Positions 1 through 64,000 of a DNA stretch of 64,000 nucleotides are shown here, piece after piece. How positions within the stretch are numbered: position 1 is the first letter of the stretch; every line of letters starts with the position of its first letter. The DNA is taken from NCBI RefSeq assembly GCF_024138125.1, contig NZ_CP099993.1:992001-1056000 (forward strand). The letters are read 5' to 3'. Below the pieces are notes generated by a model. It worked only from the letters and a program-made list of their open reading frames with translations, did no database searches and was not told the origin of the DNA. The position numbers and the translations under genes are program-made. Origin of the DNA: Halorussus salilacus. GTDB lineage: Archaea; Halobacteriota; Halobacteria; Halobacteriales; Haladaptataceae.

Positions 1-594
1 GGCGACGTAGATGCTGACCAGCACGAGGGTGTCGACGACGCCGATACCCGCTCCCAGCGGGACGAAGAACGCGAACGCGGTCGCGGCGAGCAGGAAGGCG
101 ATTTCGAGCGCGAGGTCGCGGTCGAGTTCGACCCGGTTTCGCAGGAACCCCGGTCGCTCGACCACCGCGGGGTCGTCGCCGCTGCGCGACCGATACACCG
201 TGAACAGCGCGATTCCCGACCACCCGAGACCGATGAGGATGCGGTTCGCGCCGGTCATGTTCGCCACCGCGAGGTTCCCGGCCTCGATGCCGCGCTCGGT
301 GCCCGCGTTCGCGCCCGCGGTCCACGCGTACAGCGCGTCGACGGCGTACTCGGGCGCGACCGCCAGCACCGCGAGGACGGCTATCGCGAACGCCCGCGGC
401 ACGTCCTTCTCGGCGGTCTCGGCACCCCAGGCGAGCAGGAACGACGCGCCGAGGACCGAGAGGCCGGTGATAGCCACCACGCCGACGACGCCGACCGAGT
501 CGGCCGAACCGGTCAGGTAGGTCGCGAGCCACGGGGCGGTGAGGGCCAGCGCGAGCGCGACCGCGAGTAGCGGGTGGCGTACTGGGCTGTACAT
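1..594 (-). CDS. Na+/Ca2+ exchanger-family membrane protein (partial)
   Basis: The first 198 codons are visible; the 3' end runs off the left edge. The start is ATG at 594 (MYSPVRHPLL). The protein is almost entirely hydrophobic helices. A PEY motif (APEYAVDAL) followed by GNLAVANMTGANR resembles a degenerate alpha-repeat of the CaCA cation/Ca2+ exchanger superfamily (consensus PEL...GNxxGSN). It would exchange Na+ or H+ for Ca2+ or another cation across the cytoplasmic membrane. A second CaCA gene lies just downstream in the reading sense of the map (685-1671, same strand), so the two may be a paralogous pair. The second alpha-repeat lies outside the window, so the family call rests on one repeat. 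Confidence 0.7.
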   Translation of the reverse strand, partial: MYSPVRHPLLAVALALALTAPWLATYLTGSADSVGVVGVVAITGLSVLGASFLLAWGAETAEKDVPRAFAIAVLAVLAVAPEYAVDALYAWTAGANAGTERGIEAGNLAVANMTGANRILIGLGWSGIALFTVYRSRSGDDPAVVERPGFLRNRVELDRDLALEIAFLLAATAFAFFVPLGAGIGVVDTLVLVSIYVA

Positions 595-684
595 CTGGCT
601 CGGTGTTCGTAGACGCCCCGCGAAAGTAGGCCTTGCGCTGCAGTTCCGGGAATACGCGCAGTTCCGGGAATACGAGCCCTCGCG

Positions 685-1671
685 CTACAGTTCAGGGAAG
701 AGGAAGTAGATGAACGCGGCGTACCCCGCCAACAGCAACACCCCGTTGGCGCGCGAGATGCGCCTGCTCGCGGCCATCAGCGCGATGGCGGCGACCGTGA
801 ACCCCAGCAGGACCGGGAAGTGGAACGACTGGACGCTGGTCTTGACGGTGAGCGGATTCACTATCGCGAGCAGGCCGATGACCGCCAGCACGTTGTAGAT
901 GTTGCTCCCGATGACGTTGCCGATGCTGAACTCGGCCTCGCCCCGGAACGCGCTCACGACCGAGGTCGCGAGTTCGGGCAACGACGTGCCGAACGCGATG
1001 ACGGTCAGCGCGATGAAGAGGTTGCTGAACCCGTACGCCCGCAGGAGGTTGGTACTGCCTTCGAGCAGACCCATCGACCCGCCGAGGAGGAACGCGCCCG
1101 CACCGAGCAGTATCACCGCGTCTCGAAGCGAACTCGACTCGTCGCGGTCTACGTCCACGTCCTCGGTGATGGCCGCGGCGGCGTCGCCCTTGCGCGAATC
1201 GTAGAGCAGGTAGCCCGTGAACCCCGCGAGCAGGGCGAGCATCATGGCACCGTCGAGCGCGCTCAACGACCCGTCCAGCCCGAGGACGACGAGCAGAACG
1301 GCCGCGACGAACATGAACGGGCCGTGCTTTTTCAGTACGTCCTTGTCGACCGACATCGGCCGAACCAGCGCGGAAGCCCCGAGCACGAGGCCGATGTTGG
1401 CGATGTTCGACCCGAGGATGTTCCCGAGTCCGATGTCGTCGCCGATGCCGATGCCGCCGACCATGCTGACGAACAGTTCCGGAGCGGTCGTGGCGAACGC
1501 GATGACCGTGACTCCGACCGTCGCGGGGTTGACACCGAACCCGACCGCGAGCTTCGACGCGCTCTTGACGAGGAGTTCCGCGCCGAGATACAGGAACAAG
1601 ATGCCACCGACGAGATACGCGACGTCGAGGACCGACCACGCGTGGTCGGTCGCGAGCACGAGAGTTGACAT
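685..1671 (-). CDS. Na+/Ca2+ antiporter, CaCA family
   Basis: A 328-aa integral membrane protein with both CaCA signature repeats. The alpha-1 region reads FATTAPELF then GNILGSNIANIGLVLG (about residues 55-95). The alpha-2 region reads FGTSLPELATS then GNVIGSNIYNVLAV (about residues 225-265). The Glu residues and the GSN Asn residues of these repeats bind the transported ion in this family. About 10 hydrophobic helices are split by an acidic cytoplasmic loop (VDVDRDESSS). I chose ATG at 1671 (MSTLVLATDH); the frame stays open far upstream, but that part is Arg-rich shadow sequence antisense to aroE. It is divergent from aroE with 96 bp between them. Confidence 0.9.
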   Translation of the reverse strand: MSTLVLATDHAWSVLDVAYLVGGILFLYLGAELLVKSASKLAVGFGVNPATVGVTVIAFATTAPELFVSMVGGIGIGDDIGLGNILGSNIANIGLVLGASALVRPMSVDKDVLKKHGPFMFVAAVLLVVLGLDGSLSALDGAMMLALLAGFTGYLLYDSRKGDAAAAITEDVDVDRDESSSLRDAVILLGAGAFLLGGSMGLLEGSTNLLRAYGFSNLFIALTVIAFGTSLPELATSVVSAFRGEAEFSIGNVIGSNIYNVLAVIGLLAIVNPLTVKTSVQSFHFPVLLGFTVAAIALMAASRRISRANGVLLLAGYAAFIYFLFPEL

Positions 1672-1767
1672 TGGGGGTTCCTTTCCGCTGTGGGACTTAA
1701 ACTTCACTGAAACGGACTCCGAGAAGTAATCACAGACGTTATCGGGTGTCACGCGCTCTCTGGTGGT

Positions 1768-2592
1768 ATGGACGTGTACGGACTCCTCGGAAATCCGGTG
1801 GGTCACTCGCTGTCGCCGCCGATGCACGAGGCCGCCTACGACGCCCTCGGGACCGACGCCCGGTACGTCACCTTCGAACCCGCCCCCGACGACCTCGGGG
1901 CCGCCATCGAGGGCGCACAGGCGCTCGGTATCGCGGGGCTGAACGTCACCATCCCGTTCAAGGAGAACGCGCTCGCTCACGTCGAACCCGACGACCTGGC
2001 GGCCCGAATCGGCGCGGTCAACACCGTCGACTTCGCCGGAGACGGACGCCCACGCGGCTACAACACCGACGCCACGGGCGTGCGCCGAGCGTTCGCGCAC
2101 CACGACGTGACCCTCGCCGGACGCGACGCCGTGGTGGTCGGCGCGGGCGGTGCCGCCCGCGCCGCGGCGTTCGCGCTCGCCGACGCGAGCGCGTCGGTCC
2201 ACGTCGCGAACCGCACGGTCTCGCGGGCCGAGGCGCTCGCAGACGACATCGAGGGCGCGACCGGCGAATCCGAGAGGGCGACCGCCGGAGGGCTGGAGAC
2301 GCTCGAAACCCGGGTTCCCGACGCCGACCTGCTGGTCAACGCCACCAGCGTGGGCATGGAGGAGGACCGCTCGCCGGTCCCCGCCGACGCGCTCCACGGC
2401 GACCTCGCGGTCCTCGACGCGGTGTACCGGCCACTGGAGACCCGACTGCTCCGGGAGGCCCGCGAGCGCGGCGCGACCACGGTCGACGGCGCGTGGATGT
2501 TGCTGTATCAGGGCGTCGAGGCCTTCGAGCGCTGGACCGGTCGGGACGCCCCCGTGGACGCGATGAACGAGGCGCTTCGGGCACGCCTTTAA
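1768..2592 (+). CDS. aroE: Shikimate dehydrogenase
   Basis: A 274-aa AroE that reduces 3-dehydroshikimate to shikimate with NADPH. The N-terminal substrate domain starts [16 protein letters not shown], where the SLS serines bind shikimate, and continues to NVTIPFKE with the catalytic Lys. The nucleotide-binding loop is [14 protein letters not shown], and NATSVGM follows. Length is normal for the family. A TATA-like element (GTTATCG, about 1738-1744) sits about 27 nt upstream of ATG 1768, which suggests a leaderless transcript. Two other shikimate-pathway genes, aroD and DHQ synthase II, lie about 25 kb away in this window. Confidence 0.95.
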
Positions 2593-2619
2593 GTGGGACG
2601 CCCGTCTACTGTCACGCAA

Positions 2620-3309
2620 ATGGGACTGCTCACCAAGCTGAAGTCGTTGCTCGGACTCGACGAGGACCGCTCGCAGGTGCGCCGGACCGACTCGGGCGTC
2701 ACCATCGAGCGGGAACCCGAAGAGTCGGCCGAACCGGACGCGGAGACCGAGAGCGCCGTCAAAGGCGTCGATACCGGCGCGAAAACCGAGGAGTCCTTCG
2801 AGACCGACGAGTCCGCGGAGTCCGACGAGACCGACGCCGACGCCGAGACCGGCGTCTCGACCGAGGACGTCACGGACGTGCCCGACGAGGACAAGGGCGA
2901 CGGCGAGGAGGAGACCCGAGTCCAGGACGCGACCGAACCCGCGGAGGCGGCCCAGCCGTCGACCGAGACGGGCCAACCCGGCCAGACCGAGGACACCGAA
3001 CCCGAGCCGAGCCCCGAACCGACCGAGGAGGAGTCGAGCGCAGACGTGGGCGAGGCCGCTGGCGAAGACGAGGTCATCGACGAAGACGCGACCGCCGAGG
3101 TCGACGCGGCCGCCGACGAGCCCGTCGGCGAGGGCGAACCGCTCGACGAGATCAAGGGAATCGGTCCGGCCTACGCCGAACGGCTCCGCGGGGCGGGCGT
3201 TCCCGACGTCGCGGCGCTGGCGAAGGCCGACGCCGAACAGCTCGCGCTGGAGACCGACCTCTCCGAGAAGCGCATCTCGGGCTGGATCGAGCGCGCGCAG
3301 AACCGCTGA
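2620..3309 (+). CDS. Acidic-linker helix-hairpin-helix protein
   Basis: A 229-aa protein in three parts: a short amphipathic N-terminus (MGLLTKLKSLLGLD), a very acidic low-complexity region rich in Glu, Asp, Thr and Ser (about residues 30-165), and a C-terminal helix-hairpin-helix unit (about residues 172-229, IKGIGPAYAERLRGAGV). HhH units bind DNA or other proteins non-specifically; a near-identical type of domain ends the TopA protein of this window. I preferred ATG 2620 over the upstream GTG because a TTTAA element at about 2588-2592 lies about 29 nt before it. No enzymatic domain is visible, so the role is unknown. Confidence 0.8.
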   Translation: MGLLTKLKSLLGLDEDRSQVRRTDSGVTIEREPEESAEPDAETESAVKGVDTGAKTEESFETDESAESDETDADAETGVSTEDVTDVPDEDKGDGEEETRVQDATEPAEAAQPSTETGQPGQTEDTEPEPSPEPTEEESSADVGEAAGEDEVIDEDATAEVDAAADEPVGEGEPLDEIKGIGPAYAERLRGAGVPDVAALAKADAEQLALETDLSEKRISGWIERAQNR

Positions 3310-3358
3310 CCGGCGCGAATCGCAAAGCCGTTAGCCGCCCCCTCCCACCTCTCGTCCG

Positions 3359-4897
3359 ATGAGCGACCCGACCGTCGTGACCGACCGCGAGACGTTCCGC
3401 GAGACGTGCCGTGACGCCCCGCGAGGCGCGCGCGTCCCCGTCGAGGTCCGAGTGCGCGTCCCCGACCCGTTCGAGGCCTACCGGCGGGCGCGCGACGGCC
3501 CCGGCGGCTTCTATCTCGCCACCACCGGCGGCCGGTCGGGGTGGGGCTACTTCGGCGTCGAACCCATCGAGCGACTGCAGGTCCGCGAGAGGGCGGTCGC
3601 GCTCTCGGAAGACGGGAGTCCGAGTCTCGAATCCCTCACCGCCGCACTGGACGGCGAACGGCTCGTCCGCGGCGACTGCGACGTGCCGTACCCCTGCGGA
3701 CTGTTCGGCTGGCTCTCCTACGACCTCGCCCGCGAACTGGAGGACCTGCCCGACGACGCCGAGGACGACCGCGACCTCCCGCGACTCCAGTTCGGGCTGT
3801 ACGACCGCGTCGCGGCGTGGGAGGAACCCCGAGACGCGAGCGAGGAAACGACCCTGCGCGTCACCGCCTGCCCGCGACTCGGCGACTCCGGGGGCGACGA
3901 CTCCGGGAGCGACGGCTCTGAGAGCGACGACTCCGGGAGCGTCGAGCGCGCGTTCGAGTCCGGCCGCGAGCGCGCCCTCGAACTCGCTCGCGCGGCGACC
4001 GACGGCGAGACCGCCGTCGGTCGCCCGCCGGTCGACGGCGAGACCGCCGCGTTCGAGAGCGACTGCGGTCGGAGCGACTACGCCGACCGAGTTCGCCGGG
4101 CCAAGGAGTACGTCCGTGACGGCGACACGTTCCAAGCGAACGTCTCCCAGCGGCTGGTCGCGCGGGCCGCGGTCCACCCGGTCGAGGCGTTCGACGCGCT
4201 TCGGCGGGTGAACCCCGCGCCGTACTCCTGCCTGCTGGAGTTCCCGGGCGTGGACCTCGTGAGCGCCAGCCCCGAACTCCTGCTCGACGTGGACGGCGAC
4301 CGCGTCGTCACCGAACCCATCGCGGGCACCCGACCGCGCGGCGAGACGCCCGAGGCCGACGCCGACCTCGAAGCCGACCTGCTCGGCGACGAGAAAGAGC
4401 GGGCCGAACACGCCATGCTGGTGGACCTCGAACGCAACGACCTCGGGAAGGTGTGTGCGTACGGCTCCGTCGAGGTGTCTGACTACCGCCGCGTGGACCG
4501 CTACTCGGAGGTGATGCACCTCGTCTCGGAGGTCGAGGGGCGATTGCGCGAGGACGCCGACCTCGCCGACGCGATAGCGGCCGTCTTCCCCGGCGGTACC
4601 ATCACGGGCGCGCCCAAGCCCCGGACCATGGAGATAATCGACGAACTCGAATCGACTCGCCGCGGTCCCTACACCGGGAGCGTCGGCGTCCTCGGGTTCG
4701 ACGACCGGGCGACGCTCGACATCGTCATCCGGACGCTGGTTCGCCACGGCGAGGAGTACCACCTGCGCGTGGGTGCCGGAATCGTCCACGACTCGGTGCC
4801 CGAGACCGAGTACGAGGAGACGCTGGCGAAGGCGCGGGCGCTCCTGAACGCGGTCGACGAGGCGCTCGGCGAGGAGCGACGGGTAGCCGTGGAGTGA
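3359..4897 (+). CDS. pabB: Aminodeoxychorismate synthase component I
   Basis: A 512-aa chorismate-binding enzyme. With its glutaminase partner it aminates chorismate to 4-amino-4-deoxychorismate for folate-type cofactors. Family motifs are [41 protein letters not shown], and [20 protein letters not shown]. The PGGxITGAPK form is typical of PabB, whereas anthranilate synthase TrpE usually has PAGTVSGAPK. The following genes are a glutaminase and a class IV aminotransferase, which is the pabB-pabA-pabC arrangement. Residues about 175-200 are a Gly/Ser/Asp-rich insert. TrpE activity cannot be fully excluded without trees or assays. Confidence 0.85.
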
Positions 4898-5013
4898 CGG
4901 ACCGACCGAAGCCGGGCGGTTCCGCCGCGAAGGCCGGGTACGTCTCCCTCGGAAAACCGGGAGCGTTAACCCCCTCGGTTGCGACTCATCGACCGAAACA
5001 CGGCTCTCCGACC

Positions 5014-5592
5014 ATGACCGTCCTCGTGATAGACAACTACGACTCGTTCGTGTACAACCTCGTCCAGTACGTGGGCGAGTTCGCAGACGAGGTCGTGGTC
5101 CGACGCAACGACGCCGTCACGCTCGACGACGTTCGGGACCTCGACCCCGACGGCGTAGTCGTGTCGCCGGGGCCGGGAACCCCCGCGGAGGCGGGCGTCT
5201 CGGTCCCCGTCTTCGCCGAGACCGACCTCCCCGCACTCGGGGTCTGTCTCGGCCACCAAGCGCTCTGTGCGGCCAACGGCGCGGTGGTGGGCCACGCGCC
5301 CGAGGTGGTCCACGGCAAGCCCTCCCAGATTCGCCACGACGGCGCGGGCGTGTTCTCCGGCCTCCCCGAGCGCTTCGAGGTGGGCCGATACCACTCGCTG
5401 TCGGTCGCCGACGACACCCTCCCCGACGCGCTGGTCCCGACGGCGTGGACCGACGACGGCGTGTTGATGGCGGTGCGCCACGAGTCGAAACCCCACGTCG
5501 GCGTGCAGTTTCACCCCGAGAGCATCCTGACCGACGCCGGTAAGTACCTGATACGCAACTTCTGGGAACGATGCCACCGACCTACCACGTAA
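5014..5592 (+). CDS. pabA: Aminodeoxychorismate/anthranilate synthase glutaminase subunit
   Basis: A 192-aa class I glutamine amidotransferase that supplies ammonia to PabB. Motifs are IDNYDSFVYNL at the N-terminus, SPGPGTPAEAG (oxyanion region), the nucleophile in GVCLGHQAL, and the His-Glu pair in VQFHPESI. ATG 5014 is chosen because IDNYDSF normally begins within a few residues of the start in this family; the frame is open further upstream but that part has no homology pattern. It lies 116 bp after pabB and overlaps pabC by 22 bp, so translation of the pair is probably coupled. Confidence 0.9.
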   Translation: MTVLVIDNYDSFVYNLVQYVGEFADEVVVRRNDAVTLDDVRDLDPDGVVVSPGPGTPAEAGVSVPVFAETDLPALGVCLGHQALCAANGAVVGHAPEVVHGKPSQIRHDGAGVFSGLPERFEVGRYHSLSVADDTLPDALVPTAWTDDGVLMAVRHESKPHVGVQFHPESILTDAGKYLIRNFWERCHRPTT

Positions 5593-6452
5593 ACGGCGAC
5601 CTCGTCCCGGCCGACGAGGCGACGGTGAGCGTCCGCGACCGCGGGTTCACGTACGGCGACGCCGCGTTCGAGACGATGCGCGCCTACGGCGGCGAGGTGT
5701 TCGAGTGGGAGGCTCACGCCGACCGCCTCCGGCGGACCTGCGAGACGCTCGCAATCGACCACGGACTCTCGGACGCCGACCTGCGCGGGCGAATCCGCGA
5801 GACGCTCACAGCGAACGACCTCGAGGACGCCTACGTGAAGCTCTCGATAACCCGGGGCGTCCAGCCCGGAAAGCTGTCGCCCGGCCCGACCGAGGACCCG
5901 ACGGTCGTCGTCTACGTCGCCGACCTCCCGCGGGGCGGAACGGGGGCCGACGGCGAGGGGAGCGAGTCGGTGTGGGACGCCCCCGCGACCGCCGAGTCGG
6001 TCGAGACGCGCCGGATTCCCGGCGACGCCCTCCCCGCGAGCGCGAAGACCCACAACTACCTGAACGGCGTCCTCGCGCGCCTCGAACTCGGCGAGGACGC
6101 CGACGAAGCCATTTTGTGCGACGGCGACGGCAATCTCACGGAGGGCGCGACCAGCAACTGCTTTTTCGTCCGGGACGGCACCCTCCACACGCCGAGCCTC
6201 GACGGCCCGGTCCTGCCGGGAATCACGCGCCGCGTCGTCCTCGAACTCGCCGACGAGCGTGGGATTCCGACCGAGGAGGGGAGCTACGACCTCGCCGCGC
6301 TTCGGGAGGCCGACGAGGCGTTCCTGACCAACTCGACGTGGGAGATTCGGCCGCTCGCGTCGCTCGACGGCGCGAACCTCGGCGCGGGACCGATTACCGA
6401 CGAACTCGCCGCGGCGTTCGACGCTCGCGTCGAACGCGAGTGCTACGGGTAG
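5571..6452 (+). CDS. pabC: Aminodeoxychorismate lyase, class IV PLP enzyme
   Basis: A 293-aa fold-type IV PLP enzyme that most likely converts aminodeoxychorismate to p-aminobenzoate and pyruvate. It has VRDRGFTYGDAAFETM near the N-terminus, the probable PLP lysine at residue 159 within SAKTHNYLNG, and LTEGATSNCFF followed by GPVLPGITRRVVLE. It starts inside the end of pabA (ATG 5571, 22-bp overlap), strongly supporting an operon. Branched-chain or D-amino-acid aminotransferase is the alternative within the same family; the pab context favours the lyase. The last codons and stop lie in a 23-bp tandem duplication. Confidence 0.85.
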   Translation: MPPTYHVNGDLVPADEATVSVRDRGFTYGDAAFETMRAYGGEVFEWEAHADRLRRTCETLAIDHGLSDADLRGRIRETLTANDLEDAYVKLSITRGVQPGKLSPGPTEDPTVVVYVADLPRGGTGADGEGSESVWDAPATAESVETRRIPGDALPASAKTHNYLNGVLARLELGEDADEAILCDGDGNLTEGATSNCFFVRDGTLHTPSLDGPVLPGITRRVVLELADERGIPTEEGSYDLAALREADEAFLTNSTWEIRPLASLDGANLGAGPITDELAAAFDARVERECYG

Positions 6453-6476
6453 TCGAGCGCGACTGCTACAGGTAGT
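6431..6476 (+). repeat. 23-bp tandem duplication across the pabC stop codon
   Basis: Two adjacent 23-bp copies (6431-6453 and 6454-6476) match at 20 of 23 positions. Both carry the GCTAC-GGTAGT core. The first copy contains the end of pabC and its TAG stop. Because 23 is not a multiple of three, the duplication does not extend the protein. Confidence 0.85.
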
Positions 6477-6598
6477 CGAACTCCCGGTCGGGCGTCTCGG
6501 TCGGGGAACGTCGGTCGGACGGGACGCCTCGGCCGGGCAACTGTCTCCCATCCTCGAACGGAAGCGTTCAAAGGCGGCGACCGACTACCCACGCCCAG

Positions 6599-7009
6599 AT
6601 GGACGAGGACAGCCGAATCGCCGACCTCGACGACGTGCCGACCGACTCGACCCTCCTCTTCACGGTCCGGGACGGCTTCGACGAGCGCGAAGCGGTCCTG
6701 ACGAGGACGGAAGACGGCGAGGTGCGTGCGTACGAAAACTACTGCCAGCACTGGACCGACGTGCGCTTGGACAAGGGAAGCGGAGCGGAGAAGCGCGACG
6801 GCGAACTCGTCTGCGGCACGCACGGCGCGCTGTTCGCGGCCGATACCGGGGCCTGCACCTACGGCCCCTGCGAGGGCGCGGTCCTCCAGCGCGTCGAGGT
6901 CGCGGTCGCCGACGGCGGGGTGTACCTCGCCGACGACGGCTACGAGTTCGTGGAGGTCGGGTCGTCGATGGAGTACGACCTCTCGTCGGACCGGTCGCTG
7001 GGCTTCTGA
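6599..7009 (+). CDS. Rieske [2Fe-2S] ferredoxin-like protein
   Basis: A 136-aa soluble protein with a single Rieske domain. The two cluster-binding boxes are CQH (YCQHWTDV, about residue 44) and CGTH (VCGTHGALF, about residue 70), followed by a Gly-rich segment ending in CEGAVLQRVEV. It would bind one [2Fe-2S] cluster through two Cys and two His and act as a small electron carrier, as in dioxygenase or nitrite-reductase ferredoxins. No oxygenase partner is adjacent, so the partner is unknown. There is no signal peptide. It ends exactly where the convergent HTH gene ends (stop codons abut at 7009/7010). Confidence 0.9.
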   Translation: MDEDSRIADLDDVPTDSTLLFTVRDGFDEREAVLTRTEDGEVRAYENYCQHWTDVRLDKGSGAEKRDGELVCGTHGALFAADTGACTYGPCEGAVLQRVEVAVADGGVYLADDGYEFVEVGSSMEYDLSSDRSLGF

Positions 7010-7300
7010 CTACTCGATCCTGAACGCGGGTTCCTCGACCGACTCGCTCTTGCACTCGGGACAGCGCGACGGCCGGTTCGCCGGGTCGTCGAAGCCGTCG
7101 AACCCGCAGTCGCGACACTCCGGCGGGGCCACCAGCAGTTGCTCGTCGCTCTCGGACAGCGACCGAGCGACGTGACGGACGTGTTCGACCGCGAGGCTCG
7201 CGGTGAGGTCGAACTCCGTCGCGAGGGCGCTCGGCGAGGCGGGGGTCTCGCGGAGGTGGGCGGCGATTCGCTCGCGGGTCGTCTCGTCGGCCTCTCGCAT
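7010..7300 (-). CDS. HTH plus zinc-ribbon predicted transcription regulator
   Basis: A 96-aa protein with an N-terminal helix-turn-helix (about residues 7-48, RERIAAHLRETPASPSALA) and a C-terminal zinc ribbon (CRDCGF...CPEC, about residues 61-85). This two-domain layout matches small archaeal predicted transcriptional regulators of the COG3357 type. It is convergent with the Rieske gene without any gap and divergent from the Bat-like regulator. No target is evident. Confidence 0.8.
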   Translation of the reverse strand: MREADETTRERIAAHLRETPASPSALATEFDLTASLAVEHVRHVARSLSESDEQLLVAPPECRDCGFDGFDDPANRPSRCPECKSESVEEPAFRIE

Positions 7301-7379
7301 ACCCGTCGGTCGCTACCGAGCGAACATAACCCTTCCGCCGGGGGAGTTTTAGGGGACTATGATATAAGTTATCAATATA

Positions 7380-9017
7380 GTGGCGACTGATAATTTCGAC
7401 GGCGACTCAGACGGCCTGCGCCAGCGGGTCCAGCAACTGGAGGCCATCATCGAGAGCACCACCGACCCCATCACGGTGAAAGACCGCGAGGGCCGGTATC
7501 AGTTCGTCAACGGGGCCACAGCGAGGTATCTGGACCGCGAACCGGAGACCGTGATCGGCGCGACCGACGAGGAACTGTTCGGCGAGGAGCGCGGGGCCGC
7601 CATCCGACGGAAGGAGCGGGCGGTCCGCGAGACCGAGCGGACCCAGACGTTCGAAGAGGTCCTGCCGGTCGGAGACGGCGAGCGGGTGTTCGAGTCGACC
7701 CGCGCGCCCTACTACGGACCCGACGGCGACCTCGCGGGCACCGTCACCGTCTACCGGGACGTGACCGAACGGAAGGTCCGCGAGCGGGCACTGGAGAGCC
7801 AGCGCGACCAACTGGCGACCCTGAACCGCATCAACGAGGTCGCCCGCGGGGTCGTCCGGGCGCTCATCGGCGAGCCCACCCGCGAGGAGATAGCGCGGAC
7901 GGTCTGCGACCGCCTCGTGGAGTCGGAGCTGTACCGGGTGGCGTGGGTCGGCCAACCCGACCCCACGGGGTCGACGATAACCGACTTCGTGGGGTCGGGG
8001 GTCGACGACTCGGCGCGCGACCTCGTCGAGACCATCGACGCGAGTCAGGACAGCGACGAACCCGTCCCGACCGCGTACTACTCGGGGGAACCACAGGTGG
8101 TCCAGAGCGTCTCGGCCGACGAGACCCTCCGCGAATCACACCGGACGAACCTCCTCGACAGCGGCGTCGAGTCGGGCATCGTGGTCCCTATCCGGTACGG
8201 CGACGCGACCTACGGCGTCCTCGCGGTCGGGACCGACCGAGTTTCGGCGTTCAGCGGGCGCGAGACCGACGCCTTCGAGGTGCTGGGGGAGGTCATCGGC
8301 TTCGCCATCGGCGCGGTCAAGCACCGTCAGTTGGCGCTGTCGGACGCGGTCGCCGAACTCGAATTCCGGCTGACCGACCCCGACTCCTTCTACATCGCGG
8401 CCACCGACCGACTCGATTGCACCCTCGAACTCGAAGGCATGGCCGCGGGCCCGGACGGGACACTCCTGTTCTACGACACGGTCAGAGGGGCCGACTCGGA
8501 CGACGTCCTCGAACTCGCCGACGACTGGGACGCGGTCGAGGACGCGCGCCTCGTCGGCGAGCGCGGCGAGGGGGCGCTGTTGGAGTTCGTCCTCTCGGGG
8601 TCGTCGATGGTGTTGACCCTCGCGGAGTACGGCGCGAACACGACCGAGGCGGTGACGAGCGACGGCGAGGCCCGGATCGTCGCCGAGGTCCCGGCCGAGG
8701 CCGACGTGCGCGAGGTCGTCGAGCGAGTGCGGTCGTCGTTCCCGAGCGTCGAACTCGTCGCCAAGCGCGAGCGCGAACGCGACGTTCGGACCGCCCGGGA
8801 GTTCCGCCGGGACCTCGCCGACCGACTGACCGACGCCCAGCGGACCGCGCTCCGGGCGTCGTACTTCGCGGGCTACTACGAGTGGCCCCGCGACAGCACC
8901 GCCGAGGACGTCGCCGCCTCGCTGGGCGTCTCGTCGCCGACGTTCCACCAGCACATCCGCAAGGCCCAGCGGGAGTTGCTCGCCACGTTCTTCGACGCCG
9001 AGTACGACCGACCCTAG
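7380..9017 (+). CDS. Bacterio-opsin-activator-like regulator (PAS-GAF-Bat-HTH10)
   Basis: A 545-aa multidomain regulator. A PAS domain covers about residues 15-135 (IIESTTDPITVKDREGRYQF). A GAF domain follows to about 320 (RINEVARGVVRALIGEP). A Bat-associated domain covers about 325-470, and an HTH_10 DNA-binding domain ends the protein (LTDAQRTALRASYFAGYYEW then SSPTFHQHIRKAQREL). The layout is that of Bat-family sensors of oxygen, light or redox. The start is the GTG at 7380, the first start codon of this frame before the PAS domain; the region just upstream is AT-rich. The ligand and targets cannot be told from sequence. The DUF7344 gene follows 60 bp downstream. Confidence 0.88.
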   Translation: MATDNFDGDSDGLRQRVQQLEAIIESTTDPITVKDREGRYQFVNGATARYLDREPETVIGATDEELFGEERGAAIRRKERAVRETERTQTFEEVLPVGDGERVFESTRAPYYGPDGDLAGTVTVYRDVTERKVRERALESQRDQLATLNRINEVARGVVRALIGEPTREEIARTVCDRLVESELYRVAWVGQPDPTGSTITDFVGSGVDDSARDLVETIDASQDSDEPVPTAYYSGEPQVVQSVSADETLRESHRTNLLDSGVESGIVVPIRYGDATYGVLAVGTDRVSAFSGRETDAFEVLGEVIGFAIGAVKHRQLALSDAVAELEFRLTDPDSFYIAATDRLDCTLELEGMAAGPDGTLLFYDTVRGADSDDVLELADDWDAVEDARLVGERGEGALLEFVLSGSSMVLTLAEYGANTTEAVTSDGEARIVAEVPAEADVREVVERVRSSFPSVELVAKRERERDVRTAREFRRDLADRLTDAQRTALRASYFAGYYEWPRDSTAEDVAASLGVSSPTFHQHIRKAQRELLATFFDAEYDRP

Positions 9018-9077
9018 GTGTTTAGGCTCACCGTTCTTTGTCGTTCCGTCGAAACTGTGTAGCAACGAGGGGTCACC

Positions 9078-9470
9078 ATGAGCGAAGACCGAACAGCGCC
9101 AGACGGACGTGGGGGAACGACAGAGGGGGACGAAACAGGGCTGGACGTGCCATCGCCGGTTCCGGCCGAGCGGTCGCTGTCGGCGAGCGAACTCGACGTG
9201 CTCTTCGAACTGCTCGCCGACTCCCAGCGGCGGGAACTGCTCGCGTACCTCGTGGACGCCGACGACGGCGTCGCGTCGTTCTCGGACCTCATCGACCGCG
9301 TCGCCGACGCCGAGGACGCCGCCGACCGCGAGGTGGCGATATCGATCCGCCACGCCCACCTGCCCAAACTCGCCGACGCCGGGGTCGTCGAGTACGACGA
9401 GCGCAGCGAGACGGTCCGGTATCGCGGGGACCCCGCCCTCGCCGACTGGCTCGACGCCGTCCGGGAGTGA
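9078..9470 (+). CDS. DUF7344-type winged-helix protein
   Basis: A 130-aa protein with the haloarchaeal pattern LSASELDVLFELLADSQRR at about residues 38-56, followed by a basic/hydrophobic winged-helix region and HLPKLADAGVVEYDERS. This is the DUF7344 small DNA-binding family, common in Halobacteria next to regulators. It follows the Bat-like gene in the same direction. It is probably a transcription regulator; targets are unknown. The N-terminal 35 residues are a disordered acidic/Gly-rich stretch. Confidence 0.8.
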   Translation: MSEDRTAPDGRGGTTEGDETGLDVPSPVPAERSLSASELDVLFELLADSQRRELLAYLVDADDGVASFSDLIDRVADAEDAADREVAISIRHAHLPKLADAGVVEYDERSETVRYRGDPALADWLDAVRE

Positions 9471-9546
9471 GGAGTCGCGGGCGGAAATCCGGCCGGGAAC
9501 CTCGGAAATGAAAAAGGACTTACCGGGCCGGGTCGACCCTCGTGTT

Positions 9547-10515
9547 ATGAAAGCCGTCGTTCTTGCTGGCGGGTACGCGACGCGGCTGTGGCCCATCACG
9601 AAACACCGACCGAAGATGTTCCTCCCGGTCGGGGATTCGACCGTCATCGACCAGATATTCGCCGAACTGGAGGCCGACGACCGCATAGACGAGGTGTTCG
9701 TCTCGACCAACGAGCGGTTCGCCGACGACTTCCGGGACCACCTCGCCGACAGCGAGTTCGACAAGCCCACCCTCACCATCGAGGACACCTCCGAAGAGGA
9801 CGAGAAGTTCGGCGTGGTGGGGGCGCTGGCCCAGCTGTTCGACCGCGAGGGAATCGACGACGACACCCTCGTCATCGCTGGCGACAACCTCATCAGCTTC
9901 GCGGTCAGCGACTTCCTCGACTTCTTCGAGGCCAACGACTCGCCGACGCTCGCGGCCTACGACGTCGGCTCCCGGGAGCGCGCGAAGTCCTACGGGCTGG
10001 TCGAACTCGACGGCGAGCAGGTCGTCGACTTCCAAGAGAAGCCAGCGGACCCCAAGAGCACGCTGGTCTCCATCGCGTGCTACGTGTTCACCGCCGACAC
10101 CATCCCGCGGTTCGACGAGTACCTCGAATCGGGCAACAACCCCGACGAACCAGGGTGGTTCGTCCAGTGGCTCCAGTCGAAGGAGTCGGTGTACGCCTAC
10201 ACGTTCGACGAGGCGTGGTTCGACATCGGCACGCCCGAGAGCTACCTCGAAGCCGTGGGGTGGAAGCTCGACGGCGAGAGCAAGATCGCCGACTCGGCCA
10301 CCGTCGAGAACACCACGGTCGGCGACAACGTCCACGTCATGCCGAACGCAGAGGTGGTAAACTCCAGCGTCAACAACGCCATCGTCTTCCCGAACGCCAC
10401 CATCCGGGACTGCGACATCCGCGACTCCATCATCGACGAGAAGACCCGCGTCGAGAACATGGACCTCGCCGGTGCGCTCATCGGTGCGCACACCCAGATT
10501 CTGAACGGGGACTGA
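9547..10515 (+). CDS. Sugar-phosphate nucleotidyltransferase
   Basis: A 322-aa enzyme of the glucose-1-phosphate thymidylyl/uridylyltransferase type. The N-terminal NTP-transferase domain has AGGYATRLWPITKHRPKM (nucleotide loop and catalytic Lys), VIAGDNLIS, and GLVELDG...FQEKP. The C-terminal part, from about residue 245, has hexapeptide-repeat character (ATVENTTVGDNVHVMPNAEV) as in left-handed beta-helix acyl- or nucleotidyltransferases. It probably activates a hexose-1-phosphate for glycosylation; the exact nucleotide and sugar are not determinable. ATG 9547 is chosen because MKAVVLAGG is the canonical N-terminus; the frame is open further upstream. Confidence 0.88.
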   Translation: MKAVVLAGGYATRLWPITKHRPKMFLPVGDSTVIDQIFAELEADDRIDEVFVSTNERFADDFRDHLADSEFDKPTLTIEDTSEEDEKFGVVGALAQLFDREGIDDDTLVIAGDNLISFAVSDFLDFFEANDSPTLAAYDVGSRERAKSYGLVELDGEQVVDFQEKPADPKSTLVSIACYVFTADTIPRFDEYLESGNNPDEPGWFVQWLQSKESVYAYTFDEAWFDIGTPESYLEAVGWKLDGESKIADSATVENTTVGDNVHVMPNAEVVNSSVNNAIVFPNATIRDCDIRDSIIDEKTRVENMDLAGALIGAHTQILNGD

Positions 10516-10527
10516 CGGTCGCGTCCC

Positions 10528-10562
10528 GGGTCGCGAGCGCGGCTTCGCCGCGCTCGCGACCC
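10528..10562. terminator. Perfect 16-bp hairpin between convergent genes
   Basis: GGGTCGCGAGCGCGGC (10528-10543), loop TTC, then its exact complement (10547-10562). It sits 12 bp after the nucleotidyltransferase stop and 26 bp before the convergent Dph6-like stop, so it could serve as a bidirectional transcription end or mRNA-stabilising stem. Termination function is inferred from position only. Confidence 0.6.
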
Positions 10563-10588
10563 CGGACGGGCCCGACCGCACCCGAACG

Positions 10589-11317
10589 CTACGACCCCAA
10601 CCGAGCGTCCTCGACTCGAATCGTTCCGCGCGTCCCGTCCCACTCGGTGTCGTACTCCAGTTCGATGGGTCGGTCCATGTGGGGCCCGTCTGTGACCAGC
10701 GTCTCGAACTCCCCGCCCTCGCCGAGGATGTGGACGCCGTGGCTCTCGTTGAGTCCTTCGAGTTCCTCGAAGGCCTCGGCGTCGAGGGTCCGGCCGAGCC
10801 ACGACTCGTCGAGGCCGTAGGCCGCGACCCGGACGACGGTTATCTCGAAGCCCGCCTCCAGCATCGCGTCGGCGAGTTCTCGGGGGTCCTCCCGCCAGAG
10901 GGGCGCGAACAGGTCGGCGTCGAGCCGGTCGCACAGCCCCTCGATGCGGGAGGTCTGGTACTCGCTCTCGACCGCCCCGGCCGTGAGGCCCGCGATGCCG
11001 CCGGAGAGGTCGGCGTCGAGGTCCCGGAGGGCGGCTTCGAGGGGCCGGAGTTCGGCGTCGCCCTGCGCGCCCGACTCCTCAGCGTCGTCGGCCCCGAAGT
11101 CGTCGGGTTCGACCTCCACGAGCGGGATGCCGATGCTCTCGGCCGCGAGGGCCGCGAGTTCGGTCGCCGGAACGTGGTACATGTAGGAGTCGCCCTCCGG
11201 ATGGACCGTGAGGAGTCGCGTCACGTCCAGTCCCGATTCGAGGGCGCGGTACAGCGCCCACGAGGAGTCCTTGCCGCCCGAGAAGAGACTGACCCACTGG
11301 CCCTGCTGGTCGCTCAT
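10589..11317 (-). CDS. dph6: Diphthine--ammonia ligase-like PP-loop ATPase
   Basis: A 242-aa Dph6 homologue. The PP-loop is LFSGGKDSSWALY near residue 12, and the family tail GEGGEFETLVTDGP is at about residue 207. Dph6 amidates diphthine to diphthamide on the conserved His of elongation factor 2 using ATP and ammonia. Length agrees with archaeal Dph6. It is followed by the DUF373 gene's start region upstream (gap 40 bp, same strand), so the two may be co-transcribed. Confidence 0.88.
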   Translation of the reverse strand: MSDQQGQWVSLFSGGKDSSWALYRALESGLDVTRLLTVHPEGDSYMYHVPATELAALAAESIGIPLVEVEPDDFGADDAEESGAQGDAELRPLEAALRDLDADLSGGIAGLTAGAVESEYQTSRIEGLCDRLDADLFAPLWREDPRELADAMLEAGFEITVVRVAAYGLDESWLGRTLDAEAFEELEGLNESHGVHILGEGGEFETLVTDGPHMDRPIELEYDTEWDGTRGTIRVEDARLGS

Positions 11318-11357
11318 GGCCGCGAATCGGAGTGCCGCGGCTAAATGTCTCGCGGTC

Positions 11358-12497
11358 TCACTCCGGAATCTCCTCCAGCGTCGTGCCGGTGACGTACGAG
11401 GAGAGCTGTACCCCGAGGAGGCTCACCACGACGCCAGCGGTCACGAACAGCGCGAGTCGGGTGCCGGGCGCGAGCGAGAGGCTCCGGAGCGTGAGGTTGC
11501 CGACCTCGACGTGGGGGACCTCCACCGGGGCGAGGTAGTCCTCGCGCTGGAGGAAGTACGCCGAGAACCCCCGGACCACCAGTCCGACCGCCAGCACGCC
11601 GAACGGGAGGTTGAGGTAGGAGTTTCGCACCCGGTCGTTCCGGATGGCCTCGTCGAGGAGCCGCCCGGTCGAGGCCGCCATCGCGGCCCCGGCCAGCCAC
11701 GGCACGCTGGCGAACGCGAACGCCATCGCGGGCATCAACACCCCCTCGACCGGAATCGACATCTCCGAGACTTCGAGCGCTCCGGCGAACACGCCCACGA
11801 GCGCCAGTCCCGCGGCGACCACGTAGGTGACGATGGAGACCCGCCCGGAGTAGAGCGCGTCTTTGGCCTGCCCCGGGAGGTCGGCGACGTAGTCGTCGAC
11901 GCCGAGGCCCTTGTAGAGGACGAACACGCCGATGACCGCGGTGATGGTCGAGACCGCGATGGCCTGCCCGAACGCCATCAGCAGGATGGGGAACGCGAGC
12001 AGGGCGACCCCGACCGGGACGAGGACGGTCTGGCGTAGCTCCTCGTCGGCGAGGAACTGCTTGAGCAGGTAGTAGGTCGACTCGATGTCGCGGGCCTGCC
12101 GGACGACCACGCGGTCGACCGCGTCGACCTGTACCCGGCTCTCGATGATGGGGACGAGCCGTTCGTCCTGCGCGCTGTCGATGACGACCACCGCCGAGTC
12201 GGGGTCGTACTTCTCGACGAGTCGGTCGGTCTGCTCGGCGACCGCACGGTCCCGGCCGACCATGGTGTCGGCCGCCCCGGAGATGACCGCCACGGTGACC
12301 TCCTCGTCGCCGTCCCGGAGGTCCCGAGCCACCCGCAGGGATTCGAGCAGACAGTTGACGCTGGCGTCCTCGGGGTCGGCGAGTCCGACCTCGGTGACCA
12401 GCGACCGGACCGCCTCCCACCCGGCGACGGGCGTGTCGAGTCCGGTCTTGGTTCCGATGTCGTCGTCGCGGTCGACGCACACCACCAGCGTGCTCAT
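11358..12497 (-). CDS. DUF373 family membrane protein
   Basis: A 379-aa protein. The soluble N-terminal half (about residues 1-150, starting STLVVCVDRDDDIG) resembles the DUF373 fold, and the C-terminal half has about six transmembrane helices (from FLADEELRQTVLVPVGVALL onward). DUF373 proteins are conserved across archaea but have no established function. It precedes dph6 on the same strand and starts at ATG 12497. Confidence 0.85.
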   Translation of the reverse strand: MSTLVVCVDRDDDIGTKTGLDTPVAGWEAVRSLVTEVGLADPEDASVNCLLESLRVARDLRDGDEEVTVAVISGAADTMVGRDRAVAEQTDRLVEKYDPDSAVVVIDSAQDERLVPIIESRVQVDAVDRVVVRQARDIESTYYLLKQFLADEELRQTVLVPVGVALLAFPILLMAFGQAIAVSTITAVIGVFVLYKGLGVDDYVADLPGQAKDALYSGRVSIVTYVVAAGLALVGVFAGALEVSEMSIPVEGVLMPAMAFAFASVPWLAGAAMAASTGRLLDEAIRNDRVRNSYLNLPFGVLAVGLVVRGFSAYFLQREDYLAPVEVPHVEVGNLTLRSLSLAPGTRLALFVTAGVVVSLLGVQLSSYVTGTTLEEIPE

Positions 12498-12611
12498 GTC
12501 GCGTGCCTGAATCCAGACGTGCGGGGGATAAAAACCCTCGTGCTAGCCGGTCGCCGACCCGTTTCGGTCGGATGCGGAACGCATATGCCACCCGACAGTA
12601 TCGGTGAGCGT

Positions 12612-13163
12612 ATGCCCGGCGCACGCATCACGCGCGGCCAGCGAGTCACGCTCCGGACGGTCGAGAGCGAGGACGTTCCGTTCGTCCAGCGCGCGAGCGC
12701 CGACCCCGACATCCGGTACCCGCTCGGAACGCCCCTCCGGAACCGAGCGCAACTCGACGGTCTGGTCGAGGACGAGAGCGCCGACCGATTCCTCGTCTGC
12801 ATCGAGGACGACGGCGGTCCGGGCCGACCCGACGACGAGGACCTCCGGCGGGTCGGCGTCGTCACGGTGAAAGACGCCGACTACAAGCGCCCCGAACTCG
12901 GCTACTGGCTCGTCCCGGAGGTCCACGGCGAGGGCTACGGCACGGAATCGGTCGGCCTCGTCGTCGACTACGTCTTCCGGGAGTACGACACCCCCGCCAT
13001 CGGCGCGCACGTCTTCGCGTTCAACGACGCCTCGCGCGCCCTGCTGGAGTCGCTCGGATTCGACGAGGAGGGGCGCAAGCGGAAGTTCATGTTCGTGGAC
13101 GGCGAGCATCGGGACATGATCCAGTACGGGCTTCTGCGGAGCGAGTGGCGGGGACAGGAGTGA
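12612..13163 (+). CDS. GNAT N-acetyltransferase (RimJ/RimL-like)
   Basis: A 183-aa GNAT protein. Its N-terminus (ITRGQRVTLRTVESEDVPF) is typical of RimJ/RimL-type N-acetyltransferases. The acetyl-CoA loop is seen as VHGEGYGTESVGLVVDY, followed by FAFNDASRALLESLGF. Likely it acetylates a protein N-terminus or a small molecule. Three in-frame ATGs exist (12519, 12585, 12612). I chose 12612 because the conserved domain starts directly after it and a CATATG TATA-like element is about 27 nt upstream. Confidence 0.83.
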   Translation: MPGARITRGQRVTLRTVESEDVPFVQRASADPDIRYPLGTPLRNRAQLDGLVEDESADRFLVCIEDDGGPGRPDDEDLRRVGVVTVKDADYKRPELGYWLVPEVHGEGYGTESVGLVVDYVFREYDTPAIGAHVFAFNDASRALLESLGFDEEGRKRKFMFVDGEHRDMIQYGLLRSEWRGQE

Positions 13164-13498
13164 GTGCGACGGGGGACCCGACGAGTCAGGCGGATTTTGC
13201 CTCCGCGGGGTCCACGAGGTTGGCGACATGTCCGAAGCCGTCGAACCTCCTTCGGTCACCATCAATGCTACACTTCGGGCCGGGAACCCCCCTTCCCCAC
13301 GTTCGACGGGACAAGAGACCGCCCCTTACCACAGAAAATACCAATATTATTAGAGGATAAATTCAGTTGCGAGGTGAGAAACTTTCTGTGAGCGAAGGGG
13401 CTTATGCGAGCGAGGCGTGATTTATCTATTTTAAAAACCTGTCGCGTCGAAGCCGCTGAACAGCGACGACGCAACGCTATCAGCTTTGGCTCTCGTTG
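13164..13498. other. Intergenic region entering a low-GC islet, with a long inverted repeat
   Basis: There is no credible gene. From about 13320 the composition falls sharply from roughly 65-70% GC to AT-rich sequence. The arms CCCCTT-acc-ACAGAAA (13322-13337) and TTTCTGT-gagcg-AAGGGG (13383-13400) pair across 79 bp around an AT-rich centre. The element could be a small mobile-element remnant or a structured terminator of the downstream minus-strand gene. Confidence 0.5.
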
Positions 13499-13894
13499 TC
13501 AGTAGAATTTCCAAACGAGAGCCACCACGCCAGCCAGAACCCCCATACCAAGTGTTCCCACTATGGCTGACCTCACCATCTTGTACACATTAACTGCCAT
13601 GTCTTCTGGCAAGCCAGCGTCGTACAGGAATCCTGCAATTCCTGAAGCCACACCATTGGCTACCCCAAACACGAAACCAGCTGTGAGTAGTCCAACGATG
13701 GCTACTCCAAGGAACATTAGCAATATTTTTTCATCTTGGTCTCTTGAAGCCATCATGTCATCGAACGACATGGTATCTAATAAGCTTTGGGGCAACTCCA
13801 CATTCTCTATTCCAAGATTATAAGCAGATAGACGGCTCAATACACGCGAATACTGCAACGATTGCATCCCATTTTTACATATAAAAGGCGGCAT
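13499..13894 (-). CDS. Unknown membrane protein in low-GC islet
   Basis: A 131-aa protein I do not recognise. The N-terminal half is soluble. Two clear hydrophobic segments follow (ILLMFLGVAIVGLLTAGFVF at about 57-76 and AIVGTLGMGVLAGVVALVW at about 111-129) with a Gly-rich GVANGVASGIAGFLYDAGL stretch between. Codon use and GC content are much lower than in neighbouring genes, suggesting acquisition. Start ATG 13894 follows an AGGGTGG purine run; ATG 13867 is an alternative. Lineage and function are unknown. Confidence 0.6.
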   Translation of the reverse strand: MPPFICKNGMQSLQYSRVLSRLSAYNLGIENVELPQSLLDTMSFDDMMASRDQDEKILLMFLGVAIVGLLTAGFVFGVANGVASGIAGFLYDAGLPEDMAVNVYKMVRSAIVGTLGMGVLAGVVALVWKFY

Positions 13895-14082
13895 TTATTT
13901 CCACCCTCTTTCCCCTGCTTAGATTCCCATCAATAGCCGCTAATGAGACGATTATCATGGGTTTGAACATCTATGGGTTCGGAGAATCTCGCCCAGAATT
14001 TTGCAACGGAGTTTTGCAACGAACAAGGGGGATTTGCAACGATTTCAGGATTTGAGTGCATTCAAGATTGAGTGAATAAGTG
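13895..14082. repeat. Three TTTGCAACG repeats in low-GC spacer
   Basis: The 9-mer TTTGCAACG occurs at 14000-14008, 14013-14021 and 14033-14041 in the spacer upstream of the islet membrane gene and downstream of the endonuclease III gene. A related TGCAACGA lies near 13855. The copies are direct repeats 13 and 20 bp apart. They could be protein-binding iterons or a slipped duplication. Confidence 0.6.
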
Positions 14083-15033
14083 TCACTCAACTGTCTCCGC
14101 TGGGTCAACAACTTCTCCAGTTTCTGGGTTGACTCCTACACGGTCACAAAGGTCATACAGCGGGCAAGCTTCTGGTCCCTCAAGGCAGACAGGCTTACGG
14201 GCCGTACAGTATTCCCGGCCGAATTGAATTGTAGCTGTATGACCGAATCCGCATTTCTCTGGGGGTACACCGCCGTGAGCAAAGGTAATTTCCTCCCCGT
14301 CAATGAGGTAAGTCCCCCCGTTGTGGAACTCATCGCCATCTGATTGACTGGCCTCTTTATAGCGTTTTGCTATCGTCTGCGGTCCGAACCCACATTTCTC
14401 GGCCGGAACGTCGCGTTCCAGGGCCGCCCGGACTTCCTCGTGGTCGGCGTCAGGGGCCGCGATCCCGAGTCGTCGGTAGACGCGGTGGACGTGGGTGTCG
14501 ACCGGGAAGACGCCGCCGCGACCGCCCGCGAACAGCAGGACGCAGTCGGCCGTCTTGGGACCGACGCCGCTCAGGTCGAGCAGGGCCGACCGGACCTCCG
14601 CGGGGTCGCCGTCCCTGACGAACTCGTCGAACGCCGCCGCGCTCCCGTGGTCGTCGAGGACGCGCTCGGCCACGGCGGTCAGCACGTCGGCCTTCCGGTT
14701 GTAGAGTCCTGCGGGCCGGATGGTGTCGGCGAGCGCCTCGGGGTCGGCGTCGGCGAGCGCGGCCGCGAGGTCGCGGCCGCCCTCGCCGTATCGGTCCATC
14801 AGCGCGTCGTGGGCGGGCTGGCTCGCCACGTCGCTGGTGTTCTGGCTCAGGATGGTGCGGACCAGACACTCGAAGGCGTCCCGGCCGCCGTAGGTCTTCG
14901 TCCAGTACAGGTCGCCGAGGCGGTCGACGACCGCCTCGGCTCGGGTGGCGGGGTCCCCGGACGCGAACTCGGCGAACGAGCTCCCCGCGGGGTCGCCCCC
15001 GCTGATGTTCTCGGCGGGTTCGGGGTCGTCCAT
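14083..15033 (-). CDS. nth: Endonuclease III-type DNA glycosylase with aberrant 3' third
   Basis: A 316-aa base-excision repair glycosylase/AP lyase. The N-terminal 215 residues are normal: FECLVRTILSQNTSD, the helix-hairpin-helix LSGVGPKTADCVLLF with catalytic Lys, and VDTHVHRVYRR with catalytic Asp. The 4Fe-4S cluster cysteines are EYCTARKPVC, then C and C (PEACPLYDLC). The motif EKCGFG occurs twice, 141 bp apart, with a 47-residue insert between the copies that I do not recall in haloarchaeal Nth. From about 14395 down to the stop the gene is much lower in GC than its 5' part, matching the adjacent islet. It may still be active, because all catalytic and cluster residues are present. Confidence 0.85.
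   Translation of the reverse strand: MDDPEPAENISGGDPAGSSFAEFASGDPATRAEAVVDRLGDLYWTKTYGGRDAFECLVRTILSQNTSDVASQPAHDALMDRYGEGGRDLAAALADADPEALADTIRPAGLYNRKADVLTAVAERVLDDHGSAAAFDEFVRDGDPAEVRSALLDLSGVGPKTADCVLLFAGGRGGVFPVDTHVHRVYRRLGIAAPDADHEEVRAALERDVPAEKCGFGPQTIAKRYKEASQSDGDEFHNGGTYLIDGEEITFAHGGVPPEKCGFGHTATIQFGREYCTARKPVCLEGPEACPLYDLCDRVGVNPETGEVVDPAETVE
14243..14409 (-). repeat. Imperfect direct repeat bounding a 141-bp in-frame insert in nth
   Basis: Two imperfect copies (14243-14268 and 14384-14409, about 18 of 26 identical) both encode P-x-EKCGFG and lie exactly 141 bp (47 codons) apart. The intervening segment keeps the reading frame. The copy nearer the 3' end and everything after it have low-GC codon use. 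Confidence 0.7.
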
Positions 15034-15065
15034 GGCCGACGTTCGGAGCGCCAGCGGATTAAACG

Positions 15066-15491
15066 CTACTCACCGGCGAGCGCGTGGAGGCGGAGCGCGC
15101 CGCCCACGGCCAAATGCACGCCGCCGAGCGCGGTCAGGAAGAAGCCCGCGCCCGGCACGAACACGCCGAGGTAGTCGAGGCCGTAGACGACGAGGTAGAC
15201 CGCGGTGGTCCCGGCGACCACCCCGCCGCCCGCCATCGCGACCGCGGCGAACCGAACCGTCCGGAATCGCGCGGCGGGGAGGACGCCGACCAGCGCGACC
15301 CCGGTCGCGGCGAGCGCGACCCAGTCCAGCCCCTCGATTCCGGCGGTCATTCCGGGGAGGTGTATCGCGGGGACCGGGCCGTCGTATCCGGGCCGGACGA
15401 CCAGCCACGGGAGCCACGTCCCGACCGCGACGCCCGCGGCTCCGAGGCTGGTGACGACCGTTGCGAGCGCCGAGCGCGTTCCCCGGGTCAT
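15066..15491 (-). CDS. Small four-helix membrane protein
   Basis: A 141-aa membrane protein with about four hydrophobic helices, for example SALATVVTSLGAAGVAVGTW at the N-terminus and FVPGAGFFLTALGGVHLAVG near the end. A short extracellular-type loop follows the first helix. I chose ATG 15491 because it overlaps the DUF371 stop in an ATGA tetranucleotide, indicating translational coupling. The longer upstream frame is a shadow of DUF371. Function unknown. Confidence 0.7.
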   Translation of the reverse strand: MTRGTRSALATVVTSLGAAGVAVGTWLPWLVVRPGYDGPVPAIHLPGMTAGIEGLDWVALAATGVALVGVLPAARFRTVRFAAVAMAGGGVVAGTTAVYLVVYGLDYLGVFVPGAGFFLTALGGVHLAVGGALRLHALAGE

Positions 15492-15904
15492 TCCTCGACC
15501 GACAGCATGACGGTCAGTTCGGCGCCCTCGGCGAGCGCCGCCACCAGCTCGCGGTCGAAGCCCTCGGCCGCGAACGCCGCGCCGAGCAGTATCGTCCGGT
15601 CGTCGACGTAGTCGCTGGTCCGGCCGACCGCGCTCCGGTCGCTCTCGAAGGTGAGGTCGGGGTCGCCCCGGCCGGTGACGGTCTCGCGGTGGCCGTCGGC
15701 CTCGAAGGTGGCGGTGATGGTCGCGTCGCGGTTCCGACACGCGGAGACGAACTCGGGGTCGAAGTCGGCCGGGGCACGGTCGGCCTCGACGGCGAGGATG
15801 CAGTCGCCCGCGGGGGTGAGGTAGTCGTCGGTCGTGACCTCGAAGGTGCTGGCGTGGGCGGCCGAGACGTTCTCGTGGCCGCGCGCGCGGATGACTTCTC
15901 GCAT
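15488..15904 (-). CDS. DUF371 family protein
   Basis: A 138-aa protein starting MREVIRARGHENVSAAHAST, which is characteristic of DUF371, a conserved archaeal beta-rich protein family of unknown function. The first residues of the domain (GHENV...TFEVTTDDYLTP) are intact and the length is normal. It overlaps the following membrane-protein gene by 4 bp. Confidence 0.85.
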   Translation of the reverse strand: MREVIRARGHENVSAAHASTFEVTTDDYLTPAGDCILAVEADRAPADFDPEFVSACRNRDATITATFEADGHRETVTGRGDPDLTFESDRSAVGRTSDYVDDRTILLGAAFAAEGFDRELVAALAEGAELTVMLSVEE

Positions 15905-15962
15905 GTGGGTGGTTCGGAGCGGGGGCCACTTCAGGGTCGCTATCCCGGCGCGGCCGACGCTC

Positions 15963-16115
15963 CTATCGGACGACGGTCACCGTGACCGCGCCGCAGGCGC
16001 ACTCGTAGGCGCGGCGCTCGCCCGCGTCGGTCTCCATCCGGAGCATCAACTGGGTCTCGCCGAGCGTTCGCTCGCAACCGGGAGCGTCGCAGGCGCACCG
16101 AAGGTCTTCGAGCAT
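15963..16115 (-). CDS. 50-aa cysteine-pair microprotein
   Basis: A short open frame of 50 residues starting MLEDLRCACDAPGCERTLG and ending YECACGAVTVTVVR. The cysteines are arranged CAC...C and CAC, five in all. Two CxC pairs suggest a zinc-binding ribbon-like microprotein, a type common in haloarchaea. It lies on the same strand as DUF371, 58 bp upstream of it. There is no homology evidence by eye beyond this pattern. Confidence 0.6.
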   Translation of the reverse strand: MLEDLRCACDAPGCERTLGETQLMLRMETDAGERRAYECACGAVTVTVVR

Positions 16116-16206
16116 GCCCGAAGGTGGGCGCGCCATCCCCCTTAAATCGAGCCATGGCCGGAGTGAAAGTGAAAGTGGTCGCCCGCCGGACGTAAAACCT
16201 ATCTGG

Positions 16207-16222
16207 TAGGGGTCTCGTCCCC
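16207..16222 (+). promoter_or_regulatory. Small inverted repeat just before the GH2 start
   Basis: AGGGG-tctcgt-CCCCT lies 6-21 nt before the ATG at 16228. It may be a small hairpin in a 5' leader or an operator. The function is inferred only. Confidence 0.35.
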
Positions 16223-16227
16223 TCAGT

Positions 16228-18125
16228 ATGTCTCTGACCGACTGGACGGCCGCCGCGGTCGACCCGTCCCCGGGCGACCCCCCGGACCCCGAGGAGTGGC
16301 ATCCGGTCGAGGTGCCCGGACGGCCCGAGCGGTTCGCCGACGCCGACGCGGTCGCCTACCGGACCCGGTTTGCCGACCCCCGCGAGGGCGACGAGCGCGC
16401 AACCCTCGAACTCCGGGGGCTGTTCGCACGCGCCCGAATCTGGCTCAACGGCGAGCAGTTGGGCGAACACGACGCCTACTTCGTCCCCGCGCGGTACGAA
16501 CTCGACCTCGAAGCCGAAAACGAACTCCTCGTGGAGTGTCGCGCCCCCGACCGCTTCGGCGGCGTGTACGCGACCGACCGCGTGCCCGACGAGCGCGCGG
16601 TGCCGGGCATCTGGTGGGGAGCGGAACTCGAAACGCATCCGACGACGTTCCTCGATTCGCTCTCGCTGACTCCGCGAGCGACCGACGACGGCGCTGTCAT
16701 CGACGCCGCAATCGCGGTCGAGGCGGGCGAGGACCTCGACGACCGCATCTCCATCTCGGTCCGACCGCAGGGGTTCCGCGGCGGCGGCGTGATGGAGCGC
16801 GCCCGCGTCTCGGCCGACGCCGGGGAGCGCGCGGTCGTCGAGAAGACCCTCGAACTCCGCGAGCCAGCCTACTGGTGGCCTGCGGGGTTCGGTCCCCAGC
16901 ACCAGTACGCGGTCCGGGCGAAACTCGGCGACTCCGAGCGGGTCGTCGAGACCGGCCTCGCCGAGGTCGAACGCGGCGAGGAGGGGCTCGTCGTCAACGG
17001 CCAGCGCGTCCCGACCCGCGGATTCTCCCTGCTTCCCACGGGCGACCCCACCTGGGACGTAGAGCGCGCGGCCAACGCGAACGCGAACCTCGTCCGGGCG
17101 TACGGTCACGCTCCGGCCGCCGAGTTCTACGAGGCGGCCGCCGACGCCGGACTGCTCGTCTGGCAGGACCTCCCGCTGGTCGGGCCGGGCGCGTACGACG
17201 CCGAGCGCGCGACCGGCCTCGCCGGGGCGCTCGCGGGCGGGTCGAGCGCCACCCCTGCGTGGCCGCCTTCGGCGTCCACGCCGACCCGACCAACCACCTC
17301 GCTGGCGTCGGCCCCTCGCGGTTCGCGCGGCACAGGATTCGCTGGCGGGCGTGGCGCGCGAGCTACGACGAGAGCGACGACCGGGCGGTCGCCGAGTCGC
17401 TCGCCGACGACGCTCCCGCGTTCGCGGTCTCGGGCGCGCCCGGCATCGGGGCCGACGCCGCCCACCTCTACCCCGGCTGGGAGTACGGCACGCCCGAGGA
17501 CGCCGAGTGGCTGGTGGAGAAGTACGACGCCGACGACGTGGTCGGCGGCTTCGGCGCGGGGTCGCTGGCGACGAACCTCGAATCCGGCGACGCCGCGGGC
17601 GTCGCCGGATTCGACGCAGACGCCCACGCGGCCTACGTCCCGGCCGGAGCGGGCGAGGGAGCCGCGGGCGACGACCGGGACCCGGTCGAGGCCTCTCAGG
17701 CGTATCAGGCCCGCGTCCTCAAGACCGTGACCGAGACGCTCCGGCGGCGCGAGACCGGCGTGTTGGCGGCCGACGCGCTCCGGGACGCCGACGCGGGCGC
17801 GGGCATGGGCGTGCTGGCGGCCGACGGCACCGAGAAGGCGGGGTACGCCGCCATTGCGGCGTCACTCGAACCCGTGCAGGTCGTCCTCGACGGCTACCCC
17901 TCTGGCGGGGACGACCGGAAGCTGACCGTCTGCAACGACACGCCCGAGTCGGTGTCGGGGACCGTCTCGTGGACCGCGGGCGACCGCAGCGGCGGCGCCG
18001 AGGTCGAGGTCGCCGCCTACGGTCGCGAGACCGCCGGGAAGCTCCGGGTTCCCGGCGACGCCCGAGCGGTCGAACTGTCGCTGTCGTGGGACGACGGCGA
18101 GGTCTCGAACGAGTATCGTTTATAA
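16228..18125 (+). pseudogene. Glycoside hydrolase family 2-like protein, interrupted by a frameshift
   Basis: Two overlapping frames encode one protein of about 632 aa. The first frame (from ATG 16228) has a sugar-binding jelly-roll domain (ARIWLNGEQLGEHDAYF), the WWPAGFGPQHQYAV motif of beta-mannosidase-like GH2 proteins, and part of the catalytic TIM barrel (NANLVRAYGHAPAAEFY, WQDLPLV). The second frame continues from HPCVAAFGVHADP to a beta-sandwich end at 18125. The frames switch at the G run 17239-17241. One extra G there would restore AGGVERHPCVAAFG, so a 1-bp deletion is the simplest explanation. Real inactivation and sequencing error cannot be separated here. Confidence 0.75.
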
Positions 18126-18207
18126 CCCCCCGAGAAGTGTGGGAGGGCTTTACACGGGCGATAGCGGGCGTGTGAACCCGTTCCACGCATCTAGTGACCA
18201 CAACAGT

Positions 18208-18217
18208 TATATATCCG
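18208..18217 (+). promoter_or_regulatory. TATA box for the coiled-coil gene
   Basis: TTATATATCC is a strong haloarchaeal TATA-like element. With the usual 25-27 nt spacing, transcription would begin near 18238, at the foot of the first of three leader hairpins and about 148 nt before the start codon at 18386. Confidence 0.6.
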
Positions 18218-18239
18218 CGGCGAATATTTGCAGGTACCA

Positions 18240-18340
18240 GAACGCCACAGGCGTTCGGCGGGCATCGTGCGACAAATGACAAGGACTATTGTCACAGAAC
18301 GATTGCGAGTCGCCGACAGCGAGCGCTGTCGGCGACTCGC
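18240..18340 (+). promoter_or_regulatory. Leader with three perfect hairpins
   Basis: Hairpin 1 is GAACGCC-aca-GGCGTTC (18240-18256). Hairpin 2 is TGACAA-ggacta-TTGTCA (18277-18294). Hairpin 3 is a perfect 16-bp stem, GCGAGTCGCCGACAGC with loop GAGC (18305-18340). All fall within the predicted 5' leader of the coiled-coil gene. This may be a regulatory leader or a separate small RNA that ends at hairpin 3. Confidence 0.5.
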
Positions 18341-18385
18341 CTCACCGGACGCCGTGGCGGGCATGGAATCGAGGTTTAACTACGC

Positions 18386-19249
18386 ATGGTAAGTGTAACA
18401 GAAGAGGAACTCCAGAACAAGTCGAAAGGCGAACTAATCAAGCTCGCGGGTCAGCTCCGAGACCGACGCAACGAACTCAACCAGAAGGCGAGCACCCGCG
18501 CGTCCAAGCGCGACGACCTGAACGCCAAGACCCGAGAGAAGGTCGACGAGGCCCAGGAACACCGCGAGAAGCGCGACGAGCTCAACGAGCAGGTCCAGGA
18601 ACACAAGGAGAAGCGCAACGAGCTCAACGCGAAGGCAAACGAGCTGTTCGACGAGGTCGAGCAGAAGAAGTCCGACCTCGAACTCGGCGAGGGCAAGGAC
18701 CTCGAAGAGCTCGAGAGCGAGATCGAGGACCTCGAATTCAAACAGCAGACCGAGGTCCTCTCGACCGAGGAGGAGCGCGAACTCATCGAGAAGATCGAGG
18801 GCAAGCGCGAGGAGTACCAGCAGCGCAAGGAGAAGCTCGAGGGCACCGAGGACCTCGACGAGCTCGTCGAGGAGGCAGAAGAGGTCCGCGCCGAGGCCTC
18901 GCGCCACCACGAGAAGGTGACCGAGCTCGCCGACAAGGCCCAGGAACACCACAACCAGATGATCGAGGCCTACCGGGAGGCCGACGACATCCGCGACGAG
19001 GCCGACGAGATGCACGAGAGCTTCGTCGAGGCCCAGGAGGCGGCCGACCAGCACCACGAGGACTTCGTCCGCGTCCAGAAGCGCCTGCGCGAACTCGACA
19101 AGAAGGAGGAGAAAGAGCGCAAGTCCGAGAAGGAGAAGGAGCGCGAAGAGGCCAAGGAGGAGGCCGAGGAGATCTACCAGCAGTTCAAGGAGGGCGAGAC
19201 CCTCGACACCGAGGACCTCATGAAGCTCCAGAAGACGGGCCTGCTGTAA
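18386..19249 (+). CDS. Long coiled-coil protein (COG1340-like)
   Basis: A 287-aa, highly charged protein that is predicted coiled coil over most of its length (heptad-like ELNQKASTRASKRDDLNAK onward; Glu, Lys and Asp dominate). Similar archaeal proteins are annotated as coiled-coil proteins of COG1340 with unknown function, perhaps involved in scaffolding or chromosome or cell organisation. ATG 18386 is the only start near the coiled-coil onset. The unusually long, hairpin-rich leader suggests post-transcriptional control. Confidence 0.8.
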   Translation: MVSVTEEELQNKSKGELIKLAGQLRDRRNELNQKASTRASKRDDLNAKTREKVDEAQEHREKRDELNEQVQEHKEKRNELNAKANELFDEVEQKKSDLELGEGKDLEELESEIEDLEFKQQTEVLSTEEERELIEKIEGKREEYQQRKEKLEGTEDLDELVEEAEEVRAEASRHHEKVTELADKAQEHHNQMIEAYREADDIRDEADEMHESFVEAQEAADQHHEDFVRVQKRLRELDKKEEKERKSEKEKEREEAKEEAEEIYQQFKEGETLDTEDLMKLQKTGLL

Positions 19250-19414
19250 TCGGTCTGCGACACTGCGGCTGACTGCAATCTACCGACGTATTCTTCGGGA
19301 GTTCACGAGTAGCGCGTAGCCCGGCGTCCCCGGGCCGTCACGCCCCGGGTCGCTGGCGACGCCGAGCCAAGGCTTAACCCCCACGCGGCCACAGTCGCTG
19401 GTATGCAGGTCATC

Positions 19415-19421
19415 GAGGTGA
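19415..19421 (+). promoter_or_regulatory. Shine-Dalgarno deciding the GTG start of sppA
   Basis: GAGGTGA lies 6 nt upstream of GTG 19428 and matches the 3' end of archaeal 16S rRNA. It is one of only two clear ribosome-binding sites noticed at gene starts here, the other being at topA. Confidence 0.65.
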
Positions 19422-19427
19422 GACGCG

Positions 19428-20444
19428 GTGGCGGATAGCTCGGCGGCGAAACGCGCGGTCGTCGTCCTCGTCGGCGTCGCGGTCGCGCTCGGGGTCGCTT
19501 GGCCCCTCTTCGTGGAGGTGCCGGGCGGGAACCTCGCGACCCTGCTCGGCATCGTGCTGGCGCTTCTCGCGGCGGTCGCGGGGGCGCGAATCGCGAGTCG
19601 AGTCGCGGCGAGTCGGTTCGCCGACTACGACGTCGCCGAGGTGGCCGTCGAGGGGCCGATCACCCGCGACGGCGGGGGCGGTCGGCTCCCGACGACGCCC
19701 GGCGGCGCGTCGGCCGACGACATCGTCGAGCAGATCGACCGCGCCGACGAGGACCCCGCCGCCGAGGCCCTCCTGCTGAAGCTCAACACGCCGGGCGGAC
19801 AGGTCGTTCCGAGCGACGACATCCGGGTCGCGGCCGAGCGCTTCGACGGCCCGACCGTCGCCTACGCGACCGACGTGTGCGCAAGCGGCGGCTACTGGAT
19901 CGCCAGCGGCTGTGACGCTATCTTCGCCCGCGACGGGAGCATCGTCGGGTCCATCGGCGTCATCGGTTCGCGGGTCAACGCCGCCGAACTCGCCGACAAG
20001 GTCGGTCTGGAGTACGAGCGGCTGGCGGCTGGCGAGTACAAGGACGCTGGCGCGCCGTTCAAGGAGATGTCCGAGAGCGAGCGCGAGTACCTCCAGGGCA
20101 TCATCGACGGCTACTACGAGGAGTTCGTCGAGCGCGTGACCGACGGCCGGGAACTCGACGACGAACAGGTCCGGGACACCGAGGCCAGGGTCTACCTCGG
20201 CGGGGACGCGCTGAGCATCGGACTGGTGGACGAACTGGGGACCCGGCGGGACGTGAAAGAGCGCCTCGCCGCGGAACTCGGTGAAGACGAGGTTGAGGTC
20301 CGGGAGTTCGAACCCGAGCGCGCGCTGATGGAGCGATTCCGGCGCGGGTCGGCGACGCTGGCCTACTCGTTCGGCGCGGGCGTCGCCAGCGCGTTCGCGG
20401 GCGACGACGGCGGCGTCGAGGGCGTCGAGTTCGAACTGCGGTGA
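19428..20444 (+). CDS. sppA: Signal peptide peptidase SppA
   Basis: A 338-aa S49 family serine protease that degrades cleaved signal peptides in the membrane. Two N-terminal hydrophobic helices cover about residues 9-55. The catalytic Ser lies in VCASGGYWIAS (about residue 152) and the catalytic Lys in GEYKDAGAPFKEM (about residue 205), in the usual SppA order. Start GTG 19428 is supported by a Shine-Dalgarno sequence at 19415-19421. A short ORF (19403-19438) overlaps the start. Confidence 0.9.
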   Translation: MADSSAAKRAVVVLVGVAVALGVAWPLFVEVPGGNLATLLGIVLALLAAVAGARIASRVAASRFADYDVAEVAVEGPITRDGGGGRLPTTPGGASADDIVEQIDRADEDPAAEALLLKLNTPGGQVVPSDDIRVAAERFDGPTVAYATDVCASGGYWIASGCDAIFARDGSIVGSIGVIGSRVNAAELADKVGLEYERLAAGEYKDAGAPFKEMSESEREYLQGIIDGYYEEFVERVTDGRELDDEQVRDTEARVYLGGDALSIGLVDELGTRRDVKERLAAELGEDEVEVREFEPERALMERFRRGSATLAYSFGAGVASAFAGDDGGVEGVEFELR

Positions 20445-20502
20445 CCCCGAGCGGTACCCCCCACTCCGGGCACGGACCGGCGGTCGGCCGCGGCGGTCGC
20501 GG

Positions 20503-20527
20503 GGGTCGAACGCGGCGCGTTCGACCC
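20503..20527. terminator. Hairpin between convergent sppA and DUF7123 genes
   Basis: GGGTCGAACG and its complement CGTTCGACCC pair across a CGGCG loop; flanking CGCG and CGCG can lengthen the stem. It lies 59 bp after sppA and 11 bp before the DUF7123 stop. A transcription-end role is inferred from position. Confidence 0.5.
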
Positions 20528-20537
20528 TCGCGGGGCC

Positions 20538-20777
20538 TCAGACCGTGACCTTCCACGTCGTCGAAGAGGAGTAGCCCCACTTCTCGACGTCGACGTCGAA
20601 GTTCCCCTCGGCGATGGCGGTCATGTTCGCGCCGACCTCCTTGGCGGTCAGGCCGAGTTCGTCGCCGATGAGCCGGGACTTGAAGTAGGTCTTCATCCGG
20701 CCGTTCTCGCGGAGGTACTGGAGGATGCGCTGTTGTTTGTCGGTGAGGGTGGTCGTGCCAGCGGCGGTCGTGCTCAT
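20538..20777 (-). CDS. DUF7123 family HTH-like protein
   Basis: A 79-aa protein with a winged-helix-like core (LTDKQQRILQYLRENGRMKTY, then LIGDELGLTAKEVGANM). It resembles the small haloarchaeal DUF7123 family, abundant and of unknown function, probably DNA-binding. Start ATG 20777. Confidence 0.8.
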   Translation of the reverse strand: MSTTAAGTTTLTDKQQRILQYLRENGRMKTYFKSRLIGDELGLTAKEVGANMTAIAEGNFDVDVEKWGYSSSTTWKVTV

Positions 20778-21004
20778 GACTACTTCGGCCTACGACGGAA
20801 GCCGCCTTAGGGGATTTGGTACGCGTAGTTAACGCTCCGCCCTCTTGCGTTTTCGAGCGTATTTGGGTTGAACTAAACCACCCCGTGAGGGGGTGTTGGT
20901 ACGGCTGGTTAACTCCGGATTTCGGTCGGCGGAACGGACGGGACCGGGCCGACCGTCGGGGCGAACCGACCGGGGGGACCACCGACCGGAACCGACCGGG
21001 CCGA

Positions 21005-21067
21005 CGGTAACGACTCGTCGACAGCCGGTAACGACTCGTGGACGGTCGGTAACGGGTGGTCGGCAGT
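21005..21067 (+). repeat. Three 21-bp tandem repeats upstream of aglD
   Basis: Units at 21005-21025, 21026-21046 and 21047-21067 each begin CGGTAACG. The first two share CGGTAACGACTCGT and the third is more diverged. A 21-bp period equals two DNA turns, so the same face of DNA would be presented to a protein. Confidence 0.75.
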
Positions 21068-21208
21068 CGGCGTCCGAACCGCCGGGGTACCGTAACGCGG
21101 GCGTACGTCGAACGACGCGGCCGAACCGCTCGCTATCGGTCGAATTTCCCGTAGACGGCGGAACAGGCCGGGCCTAGCCCGTCGACTCGTCCGGAACGGA
21201 GCAGAAGG

Positions 21209-21232
21209 TACTTACCCGGCCGGACTGTCCGG
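21209..21232 (+). promoter_or_regulatory. aglD core promoter with small palindrome
   Basis: TACTTACCC (centre about 21212) is about 28 nt before ATG 21240, consistent with a leaderless transcript. CCGGA-ctg-TCCGG (21220-21232) lies between the TATA-like box and the start and could be an operator. Confidence 0.45.
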
Positions 21233-21239
21233 TTCGATA

Positions 21240-23084
21240 ATGAGCGGTCGCGCAGTCGAGGTGAGCGTCGTCCTCCCGGCCTACAACGAGGAGGCGACCA
21301 TCGAGCACACGGTCGAGACGACGCTCGCCACATTAGAGACGTTCCTCCCCGCAGACGCCTTCGAGGTCATCGTCGCCGAGGACGGGTGCGACGACCGCAC
21401 GCCCGAGATCGCCGACCAGATGGCCGAGGCTGACCCGCGGGTCCGGCACTTCCACAGCGACGAGCGACTCGGTCGCGGCGGCGCGCTGAACCGCGCGTTC
21501 GAGGCGGCCGACGGCGAGACCCTGGTGTACTTCGACACCGACCTCGCCACCGACATGGGCCACCTCGAAGAACTGGTCGAGAGCGTCCGGTCGGGCGAGT
21601 ACGACTTCGCCACCGGATCGCGCTGGATGCCCGGCGAGAAGGCAGACCGCCCGGCCAAGCGGGACCTCGCGAGCAGGGGGTTCAACGGCCTGACCCGGAC
21701 TTTCCTCCGGTCTGACCTCCGGGACCACCAGTGCGGATTCAAGGCGTTCGACCGGGCCGCGCTGTTCGACGTGCTCGACGACGTGGAGGACGAACACTGG
21801 TTCTGGGACACCGAGGTCCTCGTGCGCGCCCAGCGGCGGGGGTACGACGTGAAGGAGTTCGCGGTCGACTGGGAGCCGAAGGGCGACACCAAGGTCGACC
21901 TCGTCCGTGACGTGTTCGGGATGGGGAGCCAGATATTCCGTTGCTGGTGGGAGTTCTCGGTCCAGCCCCGCATCACCCGCCGGGTGTCCATCACCGCGGG
22001 CGTCCTCATGACGCTGGTCGCGATACTGCTGATGGGCCAGTACCTCCCGCTCGAACGGGTGCTCGAACACATGCGGGCGGCCGACCCCGCGCTGGTCGCG
22101 CTCTCGGCGCTGGTGTACGCCGTCTCGTGGCCCCTCCGGGGTCGTCGGTACAAGGACATCCTCGAAGAACTCGACTACACCGAGACCACGGGCTTCCTGA
22201 CCGGGGCCATCTTCATCAGCCAGACGGGGAATCTCGTGTTCCCGGCGCGGGCGGGCGACGCGGTCCGGGCGTACGTCGTGAAGGCCCGCCGGTCGATTCC
22301 CTACCCCACGGGCTTCGCGTCGCTGGCGGTCGAGCGCGTGTTCGACCTGCTGACCATCACCGTGCTCGCGGGCGCGGTCCTCATCGGCCTCGCGCTCACG
22401 GGCGTCACCTCGGTCGAGGGCCTCCAGTCGACCGTGCTCGGGGCGGGCGGCCCCGACAGCGAGGTCGGCGACAGCGGCCAGACCGCCATCTACGTCGCTT
22501 TCGGGGTCGGTCTCGCGGCCATCCTCGCGGTCGCGGTCATCGTCGCCAGCGCCCGCTCGGACCGCAACCTCGTCCGGACGGTCGTCTCGCGCGCCAGCAA
22601 CGACTCCTACGCCGACTACGTCGCGGGCGTCGTCGAGCGGTTCACCGGCGACGTCCAGACGGTCGCGGGCGACCGGCGCGCGTTCGCCACGGTCGGGGTC
22701 TCCAGCCTCGCCATCTGGACGCTCGACGTGATAACCGCACTGCTCGTGCTGGCGGCGTTCGACGTGTCGCTCCCGCTCGCCACCCTCGTCGCAGTCGGCT
22801 TCTTCGCGGTCAGCGTCGGCAACCTCGCGAAGGTCCTGCCGCTGTCGCCCGGTGGCATCGGCCTCTACGAGGGCGCGTTCACCCTGCTGGTCGCGGGGCT
22901 GACCCCCATCGGCGCGAGCGTGGCCTTCGCGGCCTCCATCGTCGACCACGCGGTCAAGAACGTCGTCACCCTCGTCGGCGGCGTGGTCTCGATGCTCGTG
23001 CTGAACGTCTCGCTGACCGAGGCGGTCGAGCAGAGCAAGGACGTGCAGGTCGAGGCCGACCCCGCGGAACCGACCGACGACTGA
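21240..23084 (+). CDS. aglD: AglD-like dolichol-phosphate glycosyltransferase with flippase-like domain
   Basis: A 614-aa two-domain membrane protein. Residues about 8-230 form a GT2 glycosyltransferase (VVLPAYNEEATIEHTVE, EDGCDDRT, the DxD in YFDTDLATD, HQCGFKAFDR). Residues about 245-600 form an LPG-synthase-type multi-helix domain (SWPLRGRRYKDIL, FPARAGDAVRAY, LPLSPGGIGLYEGAF). The same two-domain layout occurs in Haloferax AglD, which charges dolichol phosphate with the final mannose of the S-layer N-glycan. The substrate here is inferred from that layout. No other agl genes are near. Confidence 0.85.
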   Translation: MSGRAVEVSVVLPAYNEEATIEHTVETTLATLETFLPADAFEVIVAEDGCDDRTPEIADQMAEADPRVRHFHSDERLGRGGALNRAFEAADGETLVYFDTDLATDMGHLEELVESVRSGEYDFATGSRWMPGEKADRPAKRDLASRGFNGLTRTFLRSDLRDHQCGFKAFDRAALFDVLDDVEDEHWFWDTEVLVRAQRRGYDVKEFAVDWEPKGDTKVDLVRDVFGMGSQIFRCWWEFSVQPRITRRVSITAGVLMTLVAILLMGQYLPLERVLEHMRAADPALVALSALVYAVSWPLRGRRYKDILEELDYTETTGFLTGAIFISQTGNLVFPARAGDAVRAYVVKARRSIPYPTGFASLAVERVFDLLTITVLAGAVLIGLALTGVTSVEGLQSTVLGAGGPDSEVGDSGQTAIYVAFGVGLAAILAVAVIVASARSDRNLVRTVVSRASNDSYADYVAGVVERFTGDVQTVAGDRRAFATVGVSSLAIWTLDVITALLVLAAFDVSLPLATLVAVGFFAVSVGNLAKVLPLSPGGIGLYEGAFTLLVAGLTPIGASVAFAASIVDHAVKNVVTLVGGVVSMLVLNVSLTEAVEQSKDVQVEADPAEPTDD

Positions 23085-23190
23085 GGACGAGAACCGGATT
23101 TCTCGGCGTCTTCGAGGGACGTTTCGGTGTCGTCGAGGAACGAGCAGTTACGCGAGTCTTCACCGGGTTACGCGAGTCTTCACCGACCAC

Positions 23191-23351
23191 GCGGCGCGTG
23201 CTGGCGCGACCTTGCTGTTTGAGGTCGCGCCAAGCGCGCGAGGGATGAGCATCGGAGGGAGCGAAGCGACCGAGAAGCGCAGTCGGTTGGGGAGGACCGT
23301 GGCTCGCGGTGGCGGTGCGGTCCTCATCGGTACCGGGAGTAGCTAGCTTCG
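23191..23351 (+). repeat. Dispersed repeat, copy A
   Basis: About 160 bp. It contains GGCGCG-GCTGGCGCG, then a perfect 11-bp hairpin TGGCGCGACCT / AGGTCGCGCCA (23202-23212 and 23222-23232), CGCGCGAGGGATGAG, CGCAGTCGGTTGGGGAGG, GGCGGTGCGGT, and CATCGGTACCGGGAGTAGCT. Reverse-complemented, the same ordered blocks occur at 63463-63650. It is non-coding, with no terminal inverted repeats or transposase. Confidence 0.8.
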
Positions 23352-23556
23352 CACGGAATTACCGTGACTCGCCGACCACGGTCGCCTCCACGGCGGGTAC
23401 CGGGAGTAGCTAGCTTCGCACGGAATTACCGTGACTCGCCGACCACGGTCGCCTCCACGGCGGGTACCGGGAGTAGCTAGCTTCGCACGGAATTACCGTG
23501 ACTCGCCGACCGCGGTCGCCTCCACGGCGGGTACCGGGAGTAGCTAGCTTCGCACG
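23330..23556 (+). repeat. 67-bp tandem array, three units plus a partial fourth
   Basis: Units start at 23330, 23397, 23464 and 23531 with GTACCGGGAGTAGCTAGC. The first two appear identical and the third differs by about one base (GACCGCGG for GACCACGG). Each contains the palindrome AGCTAGCT and a small hairpin CACGG-aatta-CCGTG. The fourth is cut after about 26 bp and fades into a degenerate repeat. There are no spacers between units, so it is not a CRISPR. Confidence 0.9.
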
Positions 23557-23641
23557 AGAGTAGTTACCTCCGCACGAGAGTATCTGGCCCGAACGTCACA
23601 CGGAACCCGCTAACTCGAAGTCGCAGAACGGCAGAACAGCG

Positions 23642-24205
23642 TCACTCGTACAACTCGGTCACGAACGGCCCGAGCGCACCCGCGAGCGCCGATTCCAGCG
23701 CCCCCTCGCGGTCGATGACGCCCGCGGTCAGCGCGCCCGCCGCGCCCTGCTTTTTCGCCACGTCGTCCATGTCCAGCACGTCGTCCATCACCGGCCCGAG
23801 TTCCTCGCCCTCCCGAATCCTCTCGGCGACGGATTCCGGAAGTCGCAGTTGGGGACCGCCCCCGAGACCCGTTCGCTCGCCGTCGGCCACCGCGGCCCAC
23901 ATCACGAGGAACAGCCCATCTGCGCCCTCGACCTCGGCGACGCCGCCCTCCAGACCGACGCCGAGGTCGTACTCGCCCGCGTCGAGGACGTTCTCGGCGC
24001 GGTTCCGTGCGCCCGTGACCGTCTCGCGCTCGCCGAACGGCTGTTCGCTCACGCCCGACTCGACCGCGATGGATTCGACCGCGACCGACTCGACCGCGAC
24101 CGACTCGACCGCGACCGAGTCGGCGGCGCTCGCGGGGACGCCCGCGAGCGCCGCCTCGGTCGCGTCCCGTTTGACCGGGTTCGTGCTACCGACGCCGATT
24201 CGCAT
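23642..24205 (-). CDS. Inosine/xanthosine triphosphatase (DUF84 family)
   Basis: A 187-aa NTPase of the DUF84/YjjX type that would hydrolyse ITP/XTP to keep non-canonical purines out of nucleic acids. It starts MRIGVGSTNPVKRDATEAAL, and has SGVSEQPFGERET, GVGLEGGVAEVEG and AKKQGAAGALTAGVIDRE, all family patterns. ATG 24205 begins the conserved domain; 20 more upstream codons are open but unsupported. It contains an in-frame 15-bp repeat encoding VAVES/IAVES units at 24060-24120. Confidence 0.88.
   Translation of the reverse strand: MRIGVGSTNPVKRDATEAALAGVPASAADSVAVESVAVESVAVESIAVESGVSEQPFGERETVTGARNRAENVLDAGEYDLGVGLEGGVAEVEGADGLFLVMWAAVADGERTGLGGGPQLRLPESVAERIREGEELGPVMDDVLDMDDVAKKQGAAGALTAGVIDREGALESALAGALGPFVTELYE
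24060..24120 (-). repeat. In-frame 15-bp repeats coding for xAVES
   Basis: Four consecutive 5-residue units (VAVES, VAVES, VAVES, IAVES) are coded by near-identical 15-bp repeats based on GACCGCGACCGACTC. They lie in a surface strand/loop region before SGVSEQP. Confidence 0.85.
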
Positions 24206-24293
24206 GGGCGTAGAGTGGTCTCGGGGTGACTTGGGGATTGCGTTCCCCGAGTCGTTCCGTGTCACTTATCACATCGAGCTGATAGCCACTGGT

Positions 24294-24791
24294 ATGGAAG
24301 CGGGGACCGCGTTCGCGCTTGCTCTCACCGGCGCGACGGGACTCGGTTTCGTCGTCGTCGCCGCGCTGTCGCTACGCCCCGAGAGCCGGTTCCGCCGGTG
24401 GTACGGCATCGACCCCGGAGACGACGCTGGGGCAAGAACGAACGCGCTCGTCGTCGGGGCGAGCGGGGTCGGGCTCTGGGCGCTCGCCGCCGCAGTCGTT
24501 CTCGGAGTCTCCGAGCGCGTCGTCGGGGCCGGTTCGGTCCTCGTCGGTGGCGCACTCTGCGTCGCTCTCGGCTGGCTCATCCGGTATCGCGACCGCCGTG
24601 AGTTGCTCACGACGCCCGACGTTGACCGCGAGACGGCCGAGCAGTTAGGCGCGTCGGTCATCGTCTGCGGGCTCCTCGTGTTCCCGTTGGCTCCCGCGGT
24701 CTGGTTCGGGGTCGGCGAAGCCGTCGTCGCTGGCCTCGGACTCGGTGGAGCCCTCCTCAGCGTGTTGGTCATCGCGTGGGGCTACCGGTAG
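24294..24791 (+). CDS. Small membrane protein, five helices
   Basis: A 165-aa unknown membrane protein with five hydrophobic helices (FALALTGATGLGFVVVAAL at the start, LGGALLSVLVIAWGYR at the end) and a charged loop after the first (RPESRFRRWYGIDPG). Start ATG 24294; the frame extends upstream only antisense to the NTPase gene. It is divergent from that gene. Confidence 0.65.
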   Translation: MEAGTAFALALTGATGLGFVVVAALSLRPESRFRRWYGIDPGDDAGARTNALVVGASGVGLWALAAAVVLGVSERVVGAGSVLVGGALCVALGWLIRYRDRRELLTTPDVDRETAEQLGASVIVCGLLVFPLAPAVWFGVGEAVVAGLGLGGALLSVLVIAWGYR

Positions 24792-24829
24792 GTCGCGGGG
24801 GATCAGCCCGGTTCGGCCAACTCCGTCGC

Positions 24830-25621
24830 TCAGGAGGAGACGGCGTCGGGGTGGAGTTCCGCCGCCAGCGTCTCGATGCCCTCGACGAGTCGCGGGCTGG
24901 GCTGGTTCAGAAGCGAGTCGTCCACGACGTGGACGTTGCCGCGCTCGACCGCCGGGAGGTCCCAGCCTCGCTCGGCGACCGCGCCGGGGTCGGCGCGGTC
25001 GCCGTGGCCGCAGACGTGGAGGACGACGTGGTCGGGTCCGGCGGTCTCGACCCGACCCCGCGAGACCTCCCGCGAGCGCTCGCCGGGTGAGACGAAGGGG
25101 TAGCGCCCGCCCGCGGTCTCGACCGCCTCGGGCACCCAGTTGCCCGCGGCCATCGGCGGGTCGGACCACTCCTCGCAGTAGACCACCGGCCTGTCGCGGT
25201 CGGCGACGAGCGAGCGAACTCGGTCGAGTCGGCTCCGGGCGCGCCACGCGAGGTCGTGGCCCGCCTTCGGGAGTCCGACCGCCGCGCCGAGTTCGGCGAA
25301 CGACTCGACCACCTCGCCGAGGGTCGAGGGCGCGACGTGGAACACCTCGTGGCCGCGCTCGCGGAGGTCGGCGGCGAGGTCGGCCTGAAGGTCGTCGGCG
25401 GTCAGGACGAGGTCGGGGTCGCGGTCGGCGACCGCGTCGTAGTCGGGGTTCAGCCATCCCCCGACCGCCGGGGCGTCGGTCTCGCAGTGGTGGGTCGCGC
25501 CGACGAGGCGGTCGAGACCGCCCAGTTCGCGGAGGGTCTCGGTCGCGCTCGGGGCCAGCGAGACGATTCGCTCGGGGTCGGTCGCCGACCGACCCTCCCG
25601 TCCGTGGGGGTTCGCGTCCAT
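24830..25621 (-). CDS. BtuF-like cobalamin/siderophore-binding protein
   Basis: A 263-aa type III periplasmic-binding-protein fold: IVSLAPSATETLRELGGLDRL at the N-terminus, RDPDLVLTADDLQ in the middle, and NQPSPRLVEGIETLAAELHP at the end. The family binds cobalamin or Fe-siderophores for ABC import. No signal peptide, lipobox or permease genes are seen, so a cytoplasmic role or a later-lost signal is possible. It could be one of the cytoplasmic cobalamin-binding homologues found in haloarchaea. Confidence 0.78.
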   Translation of the reverse strand: MDANPHGREGRSATDPERIVSLAPSATETLRELGGLDRLVGATHHCETDAPAVGGWLNPDYDAVADRDPDLVLTADDLQADLAADLRERGHEVFHVAPSTLGEVVESFAELGAAVGLPKAGHDLAWRARSRLDRVRSLVADRDRPVVYCEEWSDPPMAAGNWVPEAVETAGGRYPFVSPGERSREVSRGRVETAGPDHVVLHVCGHGDRADPGAVAERGWDLPAVERGNVHVVDDSLLNQPSPRLVEGIETLAAELHPDAVSS

Positions 25622-25766
25622 CGGCCGCCACTCGGCGGGCGAGGGGGTTAAATCGCCCGGCTCCCGGGCTCACCCATCGAAACGGGGCTTAAAATTTTCC
25701 CTCACCCGAAGTGCGACGCCGGTTCTGACGGGTGTGGTAGCCGTTCACGAGAACCAGCAACGTAGA

Positions 25767-25794
25767 TTCCGAAAATACTAAATACCTTTCGGAA
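25767..25794 (+). promoter_or_regulatory. tfb promoter inside a perfect inverted repeat
   Basis: TTCCGAAA (25767-25774) and TTTCGGAA (25787-25794) flank the 12-bp ATACTAAATACC TATA box, and CGAAA resembles a haloarchaeal BRE. Transcription should start near 25807, giving a leader of about 79 nt to ATG 25886. The repeat could bind TFB itself or a repressor that blocks the core promoter. Confidence 0.65.
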
Positions 25795-25885
25795 GAAGCC
25801 AAGTGTAAGAACTGAGGTCCGGGTTTTTCAGGTTCTGCCCCTGCCCGGTAGCCCACGGCCTCTCACGCCATAGAGGAGTCAGCAC

Positions 25886-26851
25886 ATGACAGACACCCGA
25901 ATCCAAACCAGAAGCACGTCCGAGACGGAAGTAGAGCAAGAGACCGAAGACGAGACCGCCTGCCCCGAGTGCGGCGGCAACGTCATCAGCGACACCGAGC
26001 ACGGCGAGACCGTCTGCGCGGAGTGCGGTCTCGTGGTCGACGAGGACCAGGTCGACCGCGGGCCCGAGTGGCGCGCGTTCGACTCGAAGGAGAAGAACGA
26101 GAAGTCCCGCGTCGGCGCGCCGACCACCAACACGATGCACGACAAGGGACTGTCGACCAACATCGACTGGCGCAACAAGGACGCCTACGGCAACTCGCTG
26201 GGGTCGCGCCAGCGCGAGAAGATGCAGCGCCTGCGCAAGTGGAACGAGCGGTTCCGGACCCGCGACTCGAAGGAACGCAACCTCAAGCAGGCGCTCGGCG
26301 AGATCGACCGCATGGCGAGCGCGCTCGGCCTGCCGAACAACGTCCGGGAGACCGCCAGCGTCATCTACCGGCGCGCGCTCGACGAGGACCTCCTGCCCGG
26401 CCGCTCCATCGAAGGAGTCTCGACCGCCTGCGTCTACGCCGCCGCGCGACAGGCGGGCGTCCCGCGCAGTCTCGACGAGATCGCCGACGTGAGCAGGGTC
26501 GAGAAGAGCGAGGTCGCTCGCACGTATCGGTACGTGGTCCGCGAACTGAATCTGGAGGTCAAGCCCGCCGACCCCGAGAGCTACGTCCCCCGGTTCGCCT
26601 CGGGACTCGACCTCTCGGACGAGGCCGAACACCGCGCCCGCGAACTCCTCAGGACCGCCAAAGAGCAGGGCGTCCACAGCGGCAAGTCGCCGGTCGGACT
26701 CGCGGCCGCGGCCGTCTACGCCGCCGCGTTGCTCACCAACGAGAAGACCACGCAGGCCGAAGTCAGCGAGGTCGCCGACATCAGCGAGGTCACCATCCGG
26801 AACCGCTACCACGAACTCCTCGAAGCCGAGGAAGCGCCCGCGGCGCTGTAG
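25886..26851 (+). CDS. tfb: Transcription initiation factor TFB
   Basis: A 321-aa archaeal TFIIB homologue. The zinc ribbon is CPECGGNVISD...CAECGLVVDEDQ (residues about 27-55). The B-finger region has RGPEWRAFDSKEKNEKSRVG, and the linker LSTNIDWRNKDAYGNSLGS is typical. Two cyclin repeats follow (about 120-210 and 215-305). It recruits RNA polymerase to TBP-bound promoters. Haloarchaea have several TFBs; this one has a purine-rich RBS (GAGGAG, 25872-25877) and a palindromic promoter, so it may be specifically regulated. Confidence 0.95.
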   Translation: MTDTRIQTRSTSETEVEQETEDETACPECGGNVISDTEHGETVCAECGLVVDEDQVDRGPEWRAFDSKEKNEKSRVGAPTTNTMHDKGLSTNIDWRNKDAYGNSLGSRQREKMQRLRKWNERFRTRDSKERNLKQALGEIDRMASALGLPNNVRETASVIYRRALDEDLLPGRSIEGVSTACVYAAARQAGVPRSLDEIADVSRVEKSEVARTYRYVVRELNLEVKPADPESYVPRFASGLDLSDEAEHRARELLRTAKEQGVHSGKSPVGLAAAAVYAAALLTNEKTTQAEVSEVADISEVTIRNRYHELLEAEEAPAAL

Positions 26852-26887
26852 AACCGGCCCTTCTCCGGCCTCGTCGCCCGACCGCAT

Positions 26888-27021
26888 CCGAGAGTCGCAC
26901 ATCTCCGAGAGTCGCACATCTCCGAGAGTGGGATGTCGAGCGCATCGAACCGGCGTCGGAGGGCGAGGCGGTCGCGTGGCGTCCGAGAGGGAGGGCGAGG
27001 CGGTCGCGTGGCATCCGAGAG
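26888..27021 (+). repeat. 17-bp and 32-bp tandem repeats downstream of tfb
   Basis: CCGAGAGTCGCACATCT occurs at 26888-26904 and 26905-26921, followed by a partial third copy. A second series has 31-bp copies starting GAGGGCGAGGCGGTCGCG at 26959-26989 and 26991-27021, with a degenerate third. They fill the spacer between tfb and aroD; no gene is present. Confidence 0.75.
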
Positions 27022-27033
27022 GCAGAGCGAGGC

Positions 27034-27060
27034 GGCCGCGGGGTCTCCGACCCCGCGGCC
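27034..27060. terminator. Perfect 12-bp hairpin before aroD
   Basis: GGCCGCGGGGTC-tcc-GACCCCGCGGCC. It lies 183 bp after tfb and 43 bp before aroD. It could end the tfb transcript; it is too far upstream to be a leader of a leaderless aroD mRNA. Confidence 0.5.
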
Positions 27061-27102
27061 GCCAGCGCAAGATTGACGCCCTCGCGTGCGCCACGTCCGA
27101 GC

Positions 27103-27774
27103 ATGGAGTTCGAGGAGTTCGTCCTCACGGCCAGCCTGACCGACCTCGACGCCGAACCCCGAGCGCGCGAGCACGCCGACGCGGTCGAGTTCCGGATGGA
27201 CCTCGCAGACGACCCGCTGGCGGCGCTCGACGACTACGACGGCGACCTGCCGGTGCTGGCAACCAACCGGGCCGAGTGGGAGGGCGGGGAGGCGGGCGAG
27301 GACCCCGCCAGACTCGACGCGCTCGCGGAGGCCGCGGAACTCGCCTGCGTCGGCGCGGTCGACGTGGAACTGGAGAGCCTCCTCGCGGGCGAGGGCGACC
27401 GGGTGGCCGAGCGCGCCCGCCGCGCGGGGACCGCGGTGGTCGCGTCGGTCCACGACTTCGAGGGCACGCCCGCCGAGCCCGACCTCCGGGGGAAGCTGGC
27501 GTCTGCGACCGAACATGGCGACGTGGGGAAGGTCGCGGTCACCGCCGAGTCTCGGGGCGACGTACTCGACCTGCTCGCGCTCACCCACGAGTTCGCGAGC
27601 GCGGGCGAGGGGGTGGCGACGATGGCGATGGGCGAACCCGGCCGACACTCTCGGGCGGTCGCGCCGCTGTACGGGTCGAAGATCGGGTACGCGCCCGTCG
27701 ACCCCGCCGACGCGACCGCGCCCGGCCAGTACGACCTCGAAACGCTCGCGGGGCTGATCCGCCAGCTAGAGTAG
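27103..27774 (+). CDS. aroD: 3-Dehydroquinate dehydratase type I
   Basis: A 223-aa type I DHQase that dehydrates 3-dehydroquinate to 3-dehydroshikimate via a Schiff-base Lys. It has EFRMDLADDPLAAL (the E-x-R of the active site), VASVHDFEGTPAE with catalytic His, VGKVAVTAES with the Schiff-base Lys, and MGEPGRHSRAVAPLYGSKIGY. Start ATG 27103 (MEFEEFVL); the frame extends upstream only into repeats. The next step, aroE, is 25 kb away, and DHQ synthase II is 0.6 kb downstream. Confidence 0.92.
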   Translation: MEFEEFVLTASLTDLDAEPRAREHADAVEFRMDLADDPLAALDDYDGDLPVLATNRAEWEGGEAGEDPARLDALAEAAELACVGAVDVELESLLAGEGDRVAERARRAGTAVVASVHDFEGTPAEPDLRGKLASATEHGDVGKVAVTAESRGDVLDLLALTHEFASAGEGVATMAMGEPGRHSRAVAPLYGSKIGYAPVDPADATAPGQYDLETLAGLIRQLE

Positions 27775-27870
27775 GCGAGCGCCACCGACGGCGGCGCTCG
27801 CCGACGACGAGCGGAACGACCGCGACCCGCCCCGCAAGTTTAAACATCCCTCGTCGGTTACCCTCGGATA

Positions 27871-28338
27871 GTGACCAATACGAAATCCGAGAAGCGCCCG
27901 TGGCTGGGCGCTCTGCTTGCGTTCTTCCTGCCCGGACTCGGGCACGTCTACCTGCGCGAGTGGCTGCGCTCGCTGATGTGGTTCTCCTTCGTCGTCAGCG
28001 CGGTGTTGCTGTTCGTGCCCATCCCCGACGCCGCGATGGAGACCGCCCAGTCGGGCGGCCCGCAGGCCGCGTGGACCGCGGCGACCGAGGCGACCCAAGA
28101 CGTGCCGTTCGAGGCGCTCCTGCCGGTCTGGGTGGTCCGGATATTCAGCGCCATCGACGCCTACTGGCTCGCGCTCCAGACCCGAAACCGGCCCGAGGAG
28201 TCGGGCGAGCAGTGCCCGGCCTGCGGCCGAACGGTCGACGAGGACCTCGACTTCTGTCAGTGGTGCACGACGCCCCTCGACGGCCCGGACGGCGAGAACG
28301 CAGACGGTCCCTCCGAGAGCAACCCGATAACGCGGTAG
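27871..28338 (+). CDS. Membrane protein with C-terminal zinc ribbon
   Basis: A 155-aa protein. Two N-terminal hydrophobic segments (WLGALLAFFLPGLGHVYLRE and LMWFSFVVSAVLLFVPI) resemble TM2-like or small haloarchaeal membrane proteins. A zinc ribbon CPACGRTVDEDLDFCQWC ends the protein (about residues 117-134). The start is GTG 27871, supported by a TTTAAAC TATA-like element about 30 nt upstream. Function unknown. It abuts the convergent DHQ synthase gene without a gap. Confidence 0.75.
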   Translation: MTNTKSEKRPWLGALLAFFLPGLGHVYLREWLRSLMWFSFVVSAVLLFVPIPDAAMETAQSGGPQAAWTAATEATQDVPFEALLPVWVVRIFSAIDAYWLALQTRNRPEESGEQCPACGRTVDEDLDFCQWCTTPLDGPDGENADGPSESNPITR

Positions 28339-29517
28339 CTACTTCTCGATAATGGACTCCTCGACGGCCTCCCCGAAGTGGCGGGCCCCCTCCTCGCGGT
28401 AGACGGCGATCTCGTCGCCCGCTTCGAGGTCGGTGACCGCGGTCCGCCCCTCTGGGGTCGGGACCTTGATGGTCTCGGCGTTCTGGAGGAGGGTCTCGAC
28501 GCGGTCGTCTCGCGACTCGCCGCCCTCGAACTCGACCTCGACCCGGAACATCGGGCGCTTCTCTATCTTGACCCGGCCCACGGTCGCCTCGCGGGTGTTG
28601 CCGTCGAGGTCGACGACCTGCACCTCGTCTCCCGACTTGAGTTCCGCGAGGTACTTCGTGGCGCCGTCGGGGGTGCGGACGTAGGCGTGGACCGCGCCCG
28701 CGTTGACCCGGAACGGCCGGGACGCGACGTACGGCGACTCGGCGGTCTCGGCGTGGACGAAGAACAGCCCGCGGGACATCGACCCGACGAGCATGCCCTC
28801 GTCGTGGTCCATCAGGCTCCCGGTGTCGACGCAGACGCGGTCGGCGCTGCCCGCGCGCTCGACAGCGGTGACGGTCGCCCAGTCGAGGTCGAGTTTCTCG
28901 CGGTCGGCCTCGTCGCGGACCGCGACCGTCTCGCGTATCTCGTCGGGGTCGCCGGAGTCGAGCAGGACCGCGTCGCTCCCGAGTTCGAGCGTCTCGAACG
29001 CGGTCTTGGCCTCCTCGGCGCTGGTGACGCCAGCGACGAGGTCGGTCTCCTCGCCGATGCGCGCGATGAGGTTTTCGAGCGGGATGATGGTCCAGTCCTC
29101 GCCCACGACGATGGTGTAGTCGGCCTCCTCGGCGGCCGCCTCGGCGAACGCCTCGTAGTCCTCGCTGAAGATGCGGACGTACGCGCCCTCCGCGCGCTCG
29201 TCGTCGCGCCGCAGCGTCGAGAGGTCGGCCGACCCCGAGAAGTCCGAGGGGAGGTCGACCGTGCCGTCGCCCTCGCCGTCCTTGCCGACCACGAATGCGT
29301 CGGGGTCGGCCCCGGACTCTGCCTCGTCTATCACCTGCGCGTCGCCGTCGGTGAAGGCCGCGACGTTCACGTCGCCGAGTTCCCGGACGCGCTCGACGTC
29401 GTCGGCGTCGACCAGCACCCAGTCGACGCCCGCTTCGAGTCCCGCCGTGATTCGCCTGCGACGGTCGTCCCAGTCGCCGACCGCGTCGTCGGCCTTGAGC
29501 CACACGGAGCGTGTCAT
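28339..29517 (-). CDS. Archaeal 3-dehydroquinate synthase (type II)
   Basis: A 392-aa enzyme of the archaeal alternative pathway. It converts 2-amino-3,7-dideoxy-D-threo-hept-6-ulosonate to 3-dehydroquinate with oxidative deamination. Family patterns are RSVWLKADDAVGDWDDRR, EDWTIIPLENLIARI, CVDTGSLMDHDEGMLVGS and GLFFVHAETAESPYVASRPF. Length is normal. Being next to aroD suits a common metabolic role, although the strands are opposite. Confidence 0.92.
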   Translation of the reverse strand: MTRSVWLKADDAVGDWDDRRRRITAGLEAGVDWVLVDADDVERVRELGDVNVAAFTDGDAQVIDEAESGADPDAFVVGKDGEGDGTVDLPSDFSGSADLSTLRRDDERAEGAYVRIFSEDYEAFAEAAAEEADYTIVVGEDWTIIPLENLIARIGEETDLVAGVTSAEEAKTAFETLELGSDAVLLDSGDPDEIRETVAVRDEADREKLDLDWATVTAVERAGSADRVCVDTGSLMDHDEGMLVGSMSRGLFFVHAETAESPYVASRPFRVNAGAVHAYVRTPDGATKYLAELKSGDEVQVVDLDGNTREATVGRVKIEKRPMFRVEVEFEGGESRDDRVETLLQNAETIKVPTPEGRTAVTDLEAGDEIAVYREEGARHFGEAVEESIIEK

Positions 29518-29577
29518 ACTCCCACGCTTGGGTGCGGAGGGCTTGAACGTGGCGGATGCGGCGACGGACGAGTCGGC

Positions 29578-29610
29578 CCGCCGGGTCGCGCCCTCGGCGC
29601 GACCCGGCGG
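29578..29610. terminator. Perfect 15-bp hairpin
   Basis: CCGCCGGGTCGCGCC with loop CTC and an exact complement, upstream of the DHQ synthase start and downstream of the sugar-binding protein gene (both minus strand). Possible terminator of the latter. Confidence 0.5.
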
Positions 29611-29744
29611 CCCGCGGCCGGTGACCCAGTCTCCCGAATCGCGACCGGTGAAGCGGTCGGCCGGAATCGCCCCGAGAGTCTCTCCCCGAGTGGAATCGAG
29701 AATCTCCGCCGAGCGAAGCCGAGAACCGCCCTTGGACGGAGAGA

Positions 29745-29782
29745 GCCCCCGCCGGGTCGCGCTTGCGCGACCGGGCGGGGGC
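29745..29782. terminator. 17-bp hairpin with one mismatch
   Basis: GCCCCCGCCGGGTCGCG (29745-29761) pairs with CGCGACCGGGCGGGGGC (29766-29782) at 16 of 17 positions. It lies 78 bp after the end of the substrate-binding-protein gene on the minus strand. Confidence 0.5.
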
Positions 29783-29859
29783 CGTCTACCGGCGTCGTTC
29801 GAATAGCGTCGTTCGAATCGTTCGCCAACCGGGAAACGGCGACGGACGGAGCGCCGTCC

Positions 29860-31302
29860 CTACGCGTCCTCTTCGATCTGCTGGACGGCCTGCTGGAGCT
29901 GACTCATCGCCTGCTCGGGGTTCCCGCCCTCGCTGTACGCGGAGTTGACCTGCTGGGCGATGCGCTGGGACTGCTGGGGCCAGACGACCGTGACCGGCCG
30001 CGGAAGCCCGGCGTTGGCCGCGACGCGCAACTGGTCGACGTACCGACCCATGACCTCGACCTCCTGAGCGCGGTCGTCTTCGAGCAGGTCGGTGTTGGGC
30101 GGAACCCACCCCAACAGCTCGAACAGCCGGAACATGAAGTCCTCGTTCATCATGGTCGTGATGACTTCGAGCGCGGCCTCCTGGTTCTGGGAGTTCGGGT
30201 TGACGGACGTGAGCCACCCGCCGAGCGCGGAGGTCGGCCCGCCCGTCCCGGGGTACTCCGCGTCGTCCTCGGTGACGGCGTACGGGATGGGCATCACGCC
30301 CAAGTCCTCGCCGAACTGGTCCTCTGCGCCGTTGGTGGCGATGGAGTACGTCCAGTTGCGGTGGGCCACGGCGTTCCCGCTGGTGAACGGCTGGCGGGAG
30401 GGCTCTTCGGACCACTGGAGCACCGTCTGTGGCGAGATCTGCTGGTAGTCGTCGAGGGTCCCCTCGGCGTCCGAGCCGTGGATGAACGTCCGGACCATCC
30501 GGACCGAGTCCACGACCGGCTGTTCGCCCAGCGTGACGGGTCGGTCGCCGATGGGTCCGAAGAGGTTCTCCTGTGGATTCCCGAAGTACGCCCCGCCCCA
30601 GCTCGTCATGAACTCGTTGAAGTCACAGCACGCCAGCCCCTCGTAGGCCTGCGCCTGGAACGTGAACCCCATGTCGGCGTCGGTCTGCTCCTGAACGTCG
30701 CTGACTATCTCGGAGAACTCCTGCCACGTCACCGAGTCGGTGGCCCACGAGTCCTGGGGACTGTGGCCCGCCTCCTCGAAGAGGTCCCGCCGGTACTGTA
30801 TCGTGGCGATGTCCGGGAAGAAGGGCACCCCGTAGATGTCGCCGTTGTCGGCCTGTCCGGTCAGCGCGAGGTTCTGGAGGTACTCGTCGTTTATCTGGCT
30901 CAGCCGCTCCTCGGGCAACTCCTGGCTCAGATTCAACAGCTGGTCGCGGACGATGAACGGGATGGTCCACCCGCTGTCCATCATCAGCAGGTCGGGCCGT
31001 TCGCGGCCCGCCGACAGCCACTGCTGGTACTGGGCCTGTCGGTCGTCGGTGACGTTCGACCCGGCGAGCACGTCGATCTCGACGTCGTTCGATAGCCCGT
31101 TGTCGTACAGCGCCTGCTGAATCTCCTCGGAGACTCCGTCGACGTTCGAGTCGGCCGCCCACCGAACCGTGGTCGTTCCGCCGTCGTCCTGCACGTTGCC
31201 GATGCCCGTATCGTCGACGTAGCCGGTGAGCCCGACCGCGGCTCCCGACGCACCGACCGCCTTGACGAACTGCCGACGAGACGTTCCGCTGTCGCGTGTC
31301 AT
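29860..31302 (-). CDS. Orphan ABC sugar-binding protein with Tat signal and no lipobox Cys
   Basis: A 480-aa family 1 solute-binding protein. The N-terminus has a twin-arginine motif (SRRQFVKAVGASGAAVG). In haloarchaeal Tat lipoproteins the next motif is L-x-G-C; here it is LTGY, so the single lipid-acceptor Cys is Tyr (codon TAC). The rest has family features (SNVDGVSEEIQQALYD, PDLLMMDSGW, YGVPFFPDIATIQYRRDL). No permease or ATPase genes are within reach on either side, so it is an orphan here. It would be Tat-exported and probably soluble or retained by an uncleaved signal. Confidence 0.85.
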   Translation of the reverse strand: MTRDSGTSRRQFVKAVGASGAAVGLTGYVDDTGIGNVQDDGGTTTVRWAADSNVDGVSEEIQQALYDNGLSNDVEIDVLAGSNVTDDRQAQYQQWLSAGRERPDLLMMDSGWTIPFIVRDQLLNLSQELPEERLSQINDEYLQNLALTGQADNGDIYGVPFFPDIATIQYRRDLFEEAGHSPQDSWATDSVTWQEFSEIVSDVQEQTDADMGFTFQAQAYEGLACCDFNEFMTSWGGAYFGNPQENLFGPIGDRPVTLGEQPVVDSVRMVRTFIHGSDAEGTLDDYQQISPQTVLQWSEEPSRQPFTSGNAVAHRNWTYSIATNGAEDQFGEDLGVMPIPYAVTEDDAEYPGTGGPTSALGGWLTSVNPNSQNQEAALEVITTMMNEDFMFRLFELLGWVPPNTDLLEDDRAQEVEVMGRYVDQLRVAANAGLPRPVTVVWPQQSQRIAQQVNSAYSEGGNPEQAMSQLQQAVQQIEEDA

Positions 31303-31400
31303 GTTCTGTCACTCCCCCGTCCGATGCACGACGACCTCCCGGAAAACCCCACCGGCCGAAGATGTCAAATGTTCTATCTCACGGGCGGTCGGCCAGCGAA

Positions 31401-32321
31401 TCAGTCGCCGCTCGGGGTCGCGGTGGCTCGGCTCGGAACGGGGGTCCCTCCGCCCGGGGTCGCGGTCGTCTCGTTGGCCTCCCCCGGCGGTTCGGCCTCG
31501 GCGACCCACGCCGGGCGCTCGACGGAGACCCCGCCGACCTCGGTGAGTTCGAACTCGTATCGCACCTCGGTGGTCGGCTCCTCGCCCTCGTAGGCCGCGG
31601 TCAGCGAGAGTTCGCGGACTCGGCCCTCCTCGTCGACGACGACGGTCGAGTCGAGGTCGGTGAGGTTGGCGGCCGCCGCGGCCTCGGTCGCGCGCAGGAC
31701 CGCGACGCGCTCGCCGTCGCGGTCGTCGACCCGTTCGAGGTCGTACTCGCCCGCGGCCAGTGCGAGTTCGATGAGCCACGCGTTGGTGACCTGCGACTTC
31801 AGGTCGGCGCGGGGCAGGTGGGCCCACGTCTCGTCGGGGACGCCGAACTCCCCACCCGACCGATTGTACCGCCGAAGCTGGTCCCGACCCTCGCGGTCGT
31901 ACTGGACGGCGACCGTCGTCTCGTTGGCCCAGAGGTCGGTCCCGACTGCGGTGGGCCCGTCGCCGAGGTCGCGCTCGCTCGCCGACTCGACGACCAGCGG
32001 CGACAGACCCGACTCGACGCGACCCGACACGGCGGTGAACTGCCTCGCGGGGCCGACCGTGACGTTCGCCTCGAACCCGAACGCGAAGCCGGTCTCGACG
32101 AGCGCGGCCTCGTGGGCCTCGACCAGCTCCGAGGCGTCCTCGATTCCCGTCTCGTTGACCCCGGGCGGCAGTTCCTCGGCCGAGTCGCCGGTCGTGGTCG
32201 CCGCGGGCAGTGGGGGCGCGCCGCTCGCGGTGGTCGATTGAGACGAGAGCGGTGTGGCCCCCGACCATCCGGCGAGCAGCGCCGCCGCGACGAGAACGAG
32301 TACCGCTGCTCGGAGTCCCAT
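31401..32321 (-). CDS. DUF7537-like secreted protein with lipobox Cys replaced
   Basis: A 306-aa exported protein. The hydrophobic N-terminal signal (VLVLVAAALLAGWSGATP) has the lipobox shape LLAG-W-SG, with Trp (TGG) where lipoproteins carry Cys. The mature part has the pattern of haloarchaeal DUF7537 lipoproteins related to LolA/LppX-like beta-sheet folds (YDREGRDQLRRYNRSGGEF, LTDLDSTVVVDEEGRVREL) and ends in a low-complexity TAT-rich tail. Substrate unknown. It lies just upstream of the sugar-binding protein gene, same strand. Confidence 0.7.
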   Translation of the reverse strand: MGLRAAVLVLVAAALLAGWSGATPLSSQSTTASGAPPLPAATTTGDSAEELPPGVNETGIEDASELVEAHEAALVETGFAFGFEANVTVGPARQFTAVSGRVESGLSPLVVESASERDLGDGPTAVGTDLWANETTVAVQYDREGRDQLRRYNRSGGEFGVPDETWAHLPRADLKSQVTNAWLIELALAAGEYDLERVDDRDGERVAVLRATEAAAAANLTDLDSTVVVDEEGRVRELSLTAAYEGEEPTTEVRYEFELTEVGGVSVERPAWVAEAEPPGEANETTATPGGGTPVPSRATATPSGD

Positions 32322-32464
32322 TCGTCGGAGGTTCGGTCGCGCGACGCATAAACCGGCGACATCGTACCGGGCCGTTCAATCGAGTAGCCCGAGCTTTGCG
32401 GTCGATAAGCCGGGATTATCCGGATCGCTCGGCGGTCGGCACCCCGGTCGGGTCGCCGACTCCG

Positions 32465-34807
32465 TCACCGGACCGAGTCGAGCACCAGCTTCTGCTCGAC
32501 TCGCTTGACCTCGTGCTGGACGTCCCGGACCGCGTCGATGTTCGCGGAGATGGAGCTGACCCCCTCGTTGACGAGGTGCTGGACCATCCGGGGCTTCGAC
32601 CCGGCCTGCCCGCAGATGCTCGTCGCCACGTCGTGTTCGCGGCAGGTCTCGATGGTCTCGGAGATGAGCTGGAGGACGGCGGGATGGAGTTCGTCGAACC
32701 GGTCGGCGACGTTCTCGTTGTTGCGGTCGACCGCGAGGGTGTACTGGGTGAGGTCGTTGGTGCCGAACGACGCGAAGTCGATGCCCTGCTCGGCCATGGC
32801 CTCGATGCCGAGCGCCGAGGCGGGCGTCTCGACCATCACGCCCCACGTCCGCTTGTCGGGGTCGATGCCAGACTCGGCCATGAGGTTGCGCGCGCGAATC
32901 ACGTCCTCGGCGTCGTTGACCAGCGGGAACATGATCTCGACGTTGTCGTAGCCCATCTCGTAGAGGCGCGCGAACGCCTCCAGTTCGTGGGCGAACACGT
33001 CGGGGCGGTCGAGGCTCCGCCGGATGCCCCGGTAGCCCAGCATCGGGTTGTGCTCGTCGGGTTCGTCCTCGCCGCCCTGTAGCTGGCGGAACTCGTCGGT
33101 CGGCGCGTCGAGCGTCCGCACCCGAACCGGCCGGGGGTAGAACTCCTCGGCGACCGTCTGGACCCCCTCGACGATCTCGGTGACGTACGCGTCCTCGCCG
33201 TGGTCTTCGAGGTATCGGGCGGGGGTCTTGTTCGTCGAGAGAATCATGTGCTCCATCCGGAGCAGTCCGACGCCGTCGGCACCGGTCGCGGCCGCGCGCT
33301 CGGCGGCCTCCGGGATGGAGACGTTGACCTTGACCTCGGTCGCGGTCATCGGCTTGACCGGGGTCTTCGGCCGGGCCTCCTCGATGGGTTCGCGCTCCTC
33401 GTCGGCGTCGGTGTGGCCCTCCCGGATGGTCCCCTTGTCGCCGTCGAGGGTGACCAGCTGGTCGTCGGCGAGCGACGAGGTGGCGTTCCCGCAACCGACG
33501 ACCGCCGGACAACCCAGTTCGCGCGAAACGATGGCGGCGTGGCTGGTCATGCCGCCCTCGTCGGTCACGATGCCCGCCGCGCGCTTCATCGCGGGCACCA
33601 TGTCGGGCGTGGTCATCTCGGTCGCGATGATGTCGCCCTCGCCCACCTTGTCGAGCTGGTCGAGCTTGTCGACGATTCGGACCGCGCCCGACGCGATGCC
33701 GGGGCTCGCGCCGAGCCCGGAGACGATGACCTCGCCCTCGGTCTCGCCCGCGTTCGACCCGTTCGAGCCGCCCGCGGCCTCGACCGCACCGCTACCGTCG
33801 GCGATGCCCTCGGTCTCTGTCCCGGCGTCTGTGTCGGTCTGAATCTCGCCGTCGCCGTCGTCGATTGTCGTGATGGGCCGCGACTGGAGCATGAAGACCT
33901 CACCGTCGACGATTGCCCACTCCACGTCCTGAGGGGTGCCGTAGTGGTCCTCGACGCGCTCGCCGAGTTCCACGAGCCGCTCGACGTCGCGCTCGTCGAG
34001 GACCCGGGCCTCCCGGCGGTCGTCGGGGACCGCGCGCTCGACGGTCTCGCCGGTCTCCTCGTCTTTCTCCATCATGGTCTTCTTGTCCGAGACCGTGACC
34101 TCCACGACCTCGCCGGTCTCGCGGTCCACGACGTAGTTGTCGGGCGAGACCGACCCCGAGACGACCGCCTCGCCGAGCCCCCACGCCGCCTCGATGATGA
34201 GCTTCGGCTCGCCGGTCGAGGGGTGGCTGGTGAACATGACCCCGCTCTTGTCGGCGTCGACCATGCGCTGGACGACGACCGCGATGTCGACCTTCGAGTG
34301 GTCGAACCCCTTCTCCTGTCGGTAGTAGATGGCGCGCTGGGTGAAAAGCGACGCCCAGCACTCCTTGACTCGCTGGACGAGGTCCTCGCGGGTGACGTTG
34401 AGGAACGTCTCCTGCTGGCCCGCGAACGAGGCGTCGGGGAGGTCCTCGGCCGTCGCCGAGGACCGGACCGCGACGAACGGCTCGTCGCCCAGTTCGTCGT
34501 AGGCGTCGAGCATCTCCTCGCGCATCCCCCCGGGGAACTCGGTGTCGAGGATGAGCTCCGCGGCGCGTTCCTGGGCCTCCGCGAGCGCCGCGGAGTCGTC
34601 GGCGTCGACGTCGACGGCATCGAACAGCTCCTCGGCGATGCCGGTCTCCTCGATGAACGAGCGATAGGTACTCGCGCCGACGACGAACCCCGACGGGACC
34701 GGCAGGCCCGCGCCGGTGAGTTCCCCCAGCGACGCGCCCTTCCCGCCGACCGATTCGAGGTCGTCCGCAGTGACTTCGTCCAGCCAGAGTACAGCCATTG
34801 TGTCCAT
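32465..34807 (-). CDS. ppsA: Phosphoenolpyruvate synthase
   Basis: A 780-aa enzyme converting pyruvate and ATP to phosphoenolpyruvate, AMP and Pi in gluconeogenesis. Order: ATP-grasp nucleotide domain (VGGKGASLGELTGAGLPVP, about 1-320), a Glu/Gly/Ser-rich linker (about 325-365), the swivelling domain with phosphorylated His in GGMTSHAAIVSRELG, and the PEP-binding TIM barrel with ATSICGQAGSKP near the end. Start ATG 34807; ATG 34798 (MAVLWLDEV) is an alternative. Upstream, a palindrome surrounds a TATA-like element. Confidence 0.95.
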   Translation of the reverse strand: MDTMAVLWLDEVTADDLESVGGKGASLGELTGAGLPVPSGFVVGASTYRSFIEETGIAEELFDAVDVDADDSAALAEAQERAAELILDTEFPGGMREEMLDAYDELGDEPFVAVRSSATAEDLPDASFAGQQETFLNVTREDLVQRVKECWASLFTQRAIYYRQEKGFDHSKVDIAVVVQRMVDADKSGVMFTSHPSTGEPKLIIEAAWGLGEAVVSGSVSPDNYVVDRETGEVVEVTVSDKKTMMEKDEETGETVERAVPDDRREARVLDERDVERLVELGERVEDHYGTPQDVEWAIVDGEVFMLQSRPITTIDDGDGEIQTDTDAGTETEGIADGSGAVEAAGGSNGSNAGETEGEVIVSGLGASPGIASGAVRIVDKLDQLDKVGEGDIIATEMTTPDMVPAMKRAAGIVTDEGGMTSHAAIVSRELGCPAVVGCGNATSSLADDQLVTLDGDKGTIREGHTDADEEREPIEEARPKTPVKPMTATEVKVNVSIPEAAERAAATGADGVGLLRMEHMILSTNKTPARYLEDHGEDAYVTEIVEGVQTVAEEFYPRPVRVRTLDAPTDEFRQLQGGEDEPDEHNPMLGYRGIRRSLDRPDVFAHELEAFARLYEMGYDNVEIMFPLVNDAEDVIRARNLMAESGIDPDKRTWGVMVETPASALGIEAMAEQGIDFASFGTNDLTQYTLAVDRNNENVADRFDELHPAVLQLISETIETCREHDVATSICGQAGSKPRMVQHLVNEGVSSISANIDAVRDVQHEVKRVEQKLVLDSVR

Positions 34808-34853
34808 ATGGGGGAACGAGAATACCGATAAAGAATGTTCCGACCGTCGCGCA

Positions 34854-34877
34854 CCGGTAATATTTACTCGCTACCGG
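34854..34877 (-). promoter_or_regulatory. ppsA promoter inside an inverted repeat
   Basis: CCGGTA (34854-34859) and TACCGG (34872-34877) flank the 12-bp ATATTTACTCGC, which includes the AT-rich core about 50 nt before the ppsA start. The geometry (arms around a 12-bp spacer containing the TATA) is the same as at tfb. Position suits a repressor operator. Confidence 0.5.
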
Positions 34878-35023
34878 ATTGTTCTACGGAGCTTAACGCG
34901 GGGCTCGGCGGACCGATGGTCTGCCAGTCTGGCGGTTCGCAGACGCGCCCCGGGAAATGAAATCCCGATAACACGAACGCCGAAACGCGTGGGTTTTATG
35001 TGCCAGCGTTCGTGTCCACCCCC

Positions 35024-35452
35024 ATGGACGCGAGTAGTTCGATACGATGGGCGCTCTACTACGTCGCGCTCTCGGCGGTCGCCGCGCTGGTCGGCGGCGG
35101 ACTGGTCGCCGGGGGCGTCGTTCTCGGGCTGGGAACCGCCTACGCTCAGCTGACCGGCGGCGCGGCCGTCGGGTCGGTCCTCGGGACCGCCGCGCCCGGT
35201 CTCGCGGTCGCCGCCCTCGGCGCGCTGGTCTGGGTCGTCGGAACCGTCGCGGCGGCCGTCAAGGTACTCACCGAGGCCGTCGACGAGCAGATGCGCGAGC
35301 GCTTCGACAGCGAGAAAGTAAAGAGCGAGATACTGAGCGTGCTCGACGACCGGCTCTCGGAGGTCGAACACGACGCGAGCGAGACCCGCCGGAAGGTCTC
35401 GGAACTCAAGCGCGAGGACGTGGCCAACGAGTTCGAGTTCGGCGAGAACTGA
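35024..35452 (+). CDS. Membrane protein with coiled-coil tail
   Basis: A 142-aa protein with two hydrophobic segments (WALYYVALSAVAALVGGGLV and LGTAAPGLAVAALGALVWVVG) then a charged helix (DEQMRERFDSEKVKSEILSV...SEVEHDASETRRKVSELK). ATG 35024 is favoured over the in-frame GTG at 35000 because a TTTTATG TATA-like element lies about 28 nt before it. Unknown function. Confidence 0.65.
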   Translation: MDASSSIRWALYYVALSAVAALVGGGLVAGGVVLGLGTAYAQLTGGAAVGSVLGTAAPGLAVAALGALVWVVGTVAAAVKVLTEAVDEQMRERFDSEKVKSEILSVLDDRLSEVEHDASETRRKVSELKREDVANEFEFGEN

Positions 35453-35508
35453 CCGAAGGTCGACACAAATGCGAAAATAGTAGGCGTATTGTCACGATAG
35501 CGAAGGTC

Positions 35509-35601
35509 GTGTCGGTCGGTGGCTTCGTCGGTATCGGCTACCTCTATCTTCGCTCGTACTGGATCGACGACGGCTGGCTCAACAGCGAACTGTTCCGGTG
35601 A
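35509..35601 (+). CDS. Possible 30-aa membrane microprotein
   Basis: GTG 35509 opens a short frame VSVGGFVGIGYLYLRSYWID..., hydrophobic then polar, ending at 35601 just before the PhzF stop. AAAATAG (about 35474-35480) is about 30 nt upstream. It is too short to confirm by eye. Confidence 0.3.
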   Translation: MSVGGFVGIGYLYLRSYWIDDGWLNSELFR

Positions 35602-35622
35602 ACGCTGGCGAGAGAAATCCGC

Positions 35623-36528
35623 CTACACCTCGATGATGTCGTCGCCGTCGTCTCGTTGCGGAACGCGCAGTTCCCCGTCGAACGCGGTCGCCGCCCGACC
35701 GCCGACCCGGACCTCGTCGCCGACCCGGACCCGCACGTACCCGGGGCGGTCCACGAAGTGGCCCTGCTCGAAGCGCATCTCCTCGGGAAGTTCCCCATCA
35801 AAGGCGCGGAATTCCCGGAGGTACGCCCCGCACGCGCCGCTGGCGGTCCCCGTCACGGGGTCCTCGGGCACGCCCGCGGCGGGCGCGAACATCCGGGCGT
35901 GGAGGGCCGAGTCGGCTTCGAGCGCGTCGAAGGTGAACGCGTAGATTCCCGCGGCGTCGAGTTCCTCGCTGATGGCCTCGATCTCACCGAGGTCCGGGTC
36001 CATCCCGCTGACGTGTTCGAGGAAGTTCACCGGAACCACGAGGAACGGGAGGCCGGTCGAGGAGACCGCGAGCGGCAGGTCGGCACCCACGTCCCGGAGC
36101 GCGGCGTGGTCGATGCCGAGCGCGCCAGCCACGCGCTCGTAATCGAGGTCGACCTCGCGGATTTCGGGGTCGTCCTGAGTCATCCAGACCGTCCCGTCCT
36201 CCCGGACCTCGATGTCGAGAACGCCGACGTTGGTTTCGAGGGTGTGGGTTCCCGGGTCGACGACGCCCTCGTCGAGGAGGTGGGCGTGGGAGGCGATAGT
36301 CGCGTGACCGCAGAGGTCGACCTCCGTGGTCGGGGTGAAGTACCGGATTCGGCGGTCGGCGTCGTCGCTCTCGCTGAAGAACGCGGTCTCGCTGACCGCG
36401 AGTTCGTTGGCGACCGCCTGCATCTGGGCGTCGCTCAGGTCCTCGGCGTCCGGGACGACCCCCGCGGCGTTCCCGGCGAACGGTTCGTCGGTGAATGCGT
36501 CGACCAGCAGGGCGCGTCGGGTTTCCAT
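35623..36528 (-). CDS. PhzF family isomerase
   Basis: A 301-aa PhzF-like epimerase/isomerase. Patterns are DAFTDEPFAGNAAGVV at the N-terminus, VSETAFF with the catalytic Glu, FTPTTEVDLCGHATIASHAH and DPVTGTASGACGAYL. In haloarchaea its substrate is unknown; phenazine genes are absent here. The start is ATG 36528 (METRRALLVDAFT); 13 further upstream codons are open but unlikely. Confidence 0.88.
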   Translation of the reverse strand: METRRALLVDAFTDEPFAGNAAGVVPDAEDLSDAQMQAVANELAVSETAFFSESDDADRRIRYFTPTTEVDLCGHATIASHAHLLDEGVVDPGTHTLETNVGVLDIEVREDGTVWMTQDDPEIREVDLDYERVAGALGIDHAALRDVGADLPLAVSSTGLPFLVVPVNFLEHVSGMDPDLGEIEAISEELDAAGIYAFTFDALEADSALHARMFAPAAGVPEDPVTGTASGACGAYLREFRAFDGELPEEMRFEQGHFVDRPGYVRVRVGDEVRVGGRAATAFDGELRVPQRDDGDDIIEV

Positions 36529-36642
36529 GCGCGGGACCACGGACGCCGCCCTCATATCAGTTGGCACCTTCGAATCGCGCGAAACCGCGGGAGACCCACC
36601 TGTAAACCGTTAAGTGTGCAGGGACACGAATCCCGAGTTGGT

Positions 36643-37338
36643 ATGAGCGAACTCCCCGACGAGTTCAAATGCACGATTACGAACTGGGAGTACATCTACG
36701 GACTCTGTCGCGGCGTCAGCGACCAGGTCAAGCGCGACTCCTTCGAACCGGACGTGGTGGTCGCGCTGGCGCGCGGGGGCTGGTTCGCGGGCCGCTGTAT
36801 CTGTGACTTCCTCGGACTCGACGACCTCACGAGCCTCAAGATGGAACACTACGTGGGCACCGCCCAGAAGAGCGGCGAACCCGAGGTCCGGTATCCGATG
36901 CCCGAAGGCAGCGTCGAGGACAAGGACGTCCTCATCATCGACGACATCGCCGACACCGGCGGCTCCATCCAGCGCGCCTACGAGTACGTCACCGACCGCG
37001 ACGCCGGAGAGGTGCGGACCGCGACCCTCCAGCTCCTCCAGACCAGCGAGTTCGACCCCGACTACGTCGGCGAGCGACTCGACGAGTGGGCGTGGATCGT
37101 CTACCCGTGGAACTTCATCGAGGACATGATAGACATCACCTCGGGCGTGATGGAGAAAGGCGACGGCGAGGCGTTCACGACCGAGGAGATTCGCCACCTC
37201 CTCAGCGACTACCACGACATCGAGCGCATCGAGATGGAGATCGCCCAGCCCGACCGGATGGACGAGGTGCTCGACGAGATGGCGCGTCGGGGCGTGCTGG
37301 AGCGGGACGGGGAGGAGTGGCGGTTGGCCGAGGCCTGA
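36643..37338 (+). CDS. Phosphoribosyltransferase (purine type, COG2236-like)
   Basis: A 231-aa PRTase. The PRPP-binding motif is VLIIDDIADTGGS (about residues 99-111), preceded by VVVALARGGWFAGR and YVGTAQKSGEPEV. It is likely a hypoxanthine/xanthine salvage enzyme. The C-terminal extension (ERIEMEIAQPDRMDEVLDEM) looks like a winged-helix-type tail. Start ATG 36643; TTAAG lies about 28-32 nt upstream. Near the MTA phosphorylase gene, it fits purine salvage. Confidence 0.85.
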   Translation: MSELPDEFKCTITNWEYIYGLCRGVSDQVKRDSFEPDVVVALARGGWFAGRCICDFLGLDDLTSLKMEHYVGTAQKSGEPEVRYPMPEGSVEDKDVLIIDDIADTGGSIQRAYEYVTDRDAGEVRTATLQLLQTSEFDPDYVGERLDEWAWIVYPWNFIEDMIDITSGVMEKGDGEAFTTEEIRHLLSDYHDIERIEMEIAQPDRMDEVLDEMARRGVLERDGEEWRLAEA

Positions 37339-37476
37339 TCACTGCTACGGGCGGAGCAGGTCGAGCGTCTCGGTGCCTGATACCACGCTACTCTTGCACA
37401 CCCCCGGGTTCGTCTACCTGACCAGCGTCCCGAGGTTCAAGTACGAAGACGGGACGAATTCGGGACGAGTGAGTTC

Positions 37477-38013
37477 ATGCGAGAGCGAACGCCCGAATGG
37501 CTGACGCAGATAAGACGAGGGTTACGTGACGGGAAGAACTGGTTCGTACAGGAACTGCGGTCGCTACCGCCGCTCGTCCGGTTGGGCGGATGGGCAGTCT
37601 TTCAGGCGGTTCTGTTCAAGATTCAGCCACAGCTGTGGCACGGACTGACCACGATAGCTCGCTTCGTCGGGGGACTGACTACGCTACACGTACGGACTCG
37701 TCTTCTGAGTATCGTTTTGCTGTTTCTCGCCGGACAGACCGCATTGGTCGTGTCCAAGCTTAATAAGCTCCGGATGATAGTCAAAAATATGGAGGGCTCG
37801 ATCCGCGAGGAGACCGGACCGGTGACCGACGGCGGTTCACGAACCGAACTAGTGCGCGAAGAGGAATCCGGACCGTCCGGAGTCGGTGCGGTCTGCGGAG
37901 CGGTCGCTGGCGGGGCCTTGGGCATCGCCTGGGGACCCGCCGGGGTAATCGGTCTCGCGATCTTGGGTGCGATGGTCGGCGACGAGTGGGAACAGCGCGT
38001 TCTGGAGGTCTGA
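37477..38013 (+). CDS. Unknown membrane protein, lower GC
   Basis: A 178-aa protein I do not recognise. One or two hydrophobic segments (LLSIVLLFLAGQTALVVSKL about 76-95; VGAVCGAVAGGALGIAWGP, a Gly-rich glycine-zipper-like stretch about 136-155). GC content is lower than neighbours. No context beyond purine-salvage genes. Start ATG 37477 (MRERTPEWL). Confidence 0.55.
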   Translation: MRERTPEWLTQIRRGLRDGKNWFVQELRSLPPLVRLGGWAVFQAVLFKIQPQLWHGLTTIARFVGGLTTLHVRTRLLSIVLLFLAGQTALVVSKLNKLRMIVKNMEGSIREETGPVTDGGSRTELVREEESGPSGVGAVCGAVAGGALGIAWGPAGVIGLAILGAMVGDEWEQRVLEV

Positions 38014-38076
38014 AACGTCGCGCCGAATACGCCCGAAAGGGTAGCCGTTTAGTACCCGCCGACGCGACTGTACTGC

Positions 38077-38931
38077 ATGACAATCGGCTTCATCGGTGGA
38101 AGCGGAATCTACGACGCACTGCCCCTCGAAGACACCCGCGAAGAGGAGATATCGACGCCGTTCGGCGACCCGAGCGCGCCCGTCACTATCGGCGAACTCG
38201 CCGGGGAGGAGGTCGCGTTCCTGCCGCGACACGGGTCGGACCACCAGCACACGCCGACCAACGCGCCGTACAAGGCCAACATCTACGCGCTGAAGCAGGT
38301 CGGCGTCGAGCGCGTCCTGTCGAGCAACGCGGTCGGGAGCCTCCGGGAGGACCTCCCGCCACAGACGCTCGTGGTCCCCGACCAGATATTCGACCGGACC
38401 AAGCACCGCGACGCGACGTTCTTCGGCGACGGCATCGTGGTCCACATGCCGTTCGCCGACCCCTACTGTCCGCACATGGTCGACCACCTCGCGGAGACCT
38501 GCGAGACCGCGACCGACGCGGAATCGGAGAAGGGCGGCACCTACGTCTGCATCGAGGGGCCCCAGTACTCGACCCGCGCCGAGAGCGAGTTCTACCGCGA
38601 GCAGGGCTGGGACGTCATCGGCATGACCACGATTCCGGAGGCCAAGTTGGCCCGGGAGGCCGAGATGTGCTACGCGACGGTCACGGGCGTCACCGACTAC
38701 GACGTCTGGAAGGAGGACAGCGAGGTCACCCTGCAGGAGGTGCTGGACAACGCCGCCGAGAACGAGGAGGCCATCAAGCAGGTCGTCGAGAGCGCCATCC
38801 GGAACATGCCCGACGAGCGCGAGTGCGACTGCGGATCGGCGCTTTCGGGCACTATCAACACGCCGACCGACGCGATTCCCGACGAGACCCGCGACCGCGT
38901 CGACGCGTTCGTCGGCGAGTATCTCGACTGA
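38077..38931 (+). CDS. mtnP: S-methyl-5'-thioadenosine phosphorylase
   Basis: A 284-aa purine-nucleoside-phosphorylase-family enzyme. IGGSGIYDALPLEDTRE starts the domain; FLPRHGSDHQHTPTNAPYKA, GPQYSTRAESEFYR and IGMTTIPEAKLAREAEM are family motifs. It cleaves MTA to adenine and 5-methylthioribose-1-phosphate with phosphate. The usual haloarchaeal alternative is promiscuous purine phosphorolysis. Start ATG 38077. Confidence 0.92.
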   Translation: MTIGFIGGSGIYDALPLEDTREEEISTPFGDPSAPVTIGELAGEEVAFLPRHGSDHQHTPTNAPYKANIYALKQVGVERVLSSNAVGSLREDLPPQTLVVPDQIFDRTKHRDATFFGDGIVVHMPFADPYCPHMVDHLAETCETATDAESEKGGTYVCIEGPQYSTRAESEFYREQGWDVIGMTTIPEAKLAREAEMCYATVTGVTDYDVWKEDSEVTLQEVLDNAAENEEAIKQVVESAIRNMPDERECDCGSALSGTINTPTDAIPDETRDRVDAFVGEYLD

Positions 38932-38950
38932 CCACCCGCGACCGCGGTCG

Positions 38951-39049
38951 CTACCGACCGCGGACGTATTCGAGCGCCTCGGCGACCGCCTCGGGGTCCA
39001 CCCGCCCCTCGGTCTCTTCGAGGCGCTCGCGGAACCTCGTCGGTGTCAT
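38951..39049 (-). CDS. Possible 32-aa microprotein convergent with mtnP
   Basis: ATG 39049 to TAG 38951 encodes a 32-residue amphipathic, charged peptide, MTPTRFRERLEETEGRVDPE and so on. A TATA-like GCTTATCA (read on the minus strand, about 39073-39080) lies about 28 nt upstream, compatible with a leaderless mRNA. Its stop is 19 bp from the mtnP stop. Confidence 0.4.
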   Translation of the reverse strand: MTPTRFRERLEETEGRVDPEAVAEALEYVRGR

Positions 39050-39173
39050 GTGTTACCATACGTGGGCCACAGTGATAAGCGTATTGTTGACATACGACAC
39101 ACGTCGGCGGTTCTCGACTTCCCGCGTCGAATCTCGCTGAGAAGCGCGCGAGAGAAAGGGGAGCGCGGAGAAG

Positions 39174-40310
39174 TCAGTCGGCGACGGCCTCGACCTCCGA
39201 GTCTGGGTCGGCCTCGCGGTCGTCGGCGTCGCCGACCGCGTCGGCGTCCCGGACCCAGAGGTCGCCGAACAGGTCGTCCTGTTCGAGGACGACCACCTCC
39301 CGATGGGAGAGGAACAGCACCGCGAGGAACGTCTCGATGCGAGAGCCGCCCGCGGTCTCTATCTCGGCGTACAGCACCTCCTCGCGGCCCGACTCGTAGT
39401 GGGCGTCGAGTTCCGCGCGCACGTCGTCGATGACCGCCTCGATGTCCTCGCCGTGGGCGGTCCCGAGCGCGTCCTCCTCGGAGGGTTCGTCGTCCATCCG
39501 CATCCCGTCGTCCATCCGGTAGTCGAGGGTCTGGGTACCCCGCTCGAACCCGCCGGGCGACTCGGAGGTGTCGTAGCTCCGCGAGTCCTTCCACCACGAC
39601 CCGCGCTCGCGCTCGCGGAGCTCCCGAACGAGTTCGTCGAGGGTCTCGGGCGTCCCGCGAGCGGTCTTGCGGTCGAGTCGGCGCTCCATCTCGGCTTCGA
39701 GCTGGTTCACGGGGTCGTGGGCCGGGAAGTCGCCGTCGCCGTCCATCGGCGCGTCCATCCCCGGGCCCCACTCGGCCCACGGGTCCTCGGGTTCCTCCTC
39801 TTCGTCGTCGTCGGCCAGCATGGCGTCGCTCTTCATCCGGAGCAGGACGCTCGCGTAGAACAGCGCCCGGCCCGAGGTCCGGAGGTCCACCTCGTCGAGC
39901 CGGTCGAGGAACTTGTCGGTGACCGTGACGATGTCGATGTCCCACGGCTCGATCTCGCCCTCCTCGGCCAACTGGACGAGGAGTTCGACGGGTTCGGCCT
40001 CGTCGTCGGCGGCGTCGGGGGCCTCCGCCGCGACCTCGTCGAGGATGGTCGCGTCCTCGCCGGACGCTGATTCGCCCGACTCGGACTCGCTCGGCGAGTC
40101 CGAGTCGGGGCCGCCGAACGGGTTCTCCGTCCCCTCGCGCTCGCGCTTCTCCTCCTCGTGGCCCGCGATGTTCAGCGGAATCTCGTCGGCATCGGCTCGC
40201 GGGTCGTCGCTACGCTCCTCCCCGCTCGCGTTTCGAGATTCCCCCGGAAAATCGCTGTTCGCGGCTTTGCCGCTCACGTTCTCCGAGGAGCGTGGCTCCT
40301 CGCTAGTCAT
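39174..40310 (-). CDS. scpA: Segregation and condensation protein A
   Basis: A 378-aa kleisin that bridges the two Smc heads. The N-terminal 90 residues are a disordered acidic region, then LLVQLAEEGEIEPWDIDIVTVT (ScpA core, about 108-130) and GRALFYASVLLRMKSD. The C-terminal winged-helix part is ETFLAVLFLSHREVVVLEQ. It overlaps the end of smc by 8 bp, indicating co-translation. Confidence 0.9.
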   Translation of the reverse strand: MTSEEPRSSENVSGKAANSDFPGESRNASGEERSDDPRADADEIPLNIAGHEEEKREREGTENPFGGPDSDSPSESESGESASGEDATILDEVAAEAPDAADDEAEPVELLVQLAEEGEIEPWDIDIVTVTDKFLDRLDEVDLRTSGRALFYASVLLRMKSDAMLADDDEEEEPEDPWAEWGPGMDAPMDGDGDFPAHDPVNQLEAEMERRLDRKTARGTPETLDELVRELRERERGSWWKDSRSYDTSESPGGFERGTQTLDYRMDDGMRMDDEPSEEDALGTAHGEDIEAVIDDVRAELDAHYESGREEVLYAEIETAGGSRIETFLAVLFLSHREVVVLEQDDLFGDLWVRDADAVGDADDREADPDSEVEAVAD

Positions 40311-43300
40311 CGGCAGGCACCTCTTCGTCGCCGTCTCCCAGCTGGATGCCCGTCACGGTGCTGACGTTGTCGCCCTGCATCGTGACGCCGATGGCGCGTT
40401 CCGAGCGCTCCATCATCGCCGACCGGTGGGAGACGACCACGAACTGGGCGTCGCCAGCGAGTTCGTCGACCATCTCGCCGACGCGCTCGGCGTTGGCGGC
40501 GTCGAGGAAGGCGTCGACCTCGTCCAAGGCGTAGAACGGCGCGGGGTTGTACCGCTGGATGGCGAAGATGAAGGCCAGCGCGGTCAGGCTCTTCTCGCCG
40601 CCAGACATCGCGTCGAGGCGCTGGATGGGCTTGTCGCCCGGCTGGGCCTTCATCGTCAGCCCGCCCTCGAAGGGGTCGGCTTCGTCTTCGAGGTGGAGGT
40701 CGCCGGTCCCGTTCGAGAGGCGCTCGAAGATGTGCTGGAACTGGTCGTCGATGGCCTCGTAGGCCTCCATGAAGGTGGCCTTCTTCTGGGACTCGTAGGA
40801 GTCGATGCGCTCGCGTATCCCGTCGCGCTCCTCGACCAGCACCGACTTGCGCTCTTCGAGGTCGTCGAGGTCGGCCTCGACCTCGTCGTACTCGTCGATG
40901 GCGAGCATGTTGACGGGTTCGAGCGCCTCCATCTGGCGTTCGAGCCGCGCGATGTTGTCCTCGACCTCGTCGAGGTCGGGAATCTCGTCGGCGTCGTAGT
41001 CGCCGACCCGCTCTTCGAGTTCCGCCACGTCGGCTTCGAGGCGCTGTTCGCTCCGGCGCAGACTTTCGAGGCGGTTCTCGACCGACTCGACCTCCGATTT
41101 CTTCTCGTCGCGGTCCTGCTGGGCCGCCCGGAGGTCGTCCTTGAGGTCGGTCCGCTCGTCTTTGAGCTCGGTGAGCTCCTCTTCGAGCTCCTCGACCGCC
41201 GCGCGCTTCTCGTCGAGGAGGTCCTCGTTGTCCTCGATTTCTGCCTCCAGCTCCGAAATCTTCTCCTCCTGTTCGGCCTTGCGGTTCTGGGCGCGCTCGA
41301 TGTCGTCGTGGAGGTCCTCGATGGCGTCCTCGGCGTACTGCTTCTCCAACTGGAGCTCGTTGAGTTCGCCGTCGAGGTCGTCGATCTTCTCCTCTAGCAC
41401 CTCGATGTCGGCCTCGATGTCCTCGGCCTCCGCGGTGAGTTCCGGAATCCGGGAGTCGGCGAGTTCGGCTTCGAGTTCCGCAATCGAGTCCTCCACGTCG
41501 GCGATGACTGCCTCGCGCTCGTCGATCTCGTCCTCTATCTCCTGCATCTGCTCGTCGACCGCCTCGCGTTCGGCCTCCATCGCGACGAGTTCGTCTTCGA
41601 GGTCGTCGATGCGCTCGCGGACCTCCTCTAACTCCGAGTCGGTCCGCTCGATGTCGGACTCGATGGACCGGACTTGGTCGGTGGCGTCGCTCTTGCGGTC
41701 GCGAGCGTCGTCGAGGCGGCCCTCCACGTCGCGGACGTCCTCGCGGATGGACCGGCGCTCGTCCTCCAGTTCGTTGATGCGCTTGGCGACCCGTTCGAGT
41801 TGGCCCTTCCCCGACTTCGAGAACGAGTAGCGCGACCCCGACTTCGACCCGCCGGTCATCGCGCCGCTCTTCTCGACCAGCTCGCCCGAGAGGGTCACCA
41901 GCCGGTAGTCGCCCATGAAGTCGCGGGCGGTGTCGAGGTTCTCGACGACCAGCGTGTCGCCGAGGACGTACGAGAAGATGCCCGAGTACTGCGAGTCGAA
42001 GTCCACGAGGTTGTACGCGAAGTCCACCACGCCCGGCGCGTTGGGGGCCGACGGGAGGTTCCGGTCGTGCATCTCCGTCATCGGCAGGAAGGTCGCGCGC
42101 CCGGCGTTCCGGGACTTGAGGTACTCGATGCAGTCCTGACCGACGCCGTCGTCGTCGACGACCACGTTCGCCATCCGGCCGCCCGCCGCGGTCTCGCAGG
42201 CGGTGGCGTACTTCTCGGAGACGCTCCCGAGCTGGGCGACCGCGCCGTGGACGCCGTCGAGTCCCGCGTTCAGGACCGTCGAGACCGCGCGGCCGAACGA
42301 CGAGTCGCCGTTCTCGTCGGCCTTCGCCTCCAGTCTGGCGTACTCGCTCTGTTTGGCCTGTAGCTCGTCCTCGACCGAGTCGAGGTCGCTCTGGAGTTCG
42401 CGCTTCTCCTGCTTGAGGTCCTCGACCACGTCGTCTATCTGGGCCCGATTCCGCTCGGCCTTGGCGAGCTCGTCTTCGAGGTCGTCGAGCTTGGTCTCCA
42501 GCTCGGGAATCCGCTCGCGGGCCTCGTCCAGCTCGGTCTCCTTCTCGCTCTCGGCGTTCGAGCGCCGCCGGGCCTCGTCGAGCAGGCGGTCCTTCTCGCG
42601 CTGGAGGTCGTTCTTCTCGCCCTTCTCCGCTTCGAGGCGCTCCTTGCGCTCGGCGAGTTCGGCCTTGACCTCGTCGTACTCGGTGTCGATGGCGTCTATC
42701 TCGGCCTCGACCTCCTCCAGTTCGGCCTCCTTCCCCTGGAGGTCGGCCTTCACCGACGACTTCTCTATCTTGATGTCGCGGATGTCGCTTTCGAGCTCGT
42801 CGACGGTCTCCTGCTTGCGGTCTATCTCGACGAAGGCCTGTCGGCGGGTGTTCTCGGCGTCCTGAATCTTCTCCTCAGCCGACTCGATTTTGTCTTCGAG
42901 CCGCGATATCTCGCCCTTGACCTCCTCGATTTCGCTCTTGATTTCGAGCTGTTCGTCCTCGCCCTTTCGTTCAATCTCGGCGTTCAGCTCCTCCAGTTCG
43001 TCTTCGAGTCGGACGACCTTCCCCTGCTTCGCGTCCAGTTCTGCCTGCAACTCGGCGAGTTCGTCCTCGCGCTCGTCGATGTCCTCGCGGGTGTGACGGA
43101 GGTCCTCGCGCTTCTCTTCGAGCTCCGCGGCGCGGACGAACCCCTCGTACTCCTCTTTCTCCTCGCGCAGTCCCTGGTATTCGAGGGCGGTCTCGCGCTC
43201 GTCTTCGAGCTGGTCGAGGCGTTCGCGCTTCTCCTCGATGCGGAGTTCGGCCTCGTCGATGCGCTCTTTGACGACGTCGAGCTCTTCGAGGGCGTCTTCC

Positions 43301-43884
43301 TTCTTGGCGTCGAACTCAGCGACCCCCGCTATCTCGTCGATGATCTGGCGACGCTCGTAGGGGGTCATGTTGATGATCTCGGTCACGTCGCCCTGCATGA
43401 CGACGTTGTACCCCTCGGGCGTGACTCCGGCCTGCGCGAGCAGGTCCTGAATGTCCGAGAGGTTGACCGACCGACCGTTGAGGTAGTAGTAGGAGTAGTA
43501 GTTGTCGTCGGTCTCCTTGACCCGGCGCTTGATGGTGATCTCCTCGACGTCGCCGACGTTCTCCGATCCGGCGGCGTTGACGACCTGCGCCCGGTCTACG
43601 GTGCCGTCGCCGTTGTCCAGCACCACCTCGACGCTGGCCTCGCGGGGGCCGCTCGACGCGTCGCCCTCGCCAGCGTGACCAGGATTGTAGATGAGGTCGG
43701 TGAGTTTCTCGGCGCGGATGCCGCGGGTCCGAGCGAGGCCGAGCGCGAACAGGATGCTGTCGATGATGTTGCTCTTTCCGGAGCCGTTCGGCCCGCTGAC
43801 GGTCGTGAAATCCTCGTAGAACGGGATCTCGGTCTTGCGTCCGAAGCTCTTGAAGTTGTCCAAGACGAGCTTTTTGATGTGCAT
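40303..43884 (-). CDS. smc: Chromosome segregation ATPase Smc
   Basis: A 1193-aa SMC protein. Walker A is GPNGSGKSNIIDSI at the N-terminus. Two long coiled coils flank a hinge at about residues 520-680 (DGVHGAVAQLGSV). The ABC signature AMSGGEKSLTALAF and Walker B FYALDEVDAFLD are at the C-terminus. It compacts and segregates chromosomes together with ScpA. It starts 21 bp after the DUF7518 gene and overlaps scpA, forming one operon. Confidence 0.97.
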   Translation of the reverse strand: MHIKKLVLDNFKSFGRKTEIPFYEDFTTVSGPNGSGKSNIIDSILFALGLARTRGIRAEKLTDLIYNPGHAGEGDASSGPREASVEVVLDNGDGTVDRAQVVNAAGSENVGDVEEITIKRRVKETDDNYYSYYYLNGRSVNLSDIQDLLAQAGVTPEGYNVVMQGDVTEIINMTPYERRQIIDEIAGVAEFDAKKEDALEELDVVKERIDEAELRIEEKRERLDQLEDERETALEYQGLREEKEEYEGFVRAAELEEKREDLRHTREDIDEREDELAELQAELDAKQGKVVRLEDELEELNAEIERKGEDEQLEIKSEIEEVKGEISRLEDKIESAEEKIQDAENTRRQAFVEIDRKQETVDELESDIRDIKIEKSSVKADLQGKEAELEEVEAEIDAIDTEYDEVKAELAERKERLEAEKGEKNDLQREKDRLLDEARRRSNAESEKETELDEARERIPELETKLDDLEDELAKAERNRAQIDDVVEDLKQEKRELQSDLDSVEDELQAKQSEYARLEAKADENGDSSFGRAVSTVLNAGLDGVHGAVAQLGSVSEKYATACETAAGGRMANVVVDDDGVGQDCIEYLKSRNAGRATFLPMTEMHDRNLPSAPNAPGVVDFAYNLVDFDSQYSGIFSYVLGDTLVVENLDTARDFMGDYRLVTLSGELVEKSGAMTGGSKSGSRYSFSKSGKGQLERVAKRINELEDERRSIREDVRDVEGRLDDARDRKSDATDQVRSIESDIERTDSELEEVRERIDDLEDELVAMEAEREAVDEQMQEIEDEIDEREAVIADVEDSIAELEAELADSRIPELTAEAEDIEADIEVLEEKIDDLDGELNELQLEKQYAEDAIEDLHDDIERAQNRKAEQEEKISELEAEIEDNEDLLDEKRAAVEELEEELTELKDERTDLKDDLRAAQQDRDEKKSEVESVENRLESLRRSEQRLEADVAELEERVGDYDADEIPDLDEVEDNIARLERQMEALEPVNMLAIDEYDEVEADLDDLEERKSVLVEERDGIRERIDSYESQKKATFMEAYEAIDDQFQHIFERLSNGTGDLHLEDEADPFEGGLTMKAQPGDKPIQRLDAMSGGEKSLTALAFIFAIQRYNPAPFYALDEVDAFLDAANAERVGEMVDELAGDAQFVVVSHRSAMMERSERAIGVTMQGDNVSTVTGIQLGDGDEEVPADD

Positions 43885-43905
43885 GATTGCTCGTACGGGG
43901 CCGCG

Positions 43906-44187
43906 TTACGCGACGATGATGTCGTCGCCCAAGCCGGAATCGTCCCCCGTCTCGTCTTCTTCCTTGGACTGGTCGCTTTTAGACTCGTCGTTATCATCGT
44001 TCGCTCGCGGGGAACTCGGTCCTCCCGCCGCGTCGGCCGACCTGCCGTCGGTCGCGGCACCCTCCGACTCCAGCGTTTCGAGGCGCTCGTTGACTTCGAC
44101 GAGTTCCTCGGTCAGTCCCTGCACCGTCGCTTCGAGCCGGTCTATCTTCGCTTCGAGTTCCTCGACTCGCTCGTCGGCGTCACTCAT
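43906..44187 (-). CDS. DUF7518-like coiled-coil protein, first gene of smc operon
   Basis: A 93-aa protein: an N-terminal coiled coil (ADERVEELEAKIDRLEATVQ) and an acidic tail (DNDESKSDQSKEEDETGDD). It matches the small haloarchaeal DUF7518 proteins that precede smc. Its promoter, CGTTTATGG (minus strand, centre about 44214), is 27 nt before ATG 44187. Confidence 0.8.
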   Translation of the reverse strand: MSDADERVEELEAKIDRLEATVQGLTEELVEVNERLETLESEGAATDGRSADAAGGPSSPRANDDNDESKSDQSKEEDETGDDSGLGDDIIVA

Positions 44188-44210
44188 TATGCGTGAGGGG
44201 TCACGGGAGG

Positions 44211-44219
44211 ACCATAAAC
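44211..44219 (-). promoter_or_regulatory. TATA box of the DUF7518-smc-scpA operon
   Basis: CGTTTATGG on the minus strand about 27 nt before ATG 44187; supports leaderless transcription of the operon. Confidence 0.55.
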
Positions 44220-44408
44220 GTACGTCAGACGAATATCAATGAATTTATAGTTCGGATTGGCGGTGACCGAGGCGTGACAGTTCGACCGCCAAGCACCGCC
44301 AGAAAGCGCTCGGCGACCCCGTCCACCGTGAATCGGGCGGTGACATGGACCACCGGAAACGCCCGGTGAACCGTCCGACCGGAATCGGCCGACTGGACAA
44401 TCCACGGG

Positions 44409-44689
44409 GTGGGGACTTCCGAAAGACTGCGCTTCGTCGTCGCGCCGTCGGCGCGACTGCTCGGAAGAGCGAAGCCCTTCCGGCGCTTGTCTTTCGACTT
44501 CCCACTTGCTCCGCTCGCGGGAATGAAAGGGGCCGCCCGCTCGCGGTCACGCGAGCGAAGCGAGTGTGACCTCGGGAGACGCAAGTTGTCTCCCGGCGCT
44601 TGCATGGTCGTCTCAGCGACCCCTATCCGGAGCGAACGAAGTGAGCGGAGGATATGTCGCTGAGCGACCGCGAGCGGGCGGAGGCTTTC
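44409..44689. ncRNA. Candidate structured RNA or MITE-like element (two domains)
   Basis: Domain 1: GTGGG/CCCAC (44409-44413 with 44501-44505), CGAAAGAC/GTCTTTCG (44420-44427 with 44489-44496), GCTTCG/CGAAGC (44431-44436 with 44470-44475), GTCGCGCC/GGCGCGAC (44439-44446 with 44450-44457). Domain 2: a closing stem of CCGCCCGCTCGCGGTC and its complement plus GAAAG/CTTTC (44525-44548 with 44666-44689), containing CGGGAGAC/GTCTCCCG (44573-44580 with 44588-44595) and TCAGCGAC/GTCGCTGA (44613-44620 with 44656-44663) enclosing TATCC/GGATA. Strand and transcription are unknown. Confidence 0.45.
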
Positions 44690-44791
44690 TGGACGTTCAC
44701 GACGTCACCGTGTCCAATTCCTAACGAACGGGAACTCTTCCAGACCATTCCCCGAAATCGCTCCGGAAATTCGTCTCCGCGCAGTCCCGTA

Positions 44792-44801
44792 GCCTTTTAA
44801 C
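44792..44801 (+). promoter_or_regulatory. gatB TATA box
   Basis: CCTTTTAACG (centre about 44797) about 29 nt before ATG 44826; leaderless transcript is likely. Confidence 0.55.
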
Positions 44802-44825
44802 GCTCACGCCCCGAACGGGCGGGTA

Positions 44826-46313
44826 ATGACCCCTCAGGCTGTCCAGCAGGAGGACCTCGCGGTCGTCATCGGACTGGAGGTCCACGTCCAGCTGGAGACG
44901 GACACGAAGATCTTCTGCGGCTGTTCGACCGACGTGGCCGACGACGAACCGAACACCCACACCTGTCCGGTGTGTCTCGGCCTTCCGGGCGCGCTCCCGG
45001 TGCTGAACGAGGCGGCGGTCGAGTCGGCCGTGAAGGTTGGGAAGGCCATCGACGCCGACGTCCCCGAGGAGACCACGTTCCACCGGAAGAACTACTTCTA
45101 CCCCGACCTGCCGAAGGGGTTCCAGATAACCCAGTACGACGCGCCTATCTGTCAGGACGGCGAGCTCGCCGTCGAGGTCGACGGCGAGCGCCGGACCGTG
45201 GGCATCCAGCGCGCCCATCTCGAAGAGGACCCCGGGAGCCTCCAGCACCAGGGCGGCAACATCGACAGCGCCGACTACACGCTGGTCGACTACAACCGCG
45301 CGGGCGTCCCGCTGATGGAGATCGTGACGGAGCCCGACTTCCGTGGTGCCGAGGAGGTCCGGGCCTTCCTTGCCAAGCTCGAGGAGGTCCTCGAATATCT
45401 GGGCGTCTTCGACAGCGGGCGCGACGGGAGCCTCCGAATCGACGCCAACCTCAGCGTCGTCCCCGCCGACGAGGTCGGCGACGACGGCGAGATTAGCGAG
45501 GAGACCCTCGAAGAAGCCAACCGGACCGAGGTCAAGAACATCTCCAGCCACAAGGGCGCACAGAAGGCGCTCTCCTACGAGGCGACCCGCCAGAAGAACT
45601 CCATCAAGCGCGGTCGCGAGATAGCACAGGAGACCCGCCACTGGGACGAGGCCCGCGGCGTCACCGTCTCGATGCGCTCGAAGGAGGAGGAGAAGGACTA
45701 CCGCTACTTCCGCGAGGCCGACCTGCCGCCCCTGCAGGTCAGCGACTGGAAGCAGAAGTTAGAGATTCCCGAGCTTCCGGACGCGCGCCGCGAGCGCTTC
45801 CGCGAGGAGTACGGCCTGAGCGAGGAGGCGGCCTCGAAGCTCACCTCCACCAAGCAGGTCGCCGACTTCTACGAGGACGTGGCGAGCGAGTTCGACCCCG
45901 ACCTCGCGGCGACGTGGGTCGCCGACAATCTGCTCGGCGAACTCAACTACCGCGATATGGCGATTACGGACGTTGCAGACCGCCTCGACGAGTTCAAGCG
46001 ACTCGTCGAACTCGTCGCCGACGAGGAGATCACCACCAAGAACGCCGAGGAGGTCGTCCTCCGCGAGATGCTCGACGAGGGCGAGGACCCCGAGACCGTC
46101 ATCGACCGCGAGGACCTCGGCAAGGCCGACGAGGGCGCGGTCGAGGGCGCGGTCGCGGAGGCCATCGAGGAGAACCCCGACGCGGTCGAGGATTACCACG
46201 CGGGCGAGGACGGCGCGCTCAACTTCCTCGTCGGGCAGGTGATGCAGAAGACCGGCGGGAGCGCCGACCCCGGTTCGGTGAACGGACTGCTCCGCGAGCG
46301 ACTCGACGAGTAA
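44826..46313 (+). CDS. gatB: Asp/Glu-tRNA amidotransferase subunit B
   Basis: A 495-aa GatB, the kinase/transamidase subunit of GatCAB that makes Asn-tRNA and Gln-tRNA by amidation. Motifs are VVIGLEVHVQLETDTKIFCGC, CPVCLGLPGALPVLN, KNYFYPDLPKGFQITQYD and YNRAGVPLMEIVTEPD. The C-terminal helical YqeY-like tail ends NGLLRERLDE. Start ATG 44826. gatA and gatC are not adjacent. Confidence 0.95.
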   Translation: MTPQAVQQEDLAVVIGLEVHVQLETDTKIFCGCSTDVADDEPNTHTCPVCLGLPGALPVLNEAAVESAVKVGKAIDADVPEETTFHRKNYFYPDLPKGFQITQYDAPICQDGELAVEVDGERRTVGIQRAHLEEDPGSLQHQGGNIDSADYTLVDYNRAGVPLMEIVTEPDFRGAEEVRAFLAKLEEVLEYLGVFDSGRDGSLRIDANLSVVPADEVGDDGEISEETLEEANRTEVKNISSHKGAQKALSYEATRQKNSIKRGREIAQETRHWDEARGVTVSMRSKEEEKDYRYFREADLPPLQVSDWKQKLEIPELPDARRERFREEYGLSEEAASKLTSTKQVADFYEDVASEFDPDLAATWVADNLLGELNYRDMAITDVADRLDEFKRLVELVADEEITTKNAEEVVLREMLDEGEDPETVIDREDLGKADEGAVEGAVAEAIEENPDAVEDYHAGEDGALNFLVGQVMQKTGGSADPGSVNGLLRERLDE

Positions 46314-46450
46314 GCGTGATTGCGAGCAGGCGGCGCGTGGATCGGTTCGGATGTCCATCGGTCACGAGGGGCGCGCCGCGCTCCCGCTTCGACCCCTCGC
46401 GGCAGTTCTCAGGTCACGGGGAGGGTTGGCCGCGGCTTCGGATTTAAAGT

Positions 46451-47878
46451 TCAGTCCCCGGGCGTCACCGACTCGTCTTTCTCGATGACGCCCTCCTTCC
46501 AGCGGCCGAGACCGAACCAGAGGACCCCGACCGCGAACGACCCGAGCGCCGACGCAGACCACGCCCACCAGAGGCCGTCGGTACCCCACGCGAATCCGGC
46601 GACGGAGACCCCGCCGAGGGTGACGGTCCCCTGATACGCGAACAGGAGCGCGAGCGGGATGCGGAACACCCACCGCGAGAGGAACGAGAGCGCCATCGCG
46701 ACCGTCGTGTCGCCAGCACCCCGGAACCCGCCCTGCACGACCATCAGCCCGCCGAAGAAAGCGAGGAAGGGCGCGATGATTCGGAGGAAATCGACGCCCT
46801 CCGCGACCACCGCGGGCTCGCGGATGAACACCCGCATCGCCTCGGCGGGGAACGCGAACATGAGCGCTCCGGCCCCGAACAGGACCGCCATCGTTCCCGC
46901 GGTCGCCTTCCACGTAACCTCGGCGGCACGGTCGGGCGTGTCGGCTCCGAGGTTCTGGCCGACGCCGGTCGCGGCCGCCTGCCCGACCGCGCCCGAGACG
47001 GTCCACGACACCGACATCAGTCGGACGCCGACGCCGTAGGCCGCGGTCGGAATCGGGCCGAACCGCGCGACCAGCGCGGCCATCGCGACCGCCGCGAAGC
47101 TGCGGGCAGCGCCGTCGACGGTCGCGGGCGAGCCCACGGTCACGAGCTTCTTCATCACCGGCCTGTCGGGCCGGAGGTCCTCCAGTCGGAGTCGGACGCC
47201 CCAGTCCCCGCGAACGAGGATGTAGATGCCGACGAGGGCCACGAGGACCCGCGAGATGAGCGTCGCGACCGCCGCTCCCCGGGTGCCCCACTCGGGGAAC
47301 GGGCCCCAGCCGAGGATGAAGAAGGGGTCCAGCACCACGTTCAATCCCGCGGAGATGACCATCAGCCACATCGCGGTCTTGGTGTCGCCCGCGCCCCGGA
47401 GGACCGCCCGGAAGACGAAAAAGAGGAACGTGAAGGGGATGGCGACGAACAGGACCTCGATGTACGCCAGCGCGTCGGTGTACACCTGCCCCTCCGCGCC
47501 GACCAGCGAGACGAGGGGTTCGCGGACGGCGAACCCGACCGTCGCGAGCGTCAGCCCGACCGCGACCGCGAGCAGGACGGTCTGGGCGACCACGTTGTCT
47601 GCCCGGCGGTCGTTGCCCGCGCCGACGTGCTGGGAGACCAGCGCGACCGACGCCGCGGTCAGCCCCATCGCGACCGAGACGAACATCCACGAGGTCGGGA
47701 ACATCAGCGAGACCGCCGCGACCGCCTCGGGACTGACGCGACCCACCCAGAACATATCCGCGAGGTTGTAGAACGTCTGGAGGAGGTTGCCCGCGACGAG
47801 GGGCCACGACAGACTCATCAGTTTCGGCGTGATGGCCCCGGTCGTCATGTCGACTCGGCTGTCGGCTTGCTTCGACAC
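46451..47878 (-). CDS. MATE family efflux transporter
   Basis: A 475-aa, 12-helix transporter with MATE patterns PLVAGNLLQTFYNLADMFWVG, AVSLMFPTSWMF, QHVGAGNDRRADN and, in the second half, GVGQNLGADTPDRAAEV and GGLMVVQGGFRGAGDT. It would export cationic drugs or metabolites in exchange for Na+ or H+. The start is GTG at 47878, with TTTAAG about 30 nt upstream on the minus strand. Confidence 0.92.
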   Translation of the reverse strand: MSKQADSRVDMTTGAITPKLMSLSWPLVAGNLLQTFYNLADMFWVGRVSPEAVAAVSLMFPTSWMFVSVAMGLTAASVALVSQHVGAGNDRRADNVVAQTVLLAVAVGLTLATVGFAVREPLVSLVGAEGQVYTDALAYIEVLFVAIPFTFLFFVFRAVLRGAGDTKTAMWLMVISAGLNVVLDPFFILGWGPFPEWGTRGAAVATLISRVLVALVGIYILVRGDWGVRLRLEDLRPDRPVMKKLVTVGSPATVDGAARSFAAVAMAALVARFGPIPTAAYGVGVRLMSVSWTVSGAVGQAAATGVGQNLGADTPDRAAEVTWKATAGTMAVLFGAGALMFAFPAEAMRVFIREPAVVAEGVDFLRIIAPFLAFFGGLMVVQGGFRGAGDTTVAMALSFLSRWVFRIPLALLFAYQGTVTLGGVSVAGFAWGTDGLWWAWSASALGSFAVGVLWFGLGRWKEGVIEKDESVTPGD

Positions 47879-47947
47879 GGCTCTCGGTGGTCAATCGGGC
47901 AAGACGTTCTTAAACGCATCCGTTCCCGTTCGGTTCTGCCGGGTTCC

Positions 47948-47984
47948 GACCGGACAGCGCGGTCGCCGACCGCGCTGTCCGGTC
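47948..47984. terminator. Perfect 17-bp hairpin
   Basis: GACCGGACAGCGCGGTC with loop GCC and its exact complement. It lies 70 bp upstream of the MATE gene, between two divergent promoters, so termination is not its obvious role; it may be a regulatory stem or repeat. Confidence 0.5.
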
Positions 47985-48225
47985 CCTCGACACGACTCCT
48001 ATTCCACGACACGACTCCTATTATTTGACTTCCCGCCCGCGCACCCGGACACACCCGCGCGTGAGCGCGCTTGCCCCGTCGCCTTCGTGCGATTTTTCGC
48101 GGCGAAAGCTTTACCCACCCTGTTGTCCTACCGGGAACACGATGACCGACCAGCGACCCCCGGAGCGACACCTGAACTCGGGGCGACGTTCGGAGCGACC
48201 CCCGAGTCCCGGACGACCCCCGACG

Positions 48226-48233
48226 GGAGGTGA
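48226..48233 (+). promoter_or_regulatory. Shine-Dalgarno deciding the topA start
   Basis: GGAGGTGA ends 3 nt before ATG 48237, an almost perfect complement to the 16S rRNA tail. It implies a leadered mRNA for topA. Confidence 0.65.
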
Positions 48234-48236
48234 GGC

Positions 48237-50798
48237 ATGGAGCTGATAATCACCGAGAAGGACAACGCCGCGCGGCGCATCGCCGACATCCTGAGCGGCG
48301 AGTCGGCCGAAGCCGACCGCCGAAACGGCGTCAACGTCTACGAGTGGGGCGGCAAGCGGTGCATCGGCCTCTCGGGCCACGTCGTCGGCGTGGACTTCCC
48401 CGACGAGTACAACGACTGGCGCGACGTCGAGCCGGTCGAGCTCATCGACGCGCCCATCGAGAAGAAGCCCACGAAGGAGAACATCGTCCGGACGCTGCGC
48501 CTGCTCGCGCGCAAGGCCGATCTGGTCACCATCGCGACCGACTACGACCGGGAGGGCGAACTCATCGGTAAGGAGGCGTGGGAGCTCGTCCGCGAGGTCA
48601 ACGACGAGGTCCCCATCCGGCGGGTCCGGTTCTCCTCTATCACCGACAACGAGGTGGTCGACGCCTTCGAGGACCCCGACGAACTCGACTTCGATCTGGC
48701 CGCCGCGGGCGAGGCCAGACAGGAGATAGACCTCATCTGGGGCGCGGCGCTGACGCGATTCCTCTCGCTGTCGGCCCGCCAGCTCGGCGACGACTTCATC
48801 TCGGTCGGGCGGGTGCAGTCGCCCACCCTCAAGCTCATCGTGGACCGCGAGCGCGAGATCGAGGCGTTCGACCCCGAGGACTACTGGGAGCTGTTCGCCG
48901 ACCTCCTGAAGGAGGACGCCGACGAGGACGCCGCGTTCGAGTCCCAGTACTTCTACCTCGACGACGAGGACAATGAGGCCGAGCGCGTCTGGGACGAGGA
49001 GACCGCAGAATCCGTGTTCGAGGCGCTCGACGCCGCGACCGAGGCGGTCGTCGAGCGCGTCTCCCGGCGCACCCGGACCGACGACCCGCCAGCGCCGTTC
49101 AACACCACCCAGTTCATCCGCGCGGCGGGGAGTCTGGGTTACTCGGCCCAGCGCGCGATGAGCATCGCCGAGGACCTCTACACCGCGGGCTACATCACCT
49201 ACCCGCGGACCGACAACACGGTCTATCCCGACGATTTGGACCCCGAGGAACTGCTCGACGCCTTCTCGGGCGACTACCACTTCGGCGACGACGCCGACGA
49301 CCTGCTGGAGGCCGACGACATCGAACCCACCGAGGGCGACGAGGAGACCACCGACCACCCGCCCATCCACCCGACCGAGGACCTGCCGACGAAGGGCGAC
49401 CTGAGCGACGACGAGTGGGAGGTCTACGAACTCGTCGTCCGGCGCTTTTTCGCCACCGTCGCCGATTCGGCGAAGTGGGAGCACCTCAAGGTCGTGGCGG
49501 GCGTCGAGGCCGACGGCGACACCCACCGGCTCAAGTCCAACGGCAAGCGCCTCGTCGAGGAGGGCTACCACGCGGTCTACCCCTACTTCAACACCTCCGA
49601 GAACTACGTCCCCGACGTGACCGAGGGCGAGCAGCTCGCGGTGACCGACGCTCGCATCGAGGACAAGCAGACCCAGCCCCCTCGCCGGTACGGCCAGTCG
49701 CGGCTCATCGAGACCATGGAGAAGATGGGGGTGGGGACCAAGAGCACGAGACACAACACCGTAGAGAAGCTCTACGACCGCGGCTACGTCGAGGGCGACC
49801 CGCCCAGACCCACCCAGCTCGCGAAGGCGGTCGTCGAGGCCGCAGAGGAGTTCGCCGACCTCGTGGTCAGCGAGGAGATGACCCGCGAACTGGAGGAGGA
49901 CATGACCGCCATCGCGGAGGGCGAGGCCGACATCGAGGACGTGGCCGACGAGTCCCGGGAGTACCTCCAGCAGGTCTTCGAGGAGCTCCGGGAATCCCGC
50001 GAGGAGGTCGGCGACCTGCTCCAGAAGTCGCTGAAGGCCGACAAGACCCTCGGGCCGTGTCCCGAGTCGGACCACGAACTCCTCGTCCGCCAGAGCAGGC
50101 GGGGGTCGTACTTCGTCGGCTGTGACGGCTACCCCGACTGCGAGTACACCCTCCCGCTCCCGAACACGGGCAAGCCGCTCATCCTCGACGAGGAGTGCGA
50201 GGAACACGGCCTGCGCCACGTCAAGATGCTCGCGGGCCGCCAGACGTTCGTCCACGGCTGTCCCCTCTGCAAGGCCGAGGAGGCCGACGAGGAGGACGAC
50301 GAGGTCATCGGGGTCTGCCCGGAATGTGGAGAGGGCGTTGCTCCGGAGGAGCAACGAAGCGAAGGCGGTGAAACCGCCGAAGCCGACGGCGGGGAGTTGG
50401 CCATCAAGCACCTCCAGAACGGGTCGCGGCTCGTGGGCTGTACGCGGTACCCCGACTGCGACTACTCCCTGCCGCTCCCGCGTCGGGGGGACATCGAAAT
50501 CACCGACGAGCGCTGCGAGGAACACGACCTGCCCGAACTCGTGGTCCACAACGGCGACGAGCCGTGGGAACTGGGGTGTCCCATCTGCAACTACCGCGAG
50601 TATCAGGCCCGCGAGAGCGAGTCGGGGAGCGACCTCGAATCCGTGGACGGAATCGGCTCGAAGACGGCCGAGAAGCTCGCGGCGGCGGGCGTCGAGAGCA
50701 TCGAGGACCTCAAGGAGGCCGAAGTCGAGACGGTGGCCTCGGAGGTCAGCGGGGTCAGCGAGGACCGACTCCGGAGCTGGCAGGCGAAGGCGGACTAG
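48237..50798 (+). CDS. topA: DNA topoisomerase I (type IA)
   Basis: An 853-aa relaxing topoisomerase. TOPRIM is MELIITEKDNAARRIADIL then ATDYDREGELIGKEAW (acidic triad region). The catalytic Tyr lies in AGYITYPRTDNTVYPDD. The C-terminus has Cys-rich zinc-finger units (CPESDHELL...CDGYPDCEYTLPL, repeated about twice) and an HhH unit (GIGSKTAEKLAAAGV). A low-complexity hairpin-coding stretch interrupts one finger linker at 50337-50378. Its last codons are duplicated at 51378-51418. Confidence 0.95.
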   Translation: MELIITEKDNAARRIADILSGESAEADRRNGVNVYEWGGKRCIGLSGHVVGVDFPDEYNDWRDVEPVELIDAPIEKKPTKENIVRTLRLLARKADLVTIATDYDREGELIGKEAWELVREVNDEVPIRRVRFSSITDNEVVDAFEDPDELDFDLAAAGEARQEIDLIWGAALTRFLSLSARQLGDDFISVGRVQSPTLKLIVDREREIEAFDPEDYWELFADLLKEDADEDAAFESQYFYLDDEDNEAERVWDEETAESVFEALDAATEAVVERVSRRTRTDDPPAPFNTTQFIRAAGSLGYSAQRAMSIAEDLYTAGYITYPRTDNTVYPDDLDPEELLDAFSGDYHFGDDADDLLEADDIEPTEGDEETTDHPPIHPTEDLPTKGDLSDDEWEVYELVVRRFFATVADSAKWEHLKVVAGVEADGDTHRLKSNGKRLVEEGYHAVYPYFNTSENYVPDVTEGEQLAVTDARIEDKQTQPPRRYGQSRLIETMEKMGVGTKSTRHNTVEKLYDRGYVEGDPPRPTQLAKAVVEAAEEFADLVVSEEMTRELEEDMTAIAEGEADIEDVADESREYLQQVFEELRESREEVGDLLQKSLKADKTLGPCPESDHELLVRQSRRGSYFVGCDGYPDCEYTLPLPNTGKPLILDEECEEHGLRHVKMLAGRQTFVHGCPLCKAEEADEEDDEVIGVCPECGEGVAPEEQRSEGGETAEADGGELAIKHLQNGSRLVGCTRYPDCDYSLPLPRRGDIEITDERCEEHDLPELVVHNGDEPWELGCPICNYREYQARESESGSDLESVDGIGSKTAEKLAAAGVESIEDLKEAEVETVASEVSGVSEDRLRSWQAKAD
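50337..50378 (+). repeat. Palindromic insert inside topA coding sequence
   Basis: GTTGCTCC-gga-GGAGCAAC (50337-50355) followed by GGCGG-tgaaa-CCGCC (50364-50378). The block codes for VAPEEQRSEGGETAE in frame, between zinc-finger units. It resembles intergenic repeat sequence that has entered a coding region. Confidence 0.6.
50754..50791 (+). repeat. topA 3' end direct repeat, copy 1 (left border)
   Basis: A 38-bp sequence beginning GTCAGCGAGGACCGACTCC is identical to 51378-51415, 624 bp downstream. Copy 1 codes for the last 13 residues of TopA. After the identical core copy 1 has GGACTAG and copy 2 CGACTGA, both encoding the same end -AD-stop with synonymous differences. Confidence 0.9.
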
Positions 50799-50830
50799 TC
50801 GTTCCAGCGAATCTCGTCCCACCCCTCGAA

Positions 50831-50841
50831 GTATTATAGGA
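50831..50841 (+). promoter_or_regulatory. TATA box of the cassette HTH gene
   Basis: GTATTATAGGA, centred about 28 nt before ATG 50863; supports a leaderless start. Confidence 0.6.
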
Positions 50842-50862
50842 CTCGAAGATTTTGTGGTCCGT

Positions 50863-51225
50863 ATGAGTAGCGAACCCAATCACGTCAGCGACCGGAGTAT
50901 GCGAGAAAAGCGACTCGCGTATCCGAGTGGCTGGCTCTACCTCTGTCAGCACGAGAGCGTTCACTTCATTATCGACGCGCTCCTGCAGGTCGACCCGAAG
51001 AAGGAGTTCAACAAGACCGAACTCGCCGAGTTCGCGGGCATCAGTGCCCAGAGCGTCCGCCGTCACATCGACAAGCTCGTGGAACTCGGCGTCGTGGCCG
51101 AGACGGCGGGCGGCAAGCGATATCACTACAATCTGGAGAGCGAGGTCGGCCAGCTCATCGCCGAACTCAACGGGGAAATAAACGCAATCGGGGCGGGCCG
51201 TGCCGACCCGACGAGCGACGAGTAG
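50863..51225 (+). CDS. Winged-helix transcription regulator
   Basis: A 120-aa protein with a helix-turn-helix NKTELAEFAGISAQSVRRHI (about residues 48-67), wing and dimerisation tail (KRYHYNLESEVGQLIAELN). N-terminal PSGWLYLCQHESVHFIIDAL is conserved in small haloarchaeal HTH proteins. It lies inside the 624-bp cassette at the topA 3' end and is convergent with the RM fragment, so it may regulate a restriction-modification cassette. Confidence 0.8.
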   Translation: MSSEPNHVSDRSMREKRLAYPSGWLYLCQHESVHFIIDALLQVDPKKEFNKTELAEFAGISAQSVRRHIDKLVELGVVAETAGGKRYHYNLESEVGQLIAELNGEINAIGAGRADPTSDE

Positions 51226-51230
51226 AGGTG

Positions 51231-51368
51231 TCACCCCTCCACCGCGTTCTCTGCGATTTCTATCTCCTCGTCTGTCAGTCCGCACAGTTCGTAGACCATC
51301 TGGTCGATTAGCTCGCGGGTCGTCTCGATCTTCTCGTCCAGTTCCTCGGCCCGCGCTTTCGTTTCGAA
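51231..51368 (-). pseudogene. C-terminal fragment of a type IIG restriction-modification enzyme
   Basis: The last 45 codons (ETKARAEELDEKIETTRELI and so on, ending NAVEG) match the C-terminus of the complete enzyme at 52190-56344 at 35 of 45 positions. The match stops at about 51368, 10 bp from the second topA-end repeat. The rest of the gene is missing, and the upstream frame to 51545 reads repeat sequence. Confidence 0.85.
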
Positions 51369-51377
51369 GTGCAGGGC

Positions 51378-51415
51378 GTCAGCGAGGACCGACTCCGGAG
51401 CTGGCAGGCGAAGGC
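51378..51415 (+). repeat. topA 3' end direct repeat, copy 2 (right border)
   Basis: Identical in 38 bp to 50754-50791. It encodes SEDRLRSWQAKAD and a TGA stop but has no topA in front of it. It is followed by a TTTTT run that may be the original topA transcript end. Confidence 0.9.
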
Positions 51416-51445
51416 CGACTGAGGAGATTCGCGTCGGCGTCCGTT

Positions 51446-51566
51446 TTTCTCGGTCCCCCTCCGTTGGAGCGGTCGCGGTCTGCAGTCGCGGTGCGGGTGC
51501 GGTCGCGGTGCGGATGCGGGTGCGGGTGCGGTCGCGGTTTCTCATCGCCGTCGGCAGTAGCTAGCG
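51446..51566 (+). repeat. Dispersed repeat, degenerate copy C, with low-complexity tract
   Basis: TTTCTCATCGCCGTCGGCAG followed by TAGCTAGC (51538-51564) matches the right end of copies A and B (CTCATCGG...GGGAGTAGCTAGC). The part to its left (51470-51538) is a low-complexity GCGGTGCGGGTGCGG tract; the hairpin half of the repeat is absent. Confidence 0.5.
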
Positions 51567-51790
51567 CCGCCGAAGAAGCGGTCCGGCAAAGCAAGCGTAA
51601 CGCTCCGGCACGGCCGAACCGACAGTCTGGCACACCGGAACCGACAGTCTGACACGGCCGAAAAGCGGTCGGCGGCGGGCTATCGCGGCCGTTTCCGCAG
51701 GATGTGGTTCACCTACAAATCAGAATCGAGTCACTCGACTAGTCCCGAACCGGAAATCCCGAAACCCGCACTTTCGCCTAAATTCCCTAA

Positions 51791-51797
51791 TTTTAAG
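51791..51797 (+). promoter_or_regulatory. TATA box of the 94-aa gene
   Basis: TTTTAAG centred at 51794. A start site 26 nt downstream would be 51820, exactly the first base of the three-way-junction leader. Confidence 0.55.
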
Positions 51798-51819
51798 ACA
51801 CGTCAGATGCAACGACAAA

Positions 51820-51897
51820 CCACGACACTCGGCTCGTCACTGCAAAAGTGACAGGGTGTGACCGCACCCTGCCGGGTGTCGTGGAGCCACCACGACA
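51820..51897 (+). promoter_or_regulatory. Switch-like structured 5' leader
   Basis: P1 is 14 bp (51820-51833 with 51871-51884; one G-U). P2 is GTCAC/GTGAC with loop TGCAAAA (51836-51852). P3 is AGGGTG/CACCCT with loop TGACCG (51853-51870). P2 and P3 stack between the P1 strands with only two unpaired bases. The P1 3' strand TGTCGTGG (51877-51884) is also the exact complement of CCACGACA (51890-51897), forming an alternative 8-bp hairpin that ends at the AUG. The two states exclude each other. Confidence 0.5.
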
Positions 51898-52182
51898 ATG
51901 TCAGATAATAATTCGGACCAAGATAGTAGTGTCGAATCCGAAAACGACGACTCGCACGTCTCGCCGGAGGTCCTCGCCGAATCCATCAGGCGCAAGACCG
52001 ACGCGCTCCACGCGCAGGGCCTCGCCCTCGCCGACCGACTGGAGCGCATGGCCGAGGCCGACGACGGGGACGGGGAGGTGGACACCGCGGCCATGATGAC
52101 CGAGCTGTTGGAGACCGCCAGCGACCTCGTGGAGGTGGCCCACGCGATAGAGACCGCGCGGTTGCACGACGACTCGGAGTAG
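51898..52182 (+). CDS. Unknown acidic 94-aa protein
   Basis: A small protein: acidic Ser/Asp-rich N-terminus (SDNNSDQDSSVESENDD) and a helical body (PEVLAESIRRKTDALHAQGL, then AMMTELLETASDLVEVAHAI). Not recognised. ATG 51898 directly follows the structured leader. It is convergent with the type IIG RM gene (8 bp between stops), and may belong to the cassette. Confidence 0.65.
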   Translation: MSDNNSDQDSSVESENDDSHVSPEVLAESIRRKTDALHAQGLALADRLERMAEADDGDGEVDTAAMMTELLETASDLVEVAHAIETARLHDDSE

Positions 52183-52189
52183 TTCGGGG

Positions 52190-55100
52190 CTACTCTCCGA
52201 CCGCGTTCTCGACGATTTCTATCTCCTCGTCGGTCAGGCCGTACAGTTCGTAGACGATCTGGTCGATGAGGTCGTCGGTCCGCTCGATTTTCGCGTCCAG
52301 TTCCTCGGCGCGGGCTTTGGTCTCGATGTAGCTTTTCAGTCCGGACTCAACGTCCTCGACTTTCGGAAGCGTGAGTTTCTTGAGTCGGTCCATGAGCGAG
52401 TTCGTCTTGGTGGCGTTGTCGCGGAAGTCGGCGAAGCCTCCGGCCTCCTCGACGGCGACCGGGACGAACGCCTCCACGAGGTCTGCCTCGGTCTCGGTCA
52501 GGTCGGTGATTCGGAGCGCGGGCAGGAACTCCGTCTCGGTGTAGCCGTACTGGTCGAGGTCGTGGCCGTCCTCCTCGTCGGGCTTGTAGCGCGCCGTGAG
52601 GTGGACGGTGACGCTGGTGGGGCCTTCGCGTTCGACCTTCGCGCGCTCTATCTGGAGTTTGGTTCTGGTCTCGGTGGTCTCGTTCAGGATGGAATTCGCA
52701 GAGCCTGCTGGGGGTTGGGTGAAGCCGATTTCGGTGATGGTCTGGCCGTCGGAGTAGTTTCCGAGGTAGTCCTGAAGTTGAAGGTTCAGTTGAAGATGAG
52801 ACTGATTAAGTTCCATAATTTCTTCGCCGATATTTGATAGAAGTCTATAGACCTCAGTATCTCTATCTTCTGAGAGAATTTCAGAAGCAGAGTCCACGAC
52901 ATTTTCTATGCTCTGGGAACCATTTATTGCTCTGATCGCTTTCTCAGTAAGGCCGTTCTCAGACTCTTTTTTGTGACTCTTTGCTGGTCCCTCAATCTCT
53001 GCAATGGGGAGTTTATTGATGTGGTTCGGCACCACACTAAGATTGTCCGATAAGTTCGTCTTGTAGAACCACTGCATTAGTGACGAGTTCACTAATGTGA
53101 GCGGATAATAAATATTAGTGTATTTACTGGATTCTGGAGTCGCTTCTGGTATTCCGGGTCGGTTAACATCCTGAACATCTTGGATATTCACACACGGAAT
53201 AAGTGTCGAGAAGCAGTAGTATCCGGTTTTATCTGCGACAGCCATCAAGCCCCGTCCACTAATTTTTCGGAAAACAATTTTATCACTTTCAAAGAGTTCC
53301 GCAAACATCGGATTATAGAGGTCTGATTTCTCGTAGATGATTCTCTCTGAAGGAGGGTTAAGTCGATATCGGCCAACAATATTTTGCCCACGAATCATTG
53401 GATATGAATTTGGTGCATCCGAATCCTTTACCACGTATTTCTCAGTTTTCTCTTTTGTTCCAGTTCGTAGTCCCCAGTTAACATAGAAGATTCTGTCAAA
53501 TCGAAGAGATTGGTTTTTGATTTTTTGACTTAGCTCAACATCCTTGGCAGTTCTGGAAAGCCTGAAAGAGCTGTCATCTCTAGATACCGTTGTCTCGCGT
53601 GTTAATGAACCAGCCACCTGATGCGTATCGTCCTTCCATAACCGCAACTCAAACGATTTTTCGGATGAGTTACTATTTCTGAGAACGGGAATGAGGTTTG
53701 AAACAGTAACTCCCTTAAATACGCTCTTTTCTCTTAAATCAAGAATAGATTGAATCGACGTTTGTCTAAGTATAAATTCCCTAATCGGTTCTCCATAGGG
53801 CGCATTCGCAAATTTGTCTGGAATTATATATGAGAATGTGCCGTTTTCCCGAGTCAACTCAATTCCTTTCTGGGTGAAAATAACATAGAGATCGAATTTC
53901 ATATGGGCGGTCTCATAGGTCGTTCTTAGGAATTCAACAAAGTCGTCATTTAAGGTATCTCCATAGATTCGAACGTACGGCGGATTCCCGACCACAGCAT
54001 CGAACCCTGCATCCTCAGACACACCACCGTCCTCCCCGAAGAACACCTCGGGGAACTCCAGTTCCCAGTGGAAGAACTGTTCCTCACCAGCCATCGCCTG
54101 CGCGCTCCGGAACCAATCGGTCTCGGCCACGTCGGCCCACGAATCGTCGCGGAGCGCCTTCGCCATTCGCTCGTCGGCGTTGTCTGGCACGTCGAGGCCG
54201 AACTGTCCGGCGGTGTGGACCGACGCCATTTCGAGGAGGCGCTCGAACAGGGGGTCCTCGCGAATCTCCTCGTAGGTGCGTTCCATCTCCTTGATATCCG
54301 CGAGGGTGTCGTTCTCGATTGCCAGCAGGTCCTGCATGCGGTCCATCACCTGCTGGAGGGCCTGCTGGCGGGTCTGTTCCAGAAAGTCCTGCAGTTTCGC
54401 CTGTCCCGACGGGCCGTCCTCGTCGCTCGTGGACAGAATCTCGGTGATGTCGCTCCCGACCAGCGAGTTCCCGGCCTTGAGGTGGTGGTCGAGGAACGCC
54501 AGCGGCTGGTCGGCCGAGAGGGTTTCGAGCCACATCGAGAGCTTCGCGAGTTCGACCGCCATCCCGTTGAGGTCCACGCCGTAGATGCACTCCTTCGAGA
54601 CCTCGCGGCGGATTTGCTCCTCGTCGAACAGCGTCGCGGTTTCGAGTTCCCGGACCTCGGCCATCACCTGCTCGGCGAGGTAGCCCGTCGCCTTCGTGAG
54701 GAAGTGACCGCTTCCCATCGCCGGGTCGAGTATCTTGAGTTCCTTGACTCGCTTCCAGAACTCCGTGACGTACTCGACGGTTCCGGGTTCGAGGTCCGTC
54801 TCCGCGAGGTCTTCGTCGATTTCCTCGATGAGGGGGTCGACCGTCTCCTCGACGATGTACGTCACCACGTAGTCGGGCGTGTAGTACGCGCCCGTCGCCT
54901 TGCGCTCGCCCTCGTCGTTGACGACGTACAGGCTCCCCTCCGGGACGGTCTCGACGGCGTCGGCGACCGACACCTCGGTCGCGGGCTTCCACACCTGCCC
55001 GCCGTCTTCCGAGACCGCGGCGTACTGCTCGGGCGCGATGCGGAATTCGTGTTCGAGCAGGCCCTCGTAGATGGACCCGAGATGTCGCGTATCGAGGTCG

Positions 55101-56344
55101 GCGTAGTCGGCGGGGACGAACTCGCCCTCGTCGGTCTCGGTGGTCGAGAGGCGGTAGATGACCTCCGCGATGTACTCGTCTGCGACCCGGTTTTCCGCCA
55201 GGAACTCGTGTTCGTCGGCGTCGAACAGTCCGCCGTTGTACGGCGGGATTCCGAGGTCGTCCTCGCCCTGGTCGATGAGGCGAAAGAGGTCCTGCAGTCG
55301 TTGCCATATCGACATCGAGTACTCGCTGTACGCCGAATCGAAGGACTCGCCCGAATCGATGGTGTCGAGGATGTCGAGGCGCTTGCGGTCGAGGCTGAAG
55401 TTCTCGTCGTACTTCTGCTTCGCCGTCGAGTCGTCGGGGTCGATGAGATTCCGGGATTCCGCGTAGAGGACGAACATCAGCCGATACAGCAACACCAGCG
55501 ACTGCTCTTTGAGTTCGTCTAACGCCGCCTCGTCGTCGGGGTCGATGTGCAGGTCGTTCGTCTCGACGAACCCCTTCCCGAGGACCCGCAGCGCCGTGAA
55601 GACGTTGTCCTGAAGGTCTTCGCCGAGTTCCTGTGCCGCGGTCTCGCTTTCGTTCCAGACGGTATCGAGGAACGTGCTTCCCGAAACCTCGCGGAACGCT
55701 TCCGGACGGAAGAAGAGGTAGAAGTACTTGAAATCCTCCACGTCGCCGAATTCGAGCAGTTCCGGCAGGTCGATCTCGTAGAACGTCTGGGTCTCGTAGT
55801 CGTTCGTCCCGTAGAGTCGCCACTTCCGACCGTTGGTCAGGATGCCCCACTGGACCGACTCGGGCGTCCGTTCGAGATAGAACTTGACCTGATGGGAGGC
55901 GTCCCGATACTGGCGTTCCTCGCTGAATCGTTGCGTAAAGCTGGCGTTCCACTGCTTGGCTTCCAGTAGCCCGGAAGCCTTCTTGAACAGCACCTCCTCG
56001 TCGGCCTCCATGGCCTCCATCTCGGCTTCTCTGCGGGCCTCCTCGGAGTCGAACAGCAGTCGGTCGATGTACCCGCCTCCGTCGGGAAGCGTCACCTCCG
56101 GCCGTGAGCCGTACCCCAGAATTTCGAGAACGGGGTCTATCCACGCGTCAATCAGTGCGTCCTCTTTCTGCCCCTCGACCACCTTCTGCTCTCGCTCGTA
56201 GAGCGCCTGCAGTCGCTCGAAGGCCCCCTCGACACCCTCGGCGTCCTCCCATTCGTCCAGTTCGGCGATTCGCTCGTCGAGATAGTAGCCGGAGAAGAGA
56301 TTGGAATTACGGTAGGGTTCCGAGGAGAGCGTCGGTTGGCTCAT
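52190..56344 (-). CDS. Type IIG restriction-modification enzyme (Eco57I-like)
   Basis: A 1384-aa single-chain nuclease, methyltransferase and specificity protein. The N-terminal nuclease domain is PD-(D/E)xK type (GGGYIDRLLFDSEE...LLEAKQW, about 90-140). The methyltransferase has KATGAYYTPDYVVTY (motif X), ILDPAMGSGHFLTKA (motif I) and VGNPPYVRI (motif IV). A target-recognition region follows (about residues 780-1180). It cleaves unmodified DNA and methylates its own site (adenine). The part 52780-53990 is AT-rich, unlike both ends. Start ATG 56344. Confidence 0.92.
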   Translation of the reverse strand: MSQPTLSSEPYRNSNLFSGYYLDERIAELDEWEDAEGVEGAFERLQALYEREQKVVEGQKEDALIDAWIDPVLEILGYGSRPEVTLPDGGGYIDRLLFDSEEARREAEMEAMEADEEVLFKKASGLLEAKQWNASFTQRFSEERQYRDASHQVKFYLERTPESVQWGILTNGRKWRLYGTNDYETQTFYEIDLPELLEFGDVEDFKYFYLFFRPEAFREVSGSTFLDTVWNESETAAQELGEDLQDNVFTALRVLGKGFVETNDLHIDPDDEAALDELKEQSLVLLYRLMFVLYAESRNLIDPDDSTAKQKYDENFSLDRKRLDILDTIDSGESFDSAYSEYSMSIWQRLQDLFRLIDQGEDDLGIPPYNGGLFDADEHEFLAENRVADEYIAEVIYRLSTTETDEGEFVPADYADLDTRHLGSIYEGLLEHEFRIAPEQYAAVSEDGGQVWKPATEVSVADAVETVPEGSLYVVNDEGERKATGAYYTPDYVVTYIVEETVDPLIEEIDEDLAETDLEPGTVEYVTEFWKRVKELKILDPAMGSGHFLTKATGYLAEQVMAEVRELETATLFDEEQIRREVSKECIYGVDLNGMAVELAKLSMWLETLSADQPLAFLDHHLKAGNSLVGSDITEILSTSDEDGPSGQAKLQDFLEQTRQQALQQVMDRMQDLLAIENDTLADIKEMERTYEEIREDPLFERLLEMASVHTAGQFGLDVPDNADERMAKALRDDSWADVAETDWFRSAQAMAGEEQFFHWELEFPEVFFGEDGGVSEDAGFDAVVGNPPYVRIYGDTLNDDFVEFLRTTYETAHMKFDLYVIFTQKGIELTRENGTFSYIIPDKFANAPYGEPIREFILRQTSIQSILDLREKSVFKGVTVSNLIPVLRNSNSSEKSFELRLWKDDTHQVAGSLTRETTVSRDDSSFRLSRTAKDVELSQKIKNQSLRFDRIFYVNWGLRTGTKEKTEKYVVKDSDAPNSYPMIRGQNIVGRYRLNPPSERIIYEKSDLYNPMFAELFESDKIVFRKISGRGLMAVADKTGYYCFSTLIPCVNIQDVQDVNRPGIPEATPESSKYTNIYYPLTLVNSSLMQWFYKTNLSDNLSVVPNHINKLPIAEIEGPAKSHKKESENGLTEKAIRAINGSQSIENVVDSASEILSEDRDTEVYRLLSNIGEEIMELNQSHLQLNLQLQDYLGNYSDGQTITEIGFTQPPAGSANSILNETTETRTKLQIERAKVEREGPTSVTVHLTARYKPDEEDGHDLDQYGYTETEFLPALRITDLTETEADLVEAFVPVAVEEAGGFADFRDNATKTNSLMDRLKKLTLPKVEDVESGLKSYIETKARAEELDAKIERTDDLIDQIVYELYGLTDEEIEIVENAVGE

Positions 56345-56466
56345 GGTAGCTATTCCTGAGTCATGTAGAACGAGGATAAGAAACTATTGAACTACTCGTC
56401 CCTTCTGCAACCACGAGCATTGGTGTTCCGAAGGGGTTTTAGCACGCCCGGAGGTTTACACGAACA

Positions 56467-57189
56467 ATGACCGCCGCGTGGGACGACTGGGACCACATCG
56501 TCAAACTGGACCCGGACAAGACGCTCGTCGAGGGCGAGACCTTCGAGGACGTTTGCGAGACCGGTACCGACGCCCTCGAAATCGGGGGCACGACCGGCAT
56601 GACCGAGGAGAAGATGGAGCGGGTCATCGCGGCCTGTGGCAAGTACGACGTACCCATCTATCAGGAGCCGAGCAACCCGGCCGTCGTGGTCGAGCGCGAG
56701 GAACTCGACGGCTACCTCGTGCCGACCGTGCTGAACGCGGGCGACGTGTTCTGGGTCACGGGCGCGCACGCCGAGTGGGCGCGCATCGACGACATCGACT
56801 GGTCGCGGACCTACTCGGAGGGGTACATCGTGCTCAACCCCGATTCGAGCGTCGCCGAGTACACCGACGCCGACTGCGGCCTCTCGCCCGAGGAGGTGGG
56901 GGCCTACGCCGAGGTCGCCGAACACCAGTTCGGCCAGCCCATCGTCTACGTCGAATACTCGGGGACGTTCGGCGACCCCGAGATCGTGGGGGCCGCCCGG
57001 GACGCCCTCGACGACGCCACCCTCTTCTACGGCGGGGGCATCCACGACTACGATTCGGCGTACGCCATGGCCGAGCGCGCCGACACCGTCGTGGTCGGCG
57101 ACCTCGTCCACGACGAGGGCGTCGACGCGGTACGGGAGACCGTCGAGGGCGCGAAGGACGCCGCGTGCGCGACCACCGGGTCGGTCTGA
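56467..57189 (+). CDS. Geranylgeranylglyceryl phosphate synthase
   Basis: A 240-aa TIM-barrel prenyltransferase (PcrB/GGGPS family) that joins geranylgeranyl diphosphate to sn-glycerol-1-phosphate, the first committed ether-lipid step. Family patterns are [41 protein letters not shown] and [20 protein letters not shown]. The start ATG 56467 begins the domain. It is the first core gene after the restriction cassette. Confidence 0.93.
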
Positions 57190-57385
57190 GCCCGGGGTAG
57201 CGGCCGCTTTCGGACTCCGTTTTCTCCCTCGCGCGACCTGCGATAGCTGTGCTTCCCGCGCTCGTCGCGTTCTCGTCGCCCCGGCCCCGGCGAGCGCCGG
57301 GACCGGGGCGACGAGGACAGCTGACCGGGGCGCATCGTGAACGTCTGACCGATTCATTCATCTATTCAGAGATTCAAGGGGACGC

Positions 57386-58330
57386 ATGAGCGCCATCGAG
57401 ACGGCCGGGCTGACCAAGTACTACGGCGACACCCGGGGCATCGAGGACCTCTCGCTGTCGGTACGGGAGGGCGAGGTGTTCGGGTTCCTCGGGCCGAACG
57501 GCGCGGGCAAGACCACGGCCATCCGGACCCTGCTCGGACTCATCTCGCCGACCGCGGGGTCGGCGACCGTGCTGGGCCGGGACGTGACCGACGAGCGCGA
57601 ACTCATCGAGGCCAAGCGCGACATCGGCTACCTCCCGAGCGACCCCGGCTTCGACGAGGGTGCGACCGGGCGGCGACTCGTCCGGTACCACGCCGACCTC
57701 AAGGGCGACGAGCGCAGCGACGAGCTACTGGAGCGATTCGACCCGCCGGTCGAGCGGGAGGTCGGCGAGTACTCCCGCGGGAACGTCCAGAAGCTCGCAC
57801 TCGTGCTGACGTTCATGCACGACCCCGACCTCGTGGTGATGGACGAACCCACCTCGGGGCTGGACCCCCTGATGCAGGAACGGCTCTACGAGTTCATCGA
57901 GGAAGAGCAGGCGCGGGGCACGACCTTCTTCTTCTCCAGTCACGTCCTGAGCGAGGTCCGGAAGGTCTGTGACCGCGTGGGCATCATCCGAGAGGGCCGA
58001 CTCGCGGCGCTGGAGGGCGTCGAGGAACTCCTCGACCGGAGCGGCAAGCGCGTGGCGGTCAGCGTCGAGGGCAGCCTCGACCCCGCCGACTTCGACATCG
58101 AGGGCGTCCACGACCTGAGCGTCGGCGACGCCGACGCCTCGTTCATGTACACGGGCGAGTACGACGCCCTGCTCGACCACCTCCGGAACTACCGGATTCG
58201 GGACATCGAGATCGAGGAGGCTCCCCTCGAAGCCGTGTTCATGAAGTTCTACGGCGACGCGCCCGACGGGGACGGGGGGGAGACGGTTCCGCAAGCCAAC
58301 GCCACCGCGGGAGGCGAGACCGATGCTTGA
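57386..58330 (+). CDS. ABC transporter ATP-binding protein (ABC-2 exporter)
   Basis: A 314-aa ATPase. Walker A GPNGAGKTTAIRTL, Q-loop region DIGYLPSDPGF, signature YSRGNVQKL (a variant of LSGGQ), Walker B LVVMDEPTSGLDP and H-loop SHVLSEVRK. The C-terminal 80 residues form the extension often found in CcmA/NatA-type exporters. It overlaps the permease gene by 8 bp and is followed by a TetR regulator. Confidence 0.93.
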   Translation: MSAIETAGLTKYYGDTRGIEDLSLSVREGEVFGFLGPNGAGKTTAIRTLLGLISPTAGSATVLGRDVTDERELIEAKRDIGYLPSDPGFDEGATGRRLVRYHADLKGDERSDELLERFDPPVEREVGEYSRGNVQKLALVLTFMHDPDLVVMDEPTSGLDPLMQERLYEFIEEEQARGTTFFFSSHVLSEVRKVCDRVGIIREGRLAALEGVEELLDRSGKRVAVSVEGSLDPADFDIEGVHDLSVGDADASFMYTGEYDALLDHLRNYRIRDIEIEEAPLEAVFMKFYGDAPDGDGGETVPQANATAGGETDA

Positions 58331-59123
58331 GATCGCCGGGTACGAGGCCGAGCGGAAGGTCAGGGGCGTCCTCGTGCTGTCGGCCCTGCTCGCGGCGATG
58401 TCGCTGCTGTTCGTCGCACTGTTTCCCTCCATCGCGGAGTCGGGCGCGGATTTGGACGCCTACATGGAGAGCCTCCCGCCCGCGATGCAGGCGGCGTTCG
58501 GCGCGACCGGCGCGTTCTCCATCGCGACCATCGAGGGCTTTCTGGCGGTCGAACTCTACCAGTTCTTCTGGTTGCTGATGCTGGGCATCTACCTCGCGTA
58601 TCAGGCGGGCGGACTCATCGCGGGCGACGTCGAGCGCGACCGCATGGACGTTCTGCTCGCCGCGCCCGTCTCCCGTCGGCGGGTCGTGGTCGAGAAGTTC
58701 GCCTCGCTGGTGCCGGGCGTCCTCGCGCTCAACCTCGTGGTCGGCGCGGCGGTGTACGCGACCGTCCTCGCCATCGGCGAGTCCATCGCGGTCGCCGACC
58801 TCGCGATGGTCCACCTGCTGTCGATACCCTACCTGCTCGCGTGCGGGGCCATCGGTCTCGTGCTGTCGGTCGCGTTCGACGACGCCGACGTCGCCAAGCG
58901 GGGCGGTCTCGGGGCCATCTTCGGCCTGTTCCTGCTCGATACGGTGAGCGAGTCGGCCGACCTCGCACTGCTCGGCGCGGTGAGTCCCACCAGATACTAC
59001 GACCCGACCGCGGTCCTCGTGTCGGGCGAGTACGACCTCGCGGGCGCGGTCGTGTTGCTCGCGGCGACCGCGGCGCTGGTCGCCGCGAGCGCGTGGTGGT
59101 TCCGGAGGAAGGATATCGCATGA
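58323..59123 (+). CDS. ABC-2 type permease
   Basis: A 266-aa membrane protein with six hydrophobic helices, partner of the preceding ATPase. The first helix is GVLVLSALLAAMSLLFVALF, and the charged cytoplasmic loop DVERDRMDVLLAAPVSRRRV is typical of ABC-2 permeases. It is translated from an ATG inside the ATPase gene end. Substrate unknown. Confidence 0.9.
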   Translation: MLEIAGYEAERKVRGVLVLSALLAAMSLLFVALFPSIAESGADLDAYMESLPPAMQAAFGATGAFSIATIEGFLAVELYQFFWLLMLGIYLAYQAGGLIAGDVERDRMDVLLAAPVSRRRVVVEKFASLVPGVLALNLVVGAAVYATVLAIGESIAVADLAMVHLLSIPYLLACGAIGLVLSVAFDDADVAKRGGLGAIFGLFLLDTVSESADLALLGAVSPTRYYDPTAVLVSGEYDLAGAVVLLAATAALVAASAWWFRRKDIA

Positions 59124-59148
59124 GCCGAAACGAGGGGACCACCGACGG

Positions 59149-59754
59149 ATGAGGGGGTTCGGAGACGCCGAGCGCGAACGCATCCGCGAGCAACTCCGCG
59201 AGACCGGTCGGGACCTGTTCGCGCGATACGGCCTCGACAAGACCACCGTCGCCGACCTGACCGACCCCGCGGGCATCGCCACCGGGACCTTCTACCGGTT
59301 CTACGACTCGAAGGCCGAACTCTACTACGATGTCCTCCGGGAGGAGGGCGAGCGACTCGCCGAGGACATCGTCGCCGAGTCGTTCGAGGCCCACGACGAC
59401 CCCGAGGAGGCCATCGTCGCGTTCCTCACCCTGCTGTGCGACGAGATGGAGACGAACCCGCTGGTCCGTCGCCTCGTCGCCGACGACGACATGCGGCGGC
59501 TGACCGAGCAGTTCGGCGACGGGGAGATGGCGGCCGAGCGCGACGAGTCGCTTTCGTACCTCCGGCCCTTCATCGAGGAGTGGCAGGAGGAGGGGCGACT
59601 CAGAGACGGCGACCCGGACGCCCTCGCGGGCGTCCTCGGGGTCGCGAAGTTCGTCCCCTACCACCGCGAGGACTTCCGCGACGAGGAGTACTACCGGGAG
59701 GTCCGCGACGCGTTCATCGAGACGCTCGCGGCCGGGTTGGTCCGAATGGAGTAG
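59149..59754 (+). CDS. TetR family regulator
   Basis: A 201-aa protein. The N-terminal HTH is DLFARYGLDKTTVADLTDPA...TGTFYRFYDSKAELY (about residues 22-62). The C-terminal helices form the ligand-binding part. It lies 25 bp after the permease, same strand, so it probably represses the exporter operon and responds to its substrate. Confidence 0.9.
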   Translation: MRGFGDAERERIREQLRETGRDLFARYGLDKTTVADLTDPAGIATGTFYRFYDSKAELYYDVLREEGERLAEDIVAESFEAHDDPEEAIVAFLTLLCDEMETNPLVRRLVADDDMRRLTEQFGDGEMAAERDESLSYLRPFIEEWQEEGRLRDGDPDALAGVLGVAKFVPYHREDFRDEEYYREVRDAFIETLAAGLVRME

Positions 59755-59825
59755 GCTTCCGGCGACCGTCTCGTGCGGCCTCGTATGGCGATGCGCGACC
59801 GTCGGCGGCCGAGTCCGTAGACCGA

Positions 59826-60371
59826 CTACTCGCGTTTCGCCGCATCTTCGACCAGTTCGTACGCTTTTTCCCGGAGTTCGCCGGTCATGTGTAGGCCGTG
59901 GCTATCGACTCGGCGGACTAGCTTCTTGCCCTCTTCGGCGGTCATGTCTCGCACCTCGACTGCACGGACGATGACGCCGATAGTTCCCGTAACCGTCGCA
60001 CCGAGGCCGCGGGCGACGGTTCGGACTCGCCTGTCGTCGGAGACGACGCCGACGTTCCTCCCGGAACCGATTCCGTGGAGAACGTCGGATATCACCGCCA
60101 CGTCGCCGTTTACTTCGCGCTCGTCGAGCACGTCCTTCGCCTCCTCGTAGCGCGACGGAGTGTCGGGAGTCCCAACGTACTGAAGGAAATCCGGAGGCTC
60201 GTCGCTGTGAAGGTGTCGGTGGAGATTCGTCTTCGCCGGTTCGGTCGTCACCTCCGCCTCGACTCGTGGAAGGGGTCGGAGATTCCCATCGAGACAGGCG
60301 AGTAGATCGAGCTCTCCGAGCTGACCGAGGGCGATGAGTGTCGTCGCATCGACTAAAATCCGCCGCGTCAT
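59826..60371 (-). CDS. PIN domain toxin (DUF3368 type)
   Basis: A 181-aa PIN-like nuclease: RRILVDATTLIALGQLGELD with the first catalytic Asp near the N-terminus, NGDVAVISDVLHGIGSG and VVSDDRRVRTVARGLG with others. The start ATG 60371 overlaps the UPF0175 stop in an ATGA junction. It probably cleaves RNA when freed from the antitoxin. Confidence 0.85.
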   Translation of the reverse strand: MTRRILVDATTLIALGQLGELDLLACLDGNLRPLPRVEAEVTTEPAKTNLHRHLHSDEPPDFLQYVGTPDTPSRYEEAKDVLDEREVNGDVAVISDVLHGIGSGRNVGVVSDDRRVRTVARGLGATVTGTIGVIVRAVEVRDMTAEEGKKLVRRVDSHGLHMTGELREKAYELVEDAAKRE

Positions 60372-60670
60372 AGCTCGCGCGCCGATTCGGCATCGGCCTC
60401 CAAGTCCTCGGGCGACAACTGCGAGGTCAGATTGCGCTCGCGGGCGATTTCGAACCACTCGCCCAGAGAGACTCCGGCGATTCGGGCCGCCTCGTTGACC
60501 GAGACCTCGCCCGATTGGTACCGTTCGACTGCGATTCGGACCCGGATATCACGGAGTCCCTCTTGGAGTGCTTTCCTGATGGTCGTGCTCTTGTCCTCTT
60601 CGAGCAGTTCCGCGACCTCTTCCAACGTTGCGTCTTCGTCGTCCGGAATCCGGGCGCTTATCGAGGGCAT
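60368..60670 (-). CDS. UPF0175 family antitoxin
   Basis: A 100-aa protein with the UPF0175 pattern MPSISARIPDDEDATLEEVA, EEDKSTTIRKALQEGL and a C-terminal HTH-like VSVNEAARIAGVSLGEWFEI. UPF0175 next to a PIN protein is an established toxin-antitoxin pairing. Start ATG 60670 is directly preceded by a 19-bp palindrome; 9 upstream codons are also open but would read through it. Confidence 0.87.
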   Translation of the reverse strand: MPSISARIPDDEDATLEEVAELLEEDKSTTIRKALQEGLRDIRVRIAVERYQSGEVSVNEAARIAGVSLGEWFEIARERNLTSQLSPEDLEADAESAREL

Positions 60671-60673
60671 GTA

Positions 60674-60692
60674 TACGCTGTAATACAGCGTA
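60674..60692 (-). promoter_or_regulatory. 19-bp palindromic operator of the toxin-antitoxin operon
   Basis: TACGCTGTA-a-TACAGCGTA is perfectly symmetrical and lies 3 bp upstream of the antitoxin start. In a leaderless operon this covers the transcription start, so binding would block initiation, as expected for autoregulation by the antitoxin. Confidence 0.65.
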
Positions 60693-60770
60693 ATCACGCA
60701 TAAAGCTACGCACGTTCTCCGTCGGCAGATATTACAACCGTTAAAAACCCCGAACGCCCATCAGGGACCG

Positions 60771-61607
60771 ATGACCGAGAATTCGGCCCGGGCGTTCGTG
60801 CCGGGCCACGTCACCGGCTTCTTCAGCGTCCACGAGGCCGACGACCCCGAACAGGCGGGGTCGCGCGGCGCGGGGCTGACCCTCTCGGAGGGCGTGACCG
60901 TCGAGGTCGAACCCGCCCACGAGACGGCGATGCAGTTGAACGACGAACCGGCCGCCGTCGAGGCGGTCACGCGGGTGCTCGACGCGCTCGACGCGGAGGC
61001 CCGCGTGACCGCCCGCACCGACCTGCCGGTCGGTGCGGGCTTCGGGGTCTCGGGCGGAGCCGCGCTCGGGACCGCGCTGGCGGCCAACCGGGTCTTCGAG
61101 TGCGGGCGGTCGGAGAACGAACTGGTCGCCATCGCCCACCGGGCGGAGGTCGAGGCCGGGACCGGACTCGGCGACGTGGTCGCGCAGGCCCGCGGCGGCG
61201 TCCCGATTCGGCTGGACCCCGGCGCGCCCGAGTACAACCGGATGGACGGCGTGCCCGCTCGGGCGCGCGTGGAGTACCTCACGCTCGGCGAGCGCTCGAC
61301 CGCCGAGGTGCTGTCGGGCGATACCCGGCGACTCTCGGAGGTCGGCGTGGACATGCTCGTCCGCCTCGTCGAGCGGCCCACCCTGCCGACGCTGATGGAC
61401 GCCTCCCGGGAGTTCGCGGCCGCGACCGACCTGCTCACGCCCGAAGTGCGCGAGGTGCTGGACGACGTGCGGGACGCCGACGGCGAGGCCGCGATGGCGA
61501 TGCTCGGCGAGACGGTGTTCGCCTTGGGGACCGGCATCTCCGACGCGGGCTACGACCCCGAGGTCTGCGAGACCCACCCCGCGGGCGCGACGCTGCGGAC
61601 CGAGTGA
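60771..61607 (+). CDS. Pantoate kinase
   Basis: A 278-aa GHMP-superfamily kinase, archaeal PoK, that phosphorylates pantoate for CoA synthesis. Patterns are ARAFVPGHVTGFFSVH at the N-terminus, the ATP loop LPVGAGFGVSGGAALGTALA (about residues 85-104), and AGTGLGDVVAQARGGVPIR. The partner enzyme phosphopantothenate synthetase is two genes downstream. Confidence 0.9.
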   Translation: MTENSARAFVPGHVTGFFSVHEADDPEQAGSRGAGLTLSEGVTVEVEPAHETAMQLNDEPAAVEAVTRVLDALDAEARVTARTDLPVGAGFGVSGGAALGTALAANRVFECGRSENELVAIAHRAEVEAGTGLGDVVAQARGGVPIRLDPGAPEYNRMDGVPARARVEYLTLGERSTAEVLSGDTRRLSEVGVDMLVRLVERPTLPTLMDASREFAAATDLLTPEVREVLDDVRDADGEAAMAMLGETVFALGTGISDAGYDPEVCETHPAGATLRTE

Positions 61608-61661
61608 CGCGCATCGCAACAGATATGGTGGCTTGGTGATAGTATCGACGGACCCACGACG

Positions 61662-62291
61662 ATGACTCAGCCGACCATCACGACCGACGCCACCGCCCGA
61701 CGCGACGCACCGCCAGACCGAGCCGTGATCGCGGTGACGGCCATCGGCGAGGGGGACTCGGCCGCGGTCGCCCGCGAGAGCGCCCGCGACCGGGCGGCGA
61801 CCGTGCGGGAGTCGCTGGCCGAGGACGCTCGGTCGCCCGACCGCATCGACACCGTCGAACTCCGGGTCGAGGACGCCGCCCAAGCGTTCGACCCCGACAC
61901 CGACGCGCCATACCGAGCGGTAGAACGGCTTCGCATCGAGTGTCACCCGGAAGCCGCCTCGGAGGTCGTCGTGCGCGCGACCGACGCGGGCGCGACGGTT
62001 CGGAACGTCAGCTTCGACCTGCGCGAAGACGAGCGCAGGCGACTGCAGGACGAGGCGCTCGCCGGGGCGATGGAACGGGCCAGAGAGAAGGCCGAGCGGG
62101 TCGCGGCCAGCGAGGGTCTCGCGGTCGGCGGGGTGCTGGACGTGTCGACGACCGACGACGACGCGGGGATGTCGAGCATCGTCGACGACGCGCTCGCCGG
62201 GAACGGGGGCGACGACCTCGGTCCGACCCCCGTCGTCGCCTCGGAGACCGTGGAAGTCGTCTACGAACTCGTCGACCCGGACGACGGATAG
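61662..62291 (+). CDS. SIMPL-domain (DUF541) protein
   Basis: A 209-aa protein with the SIMPL fold: TTDATARRDAPPDRAVIAVT, DEALAGAMERAREKAERVAA and TPVVASETVEVVYELVDP at the end. SIMPL proteins include outer-membrane and signalling proteins, and a role in oxidative stress has been noted in bacteria. No signal peptide is seen. It sits between two CoA-synthesis genes, all in one direction, 54 bp and 35 bp from them. Confidence 0.85.
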   Translation: MTQPTITTDATARRDAPPDRAVIAVTAIGEGDSAAVARESARDRAATVRESLAEDARSPDRIDTVELRVEDAAQAFDPDTDAPYRAVERLRIECHPEAASEVVVRATDAGATVRNVSFDLREDERRRLQDEALAGAMERAREKAERVAASEGLAVGGVLDVSTTDDDAGMSSIVDDALAGNGGDDLGPTPVVASETVEVVYELVDPDDG

Positions 62292-62326
62292 GTCGATTTT
62301 TCCGGCTCCCGCCCGGAGCCTCGCCC

Positions 62327-63070
62327 ATGACCGACATCCCCGAGGACCACCCGCGGTACCAGTCGCTGCTCACTCGCCACCGAATCGAGGAGGGCGTGGA
62401 GTCGGGCATCACCAGCAAGCAGGGCCTCATCGCGGAGGGCCGCGGCGAGGCCTTCGACTACCTGCTCGGCGAGGAGACGATTCCGAGCGCCGAGGCGGCC
62501 GCGCGCGCCGCGGCCGCCCGGCTCCTGCTGGCCGACCACCCGGTCGTCTCGGTCAACGGCAACGTCGCGGCGCTCGTGCCCGGGGAGACGGTCGAACTCG
62601 CCGAGGCCGTCGGCGCGGACCTCGAAGTCAATCTGTTCAATCGCACCCCCGAGCGGATGGAGGCCATCGCCGACCACCTCCGCGAGCACGGCGCGGAGGA
62701 CGTGAAGGGACTCGAAGCCGACGCCCGGATTCCGGGGCTGGACCACGAGCGCGCGAAGGTCGACGCCGAGGGCATCCACGCCGCCGACGCGGTGGTCGTC
62801 CCGCTCGAAGACGGCGACCGCGCCGAGGCGCTGGCCGAGATGGGCAAGACCGAGGTCGTGATCGACCTGAATCCGCTGTCGCGGTCGGCTCAGACCGCCG
62901 CGATTCCCATCGTGGACAACATCCTCCGGGCGGTGCCGAATATTACGGAACACGCCCGCGAACTGGAGGATGCAAGCCGGGAGGAACTGGAAGCCATCGT
63001 CGCCGAGTTCGACCGCGAGGCGGCGCTAGAGGAAGCGGAGAGGGCGATTCGGCGGGGCGACCTCGACTGA
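62327..63070 (+). CDS. 4-Phosphopantoate--beta-alanine ligase
   Basis: A 247-aa archaeal phosphopantothenate synthetase that ligates phosphopantoate to beta-alanine with ATP. It has PRYQSLLTRHRIEEGVESGI, FDYLLGEETIPSAEAAARAA, VSVNGNVAALVPGE and EVVIDLNPLSRSAQTA. Start ATG 62327. With pantoate kinase it replaces bacterial PanC and PanK. Confidence 0.92.
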   Translation: MTDIPEDHPRYQSLLTRHRIEEGVESGITSKQGLIAEGRGEAFDYLLGEETIPSAEAAARAAAARLLLADHPVVSVNGNVAALVPGETVELAEAVGADLEVNLFNRTPERMEAIADHLREHGAEDVKGLEADARIPGLDHERAKVDAEGIHAADAVVVPLEDGDRAEALAEMGKTEVVIDLNPLSRSAQTAAIPIVDNILRAVPNITEHARELEDASREELEAIVAEFDREAALEEAERAIRRGDLD

Positions 63071-63156
63071 GGAGCGGAACGCCTCGGCTCGCCGGGTCGG
63101 TCCTCGCCGCAAAAATCGCAGTACCGCGCGTCGCCCGGTGCGACGTGTCTTCCGAT

Positions 63157-63351
63157 TCAGAGCCGCTGGACGTTGGTCGCTCGCGGGCCCTTGTCGGCCT
63201 GTTCGATGTCGAATTCGATCTCCTCGCCCTCTTCGAGGTCGGGTCCGCCGACGTCCTCCATGTGGAAGAACACGTCGTCGTCCGCGTCGTCGGTCGAGAT
63301 GAAACCGTAGCCGCCTGTGTCGTTGAAGAAATCAACGTTTCCTTTCGCCAT
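63157..63351 (-). CDS. cspA: Cold-shock protein CspA family
   Basis: A 64-aa OB-fold cold-shock protein. RNP1 is GGYGFIS and RNP2 is VFFHMEDV; the N-terminus MAKGNVDFFNDTGGYGF is canonical for haloarchaeal Csp. It would bind single-stranded RNA/DNA as a chaperone. The TATA-like GTTATCC (read on the minus strand) lies about 27 nt before ATG 63351. Confidence 0.93.
   Translation of the reverse strand: MAKGNVDFFNDTGGYGFISTDDADDDVFFHMEDVGGPDLEEGEEIEFDIEQADKGPRATNVQRL

Positions 63352-64000
<649 letters not shown>

Follow-up and report, generated by a model that had tools for sequence, protein, structure and literature searches.

Introduction

How does an RNA leader act that can fold either into a closed junction or into a hairpin ending exactly at the start codon? 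The question is raised by a small open reading frame (ORF) of the haloarchaeon Halorussus salilacus, lying in the 64,000-nt stretch of DNA analysed here (the window; NZ_CP099993.1, positions 992,001–1,056,000, with coordinates below counted from its first base). The region before this ORF had been read in a first-pass annotation, made from the sequence alone, as a switch-like leader with the architecture of a riboswitch or thermosensor. Few natural leaders of the switch type are on record for archaea; one paper names the fluoride riboswitch of Thermococcus as the sole natural archaeal riboswitch to have been established experimentally (PMC8241225). The covarying leader family described here, present in approximately one-fifth of the haloarchaeal genomes sampled and also in isolated haloviruses, would give archaeal viruses a new layer of gene control. 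Such a family is also relevant to how leadered haloarchaeal mRNAs that lack Shine-Dalgarno signals initiate translation, since the leader is a natural device whose parts could be moved into Haloferax reporters.

Fold and parts of the leader

RNA folding of 51820–51900 returned the structure first described, a three-way junction, as the predicted dominant state (−46.1 kcal/mol; z = −5.7, 0/200 shuffles equally good). Its parts, all on the forward (+) strand, and the evidence for each are as follows.

51791–51797, +: TATA-like element TTTTAAG, inside TTCCCTAATTTTAAG (5/5 same-genus copies)
51820–51833 / 51871–51884, +: P1, 14 bp (RNA folding, covariation)
51820–51833, +: P1 5′ strand, putative transcript 5′ end (fold, covariation, phiH T4 parallel)
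51836–51852, +: P2 hairpin (51836–51841 / 51847–51852), 6 bp, 5-nt loop (fold, covariation)
51853–51870, +: P3 hairpin (51853–51859 / 51864–51870), 7 bp, 4-nt loop (fold, covariation); core across the family, GUG-hexaloop-CAC (loop composition analysis)
51871–51884, +: P1 3′ strand, of which 51877–51884 is common to both structures
51890–51897, +: pre-AUG strand of the alternative helix, abutting the start codon (swap test, pair types)
51898–52182, +: ORF of 94 aa, AUG at 51898, two-helix hairpin predicted
51922–51936, +: coding-region motif, codons 9–13, GAU AGU AGU GUC GAA

TTTTAAG and the first base of P1 lie where the first-pass annotation had placed them, and P1 does enclose two hairpins. 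These had been said to stack with no spare bases, which is true of two of the junctions (0 nt) but not of that between P1 and P2, where 51834–51835 (UC) are unpaired. In the alternative state, 51877–51884 pairs instead with 51890–51897 in an 8-bp helix that ends at the AUG; this is the weaker of the two (−39.6 vs −46.1 kcal/mol), the three-way junction being favoured by approximately 6.5 kcal/mol in model energies. A thermosensor, also suggested at the outset, is unlikely on this modelling: the default fold, at around −46 kcal/mol, leaves the AUG unpaired, rather than enclosed in a start-site helix that would melt.

The sequence places the transcript start, as we infer it, at 51820. Among 150 related elements, A+T content peaks (0.86–0.87) at −28/−27 from the first base of P1, which is the usual place of the haloarchaeal TATA box. 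For the T4 transcript of halovirus phiH, the start on record from mapping (34556) coincides with the 5′-most base of P1 in a predicted three-way-junction fold, and the covariance-model match begins one base later, at 34557. Both the A/T peak and the phiH T4 start support a transcript beginning at P1.

A leader family in haloarchaea and haloviruses

A protein search with the 94-aa ORF, in which no RNA model was used, recovered homologues in three other sampled Halorussus-group genomes (one on a contig of Halorussus halobius), one of which has two, giving five loci including the window. The four other proteins are 60–84% identical to that of the window. The promoter TTCCCTAATTTTAAG and the three-way junction recur at each of the five loci, as does CCACGACR immediately ahead of the AUG, and conservation of the leader is in this respect independent of any RNA model. 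H. halobius has G in place of A at one position of the P1 5′ strand, and its pre-AUG strand carries the identical substitution. Genome contigs scanned with a DNA pattern gave matches only in H. halobius and in two unrelated MAGs. In the genome that holds the window, a degenerate second candidate (C1:1840535–1840623) precedes a 63-aa zinc-finger ORF, which keeps both the pre-AUG complement and the codon 9–13 motif.

Covariance models, seeded from five genus sequences and extended outward in two rounds, detected the element in 84/391 sampled haloarchaeal genomes and 45/86 genera (cut-off E ≤ 1e-4 per genome), including families well beyond that of the source. It was found at first within one genus (up to nine, and later 10–23, matches per genome), then in a second family, and then widely; in a phylum-wide sample, whose make-up is known in part, matches were confined to the same order. 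Nearly all of 158 collected matches, the weak ones among them individually checked only in part, end at or near a start codon on the same strand. The element also occurs in IMG/VR proviral contigs and upstream of genes of named haloviruses (HJTV-4, Halorubrum tailed viruses, Humcor1 and BJ1, the last two being weak matches). A likely member is also present on pHSAL2 of Halobacterium salinarum 91-R6.

The stems of the family covary strongly. In each of two alignment sets, A4 and A5, 23/26 pairs of P1–P3 change on both sides, with covariation scores of 0.50 (A4) and 0.56 (A5) against 0.21 and 0.18 when shuffled. Paired cells amounted to 92% and 90% in the two sets, falling to 30–55% when a strand was slid by 1–3 columns, although the percentage paired is inflated by the fitting of the alignments to the model, and helix scoring leans toward structure. 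Compensatory changes, together with a consistent position at the gene 5′ end beside the start codon, mark the element as a structured cis-regulatory leader. Homologues keep both of the pairings first proposed, with compensation, the reverse of the outcome that would have counted against the first-pass annotation.

Family-wide, stems are conserved and loops mostly variable except at the tip of P3. There a near-invariant GUG/CAC closes a hexaloop with a preference for C/U-U-G-G-A-A/G, possibly a contact for protein or RNA.

A three-way junction that resembles an aptamer and is linked to a hairpin at the start codon, together with a P3 loop that recurs as a C/U-U-N-N-A-A/G type, could also belong to a metabolite- or ion-binding riboswitch. 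We consider this improbable: there is little invariant unpaired core of the usual aptamer kind, the P2 loop is variable, and the downstream genes encode diverse small proteins with no common pathway.

The helix at the start codon

Among the 152 elements that have a start codon, the best pairing of the pre-AUG strand with the P1 3′ strand ends 0–1 nt before the AUG in 137. When each distinct pre-AUG hexamer was represented once (41 types), the mean helix score was 13.8, compared with 7.8 ± 0.5 with strands swapped between elements, and 0/1000 swaps reached 13.8. The pairings differ in sequence and register (GUCGUG/CACGAC, GCUGUG/CACAGC, GCUUC/GAAGC, GGGUGU/ACACCC, GGUCUU/AAGACC and UGUCCU/AGGACA), and the competing pre-AUG strand co-evolves with the shared P1 3′ strand, as mutually exclusive helices should. 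At 62 shared positions a G-U pair of P1 corresponds to a Watson-Crick pair of the alternative helix, with the reverse at 5, and at 67/665 positions the pre-AUG base is unlike that of the P1 5′ strand but still pairs. Variants that retain pairing, and the asymmetry of pair types, point to RNA pairing rather than a direct repeat in DNA. Comparison across the family (swap test, covariation and pair types) thus strongly supports the original proposal that the three-way junction and the AUG-abutting hairpin exclude one another.

The same data bear on whether the locus is instead a DNA element, that is, a recombination or insertion site or a set of protein operators whose repeats mimic RNA helices. 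The direct repeat CCACGACA, the inverted repeats and the frequent proximity of restriction-modification, eCIS and OLD-type genes would all suit such an element. It is scarcely credible, nonetheless, given the fixed order promoter–P1–AUG, the strand-specific position, the G-U-compatible changes, a pre-AUG strand that stays complementary even where it is unlike the P1 5′ strand, and the phiH start mapped at P1.

The alternative helix is shorter than 5 bp in approximately 15% of members. Family mean energies are −40.9 kcal/mol for the P1 state and −36.4 kcal/mol for the alternative; as the P1 state is favoured in most members, something must open it.

A motif inside the coding sequence

Conservation continues past the AUG. 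The nucleotide pattern of codons 9–13, to which the window ORF conforms, is kept across 28 groups of downstream proteins among which no similarity is detectable past residue 18. Codon 11 has U at its third position in 23/28 groups (background 15%, P = 5e-15), codon 12 has C at its third position in 23/28, and codon 13 begins with G in 27/28. As wobble positions are conserved while amino acids vary, the constraint acts on the nucleic acid; such a motif is unusual, and directly testable. A hairpin around it is suggested, but not secure (11.5 vs 9.4 ± 0.5 in 28 representatives).

That ORFs for unrelated proteins share a nucleotide motif at constant spacing from their AUG is what might be expected of an archaeal viral translation enhancer, in which the 5′ structure would recruit the ribosome or an initiation factor and the pre-AUG strand and codon motif would belong to that contact, with no switch. 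The near-invariant GUG/CAC at the P3 tip and the partial support for a coding-region hairpin are in keeping with this. Recruitment alone, to which we give a small chance, leaves unexplained why the pre-AUG strand tracks the P1 3′ strand across so many sequences and registers.

The proteins encoded downstream are small (median 132 aa; 23/147 SWIM-like, 48/147 with CxxC), and many are of no assigned kind. The 94-aa protein of the window is predicted to form a two-helix hairpin with an acidic disordered N-terminus (pTM 0.34). This prediction has no structural match in the PDB. A SWIM protein query matched SWIM proteins on haloarchaeal plasmids, while a search of IMG/VR and phages with it gave nothing confirmed; the plasmid search gave no match for the protein family of the window or for the multi-copy paralogue family.

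Comparison with known leaders

No Rfam 15 family matches the leader at its curated gathering score, the sole match being a tRNA elsewhere in one locus, and no such haloarchaeal leader is described in the open-access literature searched, the original phiH work lying outside it; the annotator's remark that no haloarchaeal element of this kind was known agrees with both. The window does show a weak hairpin likeness (17 bits, E = 0.051) to Rfam c4-a1b1 (RF03163), the target of the phage P1/P7 c4 antisense RNA. It is far below the gathering score of 46.7 and most likely due to chance.

The closest parallels are the early lytic transcripts T4 and T1 of phiH (GenBank MK002701), reportedly the work of Stolt and Zillig. 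Like the family, T4 opens at its start with a long 5′-terminal stem around two hairpins, one with a CUGG-containing loop; unlike the family, it scores weakly (18.9 bits with filters off) and has a much longer pre-AUG region. The T4 leader is likely a distant relative. T1 begins with AGAGCAGG; its GAGCAGG is paired with CCUGCUC, and AGAGC immediately precedes its AUG. This plan is analogous to that of the family, but T1 is longer and the covariance model gives no match. No description of either leader as a structured RNA family was found in the open-access literature searched.

In translational riboswitches and attenuators, too, one strand is common to an upstream fold and a start-codon helix, but the helix of the present leader abuts the AUG rather than burying it, and its signature extends into the ORF. 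Ribosomal-protein and phage autoregulatory leaders (translational operators) likewise have a structured leader beside the AUG, and a protein repressor is plausible here. A common autoregulator encoded downstream is unlikely, as at least 28 downstream groups have no detectable similarity. We file the leader as a new family within a known kind, structured cis-regulatory leaders with competing helices. It has two unusual traits, a helix that stops beside the AUG without covering it and a signature that reaches beyond the leader into the ORF.

Proposed mechanism

On these sequence comparisons, we read the element as a cis-acting 5′ leader of haloviral, proviral and plasmid-type element genes and of host accessory genes, which probably gates translation as a switch. 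Gating of translation is suggested by the fixed place at which the helix abuts the AUG. The likely default is the P1 state, since its 5′ strand is transcribed first and it is the more stable; P1 would be closed and the AUG would lie in a single-stranded stretch, most often 12–16 nt after P1. Were the P1 5′ strand displaced or occupied, the 3′ strand would be free to pair with the pre-AUG strand, forming the helix 0–1 nt from the AUG, which would most likely block initiation and, less likely, present the AUG in the manner of a leaderless start. The trigger would more likely be a protein or antisense RNA of the element's own control circuit than a metabolite or temperature.

There is about an even chance that the three-way junction defines a new class of RNA, common to haloarchaea and haloviruses, in which junction, switch helix and codon 9–13 code form one translation-control device. 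The same device would serve the early or control operons of tailed haloviruses and, amplified to 10–23 copies in some hosts, would be a common control of small accessory proteins encoded close to defence and eCIS genes.

That the helix ends exactly 0–1 nt before the AUG could also be a mark of RNA processing or stability; the 5′ stem would shield the transcript, and a cut at the foot of the hairpin beside the AUG would free a leaderless mRNA. Haloarchaea reportedly translate leaderless mRNAs with higher efficiency than leadered ones (PMC8241225), and the phiH record (MK002701) notes a cleaved transcript, T4′, as well as an RNA antisense to the T1 leader. The end of T4′ lies far downstream, within a coding region, and we regard processing as unlikely.

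Genomic setting

The restriction-modification gene adjoining the leader, pointed out by the first-pass annotation, is present in the window, yet it is absent from the same chromosomal place in a related genome. That genome has the order topA, element, ORF and GGGP synthase without a restriction gene, and the restriction gene was rejected as a constant partner. Other copies of the element adjoin radB, eCIS-core, OLD-type or provirus genes, and some lead an integrase gene; the element is tied to no single neighbour. A PHROG 26393-like gene lies divergently upstream in 28/147 cases, and isolated haloviruses share this layout, the element leading an operon across the intergenic region from such a gene. 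Halovirus control regions have repeated palindromes beside the element, for example TTAGCGCAAATGCTAA in Humcor1, which are probable repressor operators.

In the window (52190–56344) and at two further loci, in separate genomes, the element and small ORF lie directly downstream of, or convergent with, type IIG or DrmMI-like methyltransferase genes. Within the window, the type IIG restriction-methyltransferase gene has a 135-bp copy of its 3′ end (51237–51370 vs 52195–52329, 85% identical) beyond the leader and ORF, and these two thus lie between two copies of that gene end. A 46-bp duplication of the topoisomerase I gene 3′ end (50751–50796 vs 51375–51420, 96%), adjoining the type IIG remnant, looks like a rearrangement scar around the restriction gene.

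Eight element-led ORFs in one genome lie near or divergent to genes of a single family, two tested members of which match the eCIS-core domain (PF13699); ankyrin-repeat or approximately 317-aa genes often follow these ORFs. Near one further element-led ORF is an OLD-type AAA+TOPRIM nuclease gene, and the locus of a related genome is without the nuclease. Some elements occur in pairs on opposite strands, approximately 0.1–1 kb apart.
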